A stretch of DNA of 64,000 nt from an uncultured Bartonella sp. (lineage in GTDB: Bacteria > Pseudomonadota > Alphaproteobacteria > Rhizobiales > Rhizobiaceae): NCBI GenBank assembly GCA_946478665.1, contig CAMLCZ010000002.1, positions 186,001 to 250,000 on the forward strand. Reading direction: 5' to 3'. Of this stretch, positions 1 through 64,000 are shown piece by piece. The notes below the pieces were generated by a model. The model ran no database searches. It was not told the DNA's origin and saw only the letters and a list, made by a program, of their open reading frames with translations. Position 1 is the stretch's first letter. Every line of letters starts with the position of its first letter. The position numbers and the translations under genes are program-made.

Positions 1-234
1 CATTGGAGCCATAAATTTCCTGATTTGACGTTTGATGATAAGGAGGCCCATATCCCGTTTAGCGAAGATATTATTGTCGATATGTTTGCCGAACCGACAG
101 AACTGGTGGTGCAGATTCTAACCCCCAATGAATTTGAAGCACTGAGAATCGAAGGCGTATTTGATCGTCACATTATACGCTTTGCTTTTCGTGAAGAACT
201 TGCAATTGACTGGTCCAGGGAAACGCTTGCCTGA
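1..234 (+). CDS. 3' end of an unrecognised gene (partial)
   Basis: The reading frame is open from base 1 and stops at 232-234, so only the last 77 codons are in the window. The visible part is acidic, without membrane segments or a recognisable motif, and ends in ETLA. I do not recognise the family. A short downstream ATG at 25 exists, but the frame is open upstream of it, so a longer gene beginning left of the window is more likely. Composition is like the neighbouring host genes. Confidence 0.5.
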   Translation, partial: HWSHKFPDLTFDDKEAHIPFSEDIIVDMFAEPTELVVQILTPNEFEALRIEGVFDRHIIRFAFREELAIDWSRETLA

Positions 235-531
235 AAAATTAAGCCCGATTTATATAATCCCCTAAAATTTGGGATTGTATCGTTGGCACATAAGCAAGTT
301 GAATTCGACAAAAATTGATAAATCAGCCAGTTTTGGGCGTTAATCCTGTGATAAAAATAAAAGATTACAAATCTGTAACTTGACAGAAGTGAATACAATC
401 TTATGATTGAGTACGAATAAATCTTCTCGCATAAATAGTAATCAAAGATGTAGCTTTATGGTTACGGATTTGTGAATTGATATCATACGAAGTTTTGTTT
501 ATGAATTAACCATTCATTGCGGGGCGTGAGT

Positions 532-554
532 GGGGTATGTCTTAGACATGCCCC
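532..554. other. Perfectly paired hairpin downstream of the PanE-like gene
   Basis: GGGGTATGTC (532-541), loop TTA, GACATGCCCC (545-554) form a 10-bp stem with one G-U pair. It lies 23 bases past the stop of the leftward reductase gene. There is no clear U-run on either side, so it may be a weak or factor-assisted terminator. Confidence 0.5.
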
Positions 555-576
555 ATTTGTGCATATAGGGGTCGTA

Positions 577-1539
577 TTAACGTTTATCACGGCCTGACAT
601 ACGGCGTTGTTCATAGGCTTTCACATGTGTGTAGCATAAGGATAATATCGGATTGTCAATGCCGTAATATTGCGACCGCTTCAACAAATCTCCCAAAATA
701 TGGTCACCTTCTGTCAAATGCCCCTGCTCTATGTCACGCAACATAGACGCCGTTGCCAAAGACTCATTGTTGGTCAAAAACTTTTCAGTATCTTTAAGCT
801 GGTTTGATGTTAATGGATAACCAGCCGCCGTTGCGATTGAATTATTCGCCGTTAACAAGTTTACCATTGCTTTTTCGCCACCCGGTGCACGGCAAATTTC
901 ACCGACATTGGCACGCATAAGGCAGGTCATGCCGGCCAATGTTGCTAAACGAACCCATTTGTTCCACATTCTTTGAAGCGCATCTTCAACAGCCGTAACC
1001 TTGACCCCTTTTGCCCGGTCAAACAGTTTAGCAAAAATGGTCACCCTATTATCAACACCGCCCGATTGCGCACCAAAAAAACCAAGTGCTTCATCATTCA
1101 AGTGTTGAATAACGCCATCACCTGTCAGGGTTGATTGAATGACAACGCATCCAGCCATGACATTATTTTTACCAAATTCGTGGTTGAGCTTTTCCAAATG
1201 CGCCATGCCATTGAGCGCAGGAATTAAAACAGTGCCATCCCCCATTGCCGGACGAATGCTATCAATTGCTTGATCGAGATCATATGCCTTCGACGTCAGA
1301 AATACATAATCAAAAAACAAACCATTGTCATTTATTTGCTGTTGCAACTCTTCTTGATCGAGCGTTTTGGCCTGAAGCGTAACATCGCCTGCAGGACTTT
1401 TAATACGCAAACCATGTTGCGCCATAATTTCCTTGCGTTTGCTGCGCACAAGAAACGTCACATCATGTCCTATTTCTGCCAGTCTGCCGCCATAATACCC
1501 ACCAACGGCACCCGCTCCCAATATAAGAACCTTTGTCAT
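577..1539 (-). CDS. 2-dehydropantoate 2-reductase family protein (ApbA/PanE)
   Basis: This is an NADPH-dependent ketopantoate reductase-type enzyme of 320 aa, the usual family length. The N-terminus has a Rossmann fingerprint, GAGAVGG at residues 8-14. The C-terminal helical domain contains the WNKWVRLA segment that carries the family's catalytic lysine. The start at 1539 is chosen over the longer frame because a perfect AGGAGGAAG ribosome site lies just upstream; the 48 extra residues of the longer frame look non-coding. In pantothenate synthesis PanE reduces ketopantoate to pantoate in the cytosol. Many ApbA/PanE paralogues act on other 2-keto acids, so I give no gene symbol. It stands alone with no pan genes nearby. 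Confidence 0.85.
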   Translation of the reverse strand: MTKVLILGAGAVGGYYGGRLAEIGHDVTFLVRSKRKEIMAQHGLRIKSPAGDVTLQAKTLDQEELQQQINDNGLFFDYVFLTSKAYDLDQAIDSIRPAMGDGTVLIPALNGMAHLEKLNHEFGKNNVMAGCVVIQSTLTGDGVIQHLNDEALGFFGAQSGGVDNRVTIFAKLFDRAKGVKVTAVEDALQRMWNKWVRLATLAGMTCLMRANVGEICRAPGGEKAMVNLLTANNSIATAAGYPLTSNQLKDTEKFLTNNESLATASMLRDIEQGHLTEGDHILGDLLKRSQYYGIDNPILSLCYTHVKAYEQRRMSGRDKR

Positions 1540-1751
1540 TTCTTCCTCCTTAAAGTTCCCTCTACATAGACGATATAAGACCTTATCGATCAAAACAAGC
1601 AATCCGTAAGAGAAAACCCGAAGGATATAATCCTTCGGGTTCTCAAAAATCGTAGCAATGCTTGGAATTACAAACCATGACATGCGGGAGAACCATCATG
1701 AAAGTTTGACTTTTTCCTCAAGGCTAACCCCGTATCGGGATACAGGAGAGT

Positions 1752-1964
1752 TCAGATGACGTCCCGATACGTAAGTCCCTCGACAGAACCATCGCCACGA
1801 TAAAAATTGGCTTTATTCTTCAGATTATTTTGCCCACGCATTGGTTCGATATAGTGGCGATGCTGGTTACCATTTTCCGGTGATCCATCACCAAAACCAT
1901 TGCTCGCAAGCGCACTACCGCCAGTCAGAAATAAAGCCGATGCAATTAAAATAATCTTTTTCAT
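1752..1964 (-). CDS. Small secreted protein of unknown function
   Basis: This 70-aa protein has a clear Sec signal peptide: MKK, a hydrophobic core, then GGSALA, with predicted cleavage after ALA near residue 20. The mature part is short, polar and rich in Gly, Asn and Asp. Small secreted proteins of this style (for example DUF680-like) are common paralogues in Rhizobiales, but this assignment is tentative. The start at 1964 is preferred over the longer frame from 2075 because it begins directly with the signal peptide. It is transcribed leftward behind a repeat-rich spacer. No function is inferred. Confidence 0.55.
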   Translation of the reverse strand: MKKIILIASALFLTGGSALASNGFGDGSPENGNQHRHYIEPMRGQNNLKNKANFYRGDGSVEGLTYRDVI

Positions 1965-2100
1965 AATGCCTTCTTTATCACCCGACCGCATGCCACATGA
2001 TAACCATTTCCAACGGCAAGCATCAGATGTTGACAAATCTCCCGTTCTACTCCGCCACTTTGTCAGACTGGTCATTCTGCAAACCTATCTTGATGGCTAA

Positions 2101-2812
2101 ATTCAACGAGGTTGCCTAATTTGTCTAAATCTGCCCCACTCAGCCAAACAAACCACTCAGCCAAACAAACCATTGTGAGTTTGCCCAAATAGGCGATCTG
2201 CACAAACCGACCATCTGCACAAACCAGCCAAGTTATGTGTTGGAATATCTGCGATCTTCTTCGTCATAAGGTTTGCAGTTTATTGCATTAATTTACCAAT
2301 CACTTCCGTGTTACAGCATCACTAGCTTGTGAATATTTCCAATCAGGCCCACAAAACATAAGTATTTAAACAAGCTATTTTAATATATTTTTTTTAAAAG
2401 CATATTCCAATAAATGTTATTCGAATAACTTTCTTATGTTATTTTACAAATTATTCTACAACACAAATAACATAATTACTTAAATTACACATTATATAAC
2501 TTTTTAGTTTCTTGAATAATTCATTTTTATTTATAAGAAAATCATGTTTATTATAGTTAATTTTATATTAAAAATTATTCTAATTAGAATAAAACATCTG
2601 TTTAAATTGGGTAAAGTTTAATATTACATAATTTAAGTCGATTAACTATTACAGTGGATTATTAAAAAATTAACGAATACAGTCTATTGTACTATACAAG
2701 GGCTTAAGTTATGAAGCTCAAAGAGAGATGACTGATTCACCTTTGCCGAGTTGTGCGTAGTTTGGGGCGCGTAGAGGTAAGCAGCTGGGGATTTATAACC
2801 GGGGACGGTAAA
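2101..2812. other. AT-rich intergenic stretch with decayed short repeats
   Basis: No credible gene is seen here. 2130-2230 contains degenerate repeats of an 'ccaaacaaacca / ctgcacaaacc' type. 2340-2700 is extremely AT-rich. A promoter for the downstream DUF924 gene may lie here, but no convincing -35/-10 pair was singled out. Confidence 0.4.
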
Positions 2813-3364
2813 ATGCTGGTGAATGATATATCGCCCAATCACGTTATTACATTTTGGATGCAATCCGGCAAAGATAAGTGGTTTAGCGACGATCTTGAAT
2901 TTTCAAAATTAGTTTCTCGCGAATTTTTAGTGCTTTGGCAAAAAGCTCTTACTGGTCGTTTAGCCCATTGGTGCGAAAGCGATGATGGGCTACTTGCCCT
3001 AACTATTGTTCTCGATCAGTTTCCACGCATAATATTTCGAGACGACGTACGCTCATTTTGCAGTGGCCGCGACGCTCGGCGTGTAGCCAATATAGCTCTA
3101 AAAAAAGGCGTTGATGAGCGGGTAGATCCGTTATTAAAAGGCTTTTTCTACCTTCCGTTCTGGCGTTCTGAAAATATTGAAGATCAGAAAAAGAGTATTG
3201 TTTTTTTTACCCAGCTTGGTGACGCAGACTTTTTGAAGAATGCGAAGATCTATTATGATGTCATAACCCGATTTGGGCGTTTTCCGCATCGCAATAGAAT
3301 TTTAGGAAGAAGAAGCAATAACGATGAACAAGCATTTTTAAATGCAAATCAATTTATTGGATAA
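2813..3364 (+). CDS. DUF924 family protein
   Basis: The 183-aa protein matches the DUF924 pattern throughout: an N-terminal 'FW..GKDKWFSDD' segment, 'LLALTIVLDQFPR' in the middle, 'FFYLPFWRSE' and 'RFGRFPHRNRILGR' near the C-terminus. DUF924 proteins are small, soluble, all-helical cytosolic proteins with unknown biochemical role; the family is widespread in Proteobacteria. The frame can be extended to a GTG at 2753. I prefer the ATG at 2813 because it places the family's conserved start about eight residues in. It is a single gene with AT-rich spacers on both sides. Confidence 0.8.
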   Translation: MLVNDISPNHVITFWMQSGKDKWFSDDLEFSKLVSREFLVLWQKALTGRLAHWCESDDGLLALTIVLDQFPRIIFRDDVRSFCSGRDARRVANIALKKGVDERVDPLLKGFFYLPFWRSENIEDQKKSIVFFTQLGDADFLKNAKIYYDVITRFGRFPHRNRILGRRSNNDEQAFLNANQFIG

Positions 3365-4335
3365 ATTATATTCTGTTTTCTTGTTCTTTTTCTTAATTGT
3401 ATTGATATTTGAATATATAAGATATTTTTAAATTCTTCCGTAAATATTGAAAAAAATAAAATATATGTTGGATAGGTTTTATAATATAAATAATACGTGA
3501 TACGCATTTATTACTATTATTATAGATTTATTTTATCCATCGTGTAATTTTAAAAATATGATAGATCCTTATCAAAGGTGCGTAAGAAAATAGAATTTTC
3601 AAGTTCTGTTTAGCATTTACCAACGGTAGTTCGTTGCTATAAAATACAATAAATTTAAAACTATACTTTATAAAACTCACCCATAATATGAATTGAATTT
3701 CCCTAGTGGTTAAGATTAACCTATCTTCCAATATATAGTTTCTTACCTATGCTATTTTTTTAAATAACAGAAATCCGAGATTGCATCTAATATCCTTCAA
3801 AAAACGGCAATATCACAAAGTGACTCCAATTAAATACATTATCGAATACGCTTGAAATTGCGCCATTAATCAATGTGCCTAACTCTATTTGCCTGCGCTT
3901 GTCTGAAATTGTTTGATACTGCAAAGTCGGATTTATCCTCCCAATAAACTTAGCAGTTGGCAGTAATAAAGATAAGAAACGATCTTCCTCTCAACAATTA
4001 TTGCCATCCAGTTTAACGATTCCTTGCTTTGTTAAGCCGCTCTGGCGCCCTCCCGCTTTCTTCATAGCTCTATACGAATGGCGTATATTCATTGCGTTTA
4101 TCTATAGCTCAGTATTCATGCACTAAATGCGAACTCTATCTTCATACACTAAATGGGTTCTATCTTCATAAAATATGCTTAAGGTATTTTTTATTCAAAT
4201 CAGGTTGTTTTTTCGATCGTGAAAACAAAAACTGATTGAGTTTCCAACTCAAAGTAGCAAAAGACCTAACGCAAGAGACATTTGGATCAGATCATTCTTC
4301 TAAATCAAATCATTCTTCTAAATCAGGTCATTCTT
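3365..4335. other. Gene-poor AT-rich spacer
   Basis: No gene is supported; short frames here are AT-rich noise. 4085-4170 contains degenerate direct repeats ('cactaaatg' with 'tatcttcata'), and an 18-bp tandem array lies at the right end. Confidence 0.4.
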
Positions 4336-4343
4336 CTATCGTT
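4290..4343. repeat. Three 18-bp tandem repeats
   Basis: Units at 4290-4307, 4308-4325 and 4326-4343 share the core TCATTCTTCTAAATCA; the third unit is diverged at its end. The array touches the 3' end of the leftward 107-aa gene. Confidence 0.85.
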
Positions 4344-4659
4344 TATTTTGACGAATATAGCTATCAACACCATAACACTGCACGGCATTGTCATATGCAC
4401 GCGCTAAAAAATCCTCGTCTTCCAATGCCTGTGTTCTAATTTTTGCAGCCAATCTTTGTATCCAAGGATCTACACTTAAATCGAGATTGATGTAAGAATT
4501 TTTCTGATCGTAATTCCAACAAAATATTGCGTCGATAGAGACTTCACCACGCTCTACAGATGTTAATAGTTCTGTCTCGAAATCTGGGAAAATAAGCGCC
4601 TCACTATCCGCATCATAAATTTGTGCGGTGAAAGCCAAAGCTCCAGGATAAGATTTCAT
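4336..4659 (-). CDS. Hypothetical acidic protein divergent from the candidate RNA
   Basis: A 107-aa soluble acidic protein with no signal peptide or membrane helix. I recognise no family. Residues 65-107 look helical and carry 'DPWIQRLAAKIRTQALEDEDFLARAYDNA'-type amphipathic sequence. An AAAAGG ribosome site lies about 8 bases upstream of the ATG. The gene is transcribed away from the operator and promoter region at 4743-4821, so its own promoter probably lies in 4660-4790 next to the operator-like dyads. This placement suggests a phage-linked or lysogeny-linked gene, but that is inference. Confidence 0.6.
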   Translation of the reverse strand: MKSYPGALAFTAQIYDADSEALIFPDFETELLTSVERGEVSIDAIFCWNYDQKNSYINLDLSVDPWIQRLAAKIRTQALEDEDFLARAYDNAVQCYGVDSYIRQNKR

Positions 4660-4742
4660 ACGATTAGCCTTTTATTAAATTCCAAATATAAGGTAAAAAT
4701 TTTTTGTATAAAATAAATTACGTTATATGATTGACCTTATAT

Positions 4743-4755
4743 ACGTATTTCACGT
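4743..4755. promoter_or_regulatory. Operator-like dyad, site 1 (ACGY-N5-RCGT)
   Basis: ACGTATTTCACGT. The same 13-bp layout occurs at 4772-4784 and twice in front of the repressor gene, so it is probably a binding site of the prophage repressor or a close relative. Confidence 0.55.
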
Positions 4756-4771
4756 ATTTTTCAATCGTAAA

Positions 4772-4784
4772 ACGCGTTTTGCGT
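4772..4784. promoter_or_regulatory. Operator-like dyad, site 2 (ACGC-N5-GCGT)
   Basis: ACGCGTTTTGCGT is the most symmetric of the four sites (arms ACGC/GCGT). It ends 8 bases before the -35 box at 4793, a position where a bound protein would affect polymerase. Confidence 0.55.
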
Positions 4785-4792
4785 ATTTTTTG

Positions 4793-4821
4793 TTGACTTT
4801 TTATCAAATCACCTATAGATA
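4793..4821 (+). promoter_or_regulatory. Sigma-70 type promoter of the candidate RNA
   Basis: TTGACT (4793-4798), 17-bp spacer, TAGATA (4816-4821). Expected transcription start is near 4828. The same TTGACT with 17-bp spacing occurs at the prophage early promoter (8179-8207). Confidence 0.65.
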
Positions 4822-4827
4822 ACGCGA

Positions 4828-5101
4828 CTTGAGCAGTGACGGGGTGCAACTCCCTGCTGATTGAAAACTGCAAGCGCGGGTATCGAAAGTCCTACGGTGC
4901 TATCAGAAACAGAGGACGGGTTAGCCGAAAGGCGCTCTGGCTTTGTCCCCCTTTTTTGTCAGATTAAAATAAGATTATATCTGACAGGGACTTTAGCAGA
5001 TTTTACTCTGCTAGCCATTGATGCCCCTGCCTTATGGAGAATTGATTTTCTCTATGGGGTAGGGGGTATCTTTGGCTTTTTTCCCCTAAAAGCCAGTTTT
5101 T
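4828..5101 (+). ncRNA. Candidate structured RNA: five consecutive hairpins
   Basis: Downstream of a good promoter the sequence folds serially. (1) AGCAG 4832-4836 pairs with CTGCT 4854-4858, with an inner GGGG/CTCC stem. (2) GGAC 4914-4917 and AGCC 4923-4926 pair with GGCT 4939-4942 and GTCC 4945-4948, followed by six Ts; GCC-GAAA-GGC at 4924-4933 is an alternative tetraloop fold. (3) GTCAGAT 4958-4964 pairs with ATCTGAC 4979-4985. (4) TAGCAG 4994-4999 pairs with CTGCTA 5008-5013. (5) CCCCT 5024-5028 pairs with AGGGG 5061-5065. A perfect TGGCTTTT/AAAAGCCA terminator hairpin at 5073-5095 with a U-run closes the element. The overlapping open frame lacks an ATG start and a ribosome site. I recognise no known RNA family; it could be an sRNA, a leader with no surviving gene, or tandem terminators. 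Confidence 0.55.
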
Positions 5102-6704
5102 ACCTTTAATAATTATCTTTAAAAAAAATTAAAAAAATAACCCATTCACAAAACTGGAACAGCGTTGAACACAAGAGCTCACGGCAATGCCACCACCGTT
5201 GCAGAACTTGACTCCTAGGAGCGTAATTTTGATGACAAAATCTTTATAGTTTATTATACAATATTTATAATTTAATATTAGAAATACAGATATTATTGAT
5301 AATAATTCTTTCATTGAAAAAATAATACGATATTACGTTATTTTATATTCTTAAAAATTTTATTATTTATTTTTTTAAAAAAAGTAAAATCTTCTCCCTA
5401 CTCTGATATTTCATGTCATCAGTTCTATATTCTTGCTATGTCATGAGCATGAAAATGTTATACTGATAGATAAATATCATACAGAAAATCATTGTCTCAC
5501 CATAATTTTCACAGGCAATGGACTCTGCAATAAGCCCATAGTGAGGCAAATTAAACATAAAGCGCTAGATATTAACGGCTTTAACCAATACCTATGGGTA
5601 AACAATGGTTAGCAGTCATGCGATACCGCCGCTGATCCATTTCATCGTCAGTAAAAAGATGCTGTTGCTCGTTATAAAAATGGTCGCCACCAATTAAAAT
5701 TGCCATTTAAAAGGCTATTCGCTGGTTAAAAAACGTCGCTATCAATTAACCAACACTTATATACCCCTGCCCCCATCACTCACAAACGGAACCCATTAAA
5801 AACAACAAAGATTATCGTTATGGAAAACTGCGATGATACCAGCGGCTAAATACATATCAATCAATAAAGTTGCTATCCTCGAAAAGCATATCGACCATTG
5901 GTAGCTACATACCTAGCCAGCAAAGCGCACTGCACGCAGGAACAGTTATCACCACCATCAATAAATCCCTAGCCAGTAAAGATCACAGCCTGTGTGCCCA
6001 ATATCGTTGACAGAAAGATATATCGACTATGACCAAAAATTATGGGCTTGGGGAAAATGTAATTGCCGAATGGTCGTTACTGATGCAACAGGCAAACGTT
6101 ATCACTATCGTGAACGAATACCGCCAGCCGATAGATATATCTCAAGTGTGCCGAGATTATCGAGCTTGTTGAAACACTATTGCCAACAATGGGTGGATCT
6201 TTACCCAACAAAGACAGTGACCCACGAGTACTATGATCCACGAGTACTATGATCGTAGACAAATAGATAATTCCTCGATCAGCAAAAGCAAGGATAACTC
6301 TCCAATCAACGAGAGCGCAAATAACTCTCCAATCAGCAAAGTGCACTGCACTCAGGAACAGTTGTCTCTCCCCCATAGATAAGTCCCTAGTCAGCAAAAA
6401 TCACAGCCTGTGTGACCAATATCGTCAATTGATAGTTATATCGACTATCACCAAAAATTATGGCTCGTGAGAAATGCAATTGCCAAACAATAGTTACCTA
6501 TATATCCGACAGATGCTATCCTTGTTGTGAACGAATACCGCCAGCCGATAGATATATCCCAAGTTAGCAGAGATTATTGACTTTCTTGAAACACTATTGC
6601 CACCAATGGGTGGATCTTTACCCTGCAAAGACAGTTACCTACGAGTAATGTTATCGCACCCTGACAGATACATCTCGGCCTAACAAAGACCACCGTCAAT
6701 CAGC
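5102..6704. other. Non-coding, repeat-decayed spacer left of the prophage repressor
   Basis: No gene is supported. 5110-5400 is extremely AT-rich. From about 5460 rightwards the DNA is built of diverged duplications, the clearest listed separately. No integrase or excisionase remnant was recognised. Confidence 0.5.
5917..6660. repeat. Diverged direct duplication, period about 417 bp
   Basis: 5917-6245 and about 6334-6660 share long similar blocks: 'gcactgca..caggaacagtt', 'cacagcctgtgtg.ccaatatcg', 'gaccaaaaattatgg', 'gccgatagatatatc.caagt' and 'ttgaaacactattgccaacaatgggtggatc'-like text. A short 16-bp tandem (ccacgagtactatgat) sits at the junction near 6222-6252. Neither copy has a credible open frame. 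Confidence 0.75.
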
Positions 6705-7710
6705 AAAGAAGCTATCAGCTAGACCATGACATAATCAGAGCGCGTCGCCAGACAAAGCGATATAATGCACGGAAACCACCTTTTCATGTGGAAAGGTAAG
6801 TGTTTTGGCTGGATTAAACTGCTCCAACACCAGCTCCTTGGCGTTATGGCGGACAAACATTTTGATGAAAGCTTGTGGCGCATTGGCGTATTCGTCAATC
6901 ATAATTTGCGCAACGACGAAATCACCCTTTTTAACGCGCCGTGTCGGGTCGCAATAAACGATCTCTCCATCGCGATAGCGTGGCCACATCGAATCCCCCG
7001 AAACCTCCACAGCATAGGCGTTATTCACTTCATAGAGTTGCGGTGGACATAAAACGTCAAATACAACATTTCCATTCAACTCGAATTCACCGTTAATGCC
7101 AGCAACAGCCTGACCAAAAACCGGCAAACGCCGCCCCTGATCGAAATTGACGCCACCAGCCAATTTGGCATTCGGTATATTGCCACGCTCGTTGCTATCG
7201 GTTTCAGAAAGAAGCTATCAGCTAGACCATGACATAATCAGAGCGCGTCTCCAGACAAAGCGATATAATGCACGGAAACCACCTTTTCATGCGGAAAGGT
7301 AAGTGTTTTGGCAGGATTAAACTGCTCCAACACCAGCTCCTTGGCATTATGGCGGACAAACATTTTGATAAAAGCTTGTGGTACATTGGCGTATTCATCA
7401 ATCATAATCTGCGCAACGACGAAATCACCTTTTTTAACGCGTCGTGTCGGGTCACAGTAAACGATCTCTCCATCGCGATAGCGTGGCCACATCGAATCCC
7501 CCGAAACTTCCACAGCATAGGCGTTATTCACCTCATAGAGCTGCGGTGGACATAAAACGTCAAATACAACATTTCCATTCAATTCAAATTCGCCATTAAT
7601 GCCAGCAACAGCCTGACCAAAAACTGGCAAGCGCCGACCTTGATCAAAATTGACACTGCCAGCCAATTTGGCATTCGGTATATTGCTACGCTCGTTGCTA
7701 TCGGCTTCAG
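6705..7710. repeat. 503-bp tandem duplication of the repressor 3' half
   Basis: 6705-7207 and 7208-7710 are near-identical direct copies, both starting at AAAGAAGCTATCAGCT. The right copy is the 3' half of the intact repressor gene. The left copy therefore encodes only the C-terminal peptidase domain. Confidence 0.9.
6735..7163 (-). CDS. Headless S24 peptidase: truncated copy of the prophage repressor
   Basis: 142 aa, almost identical to the C-terminal half of the neighbouring repressor but without the DNA-binding domain. It keeps the GDSMWP serine and the AFIKMF lysine of the LexA/CI autoprotease dyad and the dimerisation fold, ending in the same ALSGDAL. It arose by the 503-bp tandem duplication. 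Whether it is translated is uncertain: the ATG at 7163 has no strong ribosome site. If expressed it could form mixed dimers with the repressor. It could equally be a non-functional remnant. Confidence 0.6.
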   Translation of the reverse strand: MAGGVNFDQGRRLPVFGQAVAGINGEFELNGNVVFDVLCPPQLYEVNNAYAVEVSGDSMWPRYRDGEIVYCDPTRRVKKGDFVVAQIMIDEYANAPQAFIKMFVRHNAKELVLEQFNPAKTLTFPHEKVVSVHYIALSGDAL

Positions 7711-8119
7711 CAAAGCTGCCATGCGCCAAAACAGACCGCTTACCACCTTGATGAACCGTTGAACGAATAGGCCGCCAATTGTCTGTTGGAACACCATGCG
7801 CGCCCAACAATGCGCCCTTATTTGCCGCGTCATTTGTCGCGTCCTGATTAAACAGTTTGGCGCGAGCATCCGGTAAACTCAATGCCCATACTTCATCTGC
7901 CATAATTGGTGGGTTTCCACGGCCAATAAGAGCCCTAGCAATTTTTTGTGTCAAATCGACAGAAAAATAGTCTTTTGAAAATTCATTTTCGTTTTCGTAC
8001 CGTTGAATGCTTGATGCGCGCGCATAACCAAGCGCCCGCGCCATCTCGTCCATTGATAGGCCTGCACGTTCACGTAATTTACGCATTTGCAGTGTAACAG
8101 AAAACATATCACGTTCCAT
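7238..8119 (-). CDS. Prophage repressor, HTH plus S24 (LexA/CI-like) peptidase
   Basis: 293 aa. An XRE-type helix-turn-helix occupies about residues 10-45 ('LRERAGLSMDEMARALGY..SSIQRYE'), followed by a linker and an S24 peptidase fold. The self-cleavage dyad is S209 (GDSMW) and K252 (AFIKMF). Ala-Gly candidates for the scissile bond are A153-G154 and A172-G173. Such proteins hold the lytic promoters off and are inactivated by RecA-stimulated self-cleavage on DNA damage. An AAGGA ribosome site precedes the ATG at 8119. It is divergent from the early genes and its own -10 (TATAAT, 8148-8153) lies beside operator site 3, implying autoregulation. Confidence 0.92.
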   Translation of the reverse strand: MERDMFSVTLQMRKLRERAGLSMDEMARALGYARASSIQRYENENEFSKDYFSVDLTQKIARALIGRGNPPIMADEVWALSLPDARAKLFNQDATNDAANKGALLGAHGVPTDNWRPIRSTVHQGGKRSVLAHGSFAEADSNERSNIPNAKLAGSVNFDQGRRLPVFGQAVAGINGEFELNGNVVFDVLCPPQLYEVNNAYAVEVSGDSMWPRYRDGEIVYCDPTRRVKKGDFVVAQIMIDEYANVPQAFIKMFVRHNAKELVLEQFNPAKTLTFPHEKVVSVHYIALSGDAL

Positions 8120-8147
8120 AAAAGCATCCTTTTTACGATATCTCCCA

Positions 8148-8176
8148 TTATAAAGAATTTATATTTACGTTTTCCA
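8148..8176 (-). promoter_or_regulatory. Leftward repressor promoter
   Basis: On the minus strand a perfect TATAAT (plus-strand 8148-8153) lies 17 bp from TGGAAA (8171-8176). The -35 position overlaps operator site 3. Confidence 0.55.
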
Positions 8177-8179
8177 CGT
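8167..8179. promoter_or_regulatory. Operator-like dyad, site 3
   Basis: ACGTTTTCCACGT, same ACGY-N5-RCGT layout as the sites at 4743 and 4772. It overlaps the -35 regions of both the leftward repressor promoter and the rightward early promoter. Confidence 0.6.
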
Positions 8180-8207
8180 TGACTTTATTACGCATTTAAC
8201 GTATATC
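8179..8207 (+). promoter_or_regulatory. Rightward early promoter
   Basis: TTGACT (8179-8184), 17-bp spacer, TATATC (8202-8207). The spacer contains operator site 4 and the left edge touches site 3. It would drive the early and replication genes. Confidence 0.65.
8190..8202. promoter_or_regulatory. Operator-like dyad, site 4
   Basis: ACGCATTTAACGT, located inside the spacer of the early promoter, where binding would block polymerase. Spacing to site 3 is 23 bp. Confidence 0.55.
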
Positions 8208-8253
8208 TTTTTCAGAATCAATTAACAAATGGAAGATTGGGGCGGGAAATTCC

Positions 8254-8511
8254 ATGAAAAAACACTCTATAGTTAACATAACAAAAACCACTATACAGAA
8301 TAATATCAAAAAGAGAAATATTATTTTTTTATATTTTTCTGATTTTATTAATATAGTAAAATTTATTATTATATTATCAATAATAAATATTTTTTATTAT
8401 TATAGGTTCTTAATAATATTATATTTTACAAAAAATAAAATATTACAGAAAAAGCGATATAAGTATTTTTATGTCTCTGTTTCGTGCCCCCTTATGAAAG
8501 GACAAGCATGA
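8254..8511 (+). CDS. Doubtful small AT-rich membrane-like protein
   Basis: 85 aa, almost entirely Ile, Phe, Lys, Asn and Tyr from AT-rich DNA, with one very hydrophobic segment (about residues 35-60). It is the first frame after the early promoter. Its stop overlaps the next gene's start, which is mildly favourable. No family is recognised and compositional bias alone could create such a frame. Confidence 0.3.
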   Translation: MKKHSIVNITKTTIQNNIKKRNIIFLYFSDFINIVKFIIILSIINIFYYYRFLIILYFTKNKILQKKRYKYFYVSVSCPLMKGQA

Positions 8512-8795
8512 TGCTCAGCAATTCTACTTTATTACCCAATTCTATAGGCAATAAGCGTAAATTACGCGTAAAACACTCTAATACGCGGCATTATACAACC
8601 AATAGTAACAAAACAGCGTCCGACTCTGTCAGGTTTACCAAAAAACCAGAAGCTTCGCCAAACAAAAATACCGTTATCTATCGCCATCCGTTGGGTGATG
8701 TCATTATACCGACCACCCAATGTCGCAAACATGATGAGTTTGGGGAAATTATTTACATAACGATGCCACGCATAGAGTTTTTACAAAAACCTTGA
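8508..8795 (+). CDS. Early phage protein of unknown function
   Basis: 95 aa from the first ATG at 8508 (a second follows directly). An AAAGGA site sits 6-10 bases upstream, which is why the longer frame from 8484 is not used. It is basic and Asn/Thr-rich at the N-terminus. The C-terminal half looks folded ('NTVIYRHPLGDVIIP'). I recognise no family. Position behind the early promoter suggests a lytic regulatory or accessory function. Confidence 0.5.
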   Translation: MMLSNSTLLPNSIGNKRKLRVKHSNTRHYTTNSNKTASDSVRFTKKPEASPNKNTVIYRHPLGDVIIPTTQCRKHDEFGEIIYITMPRIEFLQKP

Positions 8796-8864
8796 AACAG
8801 TTTCTCAAGGACAAAACTCACACGGTTAGTGACTTGATATTGCTCTATTAAGGATTGGCTTCCA

Positions 8865-9143
8865 ATGTTTTTGCGTTACTTTTTTAATCGGTTTATAAAA
8901 AGGCTTAAACAGCCAAAACGATCCACACGACCGCGCTTTGTTAATACGGTTGTTGGATATGAACAATTTGGATTGATTACCATTCGTTGGTACTGGAATC
9001 TTTATGAAGCCGATGATGGTACCCGTTCAACGGCCAAGTTTCATGGCGGCGAGATAAAACCCAACCGGAAAACAGATTATTCCCTACCAGCGCAAATTGA
9101 TCGCTGGCTGCATGGCGGCTCATTACCGTCAAAAACACTTTAA
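8865..9143 (+). CDS. Early phage protein of unknown function
   Basis: 92 aa, strongly basic N-terminus (residues 1-30, many Arg/Lys) followed by a Trp- and Tyr-rich segment. A TAAGGA ribosome site lies 9 bases before the ATG. No signal peptide and no recognised domain. It is in line with the upstream early gene, 69 bases apart. Confidence 0.5.
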   Translation: MFLRYFFNRFIKRLKQPKRSTRPRFVNTVVGYEQFGLITIRWYWNLYEADDGTRSTAKFHGGEIKPNRKTDYSLPAQIDRWLHGGSLPSKTL

Positions 9144-9616
9144 ATAACATATCTTTAAAATAACACGCCTTCACTTGGGAAAATGATGATTTTTAGCCGA
9201 TACTGCTGATACGATGCCCGCGCCACCTACGGTTCTTGAACGACATTCAATAACTGTGCTGATTAGCTAGATGGCGTCACGATGTTAATGGGATAATGCA
9301 TTATTAATGTATCATCTACCTTGATAAAGCATGATGATAGCCCCTTAATAGCGCATGATATGCGTTGAGCATTGTTTGGTAATGTCGTTAAGGCGATATG
9401 AGTACACATTGAATAGTGCTGTTTAATAGCCAAGATTGCAAAACAATTTGGTCAAAACAGTAATTCAATGGCGTGCCAACACTTAAAACATCACAAATGT
9501 GGTGCATAGTATTCGCCTGAACGCCTCATCAAAACGTCTTTTCCCACTTTATTCCCCGATCATTTCCGAATGATCGGTCAATATTCAACACTTTGTTTAA
9601 CTGGAAAGCTTCTGTC
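9144..9616. other. Gap with no gene
   Basis: No coding frame is supported. The sequence has the decayed, repeat-like look of other gaps ('gatgatagcccct', 'gcgcatgatatgcg'). A promoter for the replication genes could be here but is not clear. Confidence 0.4.
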
Positions 9617-10174
9617 ATGCCAAAACTTCTTGCCCTAGACATTGCCACACATATGGGATTTGCGTCACTTGATACCAAAAGTTCTTTCGCTACCATTCAT
9701 TCAGGCACGATAAAAGCGGAAGGTGATACCGTTCTGGATAAGGCAGCATCAATTGCGCTGCTTGTTGAAAAACTGGTTCAGGAAATTCACCCCGATATCG
9801 TTGCTATTTATGACCTTCAGCGTTGTTTCAAAAAAGTTGATGAAAAACAGCCACAAGAGATCGCCCGCACTGTTGATATTTTGCCCACATCTTTGCTGTT
9901 TAAACCAGTAATGACGGGTGCAGTAACAGCAATATTGGCCAATCTTTCGCTCCCAATCATACGGCTAGATAGCTATAAATGCCGAAAGTTTATCCTTGGC
10001 TATGCAAGAAAAAGCGGATGGAGCAAATCCGATTGGCAAAAAGCACTGGCCGATAAATTACGCAGCGATAACATACCCATTAAAAGCGTTTTGGCCGCGC
10101 CAGCAATTGCATTGGTGATGACAGCCAGTCGCGAACAGCAAGTGCGTTTACTGGATATGGAGGCAGCACAATGA
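9617..10174 (+). CDS. RuvC-like (RNase H fold) phage protein, probably catalytically impaired
   Basis: 185 aa with the layout of phage RuvC-like resolvases: N-terminal 'LLALDIATHMGFA' strand with D8, a central 'PDIVAIYD' strand, and a C-terminal helix. In active relatives the central strand carries Glu (VAIE) and the last helix carries D-A-A-D. Here the positions read VAIY and L-A-A-P, so three of four metal ligands appear lost. A GGAAAG site supports the start at 9617 rather than 9593. The stop overlaps the helicase start (ATGA), so the two are translationally coupled. The active enzyme would resolve branched phage DNA before packaging; this copy may instead only bind branched DNA. Confidence 0.65.
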   Translation: MPKLLALDIATHMGFASLDTKSSFATIHSGTIKAEGDTVLDKAASIALLVEKLVQEIHPDIVAIYDLQRCFKKVDEKQPQEIARTVDILPTSLLFKPVMTGAVTAILANLSLPIIRLDSYKCRKFILGYARKSGWSKSDWQKALADKLRSDNIPIKSVLAAPAIALVMTASREQQVRLLDMEAAQ

Positions 10175-11577
10175 AGCCCCTACCCGTTAATGCAATTGAG
10201 GCTGAACAAGCACTTTTGGGAGCCATTTTACTCGATAACAAACACTATCTTCAATTAAAGCCCAAGTTACAAGCGTTTCATTTTACCGACCCTTTTCATA
10301 AGCAATTATGGCAATGGATTGGTGATATGATTATTGATGGGCGCGATGCCACACCCATTACATTGAAACCCTTTGTGACCGATATACGGGTTGGTGAGCT
10401 AACAGCTTTTGCCTATCTTGTGAGATTGACAACACAAGCTGTTGGCAACAATCAATTACGTGGCTTGGCGCATACGATCTTTGATTGTGCAGCCCACAAC
10501 GCGCTTTTAAGCTTTATCACAGATGTGGAAACAACACTTGGACACGTAACGCCTGCGCAAAATGCCAGCAATATTTTTCAGGATGTTGAAAAAAATCTAT
10601 TTAATCTAAAACAGAATTTTTTCGACTGTGTTACTGAAAATTCTCATGAAGCGGCAATCGACCGCCTGATGTCCGCCTATCGTAATGAGGTAAAACGACC
10701 GTCCATTACGCTCCCCTTGAGTGAGCTTACCGATGTGCTTTCTGGCCCCTTGGAAGCTGGTAACCTTTATGGCCTATTGTCGTCATCAGGGGAAGGGAAA
10801 ACCTCATTGGCATTACAGATTATGGACTATGCTGCGAGACATGGCCATGAAGTTTTCTTTTTTTCTTACGACCAATCTGCTGAACAATGCCTAATGCAGA
10901 TAGCCAGTCAAAGGCTTGGACTTGCAACCCGTATTATTCGTGACAAATGCTTAAGCAAAAGGGATACCGAGCGCTATTTTGCTGAACTTATCAAGCTGCG
11001 CAAATTGCCATTACATATTATCAATTGTCACAATGAAACAATCTTTGATCTTGTTGCACGCTTGCGTGGCTATTTGTCAAAGAAAAGCACCCGTCCACCC
11101 CTGGTTGTTGTTGACCATGTGCGCAAAGTACCACCTTCTCTACCCAATAGCCATGAAGGGCGCATTGCGGCCGAAATTGGTGGGGCGGCAAAAGCAACTG
11201 CGCGTGAGAACCAGCTCGTTTGGCTTAATATCATGCAGCGTAAAAGCCTGCGCGAAACACGTGAAAACCCACACCCAAATGATAGCGATCTTTTTGGTGG
11301 CGAACAGGCAAAAGAAGATTATGACGCCCTTCTCTATCTTTATAGACCAGAGAAATATCGCGCTTATCGCCTTTCGCGAACCACCAATGTCAAACGGCGA
11401 GAAGCCATTTGCGACTATTTGCTGAAATGGTCTGGAAAGTCAAAACTTGGTGCTTTGAAAGTGCGTTTTGGTGACCCAACAATATGGCGCCCTTTGGTTT
11501 TTGAGGCCGATTACACACGCTATGCGTCATTCAATCCGACAGATCAACCAATCATTGAAGGGTTTTTGAACCAATGA
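10171..11577 (+). CDS. DnaB-like replicative helicase
   Basis: 468 aa. Residues 1-110 match the DnaB N-terminal domain ('NAIEAEQALLGAILLD', 'FHFTDPFHKQLW'). The RecA-like motor follows with Walker A SSSGEGKT at 204-211, a 'EVFFFSYDQS' strand and 'PLVVVDHVRK' as the Walker B region. It unwinds DNA at the phage replication fork. No primase, initiator or loader is visible nearby, so it probably recruits host DnaG and polymerase. It overlaps the upstream RuvC-like gene by 4 bases and the next gene by 4 bases. Confidence 0.9.
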   Translation: MKPLPVNAIEAEQALLGAILLDNKHYLQLKPKLQAFHFTDPFHKQLWQWIGDMIIDGRDATPITLKPFVTDIRVGELTAFAYLVRLTTQAVGNNQLRGLAHTIFDCAAHNALLSFITDVETTLGHVTPAQNASNIFQDVEKNLFNLKQNFFDCVTENSHEAAIDRLMSAYRNEVKRPSITLPLSELTDVLSGPLEAGNLYGLLSSSGEGKTSLALQIMDYAARHGHEVFFFSYDQSAEQCLMQIASQRLGLATRIIRDKCLSKRDTERYFAELIKLRKLPLHIINCHNETIFDLVARLRGYLSKKSTRPPLVVVDHVRKVPPSLPNSHEGRIAAEIGGAAKATARENQLVWLNIMQRKSLRETRENPHPNDSDLFGGEQAKEDYDALLYLYRPEKYRAYRLSRTTNVKRREAICDYLLKWSGKSKLGALKVRFGDPTIWRPLVFEADYTRYASFNPTDQPIIEGFLNQ

Positions 11578-11885
11578 ACACGTATAAAGCCTTTACGCAT
11601 AGAACACCCGATGGCTGGCAGGTTTTTATACGCTTAGCACGCGATTCCCATGCGCGGCCATTAAATGGCAAAGGGGCTAAACCGCAAATATTTACAAGCG
11701 AATTAGAAGCGCAACGCGCGGTTAGCCACTTTCTATTGGACTATCTCAACGGTGATTATCGCTGGTCAGGCATTGGTAGCAATAGCGAAATCCGCCGCCG
11801 TGCCGAAAAATTGTTTGGTAAAAAGGAACAATTCCATGCCGTCAACGAGCGTTGCTCTACAAAGTGCCAAAACAATAAACAATGA
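11574..11885 (+). CDS. Hypothetical phage protein in the replication operon
   Basis: 103 aa, soluble and basic. The N-terminal part 'YKAFTHRTPDGWQVFIRLARDS' looks like a small beta-sheet domain, followed by a helix. Start overlaps the helicase stop (ATGA), implying coupling. No family recognised. Confidence 0.6.
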   Translation: MNTYKAFTHRTPDGWQVFIRLARDSHARPLNGKGAKPQIFTSELEAQRAVSHFLLDYLNGDYRWSGIGSNSEIRRRAEKLFGKKEQFHAVNERCSTKCQNNKQ

Positions 11886-12333
11886 TAATGGCATAAAAAC
11901 CAGCTTAAAAAAGACAACACACCACCCAAAAGGGAGCCTCGACCGATTGGTGGAGCCATTGGGCATAAAGCTGGTTTCGTTAAATAAAAGGCGCAAATTA
12001 GGACAATGCCATGCCCGCGCAACACTAAAAGCAATAAGGCAAAGCCATGATGATGGTTTTCTGGTGTTTATCCTGCGTGTCATACGGCAGACGAACGGCA
12101 ACCGCGACGCCCTTCAAGCTGATATAATAGGGGCAATATCCGATATTTTCGATTATCGACCCGATTGGATGGAACTCGGCAGTCAAATTCTGGATATTTT
12201 CGATGAGATTGATTTGGCAGATTTACGCAAAAAAGCAATGACATTCAAACCTTGGCCAGTGCGAGCCACCTTACGCATATTGCTCTATCAACAATTGGAA
12301 AGGCTTATTCATGTGCATACAACAACCTCTTGA
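11836..12333 (+). CDS. Hypothetical phage protein in the replication operon
   Basis: 165 aa. The start at 11836 has an AAAAGGAA site 7 bases upstream; the longer frame from 11752 would run deep inside the previous gene. Residues 45-165 look helical. No catalytic motif is seen. It overlaps the upstream gene by 50 bases and the downstream gene by 23, typical of compact phage early regions. Confidence 0.6.
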   Translation: MPSTSVALQSAKTINNDNGIKTSLKKTTHHPKGSLDRLVEPLGIKLVSLNKRRKLGQCHARATLKAIRQSHDDGFLVFILRVIRQTNGNRDALQADIIGAISDIFDYRPDWMELGSQILDIFDEIDLADLRKKAMTFKPWPVRATLRILLYQQLERLIHVHTTTS

Positions 12334-12922
12334 TAAGCTAAACGAAAATGCTGCTGCCTTTTCCGAAACCGTATTGATTGTTCGTGGGCGGCTTGTTGAA
12401 GCAGCCATTATCATGGAAAATTGTGACATTGCCCACGTTTATCCAGCAAAAATGCGCAGCTTTTGGCCGCAAACATATGCGGAAAGTGGCGAGCCAGATA
12501 ACAATAGGCAAAATCGCAAGGCACGCTATAAACCCAATGCCAAAGCAATAATGCGCGCCGAAGATGTCATGTGCAATTTCTTGCCCCTTATCGACATTGA
12601 TGACGAACGCAGCTTGACCACTGCATGGGCATCATGCGTTGCATTACCCAAAAAATTTGGCTCATTTACAAATTATTGCAAACATCGTGGTCTGATAAAA
12701 CGGACAGCAGAACGCCATTTGAATACTATTATGCAACAATTGACAACCGCACTTCTGGCAAAATATACCGCAATAGCCGATCCCGACTGGATGTTAGTGC
12801 CGACACTCACCAAAGCGCATGCAAGAACTACCCTCATCAAATCCCATACGTATTGGCGCGCCAATGATGCTTGTCCTAAAAACCTGCCTGAATTGCATGA
12901 ACATTCTCGCCCGCAAGCTTAA
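12311..12922 (+). CDS. Hypothetical phage protein, possibly DUF6362-like
   Basis: 203 aa. The C-terminal half ('WASCVALPKKFGSFTNYCKHRGLIKRTAERHL') looks like a DNA-binding helical bundle of the kind labelled DUF6362 in rhizobial prophages; this match is from memory and weak. The N-terminal 40 residues contain a helical segment with 'VRGRLVEAAIIME'. It ends the early/replication operon and a good terminator follows, so a role in late-gene control is possible but unproven. Confidence 0.55.
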   Translation: MCIQQPLDKLNENAAAFSETVLIVRGRLVEAAIIMENCDIAHVYPAKMRSFWPQTYAESGEPDNNRQNRKARYKPNAKAIMRAEDVMCNFLPLIDIDDERSLTTAWASCVALPKKFGSFTNYCKHRGLIKRTAERHLNTIMQQLTTALLAKYTAIADPDWMLVPTLTKAHARTTLIKSHTYWRANDACPKNLPELHEHSRPQA

Positions 12923-12979
12923 AAGTCTCACCGGCATTCATAAAACAATAAATAGCGCCAACATTATCACACATATTGA

Positions 12980-13007
12980 AGGCTCCGTGTCAGCGGAGCT
13001 TTTCTTT
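12980..13007 (+). terminator. Terminator of the early/replication operon
   Basis: AGGCTCCG, loop TGTCAG, CGGAGCTT then TTCTTTT. Stem of about 7-8 bp, 58 bases after the stop of the last early gene. Confidence 0.75.
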
Positions 13008-13816
13008 TATGACGCCACTATAATCAGAAAATTTGATAGCCGAAACACGCGATAAATTTTAAAAAATCAAACAATATTATAACCTTAACAAAAATATTTG
13101 AATCAATTTACCAGCAAGTTGAATCATTTTGTCAAGAATATGCGGTATCCTTTTATGAAGACTCAATGAAATTGCCTTCACCCGATAATTTACCCCCTTC
13201 CCCATTGCCTCATGCCGGCTATGAAGCCGGTCACAAACAATCACCTCTAACAAGATTTATAGCTTATTTTGCATGGGGCGTGGGTGTTATGTGCAAAGGG
13301 ACATATCCAAATAGTGTCAATTAAGCATCTGGAAACGCTGGTAATAAGGCAAGGCTTATAATACAGCCGCATAGTTTTAAGCCTCTTGCGTTTTTACCTA
13401 TTGCGCGTGGTTAATGGTTAATAATTGCTGCTATAATAAGCAACAACCACCGCTATATTGCTGCGCACAAAAGACGACTATTGAGCGAGACAGAAATTGC
13501 AGTGCTAACAAACCTGCAAAAGCCAATTATTTTGTAATTTCCGTCGGTTGGAAAAATTCCTTGAATCACTTTAAAAACCAGCATAGAGCGCGTATCGACC
13601 TGTCACAAATGAAAATGTGGCACGCTTCAACAGCAAGAAAACTGTCGCAATTTGACGGGTTTTGTGCTATAGAAATTCTACAATGGCAACAGTCATACAG
13701 ACTGCTAAAGTTATCAAAGTTATTGATCTGCCGCTCTCATCTATCTATCAAATTTTCCCTATATTTTTAAATTTTCCTGTATTTTCTAATTTTCCTATAT
13801 TTTTAAATTTTCTTGC
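13008..13816. other. Gap before the small terminase gene
   Basis: No firmly supported gene. A 52-codon frame at 13166-13324 starts with ATG and contains a CCGGCT/AGCCGG hairpin, but no ribosome site is evident. A 118-codon frame at 13414-13770 has unlikely composition (many Cys, His, Gln) and is not called. The right end is an AT-rich tandem repeat. Confidence 0.35.
13749..13813. repeat. AT-rich tandem repeat, 17-19 bp units
   Basis: About three and a half copies of AAATTTTCCCTATATTTTT-like units directly abut the start of the small terminase gene, leaving it without a visible Shine-Dalgarno sequence. Confidence 0.7.
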
Positions 13817-14182
13817 ATGAAAAAAATAATAAAGCCGACACAACAAACCCTGTCGCTTCTCATCGAACTTGGCGAGGCTATGGCAAGCTACCAAGATGTT
13901 GCCGCGATGCTAGGCTGTGATGAAGACACGCTTCATCTTTCTTTTCAACGTTATCCAGCAGCCAAAAAAGCATATGAAGAGGCAAAAACCCGTCGTTCGT
14001 TGGCTTTGCGGCAAACACAGTTAAAACTGGCAGAAACAAATGCCACAATGGCAATTTGGCTTGGTAAACAATATCTTGGACAGCATGATAAACACGAGCA
14101 TTCAGGTCCCAATGGCAGCGCTATCCGTTTTGAAAAAATCGAACATATTATCGTCGATCCGCAATCTGATGACATGATATAA
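13817..14182 (+). CDS. Probable small terminase subunit
   Basis: 121 aa. Residues 15-50 form a helix-turn-helix-like unit ('ELGEAMASYQDVAAMLGCDEDTLHLSFQRYP') followed by a charged helix and a C-terminal 'WLGKQYLGQHDK' segment seen in phage small-terminase/HTH proteins. Small terminases recognise the packaging site and recruit the large subunit. Position before the large terminase supports this, although about 1 kb of repeat DNA separates the two, which is unusual. No ribosome site is visible ahead of the ATG. Confidence 0.65.
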   Translation: MKKIIKPTQQTLSLLIELGEAMASYQDVAAMLGCDEDTLHLSFQRYPAAKKAYEEAKTRRSLALRQTQLKLAETNATMAIWLGKQYLGQHDKHEHSGPNGSAIRFEKIEHIIVDPQSDDMI

Positions 14183-14744
14183 ACTATCGATCAGAAAATA
14201 CCTTTTTCCGATCAGCTAATGCTTCTTAAGGGGCGTTGACAATGCAACCGCAAATTGCTCCATCAAGTTCTGTTCAATAAATATCGTTAAAACACAACTG
14301 CCTTTAAACCTAACTGGTTTTAAACGCTACAACAAGCAAAGTGAAATACATTTGCATAACGATCAACCAGACAACGTCATCGGCTTATCTACCAATCGCT
14401 TTTGCCAACCTTGGTTTTTAGTGATGAGATATGATTGTCGCGCGATAGGTTGAAAATGAGGAAAAATTCATATCGGGTTTGATGGAGTATTTGAAATTGA
14501 GCCTTATGACACCTCGCCCTATTAAGTTTCATGGTAATCTCCATAGTAAAATCCATATTAACCCCAAATTGAATGCCCCTATGGTGAACTTGAAATCGAA
14601 CCTTATGACGACGCTTTATTAAGCCGTGTGACGAACCTGAAATCGAGCTTAATGGTAACATCTATAGTGAACGTTATAATGGCGCAAAATCAGGACTAAT
14701 TGACCGGAATACCTCGTTGCCATTGCATGAGAGCTTCTTCATTG

Positions 14745-14860
14745 ACGTGTTTGTCGTAGGTGTTCGTTGAAAATGTCGTTGACCGTGTCGTTGACAGTCT
14801 TTGTTGACGGTGTTGTTGACAGTCTTTGTTGACCGTGTTTGCCGCGTGTCTCCGTTGAGG
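14745..14860. repeat. 12-13 bp tandem repeat array
   Basis: About six degenerate units such as GTCGTTGACCGT (14775), GTCGTTGACAGT (14787), CTTTGTTGACGGT (14799), GTTGTTGACAGT (14812) and CTTTGTTGACCGT (14824), then decayed units. Confidence 0.85.
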
Positions 14861-14928
14861 GTGGCATCTAGGATGTTCTTTGAGCGTGTTCACTACGCCT
14901 ATTGGGTTGGGTTATTTCCCTAAGCTAA

Positions 14929-15032
14929 TCGTTAAGGGTATTCGTTAGGGGTATTTGTTAGGGCTATTCGTTAGCGCTATTTGCAAGGGCTAATCGCCAG
15001 GGCTGTTTGCAAGAGTCATTTGCAAGGGGCAT
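14929..15032. repeat. 13-bp tandem repeat array, eight units in register
   Basis: Eight contiguous 13-bp units, from TCGTTAAGGGTAT (14929-14941) to TTGCAAGGGGCAT (15020-15032). Consensus T(C/T)G(T/C)(T/A)AGGG(C/G)TAT. The register is perfect although units diverge, and the array ends 163 bases before the large terminase start. Confidence 0.9.
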
Positions 15033-15194
15033 TTTATGGTCTCATGCGTCCAGACTTTATCATGCAAGTTTGCTTATTATTTCTACTGTTCAGCCTGTTA
15101 TTTCAACAGCTCAAGCCATTATTTTCACCGCCTTAAAACATCGTTTTTCAACATATCATATTGCAATATTGATCTTATTGATCGGGTGGCGCTT

Positions 15195-16400
15195 GTGTAC
15201 AAAAAACCGACTTTAAAAATAAGCGTACCACGCATATTCGCTCCTTTGCTTGCACCATCAAGATATAAGGGGGCTTATGGCGGTCGTGGTTCTGGTAAAT
15301 CGCACCATTTTGCCGAAAAAGTATTGGTTGAAGCGATAAGCGCTCCCAAACGGATCGTTTGTATACGCGAAGTACAGAAATCCATTCGTGAATCGGTCAA
15401 AAGGCTTCTTGAAGATAAAATTGAAGCACTGAACCTTGGTGGCTATTTTGACGTTCTTGAGCAACAAATTCGCGGCATAAATGGTTCACGCATTATTTTT
15501 CAAGGTATGCAGGACCACACTGCAGAAAGCATAAAATCGCTGGAAGGCTATGATATTGCTTGGGTCGAAGAAGCACAATCCTTGTCGGAACGGTCATTGC
15601 GATTGCTACGTCCAACAATTCGCAAGGAAAACTCGGAACTCTGGTTTACTTGGAATCCGCTAAGCGCCGATGATGCGGTGGACGCCTTTTTGCGCGGTGA
15701 ACATACACCCCCCGATAGCATTGTTGTAAAAGCCAATTGGTCTGATAATCCGTGGTTTCCGCAAACACTCGAGCTTGAGCGCCAATTTGATAAAACAACC
15801 CACGCTGATATTTATGACCATATCTGGGAAGGTGATTATTGGAAACTGAAACACGCGCAAGTGTTCAACACTCGCGTGGAAATACGACCATTTGATCCGC
15901 CGCCCGAAAACACAAATTATCTTTTCGGTGCCGATTGGGGCTTTGCCAATGACCCAACAGTTCTCATTCGTTGTTTTATCGCCAATGACACACTTTATAT
16001 CGACCATGAAGCTTACGGCTTTCATGTGGAAATCGACGCCCTGCCCGCTCTTTTTGATAAAATACCTGAAGCAAGGCGTTTTCCAATTAAGGCAGACAGT
16101 GCAAGACCGGAAACAATCAGCTATATGGCGCGGCAAGGCTTCAACATTCGCGCTGCGTCCAAATGGCAAGGCTCGGTGGAAGATGGTCTTGCCTATATGA
16201 AAGGCTTTCAACGCATTGTTATCCATGAGCGTTGCCCCGAAATTGCACGCGAATTTCGCCTTTATTCCTATAAAATAGATAGCCGAAGTGGTGATATTTT
16301 GCCTCTTGTTTGCGATGCCTTCAACCATGGCATTGATGCCACGCGTTATGCGCTTGATGGTTACATCAAACATAAAGGCTTTATTTTTCTCCAAAAATAA
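15195..16400 (+). CDS. Terminase large subunit (PBSX/Terminase_3 type)
   Basis: 401 aa from the GTG at 15195. The frame is open to an ATG at 15036, but the extra 53 residues look non-coding, and relatives begin just before the conserved 'FAPLLAPSRYKGAYGGRGSGKSH' stretch. Walker A is GGRGSGKS near residues 29-36; the ATPase acidic pair lies in 'DIAWVEEAQS'. The C-terminal RNase H-like nuclease follows, with 'FGADWGFANDPT' and 'IKADSARPE' supplying acidic ligands. It is the ATP-driven motor and nuclease that fills and cuts phage DNA at the portal. GTG at 15186 is an alternative start. Confidence 0.9.
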   Translation: MYKKPTLKISVPRIFAPLLAPSRYKGAYGGRGSGKSHHFAEKVLVEAISAPKRIVCIREVQKSIRESVKRLLEDKIEALNLGGYFDVLEQQIRGINGSRIIFQGMQDHTAESIKSLEGYDIAWVEEAQSLSERSLRLLRPTIRKENSELWFTWNPLSADDAVDAFLRGEHTPPDSIVVKANWSDNPWFPQTLELERQFDKTTHADIYDHIWEGDYWKLKHAQVFNTRVEIRPFDPPPENTNYLFGADWGFANDPTVLIRCFIANDTLYIDHEAYGFHVEIDALPALFDKIPEARRFPIKADSARPETISYMARQGFNIRAASKWQGSVEDGLAYMKGFQRIVIHERCPEIAREFRLYSYKIDSRSGDILPLVCDAFNHGIDATRYALDGYIKHKGFIFLQK

Positions 16401-16415
16401 TAAGGATTTTTATCC

Positions 16416-17894
16416 ATGTGGCCATTTGCCAAAAAGCCACCGGTAGAAACACCGGTGGAACCACCTTGTACAAAGCCATTATTCTCGACAGAAATCAACG
16501 CTTTACAAGGTCAGCATATTCTGGAAAAAACCTTGGACAATCTGCGTTTTTCTTCTCCGAGAGGCATGACAAATGCTTATGCAATGGACGGGCGCACACC
16601 AGATTTTCCAACACCATTTGATGATTGTTCCACCTTTGATGGTTTACCCGATGCTTTGACTGGCTGGTATGCTGGGCAATCATTTATCGGTTATCAACTT
16701 GCCGCCATATTGTCACAACATTGGTTGATTGATAAGGCCTGCACCATGCCAGCACGCGACGCTGTGCGGCAAGGCTTTTCGATAATTTTGAAAAACCTGC
16801 CTGAAAAACTGGATAGTGCCGCAATCGTCAATGCAATAGAACAAAGAAATTTGCATTTTTCCTTACGTGCCCAAATGGAAGAATTTGTCCGTATGGGGCG
16901 CATTTTCGGTATCCGCTTGGCGCTATTTAATGTCGAAAGTGCAGATCCCGATTATTATGTAAAACCATTTAATCCAGATGGTGTCACTAAGGGAAGTTAT
17001 CAGGGTATTAGTCAGATAGATCCTTATTGGTGTACGCCAGAGCTCGACAATAAGGCCATTAACGATCCATCATCGCCCAATTTTTATGAGCCAACCTATT
17101 GGCTAATTGGCAATAGGCGAATTCATCATTCCCATCTGGTGATTTTCCGTAATGGCGAAGTGCCAGATATATTGAAACCAGTTTACAATTACGGTGGTAT
17201 ACCGGTGCCGCAAAAGATCATGGAACGTGTCTATGCCGCGGAACGTACGGCCAATGAAGCACCGCAACTCGCCCAATCAAAAAGAACAATGATATGGGGC
17301 ACTGATTTAACGACCGTATTGCTCAACCAGAAGCGTTTTCAGGAACATATGCGGGTATGGACCAATTATCAGAATAATTTTGGTATCAAACTTGTCAATA
17401 ATGATGACGTTGTCCAACAGTTTGAAACGTCGCTCGCCGACCTAGATAATGTTATTGCAACACAATACCAGATTGTTGCTGCCGCAGCCAATGTTCCTGC
17501 AACGAAACTACTTGGCACTACCCCAAAAGGCTTTAACGCCACTGGCGAATATGAAGAAGCAAGCTACCATGAAGAGCTTGAAAGCATTCAAACGCATGAT
17601 CTGCAACCTTTGATAGATCGCCACCATATGCTTCTCATGGCATCTGAAATTGCCCCACAATTTGGACTTAAGAACAACACCGATATTGCCATAGATTGGC
17701 AAGCACTCGATAGTCCGACAGCAAAAGAATATGCCGAAATTGGCGAAATACTTTCACGCACAGATGCCAATTTAATAGCCACCGGTGCCATCAGCGCCAA
17801 AGATGTTGCAAAGCGGCTTTCTGATGACCCGACAAGTGGTTATGGCAAACTTACCGGAAAAACAAATAATGACCAAACGACAGAAAGATATTAA
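16416..17894 (+). CDS. Portal protein (DUF1073 type)
   Basis: 492 aa with the DUF1073 portal pattern: '[41 protein letters not shown]' near residues 80-125 and '[18 protein letters not shown]' near 370. Twelve copies form the ring at the capsid vertex through which DNA passes and to which terminase docks. An AAGGA site precedes the ATG. It follows terminase by 15 bases, and the next gene starts inside its last 26 bases, so the genes are coupled. Confidence 0.88.
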
Positions 17895-18999
17895 TGGTTG
17901 GTTCGAGGTTAAAGACAACCCGATCAGCAAGGTTGGCGTTTTCGACTATTCTGGCGCACAAATTGGCGCAGCAGACCCAAACCGAATCTATCGAGTATAC
18001 CGCCCGGCAGAAGAACTCGCAGACCCTGCAACAATAGAAAGTTTCAAACTTCTTCCAATCGTTGATGACCACACGATGTTAGGAAACCCTAATGAGGGGA
18101 TGACACCGGCAGAAGATAAGGGCGTTGCTGGCGTTATTGGCGAGGAAGTTTATTTCAAGCACCCTTATCTCCTAGCAAATATCAAGGTTTTTTCTGAAAC
18201 ATTGCGGCAAAAAATCGAAGCCGGAAAAATCGACCTATCCGGTGGCTATCGTTGTTTTTACGAATTTACCCCCGGCATATTTGAAGGCGAGCCCTATGAC
18301 GCCATTCAACGCCAACCGCGCGGCAACCATTTGGCTCTGGTTGATGAAGGACGCATGGGATCGGATGTTGTCGTGCTTGACCACCTGAAATTTACCGTTG
18401 ACAAAAAGGACACCATCACAATGGAAAATGAAAAACTGTTAAGCGCATTGCAAGCCGCACTTGACAAACTAAACAAGGGCAGCGCCCTCACACAAGAAGA
18501 CATTGAAAATCTTGCGTCAGTCGTCAACAGTCTTGCGCAACCAACGTCAAAAGAAAAAACCGATGACCCTGCCGCAACCGATAATAATGATGATGCTTTG
18601 GTTGAGGAAATAGCCCCCGATAATGTTAGCGACTTAGATGCTATTGATGATGAAACAGGGCAGACAACTGATCTTGAAAATGCTGCAAAACAATCCGCAA
18701 TGGACGCACGCACATTCATTGCAGAACTTGGTGCGCGTGACCGCTTAGCGGCAAGTCTTTCCAATGTTATTGGTACATTCGATCATTCATCAATGACAAC
18801 AGATGATGTGGCTTTATATGGCGCGCGCAAACTGGGGTTAAAATGCAAAAGACGCAATGCGCGTACAGCCGTTAGTGCCTATCTCTTAGGGTTGAAAAAA
18901 GGCGGATTGCATACGCTATCGCCTATGGTCTCGTTCGACCACTCCATCAGCACCTCAAAAAATGCTTCCTTCCTTACCCGTTATTTAAAGGGAAATTAA
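17869..18999 (+). CDS. DUF2213 protein: probable capsid protease/scaffold
   Basis: 376 aa from the ATG at 17869. The N-terminal half ('[30 protein letters not shown]', '[13 protein letters not shown]', '[13 protein letters not shown]') is the DUF2213 pattern; the second half is acidic and helical, as expected for a scaffold. Such proteins are thought to process and scaffold the head during assembly. The start at 17869 is preferred over 17785, which would overlap the portal by 110 bases. The order portal, DUF2213, cement, capsid is the standard one. Confidence 0.8.
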
Positions 19000-19000
19000 T

Positions 19001-19486
19001 ATGTTTCAAAATCAAGTTGAAAAACTTTTCGCACTCGGCCTTGTTGGTGAACCAGCATTTGATGCGCCCATCATTGCACAAAGTGCCATTTTAAAATCGG
19101 CGGACGCAACCAATAATGTGGTTGGGCGCGCTTTCACAGTTGTGGAAGGTGCAACCGCGACCACGCCATTGACGGTAACAGCAGGTGGTAATGGCGCTTT
19201 TGCTGGCTTGTTGGGCATACCAAAATCCTACGCTGCCGCTGACCTAACCCCAACCTTGACATTGCCAAATGGCAAACCAGCCGAGCTTATTCTTTCAGGC
19301 GAAATTATTGTTGCAACCGATAACACTGCCAATGTTGGCGATATTGCGTTTTACGACATTGCAACGGGTATTTTAAGTTTTGCAGCAGCAGGAACGGCAA
19401 CACCAGAAGGCAAAATGCCTATTCCCAATGCCACATTGCATTTTTACCAAAGCGAACAAAATCGCGTTGGCGTTTTAAAATTCTAG
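19001..19486 (+). CDS. Head decoration (structural cement) protein
   Basis: 161 aa, Ala/Thr/Gly-rich, all-beta in appearance, resembling gp24-like structural cement proteins ('NVVGRAFTV', 'ELILSGEIIVATDNTANVGDIAFYD'). These trimerise on the capsid surface and stabilise it. An AAAGGGAA site lies just before the ATG. It directly precedes the capsid gene. Confidence 0.75.
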   Translation: MFQNQVEKLFALGLVGEPAFDAPIIAQSAILKSADATNNVVGRAFTVVEGATATTPLTVTAGGNGAFAGLLGIPKSYAAADLTPTLTLPNGKPAELILSGEIIVATDNTANVGDIAFYDIATGILSFAAAGTATPEGKMPIPNATLHFYQSEQNRVGVLKF

Positions 19487-19616
19487 TTCCTCTGGCGCAT
19501 AAACAGCGTTTACCCTTACAATCATTCCATTGCCTTTCCCAATTGTTCACCCACATTCTTGCGTTTTTTAAAACGCGGGCTTGAACATTTGTTGCCTTAT
19601 AAGGATTACCCATTCC

Positions 19617-20711
19617 ATGAAAGAATCCCAGACTTTTTCCCATGTGTCAGGCCGCGCGATAAAGCCACTTGCCATGACACAGCACGATTGCCGCGACTAT
19701 GGTGCATTGTCGTGCATCGGTATCAATATTTCCGATCATCATATACGCGCCATGATGAATGCCACAGATAGCGCAGATTTTGTGACACGCCCATCCATTG
19801 CAACGCCGACACAGTTTTTACAAAGCTGGTTGCCTGGCTTTGTTGAAATTATTACCAGCGCACGAAAAATAGACGAACTGGTTGGCATAGACACCGTTGG
19901 CGCATGGGAAGATGAAGAAATTGTACAAGGTGTTAAAGAACCAACCGGCCAAGCCCCTTTATATGGTGATACAACCAATATTCCCTTGAATAGCTGGAAT
20001 GCCAATTTTGAAGCACGTACCGTTGTACGTTTTGAAAGCGGTTTTCACCTCGGCCGCTTAGAAGAATTACGCTCCGCCCGCATGAAGCTGAATTCGGCTG
20101 AAGAAAAACGCAATAGTGCCAGCCTTAATCTGGAAATACAACGTAACCGCGTTGGTTTTTATGGCTTTAATAATGGTGAAGGTCGCACCTTTGGTCTGCT
20201 GAACGATCCTGCTCTTCTGCCCTATCAGACATTGCCAAAGGGTGCTTCAGCCAATACAACTTGGGAAACAAAAACATTTCTCGAAATCACAGCCGATATC
20301 CGCGTGATGATGGCGCGTTTACGCAAACAATCTGGCGACACAATCAGTCCAGAAAATTCGGCTATTACATTGGCATTGCCGACATCAATTGTCGATTATC
20401 TATCGGTGACATCTGACTTCGGTGTTTCTGTACGTGATTGGATCGCAAAAGCCTATCCTACACTGCGCATTGTTTCTGCACCAGAATTTGAAGGTGCCAA
20501 TGGTGGTGCAAATGTTGCCTATCTTTATGCTGAAAGTGTTGCTGATGGTGCTTCAGATGGTGGGCGCACATTTGCACAATGCGTGCCAGCAAAATTCCAG
20601 ATGCTCGGTGTCGATCAGGGGTCAAAAGGCTACACGGAAGACTTTTCCAACGCGACCGCCGGTATCATTGTCAAACGACCTTTCGCAGTGGTGCGCGTCA
20701 CTGGTATCTAA
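19617..20711 (+). CDS. Major capsid protein (DUF2184/HK97-like)
   Basis: 364 aa from the ATG at 19617, which has an AAGGATT ribosome site; the longer frame from 19581 is rejected. The layout is that of DUF2184-type major capsid proteins: 'FLQSWLPGFVEIITSARKIDELVG' near the N-terminus, then E-loop and long-helix segments ('LGRLEELRSARMKLNSAEEKRNSASLNLEIQRN'), and a C-terminal beta domain ending 'RPFAVVRVTGI'. It builds the icosahedral head. The final 15 bases, including the stop codon, are repeated twice more downstream. Confidence 0.85.
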   Translation: MKESQTFSHVSGRAIKPLAMTQHDCRDYGALSCIGINISDHHIRAMMNATDSADFVTRPSIATPTQFLQSWLPGFVEIITSARKIDELVGIDTVGAWEDEEIVQGVKEPTGQAPLYGDTTNIPLNSWNANFEARTVVRFESGFHLGRLEELRSARMKLNSAEEKRNSASLNLEIQRNRVGFYGFNNGEGRTFGLLNDPALLPYQTLPKGASANTTWETKTFLEITADIRVMMARLRKQSGDTISPENSAITLALPTSIVDYLSVTSDFGVSVRDWIAKAYPTLRIVSAPEFEGANGGANVAYLYAESVADGASDGGRTFAQCVPAKFQMLGVDQGSKGYTEDFSNATAGIIVKRPFAVVRVTGI

Positions 20712-20741
20712 GTCACTGGGGTCTAAGTCACTGGTGTCTAA
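20697..20741. repeat. 15-bp triplication at the capsid stop codon
   Basis: GTCACTGGTATCTAA (20697-20711, coding VTGI-stop) is followed by GTCACTGGGGTCTAA and GTCACTGGTGTCTAA. The repeats keep the stop triplet. Confidence 0.9.
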
Positions 20742-21084
20742 AAAGAGCCATAGTGGTATTACCCGCCCGATCATTGCTTGTTGAAGGGTATAGTTTCATA
20801 AACAACTTAAAAACTGCACATGAGCAGCAATTTATGCCCTATATGTGCCTTTCCCCTATGAGCTTCCGCTATGCGACACGCATCTGTGCTGCCATATTGC
20901 GATGCTGCTATGTGGCCATCACATATGATGCTGCTATGTGCTCAACACATATGATGTCCCTATGTGCCAAGGATAAAACCAGCACATACAAGGCGCCGCT
21001 ATCGACCTCTTTTATATATGTGCCAGCAATACCCCCTCAAGATAACGACAAGCTACTTAATTACGGAACGAATGGATCTGTGCA
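20742..21084. other. Gap with degenerate repeats inside the head operon
   Basis: No gene is supported. 20850-20985 contains decayed copies of 'ctatgtg...cacatatgatg' units. An overlapping 169-codon frame reads through the capsid 3' end in another frame and is rejected. Confidence 0.45.
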
Positions 21085-21453
21085 ATGAGTTATTATGTAT
21101 TTTCTACACTTGCAGCCGATGTCTCTTATGACACTTATAAAAAGGGTGCGGGTGACCTACCAATCAAGTCTTCATCAGTGACAATAAAAGGCGGTACTGG
21201 CATTGCCGATAAGCGGCTTATGACACCCCATGGCGCGATAGCCACAAAAGTCAGCGATGAGCAACTGGAATTATTAACGCATAACCCCGTCTTCAACGCC
21301 CATGTTGAAAACGGTTTTGTTACGGTTTTGAAATCTGAGACAGATGGTGAAGTGGTGGCAAGCGATATGGTTAGCCGCGATGTGAGCGCGCCTCTGGTTG
21401 AACAGGATTTTTCAGCAGAAGATGTGCCCACCACACGTCGCAAAAGAAAGTAG
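21085..21453 (+). CDS. Hypothetical phage head/neck protein
   Basis: 122 aa, with a Lys/Arg tail (TTRRKRK). Position between capsid and the DUF4054-like neck gene suggests a head-completion or accessory head protein. It contains an internal 'VTIKGGTGIADKRLMTPHG' beta-like stretch. I recognise no family with confidence. Confidence 0.6.
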   Translation: MSYYVFSTLAADVSYDTYKKGAGDLPIKSSSVTIKGGTGIADKRLMTPHGAIATKVSDEQLELLTHNPVFNAHVENGFVTVLKSETDGEVVASDMVSRDVSAPLVEQDFSAEDVPTTRRKRK

Positions 21454-21460
21454 GTGGCTT

Positions 21461-21904
21461 ATGTCCACTGACGTTTTTTTATCGGCTTTCCGCAATCGTT
21501 TTCCTGAATTTGCTGAAACAAGTGATGCGCTCATCAATCGTTATGCTGAAATTGCCACGATATTTTTGGGGGCTGAAGAAAGCCCCTTATTAAACGCTGC
21601 ATCGTTCAACCTTGCCACACAATTACTCACGGCTCATTGTCTAACACTATTTAACCAATCAAATTCAAATAATGACAATGCTTCAATGCCATTGCAAAAT
21701 GGGGTTCTAACCCGTGCAGCCATTGATAAAGTGTCTGTTGAATATACACCACCAACATTCAACAATGGTTTTGATTATTGGGCGAATACCACAATTTACG
21801 GGCAAGAACTCATAAGCCTGATAAAAATAAAAGCCGCCGGTGGTTTTTATTTTGGCGGTGCTCATGAACGATGTGCCTTCCGCAAAGCTGGAGGAAAATT
21901 CTGA
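21461..21904 (+). CDS. Head-tail connector (DUF4054 type)
   Basis: 147 aa from the ATG at 21461, preceded by GTAGGTGG. The N-terminus 'FLSAFRNRFPEFAETSDALINRYAEIATIFLG' matches the four-helix DUF4054/gp6-like adaptor pattern of connector proteins that stack under the portal. It lies 7 bases after the upstream gene and directly abuts the next. Confidence 0.75.
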   Translation: MSTDVFLSAFRNRFPEFAETSDALINRYAEIATIFLGAEESPLLNAASFNLATQLLTAHCLTLFNQSNSNNDNASMPLQNGVLTRAAIDKVSVEYTPPTFNNGFDYWANTTIYGQELISLIKIKAAGGFYFGGAHERCAFRKAGGKF

Positions 21905-21905
21905 T

Positions 21906-22307
21906 ATGGCAGCCACAACAGCACTTGCAGCCTTCATACAAAAAATGCAGCAATTGAAGACCTTATCTTTTCAAGTCGGCGTACAACACACCTTCAAAAC
22001 CATATCAGAAAAAGCAAAGCAGGTGGAATTTGGTACCCCCACCACGCCACCAAACGCGGTGTTTCGCTTGAGTTTTGTTAATCACCAGCGCAAATGGTCA
22101 AAAGCCTTGAGGAATGCAGCCAAACAATGCATGGGCAATGACAAAGTTCGTCAAAATAGCATGGAAGACGTGGCACATCTTGTTGTTCATGATCTTAAAC
22201 AGGATTGTCTGGATTTGGCCATGAAACAACAAACCTCCAATCCTTCCCTAGCGCATGATCTCACATTGATAGCGCAAGCAATAAAATCGGACACAGAAGA
22301 ACAATAA
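21906..22307 (+). CDS. Neck / head-tail joining protein
   Basis: 133 aa from the ATG at 21906, supported by GGAGG at 21890-21894; an in-frame ATG at 21864 without a good ribosome site is the alternative. The sequence ('FQVGVQHTFKTISEKAKQVEFGTPTTPPNAVFRLSFVNHQRKW') has the size and place of phage neck proteins between connector and tail terminator. The family is not certain. Confidence 0.6.
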   Translation: MAATTALAAFIQKMQQLKTLSFQVGVQHTFKTISEKAKQVEFGTPTTPPNAVFRLSFVNHQRKWSKALRNAAKQCMGNDKVRQNSMEDVAHLVVHDLKQDCLDLAMKQQTSNPSLAHDLTLIAQAIKSDTEEQ

Positions 22308-22669
22308 TGAGCGTTAATGTATTAAATCAGGCTTTGCGTCTCATTGGCGGTCACACGGTTGATTATCAAGCTTTTCTTGCCAATCAGCGCATGGCAGATG
22401 GTTCGCTATGTCCACAATATGCTGCATCCATCAAACTTGTAGGTTATTTTGAACCCCTCGCCTCTACCCAGAAACTGGCACTGGGGCTTGACCTTAAAAC
22501 CAATTATGCCCGATTTTTTGTTTCCCACCAAGTATTGCCAATAAGCGCTGACCGTTCCAATGACCGGCTTTGTTTTGGTGGTTATCTTTATAATGTCAGT
22601 GGCGAAACCAACTGGTTAAAGCAAAACGGTTGGAAAGAGCTCTTCCTCACCGAAATCGGCAAGGCATAA
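22307..22669 (+). CDS. Head-tail joining (stopper-like) protein
   Basis: 120 aa, beginning in the stop codon of the upstream gene (TAATGA context). Mixed alpha/beta, no motif. Its place between two neck genes suggests a stopper that seals the DNA in the head. Family not recognised. Confidence 0.55.
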   Translation: MSVNVLNQALRLIGGHTVDYQAFLANQRMADGSLCPQYAASIKLVGYFEPLASTQKLALGLDLKTNYARFFVSHQVLPISADRSNDRLCFGGYLYNVSGETNWLKQNGWKELFLTEIGKA

Positions 22670-22674
22670 CCGCC

Positions 22675-23208
22675 ATGAATGATAAACAAATTTATGCTGG
22701 CCTTATCACTGTTATTGATGAGGGGCTCAAAGCAAATGCTATCAATAATGTATGCCTATTGCGCGGCTATCAACCCTTGCCACAAGGTCGGTTGAGTAAG
22801 CCGAGCATCACACTTGTCAAACTATTCGATCGACGCATTGGACACCCTCATAAATCAAACATTTATGACAAGGACAATGATGTTTTTGAACATCAGGAAA
22901 TCACTTTGCTGGAAAGCACCTTCCAGATATCGGCATTTCTCACCGAAAATCCGGCAGATGAAGCGGGTCTTACAGCGTCTGATTTGTGCAACACAGTTGC
23001 TCGCATACTCGCTCATGACGATGCACTTGTTGCCCTTGCCAAAATAGGTTTGAGACCAGTCAACTTTAGCCCAATACGCCAAAATCAATTTGAAAATGAA
23101 AAAGGAGTTTATGAACTGAACCCCTCTTTCGACCTTGTTTTAACGCACCAGTTTGTCACAAAAACCGTCATTCCTGCTGCTCAAACTCTTGAAGGAAAAT
23201 TTGCATGA
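22675..23208 (+). CDS. Phage neck terminator protein, gp12-like
   Basis: 177 aa from the ATG at 22675. 'GYQPLPQGRLSKPSITLVKLFDRRIGHP' and 'ENPADEAGLTASDLCNTVARIL' match the LIC_12616-type neck terminator found before DUF3383 sheath genes. It caps the contractile tail at the neck. Its stop overlaps the sheath start (ATGA). Confidence 0.7.
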   Translation: MNDKQIYAGLITVIDEGLKANAINNVCLLRGYQPLPQGRLSKPSITLVKLFDRRIGHPHKSNIYDKDNDVFEHQEITLLESTFQISAFLTENPADEAGLTASDLCNTVARILAHDDALVALAKIGLRPVNFSPIRQNQFENEKGVYELNPSFDLVLTHQFVTKTVIPAAQTLEGKFA

Positions 23209-24701
23209 CCATTAATATTAAGCGATATATCGATATCACATCAGGCGTCGGAGGCAGTGCCAACGCGCGTCAACGTGAGCTCATAGGTCTTTTGTTTACC
23301 TCAAATCCGCGTGTTCCTGTCAACGCGACGCTGGAAATGGAAAGTGCTGCCGATGTAGCCGCCTATTTTGGTGCGCATACTAGGGAAGCCCAGCGCGCCA
23401 ATTTCTATTTTGATTTTATTTCCAAAACCATTACTCGTCCGCGCAAAATCGCTTTTGCCCGCTATGTCAAGGACGCAACGCCAGCAACTATCTACGGCGG
23501 TCATGCCGATACGCTGTTGGATAATTGGAAAGCAGTCAATAATGGCAGTTTGACAATTATCGTCGGTTCAACCAAAGCCGAAATCACAGCTCTTGATTGT
23601 TCGCAATGTGCTTCGCTCGCTGATGTCGCTTCCCTTATTGAAGCTGCAATCAAGAATGTTGGTGGTATTTTTGCCCATTCCAGCGTCAGCTTTGATGCAC
23701 TCAAGTCCTGTTTCAATTTCCAGTCTGGTTCCGTTGGTAAAGCCGAAATCTCATTGGTTGATACCGGTGCAAACGATATGGCAACACGCTTGGGTTGGGT
23801 TGGCTCTAAAGTTATCCTCTCGCCTGGTGCCGATCAAGAAACACCCGTAGAGGCATTTTTAAGAACTGCCGAACATAATAACAATTTTGGCTCTTTTGCC
23901 TTTATTGATGCTTTATCTGCAGCCGAAATTGTGTCTGTTGCCGAAGTCAATAGCGGCCGCAATGTGGAATTTATGTATTGCGTACCGACAACAGAAGCTA
24001 ATGCACAAGTCTTGAATGCAGCACTCGTCGATTTATCTGGTGTTTGCCTAACCTTGGCAACAGATGAAAATGAATTTGACGAGATGGCGCCGCAAATTGT
24101 TTTGGCATCTACCGATTATGACCGCCGCAACGGTACACAAAACTATATGTTCCAGCAGTTTAACCTCAAGGCCAAGGTCGATACTGCAAAAGATGCCGAT
24201 TATTATGACAATTTACGCATCAATTATATGGGTGTCACGCAAACTGGCGGACAGCTTATCAAATTCTACCAACGCGGTGTTATGACGGGGCTTGCAACAG
24301 CACCGGTCGATATGAACACCTATGCCAATGAAATGTGGTTCAAGGACGCAGCCGCTTCCGCGTTGATGAGCCTACTTTTGGCAATGCCAAAAGTTTCAGC
24401 CAATGCCGATGGTCGCGGTCAGGTTATTGCAATCCTACAGGACGCGATTGATCGTGCGCTTTACAACGGCACAATCAGCGTTGAAAAACCAGTTAGCGTT
24501 GCGCAAAAGTTGTATATTAGCCAAATGACTGGTGATGTTGAAGCATGGCGTCAGGTGCAATCCGTTGGTTACTGGCTGGATTGTGACATGAAATCCATTA
24601 CAACGGCTGATGGACGCAATGAATGGAAAGCCACCTATATTCTGATTTATGCTAAAGATGATGTTGTTAGAAAAATCGAAGGTACACATACGCTGATCTA
24701 G
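23205..24701 (+). CDS. Tail sheath protein (DUF3383)
   Basis: 498 aa. The N-terminal 'RYIDITSGVGGSANARQRELIGLLFTSNPRVP', central 'DIAAY FG'-like and C-terminal 'GYWLDCDMKSIT..NEWKATYILIYAKDD' segments follow the DUF3383 sheath pattern. This identifies the phage as a contractile-tailed type: the sheath polymerises around the tube and contracts on infection. It is coupled to the neck terminator gene. Confidence 0.85.
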   Translation: MTINIKRYIDITSGVGGSANARQRELIGLLFTSNPRVPVNATLEMESAADVAAYFGAHTREAQRANFYFDFISKTITRPRKIAFARYVKDATPATIYGGHADTLLDNWKAVNNGSLTIIVGSTKAEITALDCSQCASLADVASLIEAAIKNVGGIFAHSSVSFDALKSCFNFQSGSVGKAEISLVDTGANDMATRLGWVGSKVILSPGADQETPVEAFLRTAEHNNNFGSFAFIDALSAAEIVSVAEVNSGRNVEFMYCVPTTEANAQVLNAALVDLSGVCLTLATDENEFDEMAPQIVLASTDYDRRNGTQNYMFQQFNLKAKVDTAKDADYYDNLRINYMGVTQTGGQLIKFYQRGVMTGLATAPVDMNTYANEMWFKDAAASALMSLLLAMPKVSANADGRGQVIAILQDAIDRALYNGTISVEKPVSVAQKLYISQMTGDVEAWRQVQSVGYWLDCDMKSITTADGRNEWKATYILIYAKDDVVRKIEGTHTLI

Positions 24702-25071
24702 CAAATGCCGCGCATTGTTCCGTCATTTTACCCGCGTTATGCACCCTTGTACCCTCGTTGTGCACGCATTATAAATGACGAAATAAACAACAAATGACAA
24801 ATAACAAATGATAATGCAAATACGTGTTGAACAAGTGTGCCATCGCTGTTCCATAAAGTTTAAACACGTCATTCTATCAATAAAAATCAGAAAACCGCAA
24901 TCGGTCGATTTTTCCCATTGCCTTAGCAATTGCCCCTTTCCGCCCATAAAATCGGTTGATCGTGTCATTTCTCCAATCGGTTGATCGTGTCGATTGCCCC
25001 AACCACTTGATCCATTCGGCTCCCCGAATGCTGTTTGTTTTCCCTTTCCCCAATTATAGGACTCATAAACT
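24702..25071. other. Gap with degenerate repeats between sheath and tube genes
   Basis: No gene is seen. Repeated blocks include 'aaatgacaaataacaaatgata' near 24790 and 'tcggttgatcgtgtc' near 24952 and 24978. A gap here is unusual because sheath and tube genes normally adjoin. Confidence 0.5.
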
Positions 25072-25521
25072 ATGGAAGATATTTCCGGTTTTGGCCTCAA
25101 GGTGCGCCTTGTGGCTTCTGATACTTTCCCCGCTGGTATCACACTTACCCAGTTTGCTGATGATGCAGACCCTTTCGATATTCCCTCATTACAAGTCCGC
25201 GATAAGGCCATGGGGCTTAATGGCGATCTTGTTTATTGGTCAAAAGCCAATCCACTTATGGTTACGCTTAATATGATACCGGCTGGCAGCGATGACCGTA
25301 ATATGGAAATTTTGGTTGAAGCCAATCGCGTAGGTCGCAATAAATATTCCGCTAAAGATGTTATCACACTAACCGGCATTTACCCCGATGGTCGTACCAT
25401 CACGCTGTCGAATGGTGTGATAACAGAAGGTACGATTGCCAAATCTATCACCTCTTCAGCCCGCATGAAATCAACGGCTTATGTCTTTGCTTTTGAAGCA
25501 ATGGCACGCACAGGAGCATAA
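25072..25521 (+). CDS. Tail tube protein
   Basis: 149 aa, all-beta, with an alternating hydrophobic pattern ('[29 protein letters not shown]', '[26 protein letters not shown]') typical of DUF3277-like tube proteins in DUF3383 phages. It forms the inner tube inside the sheath. An AGGA site precedes the ATG, and the stop overlaps the next start. Confidence 0.75.
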
Positions 25522-26000
25522 TGATAATGTTGCTTGAACCAAAGGAAATTGCCATAAAAACGCAGGGTGATAATGGAAAAATCTTCGTTATCTCGAAATT
25601 TCCTGCTGTTCAGGGGCGTGAAATTATCACCAAATACCCAACAAGTAATATTCCCAAAATTGGCGATTACGCAACATCTGAAGAAACAATGCTGAAATTG
25701 ATGGCATTTGTTGGCGTTAAAGATGACAATGGCAATATATTGCCGCTTACGACCAAAGAACTGGTTAACAACCATGTCCCCGACTGGGAAGCCTTGGCCC
25801 GTATAGAATGGGCAATGATGGAATATAATTGCTCTTTTTTCGGCAAAGGGCTGAGCTCCGGTTTCTTAGAGAGTATCAGCCAGAAGGCCGTTCCGTGGGT
25901 TTCCCGAATATTGACCCTTTTATCGGAACAATTATCGAAGCAGGCAAAGCAAGCCTCCACGAACTCAAAAGCATCTACACACTCGAAGACGCCTTCATGA
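25521..26000 (+). CDS. Tail assembly chaperone, unshifted form
   Basis: 159 aa (or 157 from the ATG at 25527, whose spacing to GGAG at 25513 is better). It lies directly before the tape measure gene, where tail assembly chaperones are encoded as a short and a frameshifted long form. Residues 1-107 are a compact domain; after the slippery site the unshifted reading ends in a Ser/Lys/Thr-rich tail. It would coat the tape measure during tail assembly. Confidence 0.7.
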   Translation: MIMLLEPKEIAIKTQGDNGKIFVISKFPAVQGREIITKYPTSNIPKIGDYATSEETMLKLMAFVGVKDDNGNILPLTTKELVNNHVPDWEALARIEWAMMEYNCSFFGKGLSSGFLESISQKAVPWVSRILTLLSEQLSKQAKQASTNSKASTHSKTPS

Positions 26001-26062
26001 TGTGGGAGGTCATACAGACCTCCCGTTTTAATGAATGGCTTGCAGTAAAAAAACAAAAGTGA
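25521..26062 (+). CDS. Tail assembly chaperone, predicted -1 frameshift form
   Basis: Ribosomes slipping by -1 at T TTT TTC (25835-25841) would join residues 1-107 to 73 residues of the overlapping frame, giving about 180 aa ending 'FNEWLAVKKQK'. The second frame has clear coding character ('HELKSIYTLEDAFMMWEVIQTSRF') and no ribosome site of its own, and stops 9 bases before the tape measure gene. This mirrors the G/GT arrangement of lambda-like tails. A simple indel in a once-continuous gene is the alternative. Confidence 0.65.
25835..25881 (+). promoter_or_regulatory. Slippery heptamer and downstream stem-loop
   Basis: TTTTTTC is in the right phase (T TTT TTC) for -1 slippage. Ten bases or so downstream GGCTGA (25849-25854) pairs with TCAGCC (25876-25881), with a possible inner CTC/GAG pair, giving a stimulatory stem-loop. 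Confidence 0.65.
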
Positions 26063-26071
26063 ATTAAATTT

Positions 26072-28750
26072 ATGGCTTATTTTGACTCTATCATTTGCCT
26101 ATTCAAGCTAGATACCAAAGAGGCCGAAGCGTCTGCCAAGAAAATGGATGGCAGCTTAAAACAGCTTTTGAACACCGCCAGCAATGCTAGTGAAAAATCA
26201 GGAAATTTGGGGCAAAATCTGGTTTCATCATTTAACGCTGTTAGCTCAGCATTTAATAATATTGGTCAAAACATATCTGGAAGCTTTTCCCAAATAAAAT
26301 TGGAAGCCGATCAGGTATTCAGTCATATAAAAGAAGCCGGACAAAACACTGGAGATGCTATTGCCGGTTCAATCAAAAATTCATTTGATGAAATTAATAA
26401 AACCACCAATGAAAATTTGTTGAAGCAAAAATTGCGTGCTGCGGAGATTGCCAATAACGGAAAAAACAGCGCGATCAATGCCAATGGCATAGCACCCCAT
26501 ACAATTGACAAAACCAATATTGACCCCAAGCCGATTGAAGAAAATTTTCACAACAGCTTCAATAATATAACAAAAGAAGGGCAAGACACTGGCGAGGCTA
26601 TCGCCGGTTCAATTAAAAATTCGCTTGACCATATCAACAATATTTCCAACAACAATTTGTTGAAGCAAAAATTGCCTGACGTGAATATTTCACGCCCATC
26701 AATGACTGCCCCTCTCCCATCAGAAGCTATTCCTGCTGAGCCAAGTGTCACCAATAGCAAACACATGGCGCAAGAGGCCATCAGTGCGGTAAACGACACT
26801 TTCCGCCATAGTGTCAATGACATGGAAAATGAAACACGAAATGCGCTTGATGCAATCAAACAGCATACGGAAAACGCAAAACAAAGCATTCATGAACCAA
26901 AGTCAACATTGAGCCAAGCAACGCGCGTTAGTCCCTATCATACGAATAATATGACGCCTGCTATGCAACAAGCCGACAGTCTTGGCAAAGCTATGGCTGC
27001 ACCGATTGATGCCATGGGAAATATACTGATGGATCTCGGGACAGAGATCGGTCAAAGCATATCGCATATGAAAAACGCGACCACGAATGGCTTCAATGCA
27101 GTAAAACAGGCTGCAAATGAAACAGCCGTGTCTATCAGCAATTCATTTCTCGGTATCGTAGACAATGTTGCAACCACCATTGCTAGTGCAGCAAATAATA
27201 TCCATACATTTATTACAGATATCATAAAATCGTCCATTCCAAAGTTTAAGGCATCAGCTGATGCTCTTGGTAAAAACTTTGGACAGACTATTTCCGGTGC
27301 GATAAAAGGTGTTACGGACAAGTTTTCCTTTGACAGTATTTTTACGGGTGTTGAAAAACATGCGCAAAACCTTACTGCCCTTGGAGCTCTGGCATCACAA
27401 TCCAGAATTGGTGTGCGCAACCTTGATCTTTTATCACGCTCAGCTGCAAGTCTCGGTGGCAATCTGGGTGAAGCCCAGCAAGACATTAATCGCTTTTCTC
27501 AGTCTGTCACAACCGCATTAGGCGACAAAACCAGCCAAGCGGCAGCAATTTTTGATAAATTGGGAATTTCGCTGAAAAACCAAAAAGGCCGAATAAAAGA
27601 TACAAGCAAATTGATGGGCGAGTTATCGCATAAAATGCGAACGATGAGCCAACCCGATAAAAATTTGATGCTTAACGACCTTGGCTTCAAAGACCAGGGC
27701 ATGCACCGATATGTCATGTCGACCGACAAGACACAAAAACGCGTGATGGGCACAGAAAAAGAAAAGGGTATAACAACACAGAAAGATGTCGAAGAAGCAA
27801 AGAAATTTCAAAAATCTCTCACTGAATTGAATGAAGCCATTGATAGTGCCGCGACAGATCTTGTAACTGCACTGATGCCGGCGTTCACATTCATTGTTGA
27901 TGGCTTAAAAAGCCTTGTTACCGTTGCAAAAGACAACAAAATTATTTTGGTTGGCTTTTTTGCTGCTTTGGCTGTTGCTGCTGTCAGTTATGGAGCATCT
28001 ATGGAGTCTGCGGCTGTTGCAACAATAGCAGCCACATGGCCTATCTTGGCAATTATTGCTGTTGTTGGCGCACTTGGATATGCATTTTATAAACTCATTC
28101 CATTTCTCAAAAAAATCCCTCAACTCTTCCACGATTTTGTGGCGAGTAGCCCCATGGTGCAGTCTGCACTTAACAAACTTTCCGAAGCATGGGAGGAATT
28201 AAAAAAGAGAGCCCAACCGATTATCGATTATTTTAAAGCGGTATGGGGATTTGTAACAGCTGCCTGGAATGGCGACTTTGAAGGCATGAAAAAAAGCTTC
28301 TTTGATATGCTTAATGCCATTAAAGATTATTTTATAAATATTTTAAATGACATCAGTGACATTGCTACCAATATTACCAAAGCTATTCGTGATAAATTAA
28401 CACATATGTTACCGACCAAACTGCAATATTGGCTTGGTCTTAATGATGACAAAGAAAATGATATACCGACACCTGATGATGAGCAAAAACAAGCTGCTAC
28501 GAAAGCTGTAGAAGCCGGACAGCAACATCTGGATCAAGTTCAACAAAATGGTGTCCCCTCCAACGCAGTGGAAATTACCAAAACCAAAAATATTGAAAAT
28601 AATAAGCAAACAAATGTTACTGTGGGTGAAACACATATCACTGTAAACACCAACAAACCTGTCGAAGATATTGGTCAAAAACTAACTGATCGACAAACAT
28701 ATGAAATAAAAAAAGCAATTGCTGACACCGATGACTCTGTAATGCGCTAA
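26072..28750 (+). CDS. Tail tape measure protein
   Basis: 892 aa, the longest gene of the tail operon. Residues 1-430 are helical, Asn/Ser-rich, and contain a duplicated segment of about 81 residues ('IAGSIKNSFDEIN' and 'IAGSIKNSLDHIN'). A hydrophobic membrane-like region follows at about 620-680, with charged coiled-coil after it. The C-terminus 'HITVNTNKPVEDIGQKL' is a short beta-hairpin unit. It sets tail length and enters the host envelope on ejection. Its 3' end has been copied several times into the moron array that follows. Confidence 0.88.
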   Translation: MAYFDSIICLFKLDTKEAEASAKKMDGSLKQLLNTASNASEKSGNLGQNLVSSFNAVSSAFNNIGQNISGSFSQIKLEADQVFSHIKEAGQNTGDAIAGSIKNSFDEINKTTNENLLKQKLRAAEIANNGKNSAINANGIAPHTIDKTNIDPKPIEENFHNSFNNITKEGQDTGEAIAGSIKNSLDHINNISNNNLLKQKLPDVNISRPSMTAPLPSEAIPAEPSVTNSKHMAQEAISAVNDTFRHSVNDMENETRNALDAIKQHTENAKQSIHEPKSTLSQATRVSPYHTNNMTPAMQQADSLGKAMAAPIDAMGNILMDLGTEIGQSISHMKNATTNGFNAVKQAANETAVSISNSFLGIVDNVATTIASAANNIHTFITDIIKSSIPKFKASADALGKNFGQTISGAIKGVTDKFSFDSIFTGVEKHAQNLTALGALASQSRIGVRNLDLLSRSAASLGGNLGEAQQDINRFSQSVTTALGDKTSQAAAIFDKLGISLKNQKGRIKDTSKLMGELSHKMRTMSQPDKNLMLNDLGFKDQGMHRYVMSTDKTQKRVMGTEKEKGITTQKDVEEAKKFQKSLTELNEAIDSAATDLVTALMPAFTFIVDGLKSLVTVAKDNKIILVGFFAALAVAAVSYGASMESAAVATIAATWPILAIIAVVGALGYAFYKLIPFLKKIPQLFHDFVASSPMVQSALNKLSEAWEELKKRAQPIIDYFKAVWGFVTAAWNGDFEGMKKSFFDMLNAIKDYFINILNDISDIATNITKAIRDKLTHMLPTKLQYWLGLNDDKENDIPTPDDEQKQAATKAVEAGQQHLDQVQQNGVPSNAVEITKTKNIENNKQTNVTVGETHITVNTNKPVEDIGQKLTDRQTYEIKKAIADTDDSVMR

Positions 28751-28751
28751 C

Positions 28752-29531
28752 TTAGGGCAAATGATAAAAATCCTGCGATTGAAAATACGCGTCCCGGTAT
28801 TCTTTTACACCACTTAGCTTGCCATTATTGGGCAAGATAGGCTGATAATCGCATGAATCATATAATACCCATGAAAGACATGGTGAATTATCTGGTAAAT
28901 ATCTTGCTGCAAATTTATAGAAAAATAATTGTGCAGGTGCTGGTTTGTGACCATCCTTTGCTTTCATATATTGATCGATAACCTCGCCTTTTAAAAAACT
29001 ATTCGTTATTTTCTCAGCCTTCTTATTTTCGACAAAAAGGGACAACTCTTGAGGTACGCAATTAACACCTGTAGGGATAATATCGTCTTTCACACCTTGG
29101 CATACAAAGCCAACAACGTTCCCTTTTTTGTACGCTCCAGCTATATTTTTAAATTCATACATAAGGGATATATCCATATCCCCATGTTGGTCATTTGCAG
29201 TTAACAAATAAATATCAACATTATTAGCAATGGCGGAAACACTGATTACTTTTCCAGTAATTTCCAAAGGTTTTCCACCATACTGCTTTTCTGCTGCAAT
29301 ATTGTTTTCGCTGAAATCATCTGATATTTTTTGCGCTTTATATTTAGGAAGAGTAAAATCCTCAAGACCATTGAATGTAAAGAGAGCTTTATCTGTTTTG
29401 GCCAAATAAATCTGCATAGCCACAAATGCATTAATAGCTTTGAACTCTTTTTCTTCCAAACTCATCTTTGCTGAAGCAGTTGAAAAAGTTACCAAAGAAA
29501 CAATCACCGAGGTTATCAGGCTTTTAAACAT
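28752..29531 (-). CDS. Secreted OB-fold-like moron protein, subfamily A (copy A1)
   Basis: 259 aa from MFKSL (29531); the longer frame from 29552 adds only MQKWENV, which covers the ribosome site (GGGAG). Signal peptide: hydrophobic core then ASA, cleavage near residue 21. Residues 80-160 ('QYGGKPLEITGKVISVSAIANNV..GFVC') resemble tRNA_anti-like OB folds found in small secreted or lipoprotein domains. Four cysteines: C144, C158, and the PC-x8-C pair C218/C227, probably two disulfides. Ends in YHLP. The stop lies 1 base after the tape measure stop on the other strand. It runs against the late operon, so it is likely expressed in the lysogen. Function unknown. Confidence 0.75.
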   Translation of the reverse strand: MFKSLITSVIVSLVTFSTASAKMSLEEKEFKAINAFVAMQIYLAKTDKALFTFNGLEDFTLPKYKAQKISDDFSENNIAAEKQYGGKPLEITGKVISVSAIANNVDIYLLTANDQHGDMDISLMYEFKNIAGAYKKGNVVGFVCQGVKDDIIPTGVNCVPQELSLFVENKKAEKITNSFLKGEVIDQYMKAKDGHKPAPAQLFFYKFAARYLPDNSPCLSWVLYDSCDYQPILPNNGKLSGVKEYRDAYFQSQDFYHLP

Positions 29532-29700
29532 TACATTCTCCCATTTCTGCAAAATATGAAAAATTGTGATCTTTTTAGCAAGTCTTAAACAATAAAAATG
29601 TGTTTTATTAAACGTAATTGATCACAGTGAAATGTATAAATGATCTTCGATTTTTACGCGTAAGCTAAATAACCTGATAAAACCACGATGCAAAAAAGAA

Positions 29701-29847
29701 CGAACCAACTTTAAAATCGGTACACCAAACATTGTGGTTAATGCCCCCAGACACTCTGCTGACGAGCTAGAAAAAGCGACGAAAATCGCACAAGGGGCGT
29801 TCATCAGAAGCACGTTACAAGGTTTTGATGATTGCAGACAGAATTAA
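29701..29847 (+). pseudogene. 3' end of a different tape measure gene
   Basis: The frame translates as ...GTPNIVVNAPRHSADELEKATKIAQGAFIRSTLQGF... and stops at 29845-29847, overlapping the stop of the leftward B1 gene exactly as the real tape measure abuts A1. It resembles in layout, but not in sequence, the resident tape measure tail (I.VN...-ad-L...). No start is present. I infer a fragment carried in from another phage together with gene B1. Confidence 0.5.
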
Positions 29848-30629
29848 TCTTTCCACTTTTGATTAGGCAAATGAAACCTGTCCTTGTTAGCTTCATAGGT
29901 TTTTTTATAATCTTGTTTATCGAGATTTTCCTCAGATATATATTTATTTGAATAGCAGTGTTGAATATTTGAAAAATCAAAACATGGTGCATCATCAGGA
30001 AAGTATTTTGCCATATATACGTAATTAAATAAAACGAAAGCAATTGGTTCTGCTTTTTTGTTTTTTATTAAACCATCTAAAGAGCCGCCTGACATAAATG
30101 TATCAGCAATCTTTTTACCCTCTTTTTGAGCTTGTTCATTTGCTTTTTCAGCTACGCTACATTTTTTTAGCGTTGGTATAATTAAATTCTCTATACCACC
30201 GTCACAATTTAATAAGATATATTGACCTGAACGATAATCCGCTAATTCATCAGCAGAACTCATACCTAATTCAGCATTCAGCAAACTATGATTTTCTGCC
30301 GTTACGTTAAATTCTAATTTTATCGTTTTAGAATTTTGTTGTCCAATTTTATCTATCTTACCTGACACATAAATCTTTTTATCTTTGTACTCTTTATAAC
30401 CAGCTAATTCATTCTCGCCAAATAATGCTGTAATAGTGTCCACTGTAACAGGTTGTGTTAGAGATGGATAAATATAAAAACTACTATCACTCGTAAGATA
30501 ATCTACAATATCGACAGCAAGAAAGTTAGCTAAAAATTTACTTCCTTTTTCTTCATTCAAGCTCTGTGCTGAAGCAGTTGAAAAAGTTACCAAAGAAACA
30601 ATCACCGAGGTTATCAGGCTTTTAAACAT
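29844..30629 (-). CDS. Secreted OB-fold-like moron protein, subfamily B (copy B1)
   Basis: 261 aa from MFKSL. Its signal peptide and 5' leader are identical or nearly so to A1, but the mature body belongs to a different subfamily, so the two were joined by recombination. The middle segment 'YKDKKIYVSGKIDKIGQQNSKTIKLEF..YRSGQYILLNC' is the best OB-fold (tRNA_anti-like) match in the array. The cysteine plan is conserved: C-x14-C, then PC-x8-C, and an HLP motif followed by a 6-residue tail. Probably periplasmic or exported; role unknown. Confidence 0.75.
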   Translation of the reverse strand: MFKSLITSVIVSLVTFSTASAQSLNEEKGSKFLANFLAVDIVDYLTSDSSFYIYPSLTQPVTVDTITALFGENELAGYKEYKDKKIYVSGKIDKIGQQNSKTIKLEFNVTAENHSLLNAELGMSSADELADYRSGQYILLNCDGGIENLIIPTLKKCSVAEKANEQAQKEGKKIADTFMSGGSLDGLIKNKKAEPIAFVLFNYVYMAKYFPDDAPCFDFSNIQHCYSNKYISEENLDKQDYKKTYEANKDRFHLPNQKWKD

Positions 30630-30805
30630 TACATTCTCCCATTTTTGCAAAATATGAAAAATTGTGGTCTTTTTAGCAAGTCTTAAACAATAAAAATGTG
30701 TTGGAATAAACGTGATTGTTCACAATGAAATGTATAAATGATCTTCTATTTTTACACGAAACATACGTTAGGTCGTAAACCAAACGAGATACAATCAATG
30801 ACGAA

Positions 30806-30943
30806 CAAATGTTACTGGGGGGAGACACATATCACTGTAAACACCAACAAACCTGTAGAAGATATTGGTCAAAAACTAACTGATCAACAAACATATGAAA
30901 TAAAAAAGCAATTGCTGACACCGATGACTCTGTAATGAGTTAA
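30806..30943 (+). pseudogene. Degraded copy of the resident tape measure 3' end
   Basis: Reads GETHITVNTNKPVEDIGQKLTDQQTYEIKK as in the resident gene, then shifts frame after a single-base loss in the A-run so the ending is lost. It abuts gene A2 in the same convergent way. Confidence 0.8.
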
Positions 30944-30944
30944 T

Positions 30945-31724
30945 TTACGGCAAATGATAAAAATCTTGCGATTGAAAATACGCATCGCGATATTCTTTTA
31001 CTCCGCTTAGCTTGCCGTTATTGGGCAAGATAAGCCTATAATCACATGCATCATATAATACCCATGAAAGACATGGTGAATTATCTGGTAAATATCTTGC
31101 TGCAAATTTATAGAAAAATAATTGTGCAGGTGCTGGTTTGTGACCATCCTTTGCTTTCATATATTGATCGATAACCTCGCCTTTTAAAAAACTATTCGTT
31201 ATTTTCTCAGCCTTCTTATTTTCGACAAAAAGGGACAACTCTTGAGGTACGCAATTAACACCTGTAGGGATAATATCGTCTTTCACACCTTGGCATACAA
31301 AGCCAACAACGTTCCCTTTTTTGTACGCTCCAGCTATATTTTTAAATTCATACATAAGGGATATATCCATATCCCCATGTTGGTCATTTGCAGTTAACAA
31401 ATAAATATCAACATTATTAGCAATGGCGGAAACACTGATTACTTTTCCAGTAATTTCCAAAGGTTTTCCACCATACTGCTTTTCTGCTGCAATATTGTTT
31501 TCGCTGAAATCATCTGATATTTTTTGCGCTTTATATTTAGGAAGAGTAAAATCCTCAAGACCATTGAATGTAAAGAGAGCTTTATCTGTTTTGGCCAAAT
31601 AAATCTGCATAGCCACAAATGTATTAATAGCTTTGAACTCTTTTTCTTCCAAACTCATCTTTGCTGAAGCAGCTGAGAAAGTCACTAAAGAAACAATCAC
31701 CGAAGTTATCAAGCTTTTAAACAT
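30945..31724 (-). CDS. Secreted OB-fold-like moron protein, subfamily A (copy A2)
   Basis: 259 aa, nearly identical to A1, A3 and A4; it differs from A3 mainly near the C-terminus (YDACDYRLI against YDSCDYQPI) and from A1 by FSAASA in the signal peptide. All four cysteines and the YHLP end are kept. GGGAG lies 6 bases before the ATG. First member of the 1105-bp periodic block. Confidence 0.75.
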   Translation of the reverse strand: MFKSLITSVIVSLVTFSAASAKMSLEEKEFKAINTFVAMQIYLAKTDKALFTFNGLEDFTLPKYKAQKISDDFSENNIAAEKQYGGKPLEITGKVISVSAIANNVDIYLLTANDQHGDMDISLMYEFKNIAGAYKKGNVVGFVCQGVKDDIIPTGVNCVPQELSLFVENKKAEKITNSFLKGEVIDQYMKAKDGHKPAPAQLFFYKFAARYLPDNSPCLSWVLYDACDYRLILPNNGKLSGVKEYRDAYFQSQDFYHLP

Positions 31725-31809
31725 TACAATCTCCCATTTTTGTGAAATATGAAAAATTGTGGCTATTTTAGCAAGTCTTAAACAATAAAAATGTGTTTGA
31801 ATAAACGTA

Positions 31810-31821
31810 ATTGTTCACAAT
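31810..31821. promoter_or_regulatory. Conserved dyad upstream of A2
   Basis: ATTGT-TC-ACAAT, about 90 bases before the start codon. The same dyad lies ahead of B1 (30715-30726), A3 (32915-32926) and A4 (34020-34031), and in altered form ahead of A1 (29617-29628). Candidate operator; no convincing -35/-10 pair was assigned. Confidence 0.4.
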
Positions 31822-31909
31822 GAAATTGTATAAATGATCTTCTATTTTTATTCGAAATGTAAGTAGCCTGATAAACAAAACAAAAAACGACATACAACCA
31901 ATAACAAAC

Positions 31910-32048
31910 GAATGTTACTGTGGGTGAGGCACATATTACGTTGAATACCAACAAACCTGTCGAAGATATTGGTCAAAAACTAACTGATCGACAAACATAT
32001 GAAATAAAAAAAGCAATTGCTGACACCGATGACTCTGTAATGCGCTAA
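31910..32048 (+). pseudogene. Copy of the tape measure 3' end
   Basis: Keeps the reading frame NVTVGEAHITLNTNKPVED.. through to the natural stop 3 bases from gene A3. No start codon or ribosome site. Confidence 0.85.
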
Positions 32049-32049
32049 C

Positions 32050-32829
32050 TTAGGGCAAATGATAAAAATCCTGCGATTGAAAATACGCGTCCCGGTATTC
32101 TTTTACACCACTTAGCTTGCCATTATTGGGCAAGATAGGCTGATAATCGCATGAATCATATAATACCCATGAAAGACATGGTGAATTATCTGGTAAATAT
32201 CTTGCTGCAAATTTATAGAAAAATAATTGTGCAGGTGCTGGTTTGTGACCATCCTTTGCTTTCATATATTGATCGATAACCTCGCCTTTTAAAAAACTAT
32301 TCGTTATTTTCTCAGCCTTCTTATTTTCGACAAAAAGGGACAACTCTTGAGGTACGCAATTAACACCTGTAGGGATAATATCGTCTTTCACACCTTGGCA
32401 TACAAAGCCAACAACGTTCCCTTTTTTGTACGCTCCAGCTATATTTTTAAATTCATACATAAGGGATATATCCATATCCCCATGTTGGTCATTTGCAGTT
32501 AACAAATAAATATCAACATTATTAGCAATGGCGGAAACACTGATTACTTTTCCAGTAATTTCCAAAGGTTTTCCACCATACTGCTTTTCTGCTGCAATAT
32601 TGTTTTCGCTGAAATCATCTGATATTTTTTGCGCTTTATATTTAGGAAGAGTAAAATCCTCAAGACCATTGAATGTAAAGAGAGCTTTATCTGTTTTGGC
32701 CAAATAAATCTGCATAGCCACAAATGTATTAATAGCTTTGAACTCTTTTTCTTCCAAACTCATCTTTGCTGAAGCAGCTGAGAAAGTCACTAAAGAAACA
32801 ATCACCGAAGTTATCAAGCTTTTAAACAT
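32050..32829 (-). CDS. Secreted OB-fold-like moron protein, subfamily A (copy A3)
   Basis: 259 aa. The mature protein is the same as A1 apart from one residue near position 36 (A/V), and the signal peptide is that of A2. Leader and ribosome site are intact, so it is likely expressed. Being almost the same as A2 and A4, it argues for gene dosage rather than diversification in this part of the array. Confidence 0.75.
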   Translation of the reverse strand: MFKSLITSVIVSLVTFSAASAKMSLEEKEFKAINTFVAMQIYLAKTDKALFTFNGLEDFTLPKYKAQKISDDFSENNIAAEKQYGGKPLEITGKVISVSAIANNVDIYLLTANDQHGDMDISLMYEFKNIAGAYKKGNVVGFVCQGVKDDIIPTGVNCVPQELSLFVENKKAEKITNSFLKGEVIDQYMKAKDGHKPAPAQLFFYKFAARYLPDNSPCLSWVLYDSCDYQPILPNNGKLSGVKEYRDAYFQSQDFYHLP

Positions 32830-33014
32830 TACAATCTCCCATTTTTGTGAAATATGAAAAATTGTGGCTATTTTAGCAAGTCTTAAACAATAAAAATGTG
32901 TTTGAATAAACGTAATTGTTCACAATGAAATTGTATAAATGATCTTCTATTTTTATTCGAAATGTAAGTAGCCTGATAAACAAAACAAAAAACGACATAC
33001 AACCAATAACAAAC

Positions 33015-33153
33015 GAATGTTACTGTGGGTGAGGCACATATTACGTTGAATACCAACAAACCTGTCGAAGATATTGGTCAAAAACTAACTGATCGACAAA
33101 CATATGAAATAAAAAAAGCAATTGCTGACACCGATGACTCTGTAATGCGCTAA
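33015..33153 (+). pseudogene. Copy of the tape measure 3' end
   Basis: Same sequence as the copy one repeat unit to the left, again ending at the convergent stop of gene A4. Confidence 0.85.
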
Positions 33154-33154
33154 C

Positions 33155-33934
33155 TTAGGGCAAATGATAAAAATCCTGCGATTGAAAATACGCGTCCCGG
33201 TATTCTTTTACACCACTTAGCTTGCCATTATTGGGCAAGATAGGCTGATAATCGCATGAATCATATAATACCCATGAAAGACATGGTGAATTATCTGGTA
33301 AATATCTTGCTGCAAATTTATAGAAAAATAATTGTGCAGGTGCTGGTTTGTGACCATCCTTTGCTTTCATATATTGATCGATAACCTCGCCTTTTAAAAA
33401 ACTATTCGTTATTTTCTCAGCCTTCTTATTTTCGACAAAAAGGGACAACTCTTGAGGTACGCAATTAACACCTGTAGGGATAATATCGTCTTTCACACCT
33501 TGGCATACAAAGCCAACAACGTTCCCTTTTTTGTACGCTCCAGCTATATTTTTAAATTCATACATAAGGGATATATCCATATCCCCATGTTGGTCATTTG
33601 CAGTTAACAAATAAATATCAACATTATTAGCAATGGCGGAAACACTGATTACTTTTCCAGTAATTTCCAAAGGTTTTCCACCATACTGCTTTTCTGCTGC
33701 AATATTGTTTTCGCTGAAATCATCTGATATTTTTTGCGCTTTATATTTAGGAAGAGTAAAATCCTCAAGACCATTGAATGTAAAGAGAGCTTTATCTGTT
33801 TTGGCCAAATAAATCTGCATAGCCACAAATGTATTAATAGCTTTGAACTCTTTTTCTTCCAAACTCATCTTTGCTGAAGCAGATGAGAAAGTTACCAAAG
33901 AAACAATCACTGAGGTTATCAAGCGTTTAAACAT
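33155..33934 (-). CDS. Secreted OB-fold-like moron protein, subfamily A (copy A4)
   Basis: 259 aa. Differs from A3 in the signal peptide only (MFKRL..FSSASA); the mature protein looks identical. Upstream the tape-measure-derived DNA stops being present, so this is the outer edge of the homogeneous block. Confidence 0.75.
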   Translation of the reverse strand: MFKRLITSVIVSLVTFSSASAKMSLEEKEFKAINTFVAMQIYLAKTDKALFTFNGLEDFTLPKYKAQKISDDFSENNIAAEKQYGGKPLEITGKVISVSAIANNVDIYLLTANDQHGDMDISLMYEFKNIAGAYKKGNVVGFVCQGVKDDIIPTGVNCVPQELSLFVENKKAEKITNSFLKGEVIDQYMKAKDGHKPAPAQLFFYKFAARYLPDNSPCLSWVLYDSCDYQPILPNNGKLSGVKEYRDAYFQSQDFYHLP

Positions 33935-34234
33935 TACAATCTCCCATTTTGGCGAAATATGAAAAATTGTGGCCTTTTTAGCAAGTCTTAAACAATAAAA
34001 ATGTGTTTTATTAAACGTAATTGTTCACAATGAAATTGTATAAATGATCTTCTATTTTTATGCGAAATGTAAGTAGCCTGATAAACAAAACGAAATACGA
34101 AAATCAACAAATCTGTATTCTATTCCTTGCAACCAAAGCTTTACGATGGCGATTATAGTCAGATATACATTCATGGACTGTAAAAACTGTTCAATTGGTA
34201 GAGCAATTTCCAGTAAGTGTTTCCGTGCAACTGC

Positions 34235-35014
34235 TTATGGTAGATGGTAGAAATCTTTCGAGCGTTTGTAATCTTCCAGATAATCGTTCAAGCTGTCCAA
34301 GTTTCCCTTGTTTGGTAGAATTGCGCTGTAATCGCATTGTTTAAATGTTTCCCACGATAGGCATGGCGAATTATCTGGCAGATATTTTGCTGCATATTTA
34401 TAATAGAACAGCTTTCCAGCAGCGTTTTTATTGGTTCCTTTGATAGCAATATAATTCTCAATATTTTTTCCGGCTAAAAATGCCTTGGTAATTTTTTCTG
34501 CTTGTTGTTCGGCCTCTGTCATAGAGCGTTCAACGAGAATACAATCCGATGCAAATGGAATATCCTCATGCAAATCAATTTTGCAATCGAGATCAATTCG
34601 GTCATCAAGGGATAAGGTATTTTCCACGTCTCTAAAATTATCATTGACGATAGCGTAAAACTCATCATTTCTGCCCACATCACTGTCTGCGATAATTTTT
34701 AAAGAAGAGCTGTTTTTCTCAAGTCTTACAACGGTGACATGCACGCTCCACCGTGAATTTAGATATTGCTTTTTGGCCTTGAAAAAGTTCGTTCTAAAAT
34801 CCGACATCAATGTCCATGATGAAATTTGTTTAAGGTGACTTTCGGCAAGATTGGAGAATATGAATTCGGATTTTTCATCAGCATTTTGCTTTATTTGAAG
34901 GGCTAAATATGTGTTAATTGCCTTAAATTCTTTTTCCGATAAACTCATGTCAGCAAGCGCCGGAAAGACAGTGACCAAAAATGATATAAAAGGTATTACA
35001 AGGCGTTTTAACAT
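34235..35014 (-). CDS. Secreted OB-fold-like moron protein, diverged subfamily A (copy A5)
   Basis: 259 aa with its own signal peptide (MLKRLVIPFISFLVTVFPALA). The first mature residues MSLSEKEFKAIN and the last 60 (AAKYLPDNSPCLSWETFKQCDY..KDFYHLP) are close to A1-A4, while residues 45-150 are strongly diverged. C-x13-C and PC-x8-C are kept. The centre of the protein evolves fastest, as expected for a binding face; that reading is inference. Confidence 0.72.
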   Translation of the reverse strand: MLKRLVIPFISFLVTVFPALADMSLSEKEFKAINTYLALQIKQNADEKSEFIFSNLAESHLKQISSWTLMSDFRTNFFKAKKQYLNSRWSVHVTVVRLEKNSSSLKIIADSDVGRNDEFYAIVNDNFRDVENTLSLDDRIDLDCKIDLHEDIPFASDCILVERSMTEAEQQAEKITKAFLAGKNIENYIAIKGTNKNAAGKLFYYKYAAKYLPDNSPCLSWETFKQCDYSAILPNKGNLDSLNDYLEDYKRSKDFYHLP

Positions 35015-35307
35015 TTCAATTCTCTGAAAAATCCACGGCTTAAAAATCTATAATGCTTTTAAATATGGCATTTTCGCTTGCGCTATCATGTATATTGTCA
35101 TCAGCGCAATCAAGTATAATAAATTAAACCGACGAATAAAACAGCAGAATTGCCTATCAAGCTTATCGCTAAAGACAATTCTGCTAATCTAACTCTATAG
35201 CATTACCCTTTTTTACTTTAGTAGATCAATAAAGTAACAGAATATATGCTTCACCCAACACTTAGTCTTTTCAGTTAAGAGCCAAACTAACTAGATAGAG
35301 AAAGCGT

Positions 35308-36093
35308 TTATTTGTTCCAATTGTAATCTGGCAAATGATATTTTTCTTTTCCCGATTGATAAGATTCGCTGAAGCCCTTACTCATAAGAAGTGATTTGTT
35401 AATGTATTTGCTGGAATCGCATTTAACAAACGTATCGAAATTCAAACAAGGTGAATCGTCTGGCATTTTTGCTGCTGCATATTTTGATGCAAACAAATAG
35501 ACTGACAATGGTATATCATCATTGCTTTTTACCATGTCATCTATCGAGCTGCCCGAAAGGAACGTCTGGGCAATATATTCACCAGTTTTCTGAGCAATTT
35601 TTGTAACTGGCGGTGCAACAGTACAACGTTTCAACGTTGGGTGCTCTTCTCTTACAATACCACCACCACATGTTAACGAAATTGGTTGTCCAACGTGATA
35701 TTCTGCTATCTGATCTGAAGAAATCATGTCGAAATTAGCCAATAAAACCACGTCCTCAACATGTGGTGTTATAAAGGCCAACTCTATAGTGTTGGGGCCA
35801 GATTGGCGAATTTTTCCAACGACACCTGCAACATAGAGATTTTGATCTTTATATTTTTTATAAGCTGCAATTTCGTTATCTCCGAATTCAGCAGCAACAG
35901 CTTCTGCGTTGATCGGTCGGGAAACCGTTAAAAATTGATAGGTATTCTGGCTACCCATAAGATAGCTAACCGCAGATGCTGATAGAAAAGTGCTGAGATA
36001 CTTGCGTTCTTTATCTTCAACGCTCATCTGGGCAGAAGCCGAGGTCATTGTCACGGTTAAAGCTGTTGCCAATATTAATAAGCGTTTTAGCAT
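35308..36093 (-). CDS. Secreted OB-fold-like moron protein, subfamily B (copy B2)
   Basis: 261 aa, signal peptide MLKRLLIL..SASA, related to B1 over the whole length ('YKDQNLYVAGVVGKIRQSGPNTIELAF', 'PTLKRC', 'MPDDSPCLNFDTFVKCD', 'YHLPDYNWNK'). It is transcribed away from the baseplate genes, from a leader at 36094-36422 without the ATTGT-ACAAT dyad. It may represent the oldest member, since neither it nor A5 has a tape measure fragment beside it. Confidence 0.72.
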   Translation of the reverse strand: MLKRLLILATALTVTMTSASAQMSVEDKERKYLSTFLSASAVSYLMGSQNTYQFLTVSRPINAEAVAAEFGDNEIAAYKKYKDQNLYVAGVVGKIRQSGPNTIELAFITPHVEDVVLLANFDMISSDQIAEYHVGQPISLTCGGGIVREEHPTLKRCTVAPPVTKIAQKTGEYIAQTFLSGSSIDDMVKSNDDIPLSVYLFASKYAAAKMPDDSPCLNFDTFVKCDSSKYINKSLLMSKGFSESYQSGKEKYHLPDYNWNK

Positions 36094-36422
36094 TACAAGT
36101 TACCCCCTGTATATTTTTGCCAAAGATAAAGCTCAGTCATAGAAAAAAATTTTCTGACATACAAGTTGCAGCCACTCAAATCACACAAACAGTTTTAACA
36201 AATTTTGATCGAAAGACTATCGACTGATATAAAATGAAATTGTTTTTCTAAATATGGGCGCGTGGTAAATAGTATAACAACTTCTCTTTTTTGAAGAATA
36301 ACTAAACGATAAAACTTCTTTTTTAAATAAAATTTAAATAAAATAAAAAATATTATAATTAATGTAATATTTTACCATTTTTTTAATTCATACAATCCCT
36401 ACTCTTATCAAGGAAATCCGTA
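36094..36422. other. Divergent intergenic region at the array edge
   Basis: AT-rich, no gene. It should hold the promoter of B2 and the entry into the baseplate operon; an AAGGAAA ribosome site for the next gene ends it. Confidence 0.4.
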
Positions 36423-36995
36423 ATGTCGAATTTTATTGCTCGGCTTGAGCAAGCTGCTATTGCGCTTGTTGGCCCAACTTCGGCTGCCGATAGGGTTTTT
36501 ATTATGGAAAGCGATGGCATTAGCCAATGTTTTCCTCATGCAAGACCGTTAAACCTTAAGGTAAACGATCAGGCACGTATGCCACAACACACTTTGGAAG
36601 ATGGTTCGACTATTACCGATCATCTGGTTATTGACCCTATTTCAATAGAAATCCAGATGATTTTTATCAAAGACTTCCGCGATACACACGCAGAAATGCG
36701 TGCAGCTTACGAAGAAGGTCGTTTGCTTACCATTCAGACAAAAACGCACACTTACCCCAATATGGTGATAACCGCCCTACCGCATGAAGAAACAACCGAT
36801 TATTGGGATGTTATTGCCGTAAGTTTAAAGCTAGAGGAAGCGCGCTTTGTATCACCCGAACAAGGTAGTTTAAGTCAATCCGATGTCGGCAATACCTCTG
36901 ATACGTCAACAATCAAACGTGGTTCTCTACAATCCATGTCAACTGGCTCTCACGCACAAACAAAAGCAAAAGAAGCCTATCAAAACTTCATTTAA
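36423..36995 (+). CDS. Dit-like baseplate protein
   Basis: 190 aa. 'HTLEDGSTITDHLVIDPISIEIQMIF' and 'LTIQTKTHTYPNMVITALPHEETTDYWDVIAVSLKLEEARFV' match the Dit-like N-terminal domain of phage baseplate hub proteins; the C-terminal 40 residues are Ser/Thr-rich. It normally follows the tape measure gene directly, so the moron array is an insertion at this boundary. Confidence 0.75.
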   Translation: MSNFIARLEQAAIALVGPTSAADRVFIMESDGISQCFPHARPLNLKVNDQARMPQHTLEDGSTITDHLVIDPISIEIQMIFIKDFRDTHAEMRAAYEEGRLLTIQTKTHTYPNMVITALPHEETTDYWDVIAVSLKLEEARFVSPEQGSLSQSDVGNTSDTSTIKRGSLQSMSTGSHAQTKAKEAYQNFI

Positions 36996-37007
36996 CACAG
37001 GCTGATT

Positions 37008-37337
37008 ATGTTAACGTTGAATTTATTGGATGTTCCAAACCAATCATTTTCCACCCAATTACTATCTAGGCGTTTTACCTTTCATATAAAACTGGCAAAC
37101 GGCATTATGATTGCTGACATCACCTGTGATAATGCCCCGATTGTTACAGGCGAACGTATTTTGCCCAACCAGCCAATCATTGCTTATCCGCGATTGGAAT
37201 GTGGGAATTTTATTTTACAAACCGAAGATGATGATCTGCCTGATTGGCAGAAATTCGGCAAAACCCAACAGCTTATATACCTCACGCCAGAAGAAATCAT
37301 GTCTTTGCGACAACAGAAAGGCGTTAACAATGGATAA
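37008..37337 (+). CDS. Baseplate plug protein (Pam3 gp18-like)
   Basis: 109 aa. 'VPNQSFSTQLLSRRFTFHIKL', 'VTGERILPNQ' and the terminal 'QQLIYLTPEEI' fit the small baseplate plug family. It closes the tube end above the spike. The next gene starts inside its last codons. Confidence 0.72.
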   Translation: MLTLNLLDVPNQSFSTQLLSRRFTFHIKLANGIMIADITCDNAPIVTGERILPNQPIIAYPRLECGNFILQTEDDDLPDWQKFGKTQQLIYLTPEEIMSLRQQKGVNNG

Positions 37338-38151
37338 AATAGATTTCCGCCGGCTTGCTGTTTCCATTGAAATTGATGGTGTGATGAAGCGTTATGAAGG
37401 ACTTCATATCACTGCTTCTGGTGATAAGAGTGCTAACCCCATTGAAAATTCCTGCCGTGTTGAAATATTCAATTTGGCGCGAGAAACACGCAACTATCTT
37501 TTAACAGAAACCAGTCCGTTTAACGAAAACCGTAGCCGCAAACGCATTATTGTAGAAGCTGGACGACAAAGCACAGGATTAACGCAGCTATTTGTCGGGG
37601 ACATAACATCGGCCTCGCCTTCGCAGCCACCTGATATTGGTTTAACGCTGGAAGCACGAACAGGTTCATATGTCAAAGGCAATCTTGTTGCCCGTTCTGG
37701 CAAAGCCCAACAGCCTTTATCGGAAATATCCAAAATGGCCGCGGACGATGCAGGTGTCGGGCTAGAATTTGAAGCAACCGATAAAAATATCTCCAACTAC
37801 GCTTTCACGGGTGGAGCCTTGAAACAGGTCAACCAGCTTTCCGAAGCAGGCGGCGTTAATGCCTTTATTGATGATGAGGTTCTTGTTGTTAAAGACATCA
37901 ATAAACCACGTAAAAATCACAGCCGTTTATTGACCAAGGATACCGGCATGATCGGCATTCCAGAAATTACCGAACAGGGAATAAAGGTGCAATTTCTGTT
38001 TGATAATGAAACGGTTATCGGTGGCGAACTCATTGTAAAAAGCGAGCTTAATCCGGCTGTGAATGGCTCATACGAAATATACAAACTGAGTTTCGACTTA
38101 TCTTCGCGCGACACCCCTTGGTATTACACGGCAGAAGCAAAGAGACATTAA
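37330..38151 (+). CDS. Baseplate hub protein
   Basis: 273 aa from the ATG at 37330, overlapping the plug gene by 8 bases; the longer frame from 37111 is rejected. The sequence has the gp27-like hub look ('GDKSANPIENSCRVEIFNLARETRNYLL', 'VFVGDITSASPSQPPDIGLTLEAR'), a beta-barrel protein that links tube and spike. Confidence 0.65.
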   Translation: MDKIDFRRLAVSIEIDGVMKRYEGLHITASGDKSANPIENSCRVEIFNLARETRNYLLTETSPFNENRSRKRIIVEAGRQSTGLTQLFVGDITSASPSQPPDIGLTLEARTGSYVKGNLVARSGKAQQPLSEISKMAADDAGVGLEFEATDKNISNYAFTGGALKQVNQLSEAGGVNAFIDDEVLVVKDINKPRKNHSRLLTKDTGMIGIPEITEQGIKVQFLFDNETVIGGELIVKSELNPAVNGSYEIYKLSFDLSSRDTPWYYTAEAKRH

Positions 38152-38155
38152 CAAA

Positions 38156-38851
38156 ATGGTTACAAGAAATACAAAACCTTCCATTGATCCTGCTGATAAT
38201 GGTTCACTGGAGGGGTTGTTACGCCATGCCATGAAAAAGCATGCACAAAATACCGATGGCATGATGCCCGCTCGTGTTATTGACTATGACAGAAAAACCA
38301 ATCGTGTAAAAATACAGCCCTTAGCAAAGGTACAAGGCACAGATGGGCAAGTCATTTCACGGGCACCGATTGCCAGTATCCCTGCCTATCGCTTTGGCAC
38401 CAATGGCGCCATCATGTCTTTTCCAATTAAAGCGGGTGATGTCGGCTGGGTTATGGCAGGAGACCGTGACATCAGCCTTATCGAACAAAGCGGTTACGAC
38501 GAGCAACCCCCCAATACCAATCGTATGCATTCTTTTTCCAATGGTATGTTTTTCCCAGACTCGCTGAAACAATGGAATATTGCTGATGAAGATATGGAAA
38601 ATACCGTTATAGGCAACACAGATGGCAGCGTAAAAATATCTTTGGGCGGTGCCGAGCTAACGATTACCAGCGCAGAAAAAGTTACAATTTACGCACCTGA
38701 AACCGAGTTTTCCGGCAATGTTACCATAAAGGGTAAACTTCATGTCGAGGCTGGTATATTCGGTGTCAATGGCCTGTCTTTTGAAAAACACAGGCATGAA
38801 CACGTAAAATCCGGCATTAATTATTCTGGTAAACCAAATGGAGAAGCCTAA
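38156..38851 (+). CDS. Membrane-puncturing spike protein (gp138/gpV-like)
   Basis: 231 aa. The N-terminal OB domain ('MPARVIDYDRKTNRVKIQPLAKV', 'GWVMAGDRDISLIEQSG') and the repetitive beta segment near 170-215 ('GSVKISLGGAELTITSAEKVTIYAPETEFSGNVTIKGKL') are typical of the trimeric spike at the tail tip. Its stop overlaps the next ATG. Confidence 0.8.
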   Translation: MVTRNTKPSIDPADNGSLEGLLRHAMKKHAQNTDGMMPARVIDYDRKTNRVKIQPLAKVQGTDGQVISRAPIASIPAYRFGTNGAIMSFPIKAGDVGWVMAGDRDISLIEQSGYDEQPPNTNRMHSFSNGMFFPDSLKQWNIADEDMENTVIGNTDGSVKISLGGAELTITSAEKVTIYAPETEFSGNVTIKGKLHVEAGIFGVNGLSFEKHRHEHVKSGINYSGKPNGEA

Positions 38852-39198
38852 TGACACGTTCATTTGCGGTAGACCAACATAATGACCTCATGATCGGCAA
38901 TAACCGTAAGCTTGCCTTAGTCAATAATCTTCAGGCAGTTATGGCAATTTGTACCCATGCAGCGCAGGCCATTCTTGGGGAAATGATTTATGCCCAAAAA
39001 CAAGGCTTACCCGATTTTCAAACAGTTTGGCAAGGCAGCGCAAATTTAACGGCATGGGAAGTTGCCTATCGCGCACGGCTCAAACAGATACCCGAAGTTA
39101 CATCATTGCAATCGCTTTCGACATGGCGCGATGGCGACACAATGAAATACGCCGCTGTTATAAAAACAATCTATGGAACAGGTGAAATTCATGGCTGA
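38851..39198 (+). CDS. Baseplate wedge protein, gpW/gp25-like
   Basis: 115 aa. 'RSFAVDQHNDLMIGNNRKLALVNNLQAVMAICTHAAQAILGEMIY' followed by 'RARLKQIPEVTSLQSLS' fits the gpW/gp25 wedge family. It lies between spike and J-like genes in the usual order. Confidence 0.75.
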   Translation: MTRSFAVDQHNDLMIGNNRKLALVNNLQAVMAICTHAAQAILGEMIYAQKQGLPDFQTVWQGSANLTAWEVAYRARLKQIPEVTSLQSLSTWRDGDTMKYAAVIKTIYGTGEIHG

Positions 39199-40396
39199 TT
39201 ATCAATATATCACCAATAATGGTACGATTGTACCCGATACAGCCGAGACTTTGGAAAATGTCAGAGAAGAGTTTCGCAATGCCTTTGGGCGAGATCTCGA
39301 TGTGTCACCAGAAACGCCACAAGGTGTATTGATTACAGCAGAAACAAAAGCGCGCGATGCTATCATAAAAAACAATGCCGCTCTGGCAAACCAAATTAAT
39401 CCCAATATTGCAGGTGGCATTTTTCTGGATGCTATATGGGCTTTGACGGGGGGTTATCGTGTGGCAGCCAAACCGTCGGTTTTATACAATGTTGCCTTAT
39501 CAGGTCGTGCCAGCACTATTGTGCCTGAAGGAACACAAGTTGGCGTACAAGAAAATGGTGCCATTTTTGAATTGACCAGTTCGGTTATATTAAATGAAAA
39601 AGGTCAAGCTTCAGGAACATTTCAGGCTATTGAAAATGGTCCTATTGCTGTTGCCTCTTACGCGCTCAACACGATCATAACACCCGTTTTAGGCCTTGAA
39701 ACCGTAACAAATCCTCAACCAGCTGAAATAGGATGCGCAGAAGAAAGCGATCATGCCGCAAGGCTTCGTCGCAAAAAGACATTGGCGTTGCAAGGCGTCA
39801 GCTTGCCAGAAGCCATTATTTCTGGTCTTTATGATGCGACAAAGGTAAAAGGCATAAAATCCCTTTCATTTATAGAAAATGTAGAAAATACACCACTCAC
39901 AGTCGATGGTATCACACTCAAACCCCATTCTGTTTATGCCTGTGTTGATGGGGGACGCGATGAAGATATTGCAAGACAACTTCTCGATAAGAAAAGTTTA
40001 GGGTGTGCATGGAATGGTAATATAACAATAAATGTTACTGAACCATTCAGTGGGCAAACGTATCCCGTCAGTTTTGACCGACCAAAACCAGTTTCCATCT
40101 GGGCAAAAGTGACAATTCGCAATATCAAATCCTCACCTGATCCGGCTCTTGTTGTGCGTGAAGCAATGATAGCCTATGCAAATGGCGATATGCAGGATGA
40201 GCAAGGCTTTGTGGTTGGTGGCGATGTTTCACCTTTTGAACTCGCCGGAGCGATCAACCGCAATATGCCAGTGCTCTATGTCAGCAATCTACTTGTTTCT
40301 AAAGACGGGCAAAATTACTCGACCAATGAAATCAAAATGGCTGTCAATGAAATTGCTGTGTTATTGCCCGGTACAATTGAGGTGACAATAACATGA
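39191..40396 (+). CDS. Baseplate J/gp47-like protein
   Basis: 401 aa from the ATG at 39191. 'DVSPETPQGVLITAETKARDAIIKNNAALANQINPNIAGGIFLDAI' and 'ALQGVSLPEAIISGLYDATKVKGIKSLSFIENVEN' match baseplate J proteins, which form the wedge ring that triggers sheath contraction. It overlaps both neighbours by a few bases. Confidence 0.85.
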   Translation: MADYQYITNNGTIVPDTAETLENVREEFRNAFGRDLDVSPETPQGVLITAETKARDAIIKNNAALANQINPNIAGGIFLDAIWALTGGYRVAAKPSVLYNVALSGRASTIVPEGTQVGVQENGAIFELTSSVILNEKGQASGTFQAIENGPIAVASYALNTIITPVLGLETVTNPQPAEIGCAEESDHAARLRRKKTLALQGVSLPEAIISGLYDATKVKGIKSLSFIENVENTPLTVDGITLKPHSVYACVDGGRDEDIARQLLDKKSLGCAWNGNITINVTEPFSGQTYPVSFDRPKPVSIWAKVTIRNIKSSPDPALVVREAMIAYANGDMQDEQGFVVGGDVSPFELAGAINRNMPVLYVSNLLVSKDGQNYSTNEIKMAVNEIAVLLPGTIEVTIT

Positions 40397-41067
40397 CAAA
40401 TATCCAGAAATTCGACTTTTCTGTCGACCTCAAACAATCACTGCTTTGGCAATATGACGATGCAAAACATTTACAAGCACTTATTGAACAAAAAAATGCT
40501 TGGTATGAAAAGAAGCAAAGCCATTTTTGGAACGATTGGTTTTATGATATTTTCAATCTTGATACAGCAAATGATTTTGGCTTATCAGTCTGGGCAATCA
40601 TTCTCGACATTCCACTTGCAATCGGCATTGAAGGAAGCGGTGCGCGGCCAGTATGGGGCTTTGGTGCATATAACGGGAATTTTTCCGATTGGGCTGGTTC
40701 CGACTATCACTTCGGAACAAATTTTGGGCGCAATGGCGATACCGTTTTTGCATTAAATATTGAGCAAAAAAGGCTCATTCTAAAGCTGCGATACTACCAG
40801 CTTATATCGCGCGGTAGTGTCGGCGAGGTCAATGCAATGTTAAAAGCATTGTTTAAAGGACACGCCCATGTGATAGATGGACTGGATATGACAATGACTT
40901 ATATATTCGATGTCATGCCATCCAGCCAAACCTTGTTGGTGTTAGAGCAATTCGACCTACTGCCGCGGCCTGCCGGTGTAAAACGCAAAATTCTTATCAA
41001 TCCAACGGATAGTTTCGGCTTCAAGCCTTATTACCTCAATTTTAAAAACAGCAATTTTCACATTTAA
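40393..41067 (+). CDS. Baseplate protein (DUF2612)
   Basis: 224 aa. 'LLWQYDDAKHLQALIEQKNAWYEKKQSHFWNDWFYDIFNLDTANDFGLSVWAIILDIP' is the DUF2612 signature; it corresponds in position to the P2 gpI-like protein connecting baseplate and fibers. Start overlaps the J stop (ATGA). Confidence 0.8.
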   Translation: MTNIQKFDFSVDLKQSLLWQYDDAKHLQALIEQKNAWYEKKQSHFWNDWFYDIFNLDTANDFGLSVWAIILDIPLAIGIEGSGARPVWGFGAYNGNFSDWAGSDYHFGTNFGRNGDTVFALNIEQKRLILKLRYYQLISRGSVGEVNAMLKALFKGHAHVIDGLDMTMTYIFDVMPSSQTLLVLEQFDLLPRPAGVKRKILINPTDSFGFKPYYLNFKNSNFHI

Positions 41068-41076
41068 GGATTTAAA

Positions 41077-42588
41077 ATGAATTTACCCAAATTCATCCGG
41101 TATCCCTTTGCGGCAACCGGTGACAAAACGTCTGTGCCAGACGACGTGGAGCCAGGCGGCAACATAAGTTATGCTGAAGGTTATGGTTTTGACTATGAAA
41201 GAAACCCCGCAACCGACCCGCAGGCAAAACGCATTGAACGCGACAAGATGAACCAGCTTCATCATGATATCACCAGCAATATCCAGCAATATCAATTATA
41301 TGCAACACCTTGGTTCTACGACGCAAGTGTCAATGGAGGAACACCTATTGCATATCCCAAAGGGGCATTTGTCCGGTACAAAGATGGGATTGAAGAAAAA
41401 AACTATGTTTCGCTGATTGATAATAATACCGCCGCTCCCACCGATAGCAAGAAATGGACTGTGATTGACGACACAGCCTATGCCATGCGCGATGGAAGCC
41501 GCAATTATGTTGTTGCTGATGGGAATAGTCAAACAATAACAGGAACATTGGATTTACCAATCAAATCACTTGTGGCAGGTTTTCCTATCATATTGAAAGT
41601 CAAATACAAAAATGACTCAAACCCTACGCTGAATATTAACAATCTGGGACCTGTTCCAATTGTTTACAACCAAACTGGTGAAGCTGTCCGTGCCGGTGAC
41701 TTCCAGCCAAATGATTTATTATTCCTCGTATTTGATGGATCACGCTTCCGTTTAGATCCAACAATGTTGTCGATGGATCGGCGCTATTCCAAGCTTACAC
41801 AACCCCCAACCGACACTTTTTATGTCATTGGTCCAAATGGCAATGATAACAATACTGGTTTCAGTACGTCTCCTAAAGAAGGCTTCCGGACAATCATGGG
41901 TGCGATCGACGCAATCAACAACCGTTATATTACAAGCGGCACTGTAACAATCAGGGTCTCACCTGGAACATATGATGGCTTTTTTGTTCCAAACTCTATG
42001 ATTGCCAACTGGGTCATTAAATCGTTGAACGGCGATAAAAAATCTTGTCGTGTCATCGCAACAGATCCCAACAAGCCAGTCAAAAATGCTTGCAGTACAT
42101 TTTTTGGCACACAAGTCGACATCGCGGATATGACACTGGCAGGGCTATACGACACCATTGCTACTACGCAAGGAACCATCAATATTTATAATTGCGATAT
42201 CATGATGGGCAATGCTTCCAACTCACAAGCAGTTGCGTGTTATGGTGGTACTATCAATCTCTATGGGGAAATGACTGTTTCGGGGACTGGATCCGTTATT
42301 TTTCATGCTACCGCCTGTGGCAATCTTGGCCTTGGATATTACGATGTTACTGGCAAAAACCCATTAACAATTACCTATAAAGATGTGAAAGCCTCTTGGG
42401 CAACTTTTGTATGTGAAAAATGTTCCAACATTTCAGTTGCCAGTGCTGTCGTTACTTTTATTGGCGTACCAGACAGTATGTCTTACACCGCCATTGACAA
42501 CGGAATTATCAATACATGGGGGGCTGGTACCAATATATTCCCTGGCACACGCGGACCTTGGGTTGGTTCAGGCGGCATCGCAAGCTAA
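41077..42588 (+). CDS. Tail fiber / tailspike with beta-helix
   Basis: 503 aa. The first 150 residues form a baseplate-proximal part. From about 245 on, 'FYVIGPNGNDNNTGFSTSPKEGFRTIMGAIDAIN' and regularly spaced short strands suggest a right-handed parallel beta-helix of pectate-lyase type, as in receptor-binding tailspikes. It probably decides host range. Preceded by an AAGGA site. Confidence 0.75.
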   Translation: MNLPKFIRYPFAATGDKTSVPDDVEPGGNISYAEGYGFDYERNPATDPQAKRIERDKMNQLHHDITSNIQQYQLYATPWFYDASVNGGTPIAYPKGAFVRYKDGIEEKNYVSLIDNNTAAPTDSKKWTVIDDTAYAMRDGSRNYVVADGNSQTITGTLDLPIKSLVAGFPIILKVKYKNDSNPTLNINNLGPVPIVYNQTGEAVRAGDFQPNDLLFLVFDGSRFRLDPTMLSMDRRYSKLTQPPTDTFYVIGPNGNDNNTGFSTSPKEGFRTIMGAIDAINNRYITSGTVTIRVSPGTYDGFFVPNSMIANWVIKSLNGDKKSCRVIATDPNKPVKNACSTFFGTQVDIADMTLAGLYDTIATTQGTINIYNCDIMMGNASNSQAVACYGGTINLYGEMTVSGTGSVIFHATACGNLGLGYYDVTGKNPLTITYKDVKASWATFVCEKCSNISVASAVVTFIGVPDSMSYTAIDNGIINTWGAGTNIFPGTRGPWVGSGGIAS

Positions 42589-42598
42589 AGGATAAATC

Positions 42599-43225
42599 AT
42601 GCAATATACACCAACAAATTGGTATTGGATCGCTGAAAACGGGCGTATTTACTCAAGCGCAAAACAAGCGATTATTACTTCGAATGATGACGATTTTTTA
42701 AAGTGGCAGGCATCGGGTTACTTGCCAACACCTTGGCCAAAAGATGCACATGGTCAACAATCAGATGCAGCCCTTGCCGAGGTTATTGCTCCTTTTGGAT
42801 TGAAACTTTTTCCCAAAACGCTTGATGATGTAAAACTAGAATTGCAAGTGGAAGTCGATAAAGCCGCTGAAAATGAGCGGTTAAAATACATTACCGACGG
42901 CGTTGGACAATCAATGACCTATCAAGAAAAAGTCAATCAGGCTGCTGATTATTCGAAGAAGTTTGGCGCGCACCAGAAATCACCAGATGACACACCTGCA
43001 CCAAAGGAAGATGATTATCTTCTCTTAAAGGCAAGCTTAGGCATTGATGGCAACACCTTAATTGAAGTTGCAGAAACGGTGACCCATGCCTATGCAATTT
43101 GGCAGCAAATTGGTGCAGCCATTGAAGCAACGCGCCTTGAAACAAAAAGCAAAATTGGCATGGCTAAAGATATTACGTCTGCCAAAGCAGTTTTTGCTGA
43201 ACTTAACTGGCCTAATCCCTGTTAA
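42599..43225 (+). CDS. Tail fiber assembly-type protein
   Basis: 208 aa. The N-terminal 'NWYWIAENGRIYSSAKQAIITSNDDDFLKWQASG' and the central helical 'VEVDKAAENERLKYITDGVGQSMTYQEKVNQA' (DUF4376-like) resemble proteins encoded after tail fibers that assist or decorate them. It ends the late structural operon before a strong terminator. Confidence 0.6.
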   Translation: MQYTPTNWYWIAENGRIYSSAKQAIITSNDDDFLKWQASGYLPTPWPKDAHGQQSDAALAEVIAPFGLKLFPKTLDDVKLELQVEVDKAAENERLKYITDGVGQSMTYQEKVNQAADYSKKFGAHQKSPDDTPAPKEDDYLLLKASLGIDGNTLIEVAETVTHAYAIWQQIGAAIEATRLETKSKIGMAKDITSAKAVFAELNWPNPC

Positions 43226-43354
43226 TTGCCGCCCCTTTTAACTGGCAATATATTTTCAACAACCAATTTTTGCATTCCACCATGGAAACAGAAAAGCTGA
43301 TAGCGTTTTATTGTTGGAAACTTTAATCGGTTCCATTTGTAAATTGTAAATATC

Positions 43355-43378
43355 AACCTCGCTCCGGCGAGGTTTTTT
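43355..43378 (+). terminator. Terminator of the structural operon
   Basis: AACCTCGC, loop TCCG, GCGAGGTT then TTTT. The 8-bp stem including A-T pairs and a tight loop make this a strong intrinsic terminator, so lysis genes need read-through or their own promoter. Confidence 0.88.
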
Positions 43379-43396
43379 ATTATGTGAAAGTTAGTC

Positions 43397-44062
43397 ATGA
43401 CACGAAAAATAGACCAAACTGGCCTTAATTCCATCAAACAATGGGAAGGGTTACGGACAAAAGCCTATCAAGACACAGGCGGTGTCTGGACAATTGGTTA
43501 CGGACATACGGCAGCCGCAGGATTGCCAAGGCCTTATAAAGACTTGAAAATTACCGAAGAAAAAGCCGAAGAGATCCTCATCAATGATCTCGCTTTATAT
43601 GAAAAGGCTGTCGAAACATCTGTCACAGTCAAATTGTCTGACAACCAATTTTCAGCACTTGTATCCTTTTGCTATAATGTTGGCATCAGCGCTTTTAAAA
43701 AATCGACTTTGCTTAAAAAACTCAACAAAGGTGATTACAGCGCAGTGCCTTCCGAACTCATGAAATGGGTTAATGACGGAGGCAAAAGGGTGCAAGGTCT
43801 TGTCAACCGCCGCTCTGCTGAAGCGGGTTTGTGGGCAAAGGGTGCCTTTGTATCATCAAGTTATGAAACACCACAGCCGTTAAAACACAATGCGGTTTTA
43901 AAACCCGAAGTGGTGGGACCTGTTATTAGTGCAGCCTCTGGACTTACTGGTTTTGCTACCGGTTCAGGTCCGTTCCAATGGGCATTAGCTGCCATTATGG
44001 TTGCAGCGGCTGCTACCGGCATTTGCTTTTTTGTCGTGCGCTTACGTGAGCAAACACGGTAG
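43397..44062 (+). CDS. Endolysin, GH24 lysozyme with C-terminal membrane anchor
   Basis: 221 aa. The T4-lysozyme-type catalytic triad is E17 (WEGLR), D26 and T32 (WTIGYGHT), with the exact 9- and 6-residue spacing of T4 E11/D20/T26. 'FSALVSFCYNVG' and 'NRRSAEAGLW' complete the fold. Residues about 180-215 form a hydrophobic segment ending in basic residues, an unusual C-terminal anchor for this class (signal-arrest anchors are normally N-terminal). It hydrolyses peptidoglycan glycan bonds at lysis. Confidence 0.9.
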   Translation: MTRKIDQTGLNSIKQWEGLRTKAYQDTGGVWTIGYGHTAAAGLPRPYKDLKITEEKAEEILINDLALYEKAVETSVTVKLSDNQFSALVSFCYNVGISAFKKSTLLKKLNKGDYSAVPSELMKWVNDGGKRVQGLVNRRSAEAGLWAKGAFVSSSYETPQPLKHNAVLKPEVVGPVISAASGLTGFATGSGPFQWALAAIMVAAAATGICFFVVRLREQTR

Positions 44063-44339
44063 ATGCCCCACGCATTGCCTGCCAATTACCGCCAAGCAGC
44101 ACTTGCCATATTCAAGCAGCATTTAATGCTGCTTAACAATCACAAAAAATAATACCGCTCAATGCGGTCATCACATACCAAACCATCAAAATCCATACAT
44201 ATATAATACCAATCCATTCGCAATTGATTTCTAGATGATCTTTGGTGAAAGCTAGGACAATTGTCACACAGCAGTGCTCTATTTCACCAAAGCACCGAAA
44301 TAATAATTGGTTGTGACATGAACAGAAACATTTAACATT
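44063..44339. other. Spacer between endolysin and holin genes
   Basis: Non-coding. AAGCAGCAT (44114-44122), TTA loop, ATGCTGCTT (44126-44134) form a perfect 9-bp hairpin without a U-run on the plus strand. Confidence 0.5.
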
Positions 44340-44690
44340 ATGCCACAAAAAAATATTCCGCCAGATTGGCTTGCCTACAGTCTCTATGTTATTTTGACTG
44401 GGCTCGCAGGTGCGCTTGGCGCATTTGTCTACCAAATTCATGGTCCCATAAAAAATTGGACACAACGCATTGCCGAATGGCTTGGCGGTGCCTTATGTGC
44501 AATTTACGGTGCAGAATTGGCCGCCCAAGCCATACTTCACATACTTGATAAATTTGATCTTGTTGACAAGAGCTATGTCATGCCCGACAAAATTATCGGT
44601 CTTGCTGGATTTCTTTGTGGGGCGCTCGGCGTATCCATCATTGATACGGCTATCAAGCTTATACATAATAATAAGACAGATCTTGAATAA
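44340..44690 (+). CDS. Probable holin
   Basis: 116 aa, with hydrophobic segments near 12-32, 48-68 and 82-105 and a short charged C-terminus. Size, topology and place after the endolysin fit a phage holin that permeabilises the inner membrane at lysis. The ribosome site is weak. Confidence 0.7.
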   Translation: MPQKNIPPDWLAYSLYVILTGLAGALGAFVYQIHGPIKNWTQRIAEWLGGALCAIYGAELAAQAILHILDKFDLVDKSYVMPDKIIGLAGFLCGALGVSIIDTAIKLIHNNKTDLE

Positions 44691-44703
44691 TATTCTTAAC
44701 AAC

Positions 44704-44735
44704 AGGCCGGCCAGTTAATACTGGTCGGCCTTTTT
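44704..44735 (+). terminator. Strong intrinsic terminator ending the prophage
   Basis: GGCCGGCCAGT (44705-44715), loop TAAT, ACTGGTCGGCC (44720-44730), TTTTT. Eleven base pairs with one G-U. Right boundary of the recognisable phage genes. Confidence 0.92.
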
Positions 44736-45038
44736 GTCGTTTATTGTTCTTGTTTATGTTAAGCCGTATGGTTTGCTGACCAGTGATAGTTTTCCATTAA
44801 GTGATATGGCAAAGATATAGAAGAAATTCCTCATTTCATAACATTTTCAGGCATCCCCATTTGTGGGAAAGACTATTGCACGGTTTGTGTGTTCATACGC
44901 TTTACCTGAAAAACACCAGTTCATAATTGGAATACTTCATGCCAGAAAACTGTCAGTATAAAAGGCCGTTCAACATTTTTTTGTTTCTTGGGTGCTACAA
45001 AATGGTAATGTTGAGAAAAACCTTGGGTAACTTTTCAA
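44736..45038. other. Spacer between prophage and host ABC gene
   Basis: No gene, no tRNA and no obvious attachment core was found. The right phage end should lie here if the element is an integrated prophage. Confidence 0.4.
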
Positions 45039-45821
45039 ATGACAGATACGCCACCACTCACACTCTCGATAAAAGACGTGCATAAGAAATTTGGCTCGCA
45101 GGATGTGTTAAAAGGCATATCCCTCGATGCTCACCGTGGTGATGTTATCTCGATCATCGGTGCTTCCGGTTCCGGCAAAAGTACTTTTCTACGCTGTATT
45201 AATTTTCTTGAAACACCCGATCGTGGGCAGTTTATGATAAATGGCGAAGAAATAAGGCTAAAAACAAATAGAAAAGGTCAGCAGATACCAGCAGACAGCA
45301 AACAAATTGAGCGTGTGCGGCGTGACCTTGGCATGGTTTTTCAAAATTTCAATCTCTGGCCTCATATGACTGTGTTGCAAAATGTCATGGAAGCGCCGGT
45401 TCACGTTCACAAAATGCCTAAAAAAGATGCGCAAACAAAAGCTCTCGCATTGTTAGAAAAAGTTGGTCTCTATGATAAACGTGATGCCTATCCCAGCCAT
45501 CTTTCTGGCGGACAACAACAACGCGTTGCAATAGCACGTGCATTATGTGTCGAACCAGCTGTTATGTTGTTTGACGAACCGACATCTGCGCTAGATCCCG
45601 AGCTTGTCGGTGAAGTGTTAAAGGTTATCCAGCAACTTGCTGATGAAGGACGCACCATGCTGCTTGTAACCCACGAAATGCGTTTCGCACGCAATGTTTC
45701 AAGCCGTGTCATGTTTTTACACCAAGGCCGTGTCGAAGAAGAAGGCACACCAGAACAGGTGTTTGATAATCCAACAAGTGATCGTTGTAGAGAGTTTACC
45801 CGTTCAATCCGTGCAAACTGA
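45039..45821 (+). CDS. Polar amino-acid ABC transporter ATPase (HisP/OccP type)
   Basis: 260 aa. Walker A GASGSGKST near residue 36-44, Q-loop in 'MVFQNFNLWPHMT', signature 'LSGGQQQRVAIARAL', Walker B 'VMLFDEPTSALDPE' and the switch His in 'LLVTHEM'. The insertion after 'MINGEEIRLK' is typical of the histidine/arginine/octopine class. It would power uptake of a basic or polar amino acid, but no permease or binding-protein gene is adjacent; the prophage lies directly upstream. Confidence 0.85.
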   Translation: MTDTPPLTLSIKDVHKKFGSQDVLKGISLDAHRGDVISIIGASGSGKSTFLRCINFLETPDRGQFMINGEEIRLKTNRKGQQIPADSKQIERVRRDLGMVFQNFNLWPHMTVLQNVMEAPVHVHKMPKKDAQTKALALLEKVGLYDKRDAYPSHLSGGQQQRVAIARALCVEPAVMLFDEPTSALDPELVGEVLKVIQQLADEGRTMLLVTHEMRFARNVSSRVMFLHQGRVEEEGTPEQVFDNPTSDRCREFTRSIRAN

Positions 45822-46258
45822 CCATTACCTGATCGCGTATTTGTTGAACCATAATCCCCATCAACAAACCTATGCCAGCCAAAGGGCTTATGTCCATCTA
45901 CAGCTCTGTCATGCTGACTGACCTCATGCAAACCAGCCTTTCGCCTATTGACCAGCTTTGCCTATCAACAGGCTTTACCAATTAACTGACTTAAACCAAT
46001 CGACTGACTTATGCTTGCCAACTGCCGCCCTTGGATCAAGCTTCACTAGGCTTATGAATGACATGAACACAGTCCTGTTAAACCGCTTTGATGTTTGAGG
46101 TGTTCAAGCCATTGAATAACATCACGCATTTTCAGCAGTTATCATGTGAACCCAAATAGCTTAAAAACATAAACCACTTGATTTCAACACTGCGAAATAG
46201 TGCTTGATAGTGGTAACATTACATTTCTACCCCTTGCAGTTTTACCTTGATGTCCTCG
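45822..46258. other. Non-coding spacer with degenerate repeats
   Basis: Converging genes on both sides. 45850-46030 is made of decayed units such as 'cctatcaacaggcttta', 'ccaatcgactgactta'. No clear terminator hairpin was found. Confidence 0.45.
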
Positions 46259-47884
46259 TTAAAGTTGAGCCCCGAGCAGAGAATGATGAAGCGCATTTGC
46301 TTTGCCTGGAATTGCAGAAATAAGGTCGCGCGTATAAGCCCTTTTGGGATAGGTAAATATTTCCTCGACCGTGCCACTTTCAACCACATGACCATTTTTT
46401 AACACACTTACAGTATCGGATATCTGTCGCACCACGGATAAATCGTGACTGACAAAAATATAGGTCAAAGATTTGTCGCGTTGCAAACGATCCAACAATG
46501 TCAGAATTTGCGCCTGCACGGTTACATCAAGCGCTGATACCGCTTCATCTAGCACAAGAACTTCAGGATCAAGCACCAGCGCGCGTGCAATAGCGACACG
46601 CTGTCTCTGTCCACCAGAAAGGCTACGTGGCTTGCGATCAAAAACAGACTTTGGCAATTCCACTTGATCCAACAAATCCAAGACACGAGCACGACGACTG
46701 GCTGCATCATCGTGTTGATAATTCAACAATGGCTCCTCAATGATTTTACCGATGGTATAATGTGGATCAAGCGAAGAAAAAGGATTTTGATAGACCAACT
46801 GGATACGGCGCCTGAAATGACGCAACTTTTCTCCCTTCAAATTGACCATATCTGTGCCATCAACCACGATACGACCGGCACTTGGTTTTATAAACCCGCA
46901 CAAAGCTCTTATTGTACTGGTTTTACCAGAACCAGATTCTCCAACAATGGCATGTGTTGTGCCACGTTGAACGCGAAAAGAAAGATTTTCGACAGCACGA
47001 AATTTCTTTGCGCCCGAATAATCTATTGCAAGATTATCAACCTCGACAAGAAATTTATCACTATGTTCCAGCGGTTTGCGCGGTACTGCAAATGTCAATG
47101 ATGGGTCATTTGCAACAAGCTTTTTTGTATAAGCAGATTGTGGGCACGACAACACTGCCTGACTATCACCAATCTCTTGAATACGACCTTGTTGCATAAC
47201 AATTATTTTGTCGGCACGGTCAGATGCAACGCCAAGATCATGGGTTACCATCAACAATGACGCGCCATATTCCTGTTTAATATCGCCGATAAGATCGAGT
47301 ATGCGTTTTTGAACGGTAACATCAAGCGCTGATGTCGGCTCATCGGCAATGATTAATTGCGGTTTTAAGGCTATAGCCATTGCAATAAGAACGCGTTGTT
47401 TCATTCCCCCAGATAATTCATGCGGATATTGGTTGGCGCGTCTTTCTGGCTCATTTAAGCCGACTTCTTCCAACAATTCGATGACACGTGTGCGGATTTT
47501 ACTGGAAGGCAATGCATTATGAATACGAAACACTTCAGCAATCTGGTTTCCTACCTTCATCAGCGGATCAAGTGAAGAGGTTGGATCCTGCGGAATAAGG
47601 CTCATAACCTTACCCCTTATATGCTGCAGACGCGTTTGCGACCAATGACTCAAATCCTGTCCGTTAAGCAGCACGCGACCAGCCACTTTCCGAGCGTTAT
47701 CGGGTAATAATCCTAATATTGCCTGCGCCGTCGTGGTTTTTCCTGAACCAGATTCGCCGACCAAAGCAATAGATTCTCCGCTATGCAACGAAAACGTTAC
47801 ATCATGCGTCACAGGGCTCCATCTTCCATTATCATAATAGGCGACAGAAACATTTTCGACTGAAAGAAGTGGCTGTTCCATCAT
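46259..47884 (-). CDS. Peptide ABC transporter, fused double ATPase (DppD-DppF type)
   Basis: 541 aa from the ATG at 47884, overlapping the upstream permease stop. Two complete ATPase domains lie in tandem: domain 1 with GESGSGKTT and 'LSGGMKQRVLIAMA', domain 2 with GESGSGKTS and 'LSGGQRQRVAIARAL', each with its own Walker B ('IADEPTSALDV', 'VLDEAVSALDV'). Fused oligopeptide/nickel-type ATPases of this kind energise two permeases encoded upstream. The domain-2 Walker B has DEAV in place of the usual DEPT, a common variant of DppF-like domains. Confidence 0.88.
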   Translation of the reverse strand: MMEQPLLSVENVSVAYYDNGRWSPVTHDVTFSLHSGESIALVGESGSGKTTTAQAILGLLPDNARKVAGRVLLNGQDLSHWSQTRLQHIRGKVMSLIPQDPTSSLDPLMKVGNQIAEVFRIHNALPSSKIRTRVIELLEEVGLNEPERRANQYPHELSGGMKQRVLIAMAIALKPQLIIADEPTSALDVTVQKRILDLIGDIKQEYGASLLMVTHDLGVASDRADKIIVMQQGRIQEIGDSQAVLSCPQSAYTKKLVANDPSLTFAVPRKPLEHSDKFLVEVDNLAIDYSGAKKFRAVENLSFRVQRGTTHAIVGESGSGKTSTIRALCGFIKPSAGRIVVDGTDMVNLKGEKLRHFRRRIQLVYQNPFSSLDPHYTIGKIIEEPLLNYQHDDAASRRARVLDLLDQVELPKSVFDRKPRSLSGGQRQRVAIARALVLDPEVLVLDEAVSALDVTVQAQILTLLDRLQRDKSLTYIFVSHDLSVVRQISDTVSVLKNGHVVESGTVEEIFTYPKRAYTRDLISAIPGKANALHHSLLGAQL

Positions 47885-48735
47885 ACATTCTTCCCAATTA
47901 ATGCGCGGCTTATGCGATGAAAGGCAACAACAAGCACGATAACAAATAGTCCTGGCATTACAGTAAGCCACCAGCCTGTTGCGATGTAGTTTCGACCCTC
48001 TGCAATTAACAAGCCCCATTCAGGCGTTGGTGGTTGCACGCCATATCCTAGAAAACCCAATGTCGCGATTTGTAATAGTGCATGCCCAAATTGCAACGCG
48101 GCATAACCAACAATGGTATAAAGAGCATTTGGCAATATGTGCCGGTAAAGCACCTTGATGAAGGTTGCTCCAGAGCCATAGGCTGCCTCGATATATTCAA
48201 GGTTTTTGATACGTGCCACTTCCGCACGGGAAAGGCGCGCAAAGCCGGCAACCGAAGTAACCCCCACAGCCAATGCCACCTGAACACTACCAAAACCTAG
48301 AAGTGTTATGATACTCAATGACAATAGCAATGATGGTATGGACAGAAGAACATCGACAAAACGCATAATCACCAAATCAATGAAACTACCAGCACTACCT
48401 GAAATAAGCCCAAGCAAACCACCGACAACAAAGCCAAACAAAACAGCCGCCAATGCACCAGTTAATGAGTGAACGGCTCCGTAAACTATACGAGCATAAA
48501 GATCGCGTCCAAGCTCATCAGTTCCCAACCAATGTTGCATATTAGGCGCGCTCATATGCTCACCCACTTCATCAATGGGGCTATAAGAGGTGAAAAGCTG
48601 TGGCATAACCACAAAGGCCAATGCTGTTACGACAATAATAATTGCCAGAACCAATCCAAAACGTATTCTGCGCGTTCCTGTTAAACGCAGTTTTGGGGTC
48701 ACATCAAGGGCTGTTAAAGACACGTTCTTACTCAT
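47881..48735 (-). CDS. Peptide ABC transporter permease (DppC-like)
   Basis: 284 aa. Cytosolic N-terminus, six predicted membrane segments, and the EAA-type loop 'IEAAYGSGATFIKVLYRHILPNAL' that contacts the ATPase. 'MQHWLGTDELGRDLYARIVYG' is the classic DppC/OppC signature. Start overlaps the DppB-like stop and its own stop overlaps the ATPase start. Confidence 0.9.
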   Translation of the reverse strand: MSKNVSLTALDVTPKLRLTGTRRIRFGLVLAIIIVVTALAFVVMPQLFTSYSPIDEVGEHMSAPNMQHWLGTDELGRDLYARIVYGAVHSLTGALAAVLFGFVVGGLLGLISGSAGSFIDLVIMRFVDVLLSIPSLLLSLSIITLLGFGSVQVALAVGVTSVAGFARLSRAEVARIKNLEYIEAAYGSGATFIKVLYRHILPNALYTIVGYAALQFGHALLQIATLGFLGYGVQPPTPEWGLLIAEGRNYIATGWWLTVMPGLFVIVLVVAFHRISRALIGKNV

Positions 48736-49676
48736 TATGCCCTCCCCTTTCCTATCTTTAATTTTGGATCAATCAGTGGAAATAATAGGTCAATAATCAA
48801 ATTAATGCAGACAAAGGCCGCCGCCGAAATTACAACTATTGATTGCAAAACACTGACATCTTGTGAGCGCACAGCCTGCTCGGTAATTTTACCAATGCCG
48901 TTCAAGCCAAAAACTGTTTCCGTTACAACCGCACCGCTAATCAATTCGCCAAATAGCAACCCTGCAATTGTAAGCACTGGCAAAGCGGCATTACGCAAAC
49001 AATGTCCCCACAATATCCGAAATCTTGATGCCCCTTTGGCTTGCAACACCATAACAAAGGGTCGTGTTTCTATCTCATCAAGCGAGCGCATAAGGATTTG
49101 CGCCAATGGTGCAGATATCGGAATGGCCAATGCAGCCACCGGCAAAACCATTGCTTCGATTGGACCTGGAACAATCACTGACACCCAGCCCAAATAGAAT
49201 GAAAAGATCTGCACCAGAATAATTCCCAGCCAAAACAAAGGAATAGCCAAAAATAAACCGGGTAGCGCCTGTATTAAATTCTTCAACCATTGGAAAGGTG
49301 CAAACGAGGCGATAAACGCAATGATAAAGGCTAAGATAACAGCGGCCACAAAACTGCAGCCAGCGAGTTTTAAGGTTGCTGGCAAATTGGTTGTAATAAG
49401 GCTAAGCACCGGTACGCCTGCTTGGACAGAATAGCCAAAATCCCCTTTGAGGAAGTTACTTAATGTTTTGAAATATTGCACAATGAGCGGTGCATCAATG
49501 CCATAGGTAGAACGCAGCTCAGCAATCTGTTGCGCATTGAGGCCATATTCCGGATTGAGGAATTTGAGAAGGACTGCATCGCCAGGCATGACCTGTAACA
49601 ATATAAATGTTCCGGTAAAGGCAACCCAAAGAACAATAACGGCCTGCAAAAGGCGAAAAAGGCTGTTACGAAGCAT
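48735..49676 (-). CDS. Peptide ABC transporter permease (DppB-like)
   Basis: 313 aa from the ATG at 49676, which has an AGGA site; the longer frame is not needed. N-terminal segment 'LLQAVIVLWVAFTGTFILLQVMPGD', then 'LQAKGASRFRILWGHCLRNAALPVLT' as the coupling loop. It pairs with the DppC-like permease. Confidence 0.9.
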   Translation of the reverse strand: MLRNSLFRLLQAVIVLWVAFTGTFILLQVMPGDAVLLKFLNPEYGLNAQQIAELRSTYGIDAPLIVQYFKTLSNFLKGDFGYSVQAGVPVLSLITTNLPATLKLAGCSFVAAVILAFIIAFIASFAPFQWLKNLIQALPGLFLAIPLFWLGIILVQIFSFYLGWVSVIVPGPIEAMVLPVAALAIPISAPLAQILMRSLDEIETRPFVMVLQAKGASRFRILWGHCLRNAALPVLTIAGLLFGELISGAVVTETVFGLNGIGKITEQAVRSQDVSVLQSIVVISAAAFVCINLIIDLLFPLIDPKLKIGKGRA

Positions 49677-49840
49677 GTCTATAATCCTGCAAATTAGCAA
49701 AACATTGAAGTAAAATAAGGCGTGGTCTTAGGTGAATGATCTAGCGTTGAATGCGCGAGCATTGAACGGTTTGGACGTTTGGGGGCTGAAAAATTCGTCA
49801 TGGACAAGGAATAGGCAACACAATTCAAAATCCCGATTAG

Positions 49841-49879
49841 GCAGGCGTCTTTGTCGCATATCACGTTATAGACGCCTGC
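49841..49879 (-). other. Intercistronic stem-loop after the binding-protein gene
   Basis: GCAGGCGTC (49841-49849) and GACGCCTGC (49871-49879) form a perfect 9-bp stem with a 21-base loop, no U-run. Such structures after the binding-protein gene often protect that part of the mRNA and allow higher expression of the binding protein than of the permeases. Confidence 0.65.
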
Positions 49880-49909
49880 TAGAGCTGATTTTCGTTGTAA
49901 AACTCTTGC

Positions 49910-51544
49910 CTATTGGCCAATCCACGTATTGTAAAAGCTTGGACGACCGACTGATTCAAACTCGACATTCTTGACCTTGGGTGAACCGCCATAGACTTGT
50001 GGTTCTTCGAAAATCGGAATGGCATAAGCTTGATCGAGAATGTAATTTGTTGCCTCAATTAATAATGAGTTGCGCTTATCCGGCGATGTTTCTATCGAAA
50101 TCTGCTCCAATTGATGGTTGAGATTATCATCGACAAAACTTTTGACCTTATCGCTCAAACCACCTTTTTGTAGCAGCGCATCACGATTTTTCGGATAAAA
50201 CAAACTCTTCAAGACATCGGCATCGGCACGCCCCACCATATGCGGCATAACTGGCGTTTTTTGTGGATCCAGATTATCAATAACCGAATGCGAGCCATCA
50301 AAGGTTTTTACATTAAGAGTCACACCAACACGTTTCCATTGCTGTGCAATGAGCTGTAACATTGCCTTGCTTTGTGGCTGCTGTATTGCTTCATAAGCCG
50401 TTAAAACCAGTTTCTCACCATCTTTGGTACGAACACCGTCTTCACCAATTTTCCAACCTGCTTCATCGAGCAGTGCTTTGGCTTTTTCCAGATCAAATTT
50501 CAGTTTTGCACTCTGATCGGAATAGCCGAAAGCATTATGCGCCATAAGTGAGGTGGCCAATGGGTAATTGGACGAATAAAGGGTTTTTAGAATTTCTGGC
50601 CTATCAGTTGCGCTAACCAAAGCCTGACGCACCTTCAAATCAGCAACCAAAGGGTTATCTGGTCGAAAGATAATGGAATTATTGATACCGCGTGTCCCTA
50701 CAGAATAAACAATATTGCCAGAACTCTTTACCCTCGCCTCGTCATAAGCTTGCAATTGGCGAATAAAATTGGCTTGTCCTGCAATTAAAGCGCCAATCCG
50801 CACACTGTCTTCTGGCACTGTGAGATATTTCATCTCATCAAGATAAGCTCTGCCCTGATGGGTTAAGTTTTTAGGCGCCCAGTTATAATCCTTGCGCGCC
50901 TTAAATACGATTTGCTTACCCAATGTCTCACTTTCAATCACAAATGGTCCACTGCCAACAATTTTTGTTGCGTCTCCCATCTGGTCAAAAGACAATGCCA
51001 ATGTTTTTGCCGAAACAATTCCGGAATTGATGGTCGATGTTGCCTGCAAAAAACCTGGCGAAGAATGTTTGAAATAAAATCTGACAGTTTGCGGGTCGAC
51101 AACTTCACTATGGTCATAATTATTGACAACTTCCGAAATGGGTTGTCTTAAATCCTTGTTGCCCTTGCCATATGTGTCAAAATTTTTGGCCACAATTGCG
51201 GCATCAAGGGGTGTACCATCTGAAAATGTTACACCTTGACGCAATTTAAATGTATAAATTGTTTTATCGTCATTGATGTCCCATGACTGGGCAAGCCAAG
51301 GCTCAATTTCCAAAGTCTTTGGATTTTGCCATGTCAAACGGTCTGTTATTTGGTTAAGAATACCACCATTCGTATATGTACCAGCCAGCGGCGGATAAAG
51401 GTTGGTATGTACCTGCTTATCAAGGTAAACAAGCGTTCCACCAGTTGCTGGTTCGTCAGCTTTAGCCGAAACCATCGGCAGTGAAATTCCGCCTAATACA
51501 GCGCTGGCAAGAATGAACGATCTAAAAAAAGGTTTCATGGGCAT
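49910..51544 (-). CDS. Peptide ABC transporter substrate-binding protein (family 5)
   Basis: 544 aa from the ATG at 51544 (GGAG 8 bases upstream; the longer frame from 51607 is rejected). Signal peptide to about residue 29 (..PMVSAKA). 'GGTLVYLDKQVHTNLYPPLAGTYTNGGI' begins the mature SBP_bac_5 fold; 'KLRQGVTFSDGTPLDAAIVAKNFD' is the family signature. It captures oligopeptides or a similar small ligand in the periplasm; the exact ligand cannot be read. First gene of a four-gene operon. Confidence 0.88.
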   Translation of the reverse strand: MPMKPFFRSFILASAVLGGISLPMVSAKADEPATGGTLVYLDKQVHTNLYPPLAGTYTNGGILNQITDRLTWQNPKTLEIEPWLAQSWDINDDKTIYTFKLRQGVTFSDGTPLDAAIVAKNFDTYGKGNKDLRQPISEVVNNYDHSEVVDPQTVRFYFKHSSPGFLQATSTINSGIVSAKTLALSFDQMGDATKIVGSGPFVIESETLGKQIVFKARKDYNWAPKNLTHQGRAYLDEMKYLTVPEDSVRIGALIAGQANFIRQLQAYDEARVKSSGNIVYSVGTRGINNSIIFRPDNPLVADLKVRQALVSATDRPEILKTLYSSNYPLATSLMAHNAFGYSDQSAKLKFDLEKAKALLDEAGWKIGEDGVRTKDGEKLVLTAYEAIQQPQSKAMLQLIAQQWKRVGVTLNVKTFDGSHSVIDNLDPQKTPVMPHMVGRADADVLKSLFYPKNRDALLQKGGLSDKVKSFVDDNLNHQLEQISIETSPDKRNSLLIEATNYILDQAYAIPIFEEPQVYGGSPKVKNVEFESVGRPSFYNTWIGQ

Positions 51545-51984
51545 AGGGATTACTCCGATCCTATCTGTTGCGAAAAGGATAAAGCTTCCCCATTTTTTTA
51601 AGAACATATGACTCTGTTACACTTTGCCGAAATTTAAAATTTATTTCTCCAATTATTGATTTAATTAAAAACGGTTACCCTTTTATTTTTGAAAATATTA
51701 TAATGCAAATTTATCAATAAATACTTTTAAGATAGACGAATCTGAAAAACAAAAAGAATTACAATATTACTATCTCTATGAAATACATATTACTTATAAA
51801 GAGATGTTTTGTTATTTTCGGAAATAATTAATCAATAAACCCCATTAATATAGAAAATTGTATTATTATTCTTATCAACGGCGAAAATATGCCACTCGAA
51901 AACACAATGGAAAATCAGATATAAAGGCAAATCAAATATAATAGACTGTTAGCAGCTGTTAATTTTTACCATTGGATTTTTCAC
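51545..51984. other. Divergent AT-rich promoter region
   Basis: Lies between the leftward peptide transporter operon and the rightward VOC gene and should hold both promoters. No specific operator recognised. Confidence 0.4.
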
Positions 51985-52851
51985 ATGAGCCACCCAATAC
52001 AAGGCATAGATCATTGTTTTATACTCGTAAACACTTTGGACAAAAGTGCCAAACATTATGCCCGACTAGGGTTTACACTGTCTCCCAAAGGCTTGCACAG
52101 TAAAGATCAAGGTAGCGCGAATTATACAATAATGTTCACCAATGATTATGTTGAATTGTTGGGTATTGTTGAAAACACTCCAGCAAATCGTGATAAACGC
52201 GAACAACTATCCCAATACGGCGAAGGGCTTTATGCCATTGCCGGACGTATCGACAATGCGGCATCTGCGCGGCAAGAATTGCTAAAGCTTGGTTTTCATG
52301 TAAGCGACATTGCACATTTTTCACGTCCGCTCCCCTTACCTGATGGGCAAGAAGGCATTGCTTCGTTTAACACTTTGTCTTTTGATAAAAGCGAAGTTCC
52401 CAATGGCATTGTTTTTATGTGTCAGCATAATACAAAACAATTGGTCTGGCGTCCGGAATTGCTTCATCATGAAAATGGCGCTTTGGGAATAGCGGCAATA
52501 AGTATCATATCACAATCACCAGAAAATACTGCCAAAGCCTATGCGCGTCTTTTTGCCGATAGTGATATTACAAAAGAACATAACGCAATTAGAATTCATA
52601 CTGGCAAAGCATCGGCCGATATTCTGGTGCTAACCGATAAAGCCATTCAAGAAAAATATCCATCTTTTGATCTTACAAAGACACCGCAAAATGCTTATGC
52701 AGCATTATCGATCTTGGTCGAAAATTTGGATAAAACAAAATCGGTGTTCACTGAAAACAAAGTTGATTTTCTTGAAACACCACAACATAGCCTTGCCCTA
52801 TTACCTGATTTTACATCTGGTGTTGTTATAGAATTTGTCAGCGCTTCTTAG
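51985..52851 (+). CDS. VOC-superfamily (glyoxalase-like) protein
   Basis: 288 aa with two beta-alpha-beta-beta-beta halves. 'GIDHCFILVNTLDKSAKHYARLGFTLSPKG' carries the first metal-ligand His; 'VELLGI' follows, and the C-terminal 'GVVIEFV' supplies the usual last Glu. The layout fits the Glyoxalase_3-type group, whose substrates are mostly unknown. Not linked to neighbours in an operon. Confidence 0.75.
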   Translation: MSHPIQGIDHCFILVNTLDKSAKHYARLGFTLSPKGLHSKDQGSANYTIMFTNDYVELLGIVENTPANRDKREQLSQYGEGLYAIAGRIDNAASARQELLKLGFHVSDIAHFSRPLPLPDGQEGIASFNTLSFDKSEVPNGIVFMCQHNTKQLVWRPELLHHENGALGIAAISIISQSPENTAKAYARLFADSDITKEHNAIRIHTGKASADILVLTDKAIQEKYPSFDLTKTPQNAYAALSILVENLDKTKSVFTENKVDFLETPQHSLALLPDFTSGVVIEFVSAS

Positions 52852-53582
52852 AAAACCATCAGCAACGCCAATAATCAGGTTTAATTTTAATCGGGTGTGG
52901 TTTTATCATGTCCGGTTTTAATCGGGTCTGTTTTAATCAGGCTTATTTTGCATTTGATTTATTGCTTTAAAACTGATGTACAGTTTGCGTCCTGCTAAAG
53001 CTTATAAGACAGTAGTTTTCCGCTACTTTCGGTAAACGCCATGAAAACATTTTTAGAAATATGAGGATAAATCCCTATTTTTTTCATTAGACTTTTAAAA
53101 CAATCATATAACACACTGTATTTATTGTATTTTTTAAATACATAATAGCTAAAAAGTATTTTTGAATAAACTTGACAAGTGTCGCAAAATATTTAAGTTG
53201 ACAAAAAATATCATGAATTGTGTTATGATTGGATATTGGTCTAATTCTTCATAGATAGAATGATTATCATTCATTCGCATGATTGGTATGGATAATTATA
53301 ACGATTTTGATTGGACTATAATGGGTTTGATTGGAAATTGCCTAATCTCTCTCATAATAATCCAAAAAAAATGACGAAAGGCTTTATGAAAACGTAATTC
53401 AATAATCATAATAAACAAGCAGAAAGCGATGTGTTATTGCAATGGGTAACACGGAAAACTGGTTGTTTTTATAGATAAAAATTGCGACTTTCATTCAATC
53501 TTTTAAATTTTATGGCTTTTAAAATTATAGTTTTAAAAGGCTGAAAATACAGTTTAACGGGTCTTCTACGCGGCGACACAAA
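52852..53582. other. Intergenic region with degenerate repeats and a Fur-like box
   Basis: 52870-52960 repeats 'ttttaatcgggt(c/g)tg' units. 53050-53220 is AT-rich. No gene is supported. The regulatory palindrome is listed separately. Confidence 0.5.
53258..53272. promoter_or_regulatory. Fur-family box upstream of tonB
   Basis: GAATGAT-T-ATCATTC is a perfect 7-1-7 palindrome close to the classical Fur/Mur box core (TGATTATCA). It lies about 310 bases before the TonB gene. In Rhizobiales the binding protein could be Mur/Fur rather than an iron-sensing Fur. Confidence 0.6.
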
Positions 53583-54392
53583 ATGATGCTGACACAAACA
53601 AAAGAGCCAAGTCATATCGCTTTATGGATTGGCGCAGCCATAATTGCACTGGGTATGCATGCCGGTGTTGGCTTTCTTGCGGCTGCACTACAAAATGACA
53701 GAAACGCTGTCATGGGTGGGCAAGAGGCAATTATGCTTGAGTTTGCAGAAGAGCCGATGGCACCTGATGTTGAAGACGTATCGGAAGATATTCAGGAAGA
53801 AACTGTCAAGCAAGAGAAAGTCGAAGAAAAGGTTGAAGATCAACCCAAAGAAGTTGCTCAAGATGAACCTGAAAAGGTAGAGCCTCAACCTGAACCACAG
53901 CCTGAACCGCAAAAGTCTGAAATGGTTGAAGAGGTTAAAAAGCCTCTGCCGCCTAAGGAAGTAAAAAAGGTCAAAAAAGTCGAGCCTAAAAAAGCTGATC
54001 CGAAAAAGGACGTAAAAAAGGCAGACCAGACCCAGAAAGCAAAAGGTCCACAGATTGCGGCCAAGAACGGCCCAACATTTGCAGCACCTACAACCAATAG
54101 ACAATTTGGCAGTGACGGGCATTTGGTTGCTTCATGGCAAAACAAGGTTCAAAGACGCATAGCCTTTGTTGCGGCAAGAACCAAAAGACCAGGTGCATCA
54201 AGCAAATCATCGTCTTACGTTACATTCAGCTTTGACAAGCAGGGTAATATAACCAGCGCTCGCACATCCCGTTCCTCGGGTGACCCATCAATTGACGCAC
54301 TGGCATTGCAAATCGTTCGTAAATCTAGCCCTATTCCCACCCCACCTGATGGCTGGAATGGCTCATTAACCGTGCCAGTTGAAGTGCGTTAG
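53583..54392 (+). CDS. tonB: TonB-family energy transducer
   Basis: 269 aa. One N-terminal membrane anchor (about residues 13-36), a periplasmic spacer of Pro, Lys and Glu repeats (residues 60-150, 'PEPQPEPQ', 'KKVKKVEPKKADPKK') and a C-terminal TonB domain ('VQRRIAFVAARTKRPG..VTFSFDKQGNITSARTSRSSGDPSIDALALQIVRKSSPIPTPP'). It couples the proton motive force via ExbB/ExbD to outer-membrane receptors for iron or haem. ExbBD is not in the window. The Fur-like palindrome upstream fits metal control. Confidence 0.85.
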   Translation: MMLTQTKEPSHIALWIGAAIIALGMHAGVGFLAAALQNDRNAVMGGQEAIMLEFAEEPMAPDVEDVSEDIQEETVKQEKVEEKVEDQPKEVAQDEPEKVEPQPEPQPEPQKSEMVEEVKKPLPPKEVKKVKKVEPKKADPKKDVKKADQTQKAKGPQIAAKNGPTFAAPTTNRQFGSDGHLVASWQNKVQRRIAFVAARTKRPGASSKSSSYVTFSFDKQGNITSARTSRSSGDPSIDALALQIVRKSSPIPTPPDGWNGSLTVPVEVR

Positions 54393-54651
54393 AAATGGCT
54401 TTTAAGCTATAAGACGGCTTAGTCATGGCACCAACAACAAGTGCCAAATGACATCGCGTATAAATTCATTTGATAAAGATATTAGCGTGGTGAGCGAGTT
54501 GTATTTTAGGGCAAAATAACCAGTGCATTTGCCAAAATAATCAACTTATAAAATGGCATTGAACCATTTATCATCTAGCCCACTTATTGTTATGGTTTTT
54601 GTCCTGATAACTCAATTGGACGCACCAATATTCAAGCTATCGTACAAATTT

Positions 54652-55806
54652 TTAATAAGCTTGCCTATAAAGTGCCAAGGCGTCCGCTTCGGTGACATTT
54701 ATTGGATTATTAACGAGCAAGCGCGTTTGCTTGACCGCATCGGTTGCAAGCACAGGCAAACTGTCATATGCCACGCCAACATCGGCTAGATGACGCGGAA
54801 CGCCTGTTCTTTGCATGATTGTATCAATAAAAGTTATAAATGCTTCAGATTGCTGCGCGATAGTCTGTTGCCCGCCCACACCCAATATATTTGCCAATTG
54901 GGCATAATATTTTTCAGCAGCCTGCCGGTTAAATCTTAAAACAGGTACCAGCATAAGTGTGTTCGCCAAACTATGCGGCAAGTGATAATGGCTGCAAAGA
55001 GGATATGCCAATGCGTGAACGGCTCCGACTGGCGAATTGGCAAAGGCTTGCCCAGCCATATGCGCACCAAGCAGCATCGCTTCACGGGCATCTTTGTTAT
55101 TTCCGTCTTCATAGGTCGATACAATGTTATCTGCCAGAAGCTTTAAGCCTTCACACGCAAAAGCATCTGAAACAGGATTTTTCTTAATCTTACCGGTATA
55201 AGCTTCAATCGCGTGCACCATAGCATCAATGCCCGTTGCTGCCGTTTGATCGCGGGCTAAACCAATTGTCAGTTCACCATCAAGCAAAACCCTATCGGCA
55301 AACAGTTGTTGGGCAACAACACCCATTCTGGTTGCCGCCCCCACTGTCAGAACAGAAACATTGGTTGCTTCCGAACCTGGCCCAGCCGTGGTAGGAATTT
55401 GCACAAGCGGCAGCCTTTTACTCGTTATATTATCTTGCCCATAAATATCTTTCAGCTTTTGATCCGATGCCAATAATACGGCTGTTATTTTTGCAACATC
55501 CATCGACGAGCCGTCGCCAAAGCCAATAACGATGTTAACGCCTGCTGCCCTTGCCTTATTTGCGCAATCAAGAGCCATAATTTCAGTTGGATTGGTAACA
55601 ACTTGATCGAACACAACAACCTTGAAACCATTGTTTTCTAACGAAATTTTTGCTGGTTCTAAAATACCACTTTTATGGAGGCTTTCATCGGTTACAATAA
55701 GAACCCTGCGTCCATCATAATACCGATCAATAAATTCGCCTAAATGGCGCGCCCCACCCCATTCAACAGTAATAGACGGTACCGAATTAAAACAAAAAGC
55801 CTGCAT
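54652..55806 (-). CDS. Iron-containing alcohol dehydrogenase (group III), candidate 4-hydroxybutyrate dehydrogenase
   Basis: 384 aa. NAD-binding 'GFGDGSSMDVAK' and the metal site: Asp and His in 'GIDAMVHAIEAYTG', two His in 'GAVHALAYPLCSHYHLPHS'. These enzymes interconvert alcohols and aldehydes in the cytosol. The gene follows a GabD-like dehydrogenase by about 80 bases on the same strand, so a two-step route 4-hydroxybutyrate to succinate semialdehyde to succinate is plausible; other alcohols cannot be excluded. Confidence 0.8.
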   Translation of the reverse strand: MQAFCFNSVPSITVEWGGARHLGEFIDRYYDGRRVLIVTDESLHKSGILEPAKISLENNGFKVVVFDQVVTNPTEIMALDCANKARAAGVNIVIGFGDGSSMDVAKITAVLLASDQKLKDIYGQDNITSKRLPLVQIPTTAGPGSEATNVSVLTVGAATRMGVVAQQLFADRVLLDGELTIGLARDQTAATGIDAMVHAIEAYTGKIKKNPVSDAFACEGLKLLADNIVSTYEDGNNKDAREAMLLGAHMAGQAFANSPVGAVHALAYPLCSHYHLPHSLANTLMLVPVLRFNRQAAEKYYAQLANILGVGGQQTIAQQSEAFITFIDTIMQRTGVPRHLADVGVAYDSLPVLATDAVKQTRLLVNNPINVTEADALALYRQAY

Positions 55807-55887
55807 GAATCCGCTCCCAAGTTTACATCATGCATTTAACTGCGTGTGACACGCAGTCAGCATAAGGGTGTCATTTTCCTATCCCGT

Positions 55888-57333
55888 CTAGTCTAAAGCA
55901 TCACAAATATATTTCGTTTCCATATATTCTTCGATGCCGTATTTTGACCCCTCTCGTCCAATGCCAGACTGTTTAACACCACCAAATGGTGCCACCTCAT
56001 TGGAAATAAGACCTGTATTGTGACCAACCATGCCATATTCTAATGCTTCACTCACCCTGACAGCACGGGCAAAATCGCGTGTATAGAAATACGCTGCAAG
56101 ACCAAAAATTGTATCATTGGCCATTTCTATTGCTTCGCTTTCATTATCGAATTTAAAGAGTGGGGCAACTGGACCAAATGTTTCTTCACGCGCAAAACGC
56201 ATATCTGATGTGATATTGGTCATGATGGTTGGTTCGTAAAATAATCCCCCCAACCTTTTTCCACCAAGAACCAATTTACCACCTTTTTCCACGGCATCAG
56301 CAATATGCTCATCAACCTTCTTAAGGGCACTTTCTTCAATCAATGGCCCTATATCTGTTGTTGAATTGATACCGTTACCCACTTTTAAAGCTTGCACAGC
56401 CTGTTTCAACTTTTCAGTAAATGCATCATAAACACCAGATTGTACCAAAATACGGTTGGCGCAAACACATGTTTGTCCGGCATTACGATATTTGCAGGCA
56501 ATTGCTCCTTTAACAGCAGCGTCAAGGTCAGCATCATCAAACACGATGAAGGGCGCGTTTCCCCCCAATTCAAGTGATATACGCTTAATAGTAGGCGCGC
56601 ATTCTGCCATAAGCGCCCGCCCAACTTCAGTTGAGCCTGTAAAAGACAGTTTGCGCACAATTTGACTTTCGGTCAAAACTTTACCGATGCTGGACGATTT
56701 GCCAGTAACAATTTGTAATACACCTGCTGGGATACCCGCTTTTTGCGCCAACTCGCCAAGTGCCAATGCTGTTAATGGCGTTAAACTTGCCGGACGCACA
56801 ATCATTGTACAGCCTGCCGCCAATGCAGGTGCCGCCTTACGGGTAATCATTGCTGCAGGAAAGTTCCACGGGGTAATGGCCGCCGTAACACCAATTGGCT
56901 GTTTTATAACCGTTATGCGTTGGTTGACCTGCGGTGAAGGAATAGCATCACCATAGGTGCGTTTTGCTTCTTCTGCAAACCATTCAACAAAAGATGCAGC
57001 ATAAAGAATTTCACCACGCGCCTCTTTAAGCGGCTTGCCCTGCTCACAGGTCATAATCATGGCAAGATCATCCGCATATTCAATCATCAAATCAAACCAC
57101 TTACGCAATAAAGCAGAACGTTTTGCTGCAGGTAATGCACGCCATGATTTGAATGCTTTTTCAGATGCGTTTATAGCACCTTCAATCTGCTTTGCTGTTA
57201 AAGAAGGTACATGCCCTACTATTTCTCCATCTGCCGGATTGGTAACCGCGATCTTTGCATTGTCTTCCGCTGCTTGCCATTTGCCATCAATAAGACATTT
57301 ATCTTTCAACAAGCTTTGATCGTTCAATTTCAT
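55888..57333 (-). CDS. gabD: Succinate-semialdehyde dehydrogenase (GabD-like)
   Basis: 481 aa from the ATG at 57333, which has a perfect AGGAGGT ribosome site. Aldehyde dehydrogenase features: 'ITPWNFPAAMITRKAAPALAAGCT', catalytic Glu in 'LELGGNAPF', catalytic Cys in 'GQTCVCANR', and 'FGGVKQSGIGREGSKYGIEEYMETKY' at the C-terminus as in GabD. It oxidises succinate semialdehyde to succinate with NAD(P). First gene of a two-gene operon with the Fe-ADH. Close aldehyde dehydrogenases with other substrates cannot be ruled out. Confidence 0.85.
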   Translation of the reverse strand: MKLNDQSLLKDKCLIDGKWQAAEDNAKIAVTNPADGEIVGHVPSLTAKQIEGAINASEKAFKSWRALPAAKRSALLRKWFDLMIEYADDLAMIMTCEQGKPLKEARGEILYAASFVEWFAEEAKRTYGDAIPSPQVNQRITVIKQPIGVTAAITPWNFPAAMITRKAAPALAAGCTMIVRPASLTPLTALALGELAQKAGIPAGVLQIVTGKSSSIGKVLTESQIVRKLSFTGSTEVGRALMAECAPTIKRISLELGGNAPFIVFDDADLDAAVKGAIACKYRNAGQTCVCANRILVQSGVYDAFTEKLKQAVQALKVGNGINSTTDIGPLIEESALKKVDEHIADAVEKGGKLVLGGKRLGGLFYEPTIMTNITSDMRFAREETFGPVAPLFKFDNESEAIEMANDTIFGLAAYFYTRDFARAVRVSEALEYGMVGHNTGLISNEVAPFGGVKQSGIGREGSKYGIEEYMETKYICDALD

Positions 57334-58206
57334 GGGATTATACCTCCTGATTAAACCGGAAAACCTTTGTTTTGATTGATAGGCAGATGAACCGGTTAGT
57401 TTGAAGGTATGGTATGAACATTTTTCTTCAAGGGCAAGCATATTGCCGTTCAACATAATGTTTAGGCAATATGTATGATGCTATTGAGGGAATTGAGAAA
57501 AATACTTTAGTTATTTGTTGGGGTTCTAGAGAATTGTCATGCCATCTAAATTGATGGGTAAAAATCACGATACAAGATAACATCAACCATCGATAAAACT
57601 TCAATTAAGGATAAATCTAAACTGACAATCTTCAAGATTCGCGTTCTTAAATCCTGTTATTTTTGAAATCGTCACTATCAAATTCGAATAACCCTTATTG
57701 CAAAACACACATTATTTATCGAAAAATTTATCGCAAACATAAAACAATCATCACATTAAATGGAAAGCAACAATACAAACCGACAGCAGTTGTTTCCGCC
57801 AAGTCCTGTCCATCTCATATTCAGCGCATGAACGACTTCATCGCATGAATAACATGAACAAGGTGAAAGACGCGAATGTTTTTATCTTTGCTGAACCGAT
57901 CGTCATCATCACGGCGTGAAAACATTGTTGGCTGATACTCTTTCATGTTTTTCAACATAGAAATCATTTTCGCCACGCAGTTACCGATCAACCATCAATC
58001 AAACGCAGTAAACCGCCGAATAACAGTGACATTAAACGGTAAGGAATGATGACTATAATCGGAAAAAGCTTCCTTAACAGGAAGAGAAATGTGGTGGGCC
58101 CGGAGGGTAGCTATAAACACTTTGAAAACAAAAGATTAGAACAATGTGAGACTTTTTTATCTCTATATATTTCAATGGTTTATAAAAGTGTTTGTTCCAC
58201 TAAATC
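57334..58206. other. Long intergenic region
   Basis: No gene is supported. Short frames are unconvincing. 57900-58050 contains decayed repeat-like text. It separates host metabolic genes from the restriction island. Confidence 0.45.
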
Positions 58207-58899
58207 ATGCAGGCAAGCATATCTAGTTTGCCTGCCTTCAAATCAATTCAACTGCAATGGTTAGGCAATCTTTGCAGTGACTCCAATATAAGCGACAACG
58301 CCATGCGTGTCGCTGGTCTCATTGCGCTTAAATACGTTAATGGACAAACAGGTACGGCATGGCCATCGTTTCAAACATTGGCAAAAGCTTTGGAAACAAG
58401 TGTAAAGACCATTCAGCGTGCAATTCGTGAGCTCAGAAGTACAAATTGGTTCACAATCAAACGCGGAAATGGTCTTTCACACAATACAGAATACAAACCG
58501 TTTGACATTTCAATCCTAGATGCTTCTACGCGTAAAGAAAAATCGGTCAAAATTGTTACCGTTATTGATAATAAAACAACTAAAAGCAAGACAGCTTTGT
58601 CCCTTGAAGACGGTCAAATCTGTCCATCAAACCTAAGGAATGAAATAATAATATCCCTCCCTTTTTATCCCACTCGGCTCCCCAGAAAGCAGAAAGAGAG
58701 GAAGGCGGTCAACAATTTTCTAAACTTTGAGAAAAGTGACCTGAGAAAATGCGTCCTCAGAATCATATGCTTGCAGAGCGCTCATTTAACGCTCTTTTCA
58801 GAGGAAAACCAAACCAAAGCTAAGCATTTCGCCTCAAGCTATTGCTTGAATATGAAGCTCAGAAAAGAACTGCGCCTTCTTATTTCCTTCCCTATCTAA
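58207..58899 (+). CDS. HTH_36-type DNA-binding protein, C-terminus probably frameshifted
   Basis: 230 aa as read. Residues 25-100 are a winged-helix/HTH_36 domain ('DNAMRVAGLIALKYVNGQTGTAWPSFQTLAKALETSVKTIQRAIRELR') as in plasmid or phage replication and helix-turn-helix proteins. After about residue 150 the reading becomes Cys/Leu-rich and implausible, while another frame (58842-59120) resumes folded-looking sequence, so the gene looks broken by one or more frameshifts. It borders the type III restriction genes. Confidence 0.5.
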   Translation: MQASISSLPAFKSIQLQWLGNLCSDSNISDNAMRVAGLIALKYVNGQTGTAWPSFQTLAKALETSVKTIQRAIRELRSTNWFTIKRGNGLSHNTEYKPFDISILDASTRKEKSVKIVTVIDNKTTKSKTALSLEDGQICPSNLRNEIIISLPFYPTRLPRKQKERKAVNNFLNFEKSDLRKCVLRIICLQSAHLTLFSEENQTKAKHFASSYCLNMKLRKELRLLISFPI

Positions 58900-59120
58900 A
58901 AAAATTAATTCTTGAATTTGAAAACGCTCCACCATTAGACAATGAAGATTATTTTTATATAACATCAAATCATAAAGAGTGGTGCGCGTGGTCTAATCAA
59001 GTTTATATAAATTATGGCAATTCTGGTCGTAGAAAAATAGAAAAACTAACTTTTATCTCACCGAAACAAGATATCCCGATCAGATTCGTCCTTATCATTA
59101 CAACCATAAAATCAATATGA
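58842..59120 (+). pseudogene. Displaced C-terminal part of the HTH gene
   Basis: The frame AFRLKLLLEYEAQKRTAPSYFLPYLKKLILEFENAPPLD has better protein character than the overlapping end of the upstream frame. In the same frame stop codons interrupt the stretch 58700-58840, so the original gene is decayed. Confidence 0.45.
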
Positions 59121-59139
59121 TAGATTTATGATCACAAAT

Positions 59140-62100
59140 TTAATGAACAACTTCCATCAGCTTGTCATAACTATCGACAACATCATATTTGACTTGATCA
59201 GACGTGATGTTAGTAAAAAATTTTCTTGCACAATCGATTTTAGCTTTTTCGACAGCACGCAGTTCCATGGATGACATTGAACCTTTGGTCTCTGCAACAA
59301 AATAGATATGTTTGACCGTTCCTTCCTTGAAGGCAATTGCCCAATCGGGGTTATAATTTCCTACAGGCGTTGGAATGAAAAAACCATTTGGCAATTTTGC
59401 GTATACAACCACTTCATCTGCCTTATCAAGTTTTTCGACAAATTTGCGCTCATTGTTAGAATCAGTGAAGACATAGTCATAAACATGCCGGTCGGCCTTA
59501 TAGGCCTTGGCAAAGTCATACTGCCTTTTGTCTTGGGTGAAGATGTTGCTTTCAAATGTTTCATCGAGCGGATCGTAGGTAAGATTCTCAACAATCATAA
59601 TTGCTTTTTGCTCGTTGATCAAACGAATGCTTTTCGCAATAAAATCTTCAGGGTTGGTTCTGAACTGGCTGAAAACAGCTTTGTTCATATTCTTTAAAAT
59701 CATGGTAATGGTTTTACGTTTCAGATTTGTCGCCTCGGCAATTTTGCCTATTAGATCATATTTGACAAATGAATGGATCGAGCCTTTATCAATTACTGTC
59801 TTATTACCAGATATTTCAAAGGCCTCGCCTTTTTGCAAATTTTCATAACTGGTATTGTTACTCTGGCTGCCTGTAACAATATGATATTGCAGAGGACTAA
59901 CCTTTAATTCTTTATCGAGAGCCTTAACAGCATTTTCAATCAATTCTTCTGTTTGGAAATCCACCATATAAACAGCCTTGCGATTGATCTTGCCCCAAAG
60001 CGCTCGAAATTCCTTTTTATTAAAGTTATCGTTTAAAGGGTTAGTTCTAGTTTTGCGGTCGTCATCGGCAACTTTGAGTGCATTGAGATCAAAGACGCTG
60101 TTGACCAGCTTGAATATTTCTTCGCCCATGTTAGCCAACTCTGGTGGCAAATCAGCTAAAGCATTTTCCTTAGAAGCTTGGTGGTAAACAGGAGAAATAC
60201 TATCATTATCATCAATATAGTCATTCTCCCGAAGATAGAGATAAATCCGTCGCGCCATTTGCAGCGTGACCGTTACATTTCCAGTTTCAAGTTGTAATAT
60301 CTTGCCAGTGAAATAGTCTTCATCAGCTTTTTGTGGGCGTGCAGACAGGCTTTCAGTGATGTCGCTCTGCAACCCTTTAACAAATTGTTCATAGCTCTCG
60401 CTGGCAACAACGGTGAGCACATTAACATCATGCACGATTGCAGCATCGTCCACACGGTCGCCATGTTTATCAACGCTTAAGCGTAAGCCACGGCCAACTT
60501 CCTGTCGGCGAGAGGTTGTGTTGTCGCTATGTTTCAACGCACAAATGGTAAAGATATTCGGGTTGTCCCAACCTTCACGCAAAGCCGAATGTGAAAAGAT
60601 AAAGCGTGTTGGTTCTTCAAAAGACAAAAGCCGCTTCTTGTCTTTCAAAATCAGGTCATAGGCATCGACATCATCTGATTCACCGTCTCTTTTTATTTCG
60701 GAATCGACAGATTGCTTTGTTTTTTTATCAATCGAAAAATAGCCATTATGGGTGCGCTCGACCTTAATATTATCGAGGTATTGCCGATAATCGGGATCAG
60801 GTAGAAACCCTTCCCGGTTCAGGCGTGCCAAATATTCTTCTTCAAAGATTTTGGCATAATCACCCTTTTGGGCGCCACTTTCATCATAAAGGCGATATTT
60901 GGCAACCTCATCAATGAAGAACAGCGACAATGTCTTGATGCCGCGCTTGAAATTTTGCGCCTCGCGCTCGAAATGCGCGTCAATCGCCTCTCTTATCTGG
61001 ATGCGCCGCAACATGGTTTCATTAACATCACCAGTGGCCTCGCCCGCTTCTATTTCTATACCATTGATAAAGCTGACCTTGTTAGTGTGCGCATCAATAT
61101 CGGCAATGACAAAGCCCTTATATTGGTCAAGCTCATTCGAAAATGAAAATAGATCATCATTCTTGCCGAATTTGCGGGTAATGCGCTTGATGCCAGAAGC
61201 CTGTTTCACCTCAAACTCAATACGGGCTTGCGGAGCGGCTTTGGAAATCTCGATGGATTGTAGATAAAGATAAGCATTGGTGCCGCTTAACCCTTTAACG
61301 GTTATGCCCCGCACGGATATTTTCTTGACCAGCTTTTGTTGATAAGCATCCAAAGCATCAAGCCGGTAAATCTTGTTATGCTCTTTCTTATGCGTCGCTG
61401 AATAGCGCAGGACCATCATGGGGCAGAAATCAGCCAAGGAATCTAGCGTCTTCGCTCCTTCCATCTTTTGCGGCTCATCCAATATCATGATCGGTCGATT
61501 GGCGCTGATCACATCAATCGGCTTACGTGACTGGAATTCATCCAGCTCCATACGAATGCGTCGAGCATCCTTACCCTTGGCATTAAATGCCTGCACATTG
61601 ATAATCAAGACATTGATGCCGGCATCAGAAGAAAAACTTTCTAGTTGTGACAGGTTTTTAGAATTATAGATAAAAACCCGTGCCTTTTTGCCATATTCCA
61701 TCAGGAAATGCTCAGCCATCAAATCAAAAGATTGAAAGACACCTTCGCGAATGGCAATGCTTGGTACCACAACAATGAATTTATTCCAGCCATAAAGTTT
61801 GTTCATTTCGAACATAGTGCGGATATAGCAATAGGTTTTGCCGGTGCCAGTTTCCATCTCGATATCAAGATTGACAGGTGCAATCTTGTCTTTGGAGAGT
61901 ACTGGGGAAGCTGTGAGATTTTGCCGTTTTTGCACATCGTTTACGTTTTTCAGCAAGGCAATATCGTCAAGCCGTAGATCATTGTTCTTAAAGCCAACAA
62001 TCTCAATGTCAGCCTGTTGCTGACCTTTTTCATCAATCCGCTTGCCCGTGTCTATCCGATATTTCAAACCACTGTCAAAAGGCTGGCCTGCAAAACAATC

Positions 62101-62157
62101 GGTAACGGCCTGCACAGCATCAAGCTGATAGGACTGTTTCTTAAATTTAATCTGCAT
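59140..62157 (-). CDS. res: Type III restriction enzyme, Res subunit
   Basis: 1005 aa from the ATG at 62157 (a GTG precedes it). Superfamily 2 helicase motifs: Walker A ETGTGKT near 103-109, DEPQ near 228, 'GRGLRL' as motif VI. The C-terminal PD-(D/E)xK nuclease is visible as 'NPDWAIAF...YFVAETKG'. With Mod it forms the complex that cleaves DNA between two inverted unmodified sites, using ATP to communicate along DNA. It follows mod by 11 bases in one operon. Confidence 0.92.
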   Translation of the reverse strand: MQIKFKKQSYQLDAVQAVTDCFAGQPFDSGLKYRIDTGKRIDEKGQQQADIEIVGFKNNDLRLDDIALLKNVNDVQKRQNLTASPVLSKDKIAPVNLDIEMETGTGKTYCYIRTMFEMNKLYGWNKFIVVVPSIAIREGVFQSFDLMAEHFLMEYGKKARVFIYNSKNLSQLESFSSDAGINVLIINVQAFNAKGKDARRIRMELDEFQSRKPIDVISANRPIMILDEPQKMEGAKTLDSLADFCPMMVLRYSATHKKEHNKIYRLDALDAYQQKLVKKISVRGITVKGLSGTNAYLYLQSIEISKAAPQARIEFEVKQASGIKRITRKFGKNDDLFSFSNELDQYKGFVIADIDAHTNKVSFINGIEIEAGEATGDVNETMLRRIQIREAIDAHFEREAQNFKRGIKTLSLFFIDEVAKYRLYDESGAQKGDYAKIFEEEYLARLNREGFLPDPDYRQYLDNIKVERTHNGYFSIDKKTKQSVDSEIKRDGESDDVDAYDLILKDKKRLLSFEEPTRFIFSHSALREGWDNPNIFTICALKHSDNTTSRRQEVGRGLRLSVDKHGDRVDDAAIVHDVNVLTVVASESYEQFVKGLQSDITESLSARPQKADEDYFTGKILQLETGNVTVTLQMARRIYLYLRENDYIDDNDSISPVYHQASKENALADLPPELANMGEEIFKLVNSVFDLNALKVADDDRKTRTNPLNDNFNKKEFRALWGKINRKAVYMVDFQTEELIENAVKALDKELKVSPLQYHIVTGSQSNNTSYENLQKGEAFEISGNKTVIDKGSIHSFVKYDLIGKIAEATNLKRKTITMILKNMNKAVFSQFRTNPEDFIAKSIRLINEQKAIMIVENLTYDPLDETFESNIFTQDKRQYDFAKAYKADRHVYDYVFTDSNNERKFVEKLDKADEVVVYAKLPNGFFIPTPVGNYNPDWAIAFKEGTVKHIYFVAETKGSMSSMELRAVEKAKIDCARKFFTNITSDQVKYDVVDSYDKLMEVVH

Positions 62158-62168
62158 CACTGACCCCG

Positions 62169-64000
62169 TTAAATGGTTCTAACGTCGGTATCAGGCGACA
62201 TCAGTTTGAATATTTGCGTGATGTTGATCTTGACCGCGTCAGAGGCAAAACCATTGTCACGGAACACGACACGCATTGGGTGGCGCTGGGCAAGCTCTTT
62301 AACCAAAGCCTCATCAATGCCTTGCTCAAAACAAGCAACTAATGCATTATCATCAACAAAATAGACAGACTTGCCATGAATGTTTTCCTTCTCAATTGGC
62401 AACGTCAGATCCACACCCCAATCTAGAAGCACTTGAAACAGCAAATCCTCAGGTGTTCTATCGGGCTTAATATTATTGATATCATCAAGTAGATCAGCTT
62501 GCTCAATCTCATCTGGAAAATAGTAAACATCTTCCATATTAGAGGTATCAACTTTCAATACACGAAATCCGATATCAAGATCCTCATCAGGATTTTCTTT
62601 TTTAATTTTTTCACCTGCGCGGCGAATACGTTCTTTCGAGATTTCTGCAATATTCTTGTAACCAGCTTTGTAGGCTTCTGATTTTTCTTCAGTTAATTCC
62701 GGCAATTGTATTGAAATACATTGTCGTTTGCAGCCATCTTCAGCATTCAATTTCATCACCGCATGGGCAGTGGTACCCGATCCCGCAAAAAAATCCAAAA
62801 TGATGAAGTCAGAAGTATTATAACCTGCTAACTTAATCAATAATTTAATAAGATCAATGTTCTTTGGATTATCAAAATGTAACTCAAATTCCTTATGTAT
62901 TTGAGAAACTTCAACGTCTAACCAGTTACTATTTCGTAAATAAGTACTTGAGGGAGAAACCCAATACTGAACTCCACCATTTTTTCCAGTACCGTCTTTA
63001 ATCTTTCTAATAAACTTTTTATCTCTACCTGTTCTTTCCCAATATTCCTCTAACGTAATCATTGAAGCAAAGTTTTCAACGTATTCTTGATAGTTTGAAA
63101 TAGCAGCTTCTGCTTTTTCTTTAGACCACCGCCATTGCCCCGAGGCTGGTGTAACGCCAAGTAGTTCATAACGCATTGTTGGTCTGTCAGCACCACTCCA
63201 AAAAACATTCCAAACACCTTTTTTGGGCAATGTCTTTTTCGGTGCTTGCAATGGACTCATAAGAAAAGTATTAGTAGTTGAATATATTAAAATATATTCA
63301 CAGCCGACATTCATACTATTAAGACCATCTTTAGCGAATTGTATATTAAGTGTCTTTGTTCTTCTTCTAATGATTACTTGATTTCTAAAATTCGTTTCTC
63401 CAAACACCTCGTCACAAAGACGCTTGAGATTTGCCAGCTCATTATCCCCAATTGATATAAAAATAACACCGTCATCACGTAGCAGATTGCGTGCGAGTTT
63501 CAACCTTGGATACATCATGTTAAGCCAATCTGAATGAAAACGGCCATTGCTATCATTATTGGTTACCAGCCGGTTGCCTTCCTCGTCTACTTGATTTGAG
63601 CGTTGCAGATAAGATTGCGTATCTTCAGCAAAATCATCTTCATAGATAAAATCATTACCAGTATTATAAGGCGGGTCGATATAGATCATCTTTACCTTAT
63701 TGAGATAGGTCTCATGCAGCAGTTTTAACGCATCGAGATTATCGCCCTCGATAAACAGGTTTTTGGTTGTATCAAAATCGACACTTTCATCGCGTGCCGG
63801 GCGCAATGTCTTGGCAATTGGCGCATTGGCTGTAAGCAGCGCTTCGCGCTTGCCCGGCCAATCGATTTGATAACGCTCTTGTGGTCCTTCAACAATATGA
63901 TTAGACAATTCTTGTCTTAACAAATCAAAATCAATGGAACTCACAAGCTCTCCATTTTCGTCCCTTGTTTCTGTCACACAATTGGGAAACAACTCCGTGA
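62169..64000 (-). CDS. mod: Type III DNA methyltransferase, Mod subunit (5' end outside window)
   Basis: At least 609 codons; the frame is open through base 64000, and family members have about 20 more N-terminal residues, so the start lies beyond the window. Beta-class N6-adenine methyltransferase: motif IV DPPY ('YIDPPYNTGND') precedes motif I ('DFFAGSGTTAHAV'), with 'HIVEGPQERYQIDWPGKREALLTANAPIAKTLRP' as the conserved N-terminal region. The target-recognition region (about 62800-63420) is visibly more AT-rich than the flanks, consistent with domain exchange. It methylates the recognition site and gives Res its specificity. Confidence 0.9.
   Translation of the reverse strand, partial: TELFPNCVTETRDENGELVSSIDFDLLRQELSNHIVEGPQERYQIDWPGKREALLTANAPIAKTLRPARDESVDFDTTKNLFIEGDNLDALKLLHETYLNKVKMIYIDPPYNTGNDFIYEDDFAEDTQSYLQRSNQVDEEGNRLVTNNDSNGRFHSDWLNMMYPRLKLARNLLRDDGVIFISIGDNELANLKRLCDEVFGETNFRNQVIIRRRTKTLNIQFAKDGLNSMNVGCEYILIYSTTNTFLMSPLQAPKKTLPKKGVWNVFWSGADRPTMRYELLGVTPASGQWRWSKEKAEAAISNYQEYVENFASMITLEEYWERTGRDKKFIRKIKDGTGKNGGVQYWVSPSSTYLRNSNWLDVEVSQIHKEFELHFDNPKNIDLIKLLIKLAGYNTSDFIILDFFAGSGTTAHAVMKLNAEDGCKRQCISIQLPELTEEKSEAYKAGYKNIAEISKERIRRAGEKIKKENPDEDLDIGFRVLKVDTSNMEDVYYFPDEIEQADLLDDINNIKPDRTPEDLLFQVLLDWGVDLTLPIEKENIHGKSVYFVDDNALVACFEQGIDEALVKELAQRHPMRVVFRDNGFASDAVKINITQIFKLMSPDTDVRTI

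What the first reader, a model, noticed from the sequence alone, without database searches (positions are those of the whole stretch)
28752..36093. Seven-gene tandem array of secreted OB-fold-like morons inside a phage tail operon
Between the tape measure gene and the Dit-like gene, normally adjacent, sit seven leftward genes for ~260-aa proteins. All have Sec signal peptides, four conserved Cys (C-x13/14-C and PC-x8-C) and a YHLP/HLP end. Two subfamilies (A1-A5, B1-B2) share a middle segment resembling tRNA_anti-like OB folds. They run against the late operon, so expression in the lysogen is likely: a candidate envelope-level lysogenic conversion or superinfection-exclusion system, or a secreted factor acting on a eukaryotic host. 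Seen: sequence and layout. Inferred: role.
Basis: partly seen in the sequence, partly recalled or inferred. Interest (0 to 1): 0.88.

Follow-up and report, generated by a model that had tools for sequence, protein, structure and literature searches.

The report
Phage exclusion-gene array with tape-measure tails
A virus dormant in a Bartonella genome carries a row of exported proteins, relatives of a protein known to stop other viruses from injecting their DNA, and most come with a spare copy of the tip of the virus's own tail-ruler protein, so the row may record past changes in how the virus enters cells and locks out rivals.

Summary
In detail: seven intact minus-strand genes (28752-36093) for exported-looking OB-fold proteins split a tape-measure protein (TMP) gene from the next tail gene; the two lie within 60 nt in 98 of 99 related viral loci. 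The genus is Bartonella.

After the five TMP-proximal genes lies a TMP C-terminal end: the TMP's own, then four orphan copies. Gene classes A and B go with tail types A and B in 12 of 12 units with a recognisable tail in three prophages. Between these prophages the last 600 nt of the TMP body are 92-99.7% identical while tail and adjacent gene are replaced. Of 104 tail-module loci only these three show extra tails. The layout resembles Rhs/CDI orphan cassettes.

The OB domain is that of lactococcal Sie2009 (same Pfam and PHROG families), of a system reported to prevent DNA injection. Best explanation: superinfection-exclusion proteins acting at injection, probably through the TMP tip, older cassettes being kept for their genes. 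Function and TMP binding are inferred; fine-scale pairing is not supported, and Sie2009 acts mainly on unrelated phages. I found no evidence for a eukaryotic role.

The parts
26072..28750 (+). Tape-measure protein gene (892 aa)
   Evidence: PHROG tape-measure family phrog_8125, 7.2e-19
28628..28750 (+). C-terminal tail of the TMP after TNVTVG (A type), the segment that is copied and exchanged
28752..29531 (-). A1, exported-looking OB-fold (Sie-like) protein, 259 aa, next to the live TMP tail
29701..29847 (+). orphan TMP tail, B type (ends GFDDCRQN)
29844..30629 (-). B1, 261 aa (modelled, mean pLDDT 83.9)
30800..30943 (+). orphan TMP tail, A type, frame broken (approximate limits)
30945..31724 (-). 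A2, 259 aa
31905..32048 (+). orphan TMP tail, A type, open
32050..32829 (-). A3, 259 aa (modelled, mean pLDDT 87.4)
33010..33153 (+). orphan TMP tail, A type, open
33155..33934 (-). A4, 259 aa
34235..35014 (-). A5, 259 aa; no recognisable tail downstream; conserved in place in three prophages
35308..36093 (-). B2, 261 aa; no recognisable tail downstream; conserved in place in three prophages
36423..36995 (+). next tail gene, which directly follows the TMP gene in relatives

Best explanation
The genes encode periplasmic superinfection-exclusion proteins of the Sie2009-like OB-fold family, made by the lysogen. They most likely block genome injection by an arriving phage by engaging the C-terminal tip of its tape-measure protein. 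The unit that moves is TMP tail plus the convergent exclusion gene, exchanged between constant flanks (TMP body on one side, signal peptide and upstream region on the other). When a new unit is placed at the TMP, the old one is pushed downstream as an orphan: its tail decays, its gene is kept. A lysogen would then exclude phages with past and present tails. Shown: tail copies, class pairing, exchange between constant flanks, intact and selected genes, OB fold, shared families with Sie2009. Inferred: export, expression, exclusion, binding to the TMP tip, order of insertion, benefit of old copies.
For: Class A genes go with A tails and class B genes with B tails in 12 of 12 units with a recognisable tail in three prophages; one of the 12 genes (G006 j0) is partial. 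G000 and G006 TMP genes: 99.5% identical over 600 nt, 64% over the last 75 nt. G000 vs G008: last 600 nt of the TMP body 92%, signal-peptide DNA 94%, upstream 150 nt 84%, but a different tail and a gene about 30% identical in protein. Extra tail copies in 3 of 104 tail-module loci, the three Bartonella arrays. dN/dS 0.07-0.33 over the 18 array-gene pairs computed. Same Pfam and PHROG families as Sie2009 and a BLASTP match to it, E 6e-6 for that single comparison. Family members also flank the TMP in other phages: 4 hits in 121 tail-module loci, each immediately 5' of the TMP; one (L107) was a seed of the HMM and L109 is nearly identical to it (228 of 236 positions, stop included). Passages read report that the exclusion lipoprotein Ltp acts on the C-terminal end region of a TMP (PMC3952083) and that HK97 hybrids with other tail-tube and TMP genes escape gp15 exclusion (PMC10883804). 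The distal pair A5-B2 is conserved in 3 of 3 arrays while the TMP-proximal unit differs in 3 of 3.
Against: Pairing is expected from physical linkage alone. At fine scale it fails: B1 and g1B are 97% identical proteins with tails 49% different, and tail distance does not follow C-domain distance among four B units (r -0.24; 0.60 among five A units). The precedents act on unrelated phages: Sie2009 protects against certain skunaviruses with limited effect on its own P335 group, and Ltp was studied on a lactococcal phage, so exclusion of the phage's own kind is not what the family is known for. The live tail of G003 is close to neither class. A5, B2 and their four counterparts have no recognisable tail. 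The C-terminal domain is absent from the 173-aa Sie2009 and was not searched alone. In Klebsiella phage ST405-OXA48phi1.2 the member sits elsewhere in the tail operon, in a Bordetella phage outside it, in Tuc2009 in the lysogeny module. A5 has no phrog_8545 match. No expression or infection data. One passage says the known precedents concern long non-contractile tails; this phage has a sheath.
Confidence: 0.47

Rival explanations
1. Hitchhiking: the genes are exclusion (or other) morons inserted at the TMP stop, and the tails are passive scars, carried because recombination breakpoints fall inside the TMP 3' end. Tail and protein do not interact.
For: Tail and gene are adjacent, so linkage alone gives class pairing. 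Fine-scale tail/gene agreement is absent among B units. Orphan tails decay (A2 broken; A5 and B2 have none). The site just 5' of the TMP also holds another antisense ORF in L112, not a family hit. Sie2009 excludes mainly unrelated phages.
Against: The extreme TMP end is sharply more variable than the rest in otherwise near-identical phages, which asks for selection or targeted exchange. Family hits in other phages of this tail module also flank the TMP, 4 of 4 hits among 121 loci.
Confidence: 0.33
2. Tail helper or self-protection: the proteins are periplasmic partners or immunity proteins for the phage tail (TMP chaperones, or protection of sister cells from tail particles), not exclusion of genome entry as such.
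For: Co-exchange with the TMP tail; CDI/Rhs-like layout (PMC4927057 passages).
Against: 101 of 104 tail-module loci show no extra tail and 117 of 121 no family member by HMM, although some are short, so the tail works without them. Membership of the Sie2009 family points to exclusion.
Confidence: 0.1
3. Lysogenic conversion factor that changes the envelope or acts on the insect host, amplified for dosage.
For: A1-A4 98-99% identical, as in a dosage expansion.
Against: No effector family above its cut-off among five proteins scanned. The exchange with TMP tails and the TMP-flanking position elsewhere are unexplained.
Confidence: 0.07

Closest known systems
Sie2009 of Lactococcus phage Tuc2009 (phrog_8545; PF12869 tRNA_anti-like)
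   Same: Same OB domain family in Pfam and PHROGs and a direct BLASTP match; prophage-borne.
   Different: Sie2009 is 173 aa with a hydrophobic N-terminus, one gene between integrase and repressor, active mainly on unrelated phages. These have a cleavable-looking signal peptide, an extra helical C-terminal domain with two Cys, sit in the tail operon and form arrays with TMP tails.
Ltp of Streptococcus phage TP-J34 (PF07553)
   Same: Exported exclusion protein; published target is the TMP C-terminal end region (passages).
   Different: Different domain: PF07553, not PF12869.
Orphan cdiA-CT/cdiI and rhs-CT modules
   Same: A long gene with an exchangeable C-terminus plus partner gene, followed by a tandem array of displaced C-terminal fragments with partner genes (PMC4927057 passages).
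   Different: Parent gene is a phage tape measure; the partner is an OB protein on the opposite strand; no toxin domain was seen or searched for in the tails.
SNIPE nuclease
   Same: Defence at genome injection with contact to the TMP (PMC13190303 passages, one from its abstract).
   Different: Membrane-bound nuclease; no nuclease domain listed for the five array proteins scanned.

Membership tests
Sie2009-like exclusion proteins (phrog_8545 / PF12869) | PF12869 OB domain above the curated cut-off | tested here: met
   5 of 5 window proteins scanned, of seven; Sie2009 also
Sie2009-like exclusion proteins (phrog_8545 / PF12869) | Match to phrog_8545, the family that holds Sie2009 | tested here: met
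   A1 1.9e-8, B1 8.5e-5, B2 0.0041; A5 no match (4 of 7 scanned); Sie2009 1.7e-79
Sie2009-like exclusion proteins (phrog_8545 / PF12869) | Membrane association by a hydrophobic N-terminus | tested here: inconclusive
   N-terminal hydrophobic stretch with AxA site seen by eye; no predictor run
Sie2009-like exclusion proteins (phrog_8545 / PF12869) | Gene in the lysogeny module between integrase and repressor | tested here: not met
   Array lies in the tail operon; Tuc2009 orf2 lies between integrase and repressor. Position is customary, not definitive
Sie2009-like exclusion proteins (phrog_8545 / PF12869) | Blocks DNA injection of superinfecting phage | not testable with these tools
   needs infection assays
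Ltp lipoproteins | PF07553 domain | tested here: not met
   not listed for 5 of 5 proteins at E up to 10 (the tool warns that most weak matches are filtered out); TP-J34 Ltp 7.8e-34
Rhs/CDI orphan cassettes | Tandem displaced C-terminal fragments homologous to an upstream parent gene, each with a partner gene | tested here: met
   the two distal genes have no recognisable fragment
Rhs/CDI orphan cassettes | Cassettes in the same orientation as the parent gene | tested here: not met
   fragments are on the parent strand but partner genes are on the opposite strand
Rhs/CDI orphan cassettes | C-terminal toxin domain | not tested
   no family search was run on the tails
HK97 gp15-type exclusion proteins | Small inner-membrane protein related to gp15 | not tested
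   gp15 sequence was not fetched

The most novel reading that the evidence does not exclude
A tail-entry recognition cassette system: TMP tip and exported exclusion protein form exchangeable specificity units, and the array is a growing record of displaced units whose exclusion genes protect the lysogen against several entry types at once, an Rhs/CDI-like arrangement for viral DNA injection.
Probability: 0.33. Interest if true: 0.88.

Novelty: new variant of a known kind. Interest (0 to 1): 0.74.

Why it matters
If true, phages have an orphan-cassette system for entry and exclusion like the one known for polymorphic toxins, and the sequence names the partner to test: the last ~40 residues of the tape measure. 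It would make the question of how exclusion proteins recognise an incoming injection apparatus testable with natural variants, and would explain how a temperate phage can change its entry specificity while still protecting its host from its former kind.

Tried and rejected
Structural role in the tail: dropped as main reading, since 117 of 121 tail-module loci show no family member by HMM; some loci are short (of 99 viral loci with a definable TMP, 91 hold at least 1 kb beyond it). PADLOC: none in 4 of 4 proteins at E up to 1. NCBIfam: none for 4 of 4 array proteins at E up to 0.01. Pfam near-misses to VipE and other families were below their cut-offs. Viral-contig scans with array proteins gave no relatives, although an HMM found three family members in viral contigs fetched through a tail gene, so those scans were not sensitive. 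phrog_13333 in 297 genomes of the order: only the own genome. phrog_8545 in 398 genomes of the phylum: 5, the own one included. The palindrome ATTGTGAACAAT was looked for as a shared operator: four exact matches, all at array genes, plus one one-mismatch place inside the sheath gene; no link to the repressor. The consensus promoter scan found fewer sites than shuffles (18 against a mean of 34.0), so promoters are not shown. A BFVD hit named 'Host cell surface-exposed lipoprotein' (352 aa) suggested a fusion of OB and Ltp domains; the Ltp genes in three phage stretches fetched encode under 200 aa, which I judged too short for both (no domain scan was run on them), and the BFVD protein could not be read: unproved. 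The helical C-terminal domain was not searched alone. The A-type TMP tail had no match in the phage collection at E up to 1. Papers: searches showed no listing that describes such an array (two returned nothing); I read passages, not whole texts, of PMC3952083, PMC13190303, PMC10883804, PMC7693887 and PMC4927057. The primary gp15, Ltp and Sie2009 papers were not read (gp15 is not held) and stand behind those passages.
Full report
What is there. The window is part of a 2.31-Mb, 17-contig genome. Records of the same genus that could be named are Bartonella: MAG records whose contig lengths equal those of G006, G008 and G082, and B. apis PEB0122, whose contig length equals that of G065. The array lies in a temperate phage with a contractile tail: repressor, terminase, portal, sheath, tape measure, baseplate hub and wedge, endolysin. 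Seven minus-strand genes (28752-36093) interrupt the tail operon at the TMP stop. Of 120 related viral loci held, the following tail gene was found in 99; in 98 of these the TMP stop and that gene's start lie within 60 nt, the exception being L050 with 314 nt. Seven pairs of loci share identical 2-kb stretches, so the loci are not all independent.

The missed feature. Downstream of the five TMP-proximal genes, on the TMP strand, lies a TMP C-terminus: after A1 the TMP's own end, after B1, A2, A3 and A4 an orphan copy. Orphans start at about TNVTVG and run to a stop next to the gene's stop; the A2 copy is frame-broken. Two tail types exist: A (ends DDSVMR, in one phage a variant) and B (ends GFDDCRQN). 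Over the three prophages with arrays (G000, G006, G008) 12 units have a recognisable tail and in 12 of 12 the tail type matches the gene class; one of those genes (j0 of G006) is partial. The other six units (A5, B2 and their counterparts) have no recognisable tail. Seven orphans tested align with TMP tails of their own class at z 21 to 43, with the other class among these three phages at z 1.9 to 6.6, and with the G003 tail at z 6.8 to 11.1. The single G003 unit has a tail close to neither class (distance 0.62-0.69 to A, 0.57-0.78 to B), though its last residues look B-like. The G006 array is broken by contig ends and two of its seven matches are partial.

Exchange between constant flanks. 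The TMPs of G000, G006 and G008 are similar along most of their length and differ most at the end; G008 also has internal gaps and weaker stretches. G000 and G006 agree at 99.5% over 600 nt and at 64% over the last 75 nt. G000 and G008 agree at 92% in the last 600 nt of the body, 94% in the signal-peptide DNA and 84% in the 150 nt upstream, but carry different tails and genes about 30% identical in protein. A1-A4 and B1 share leader and upstream region but A and B differ in mature protein; A5 and B2 have other upstream regions. What is exchanged is tail plus mature gene. The distal pair A5-B2 is in place in all three arrays with 88-94% identity, while the TMP-proximal unit differs in each. This fits growth at the TMP end. 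A3 and A4 are near-identical 1105-bp units, so copy number needs long reads.

How special it is. Among 104 tail-module loci with a definable TMP tail (99 viral, plus the window, G008, one G006 contig, G003 and L107), extra tail copies occur in 3, the Bartonella arrays. In the genus, 7 of 71 genomes have family members: G000, G006, G008 and G003 beside a TMP, and G014, G065 and G082 with one copy in neighbourhoods without phage genes as judged by eye. Of 61 genus genomes searched with the TMP, 4 have it, and the same 4 carry the gene. Outside the genus, an HMM built here from 11 seeds gave 4 hits in 121 loci of the same tail module: L107 (itself a seed), L109 (nearly identical to L107, 228 of 236 positions), L110 and L111. 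Each lies between the gene before the TMP and the TMP; three run with the operon, L111 against it. A Klebsiella phage has a member antisense elsewhere in its tail operon. Counter-examples: in a Bordetella phage the match lies outside the tail genes, and three of the other genome hits of phrog_8545 (G629, G463, G590) look chromosomal.

Function. phrog_8545 is named 'superinfection exclusion Sie-like'. I checked the basis: Tuc2009 orf2, annotated with that name, scores 1.7e-79 there and 3.5e-11 to PF12869, and aligns with A3 over 34 residues. That orf2 is Sie2009 rests on its annotation and on recall. A1 matches the family at 1.9e-8, B1 at 8.5e-5, B2 at 0.0041, A5 not at all. [quoted passage not shown] Ltp acts on the C-terminal end region of a TMP (PMC3952083); TP-J34 and HK97 exclusion are overcome by TMP alteration or by other tail-tube and TMP genes (PMC10883804); SNIPE contacts TMPs at injection (PMC13190303). 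Together with the exchange of TMP tail and gene as one unit, this makes exclusion at the TMP tip the best reading. It is an inference.

Against it. Linkage alone can give class pairing. At finer scale tail and protein do not track each other among B units: B1 and g1B are 97% identical proteins with tails 49% different. Either the proteins read a conserved part of the tail, or tail variation is escape, or there is no contact. The best-known relative excludes mostly unrelated phages, which fits a general block of injection better than exclusion of one's own tail type. The decay of orphan tails beside intact genes argues against a store of tails for later use and for retention of the genes; in CDI loci retention for immunity and silent reserve have both been proposed (PMC4927057 passages).

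Verdict. The new element is the orphan-cassette link between exclusion-like genes and the tape-measure tip. I found no description of it in the searches listed, which cover only the held library.

Noticed in passing
window 6735-7163 and 7238-8119 (-): The C-terminal 142 residues of the phage repressor are present a second time just downstream as a separate ORF, 139 of 142 identical: a recent partial duplication.
   Followed up: partly
window 30715, 31810, 32915, 34020 (-): Palindrome ATTGTGAACAAT is exact upstream of four array genes (B1, A2, A3, A4) and absent as an exact match elsewhere in the window.
   Followed up: partly
L027 8461-9240, 9301-9560, 11416-14694: In G014 the solo family member lies beside four CRISPR-like repeats and, further on, a 1092-aa ORF that looks like Cas9 (label recalled). 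The repeat was not found in the 18-kb stretches of G065 and G082.
   Followed up: partly
L028 4891-11529: The G003 prophage looks decayed (short ORF before the tail genes, one in-frame stop in the gene after the TMP, short hub ORF) yet its exclusion-like gene is intact.
   Followed up: partly
L111 3766-4173, L112 10295-10798: The site just 5' of the TMP is a second insertion place in relatives: a small OB-like gene in L111, another antisense ORF in L112.
   Followed up: partly
Haemophilus phages S2 and HP2, orf1: Annotated in the S2 record as 'Specific for S2 phage ...'; matches the L107 family member at 7e-10: a possible exclusion gene.
   Followed up: no
window 59140-62160 (-): Match to a type III restriction endonuclease model, 1.4e-121 but below its curated cut-off, to the right of the prophage.
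   Followed up: no
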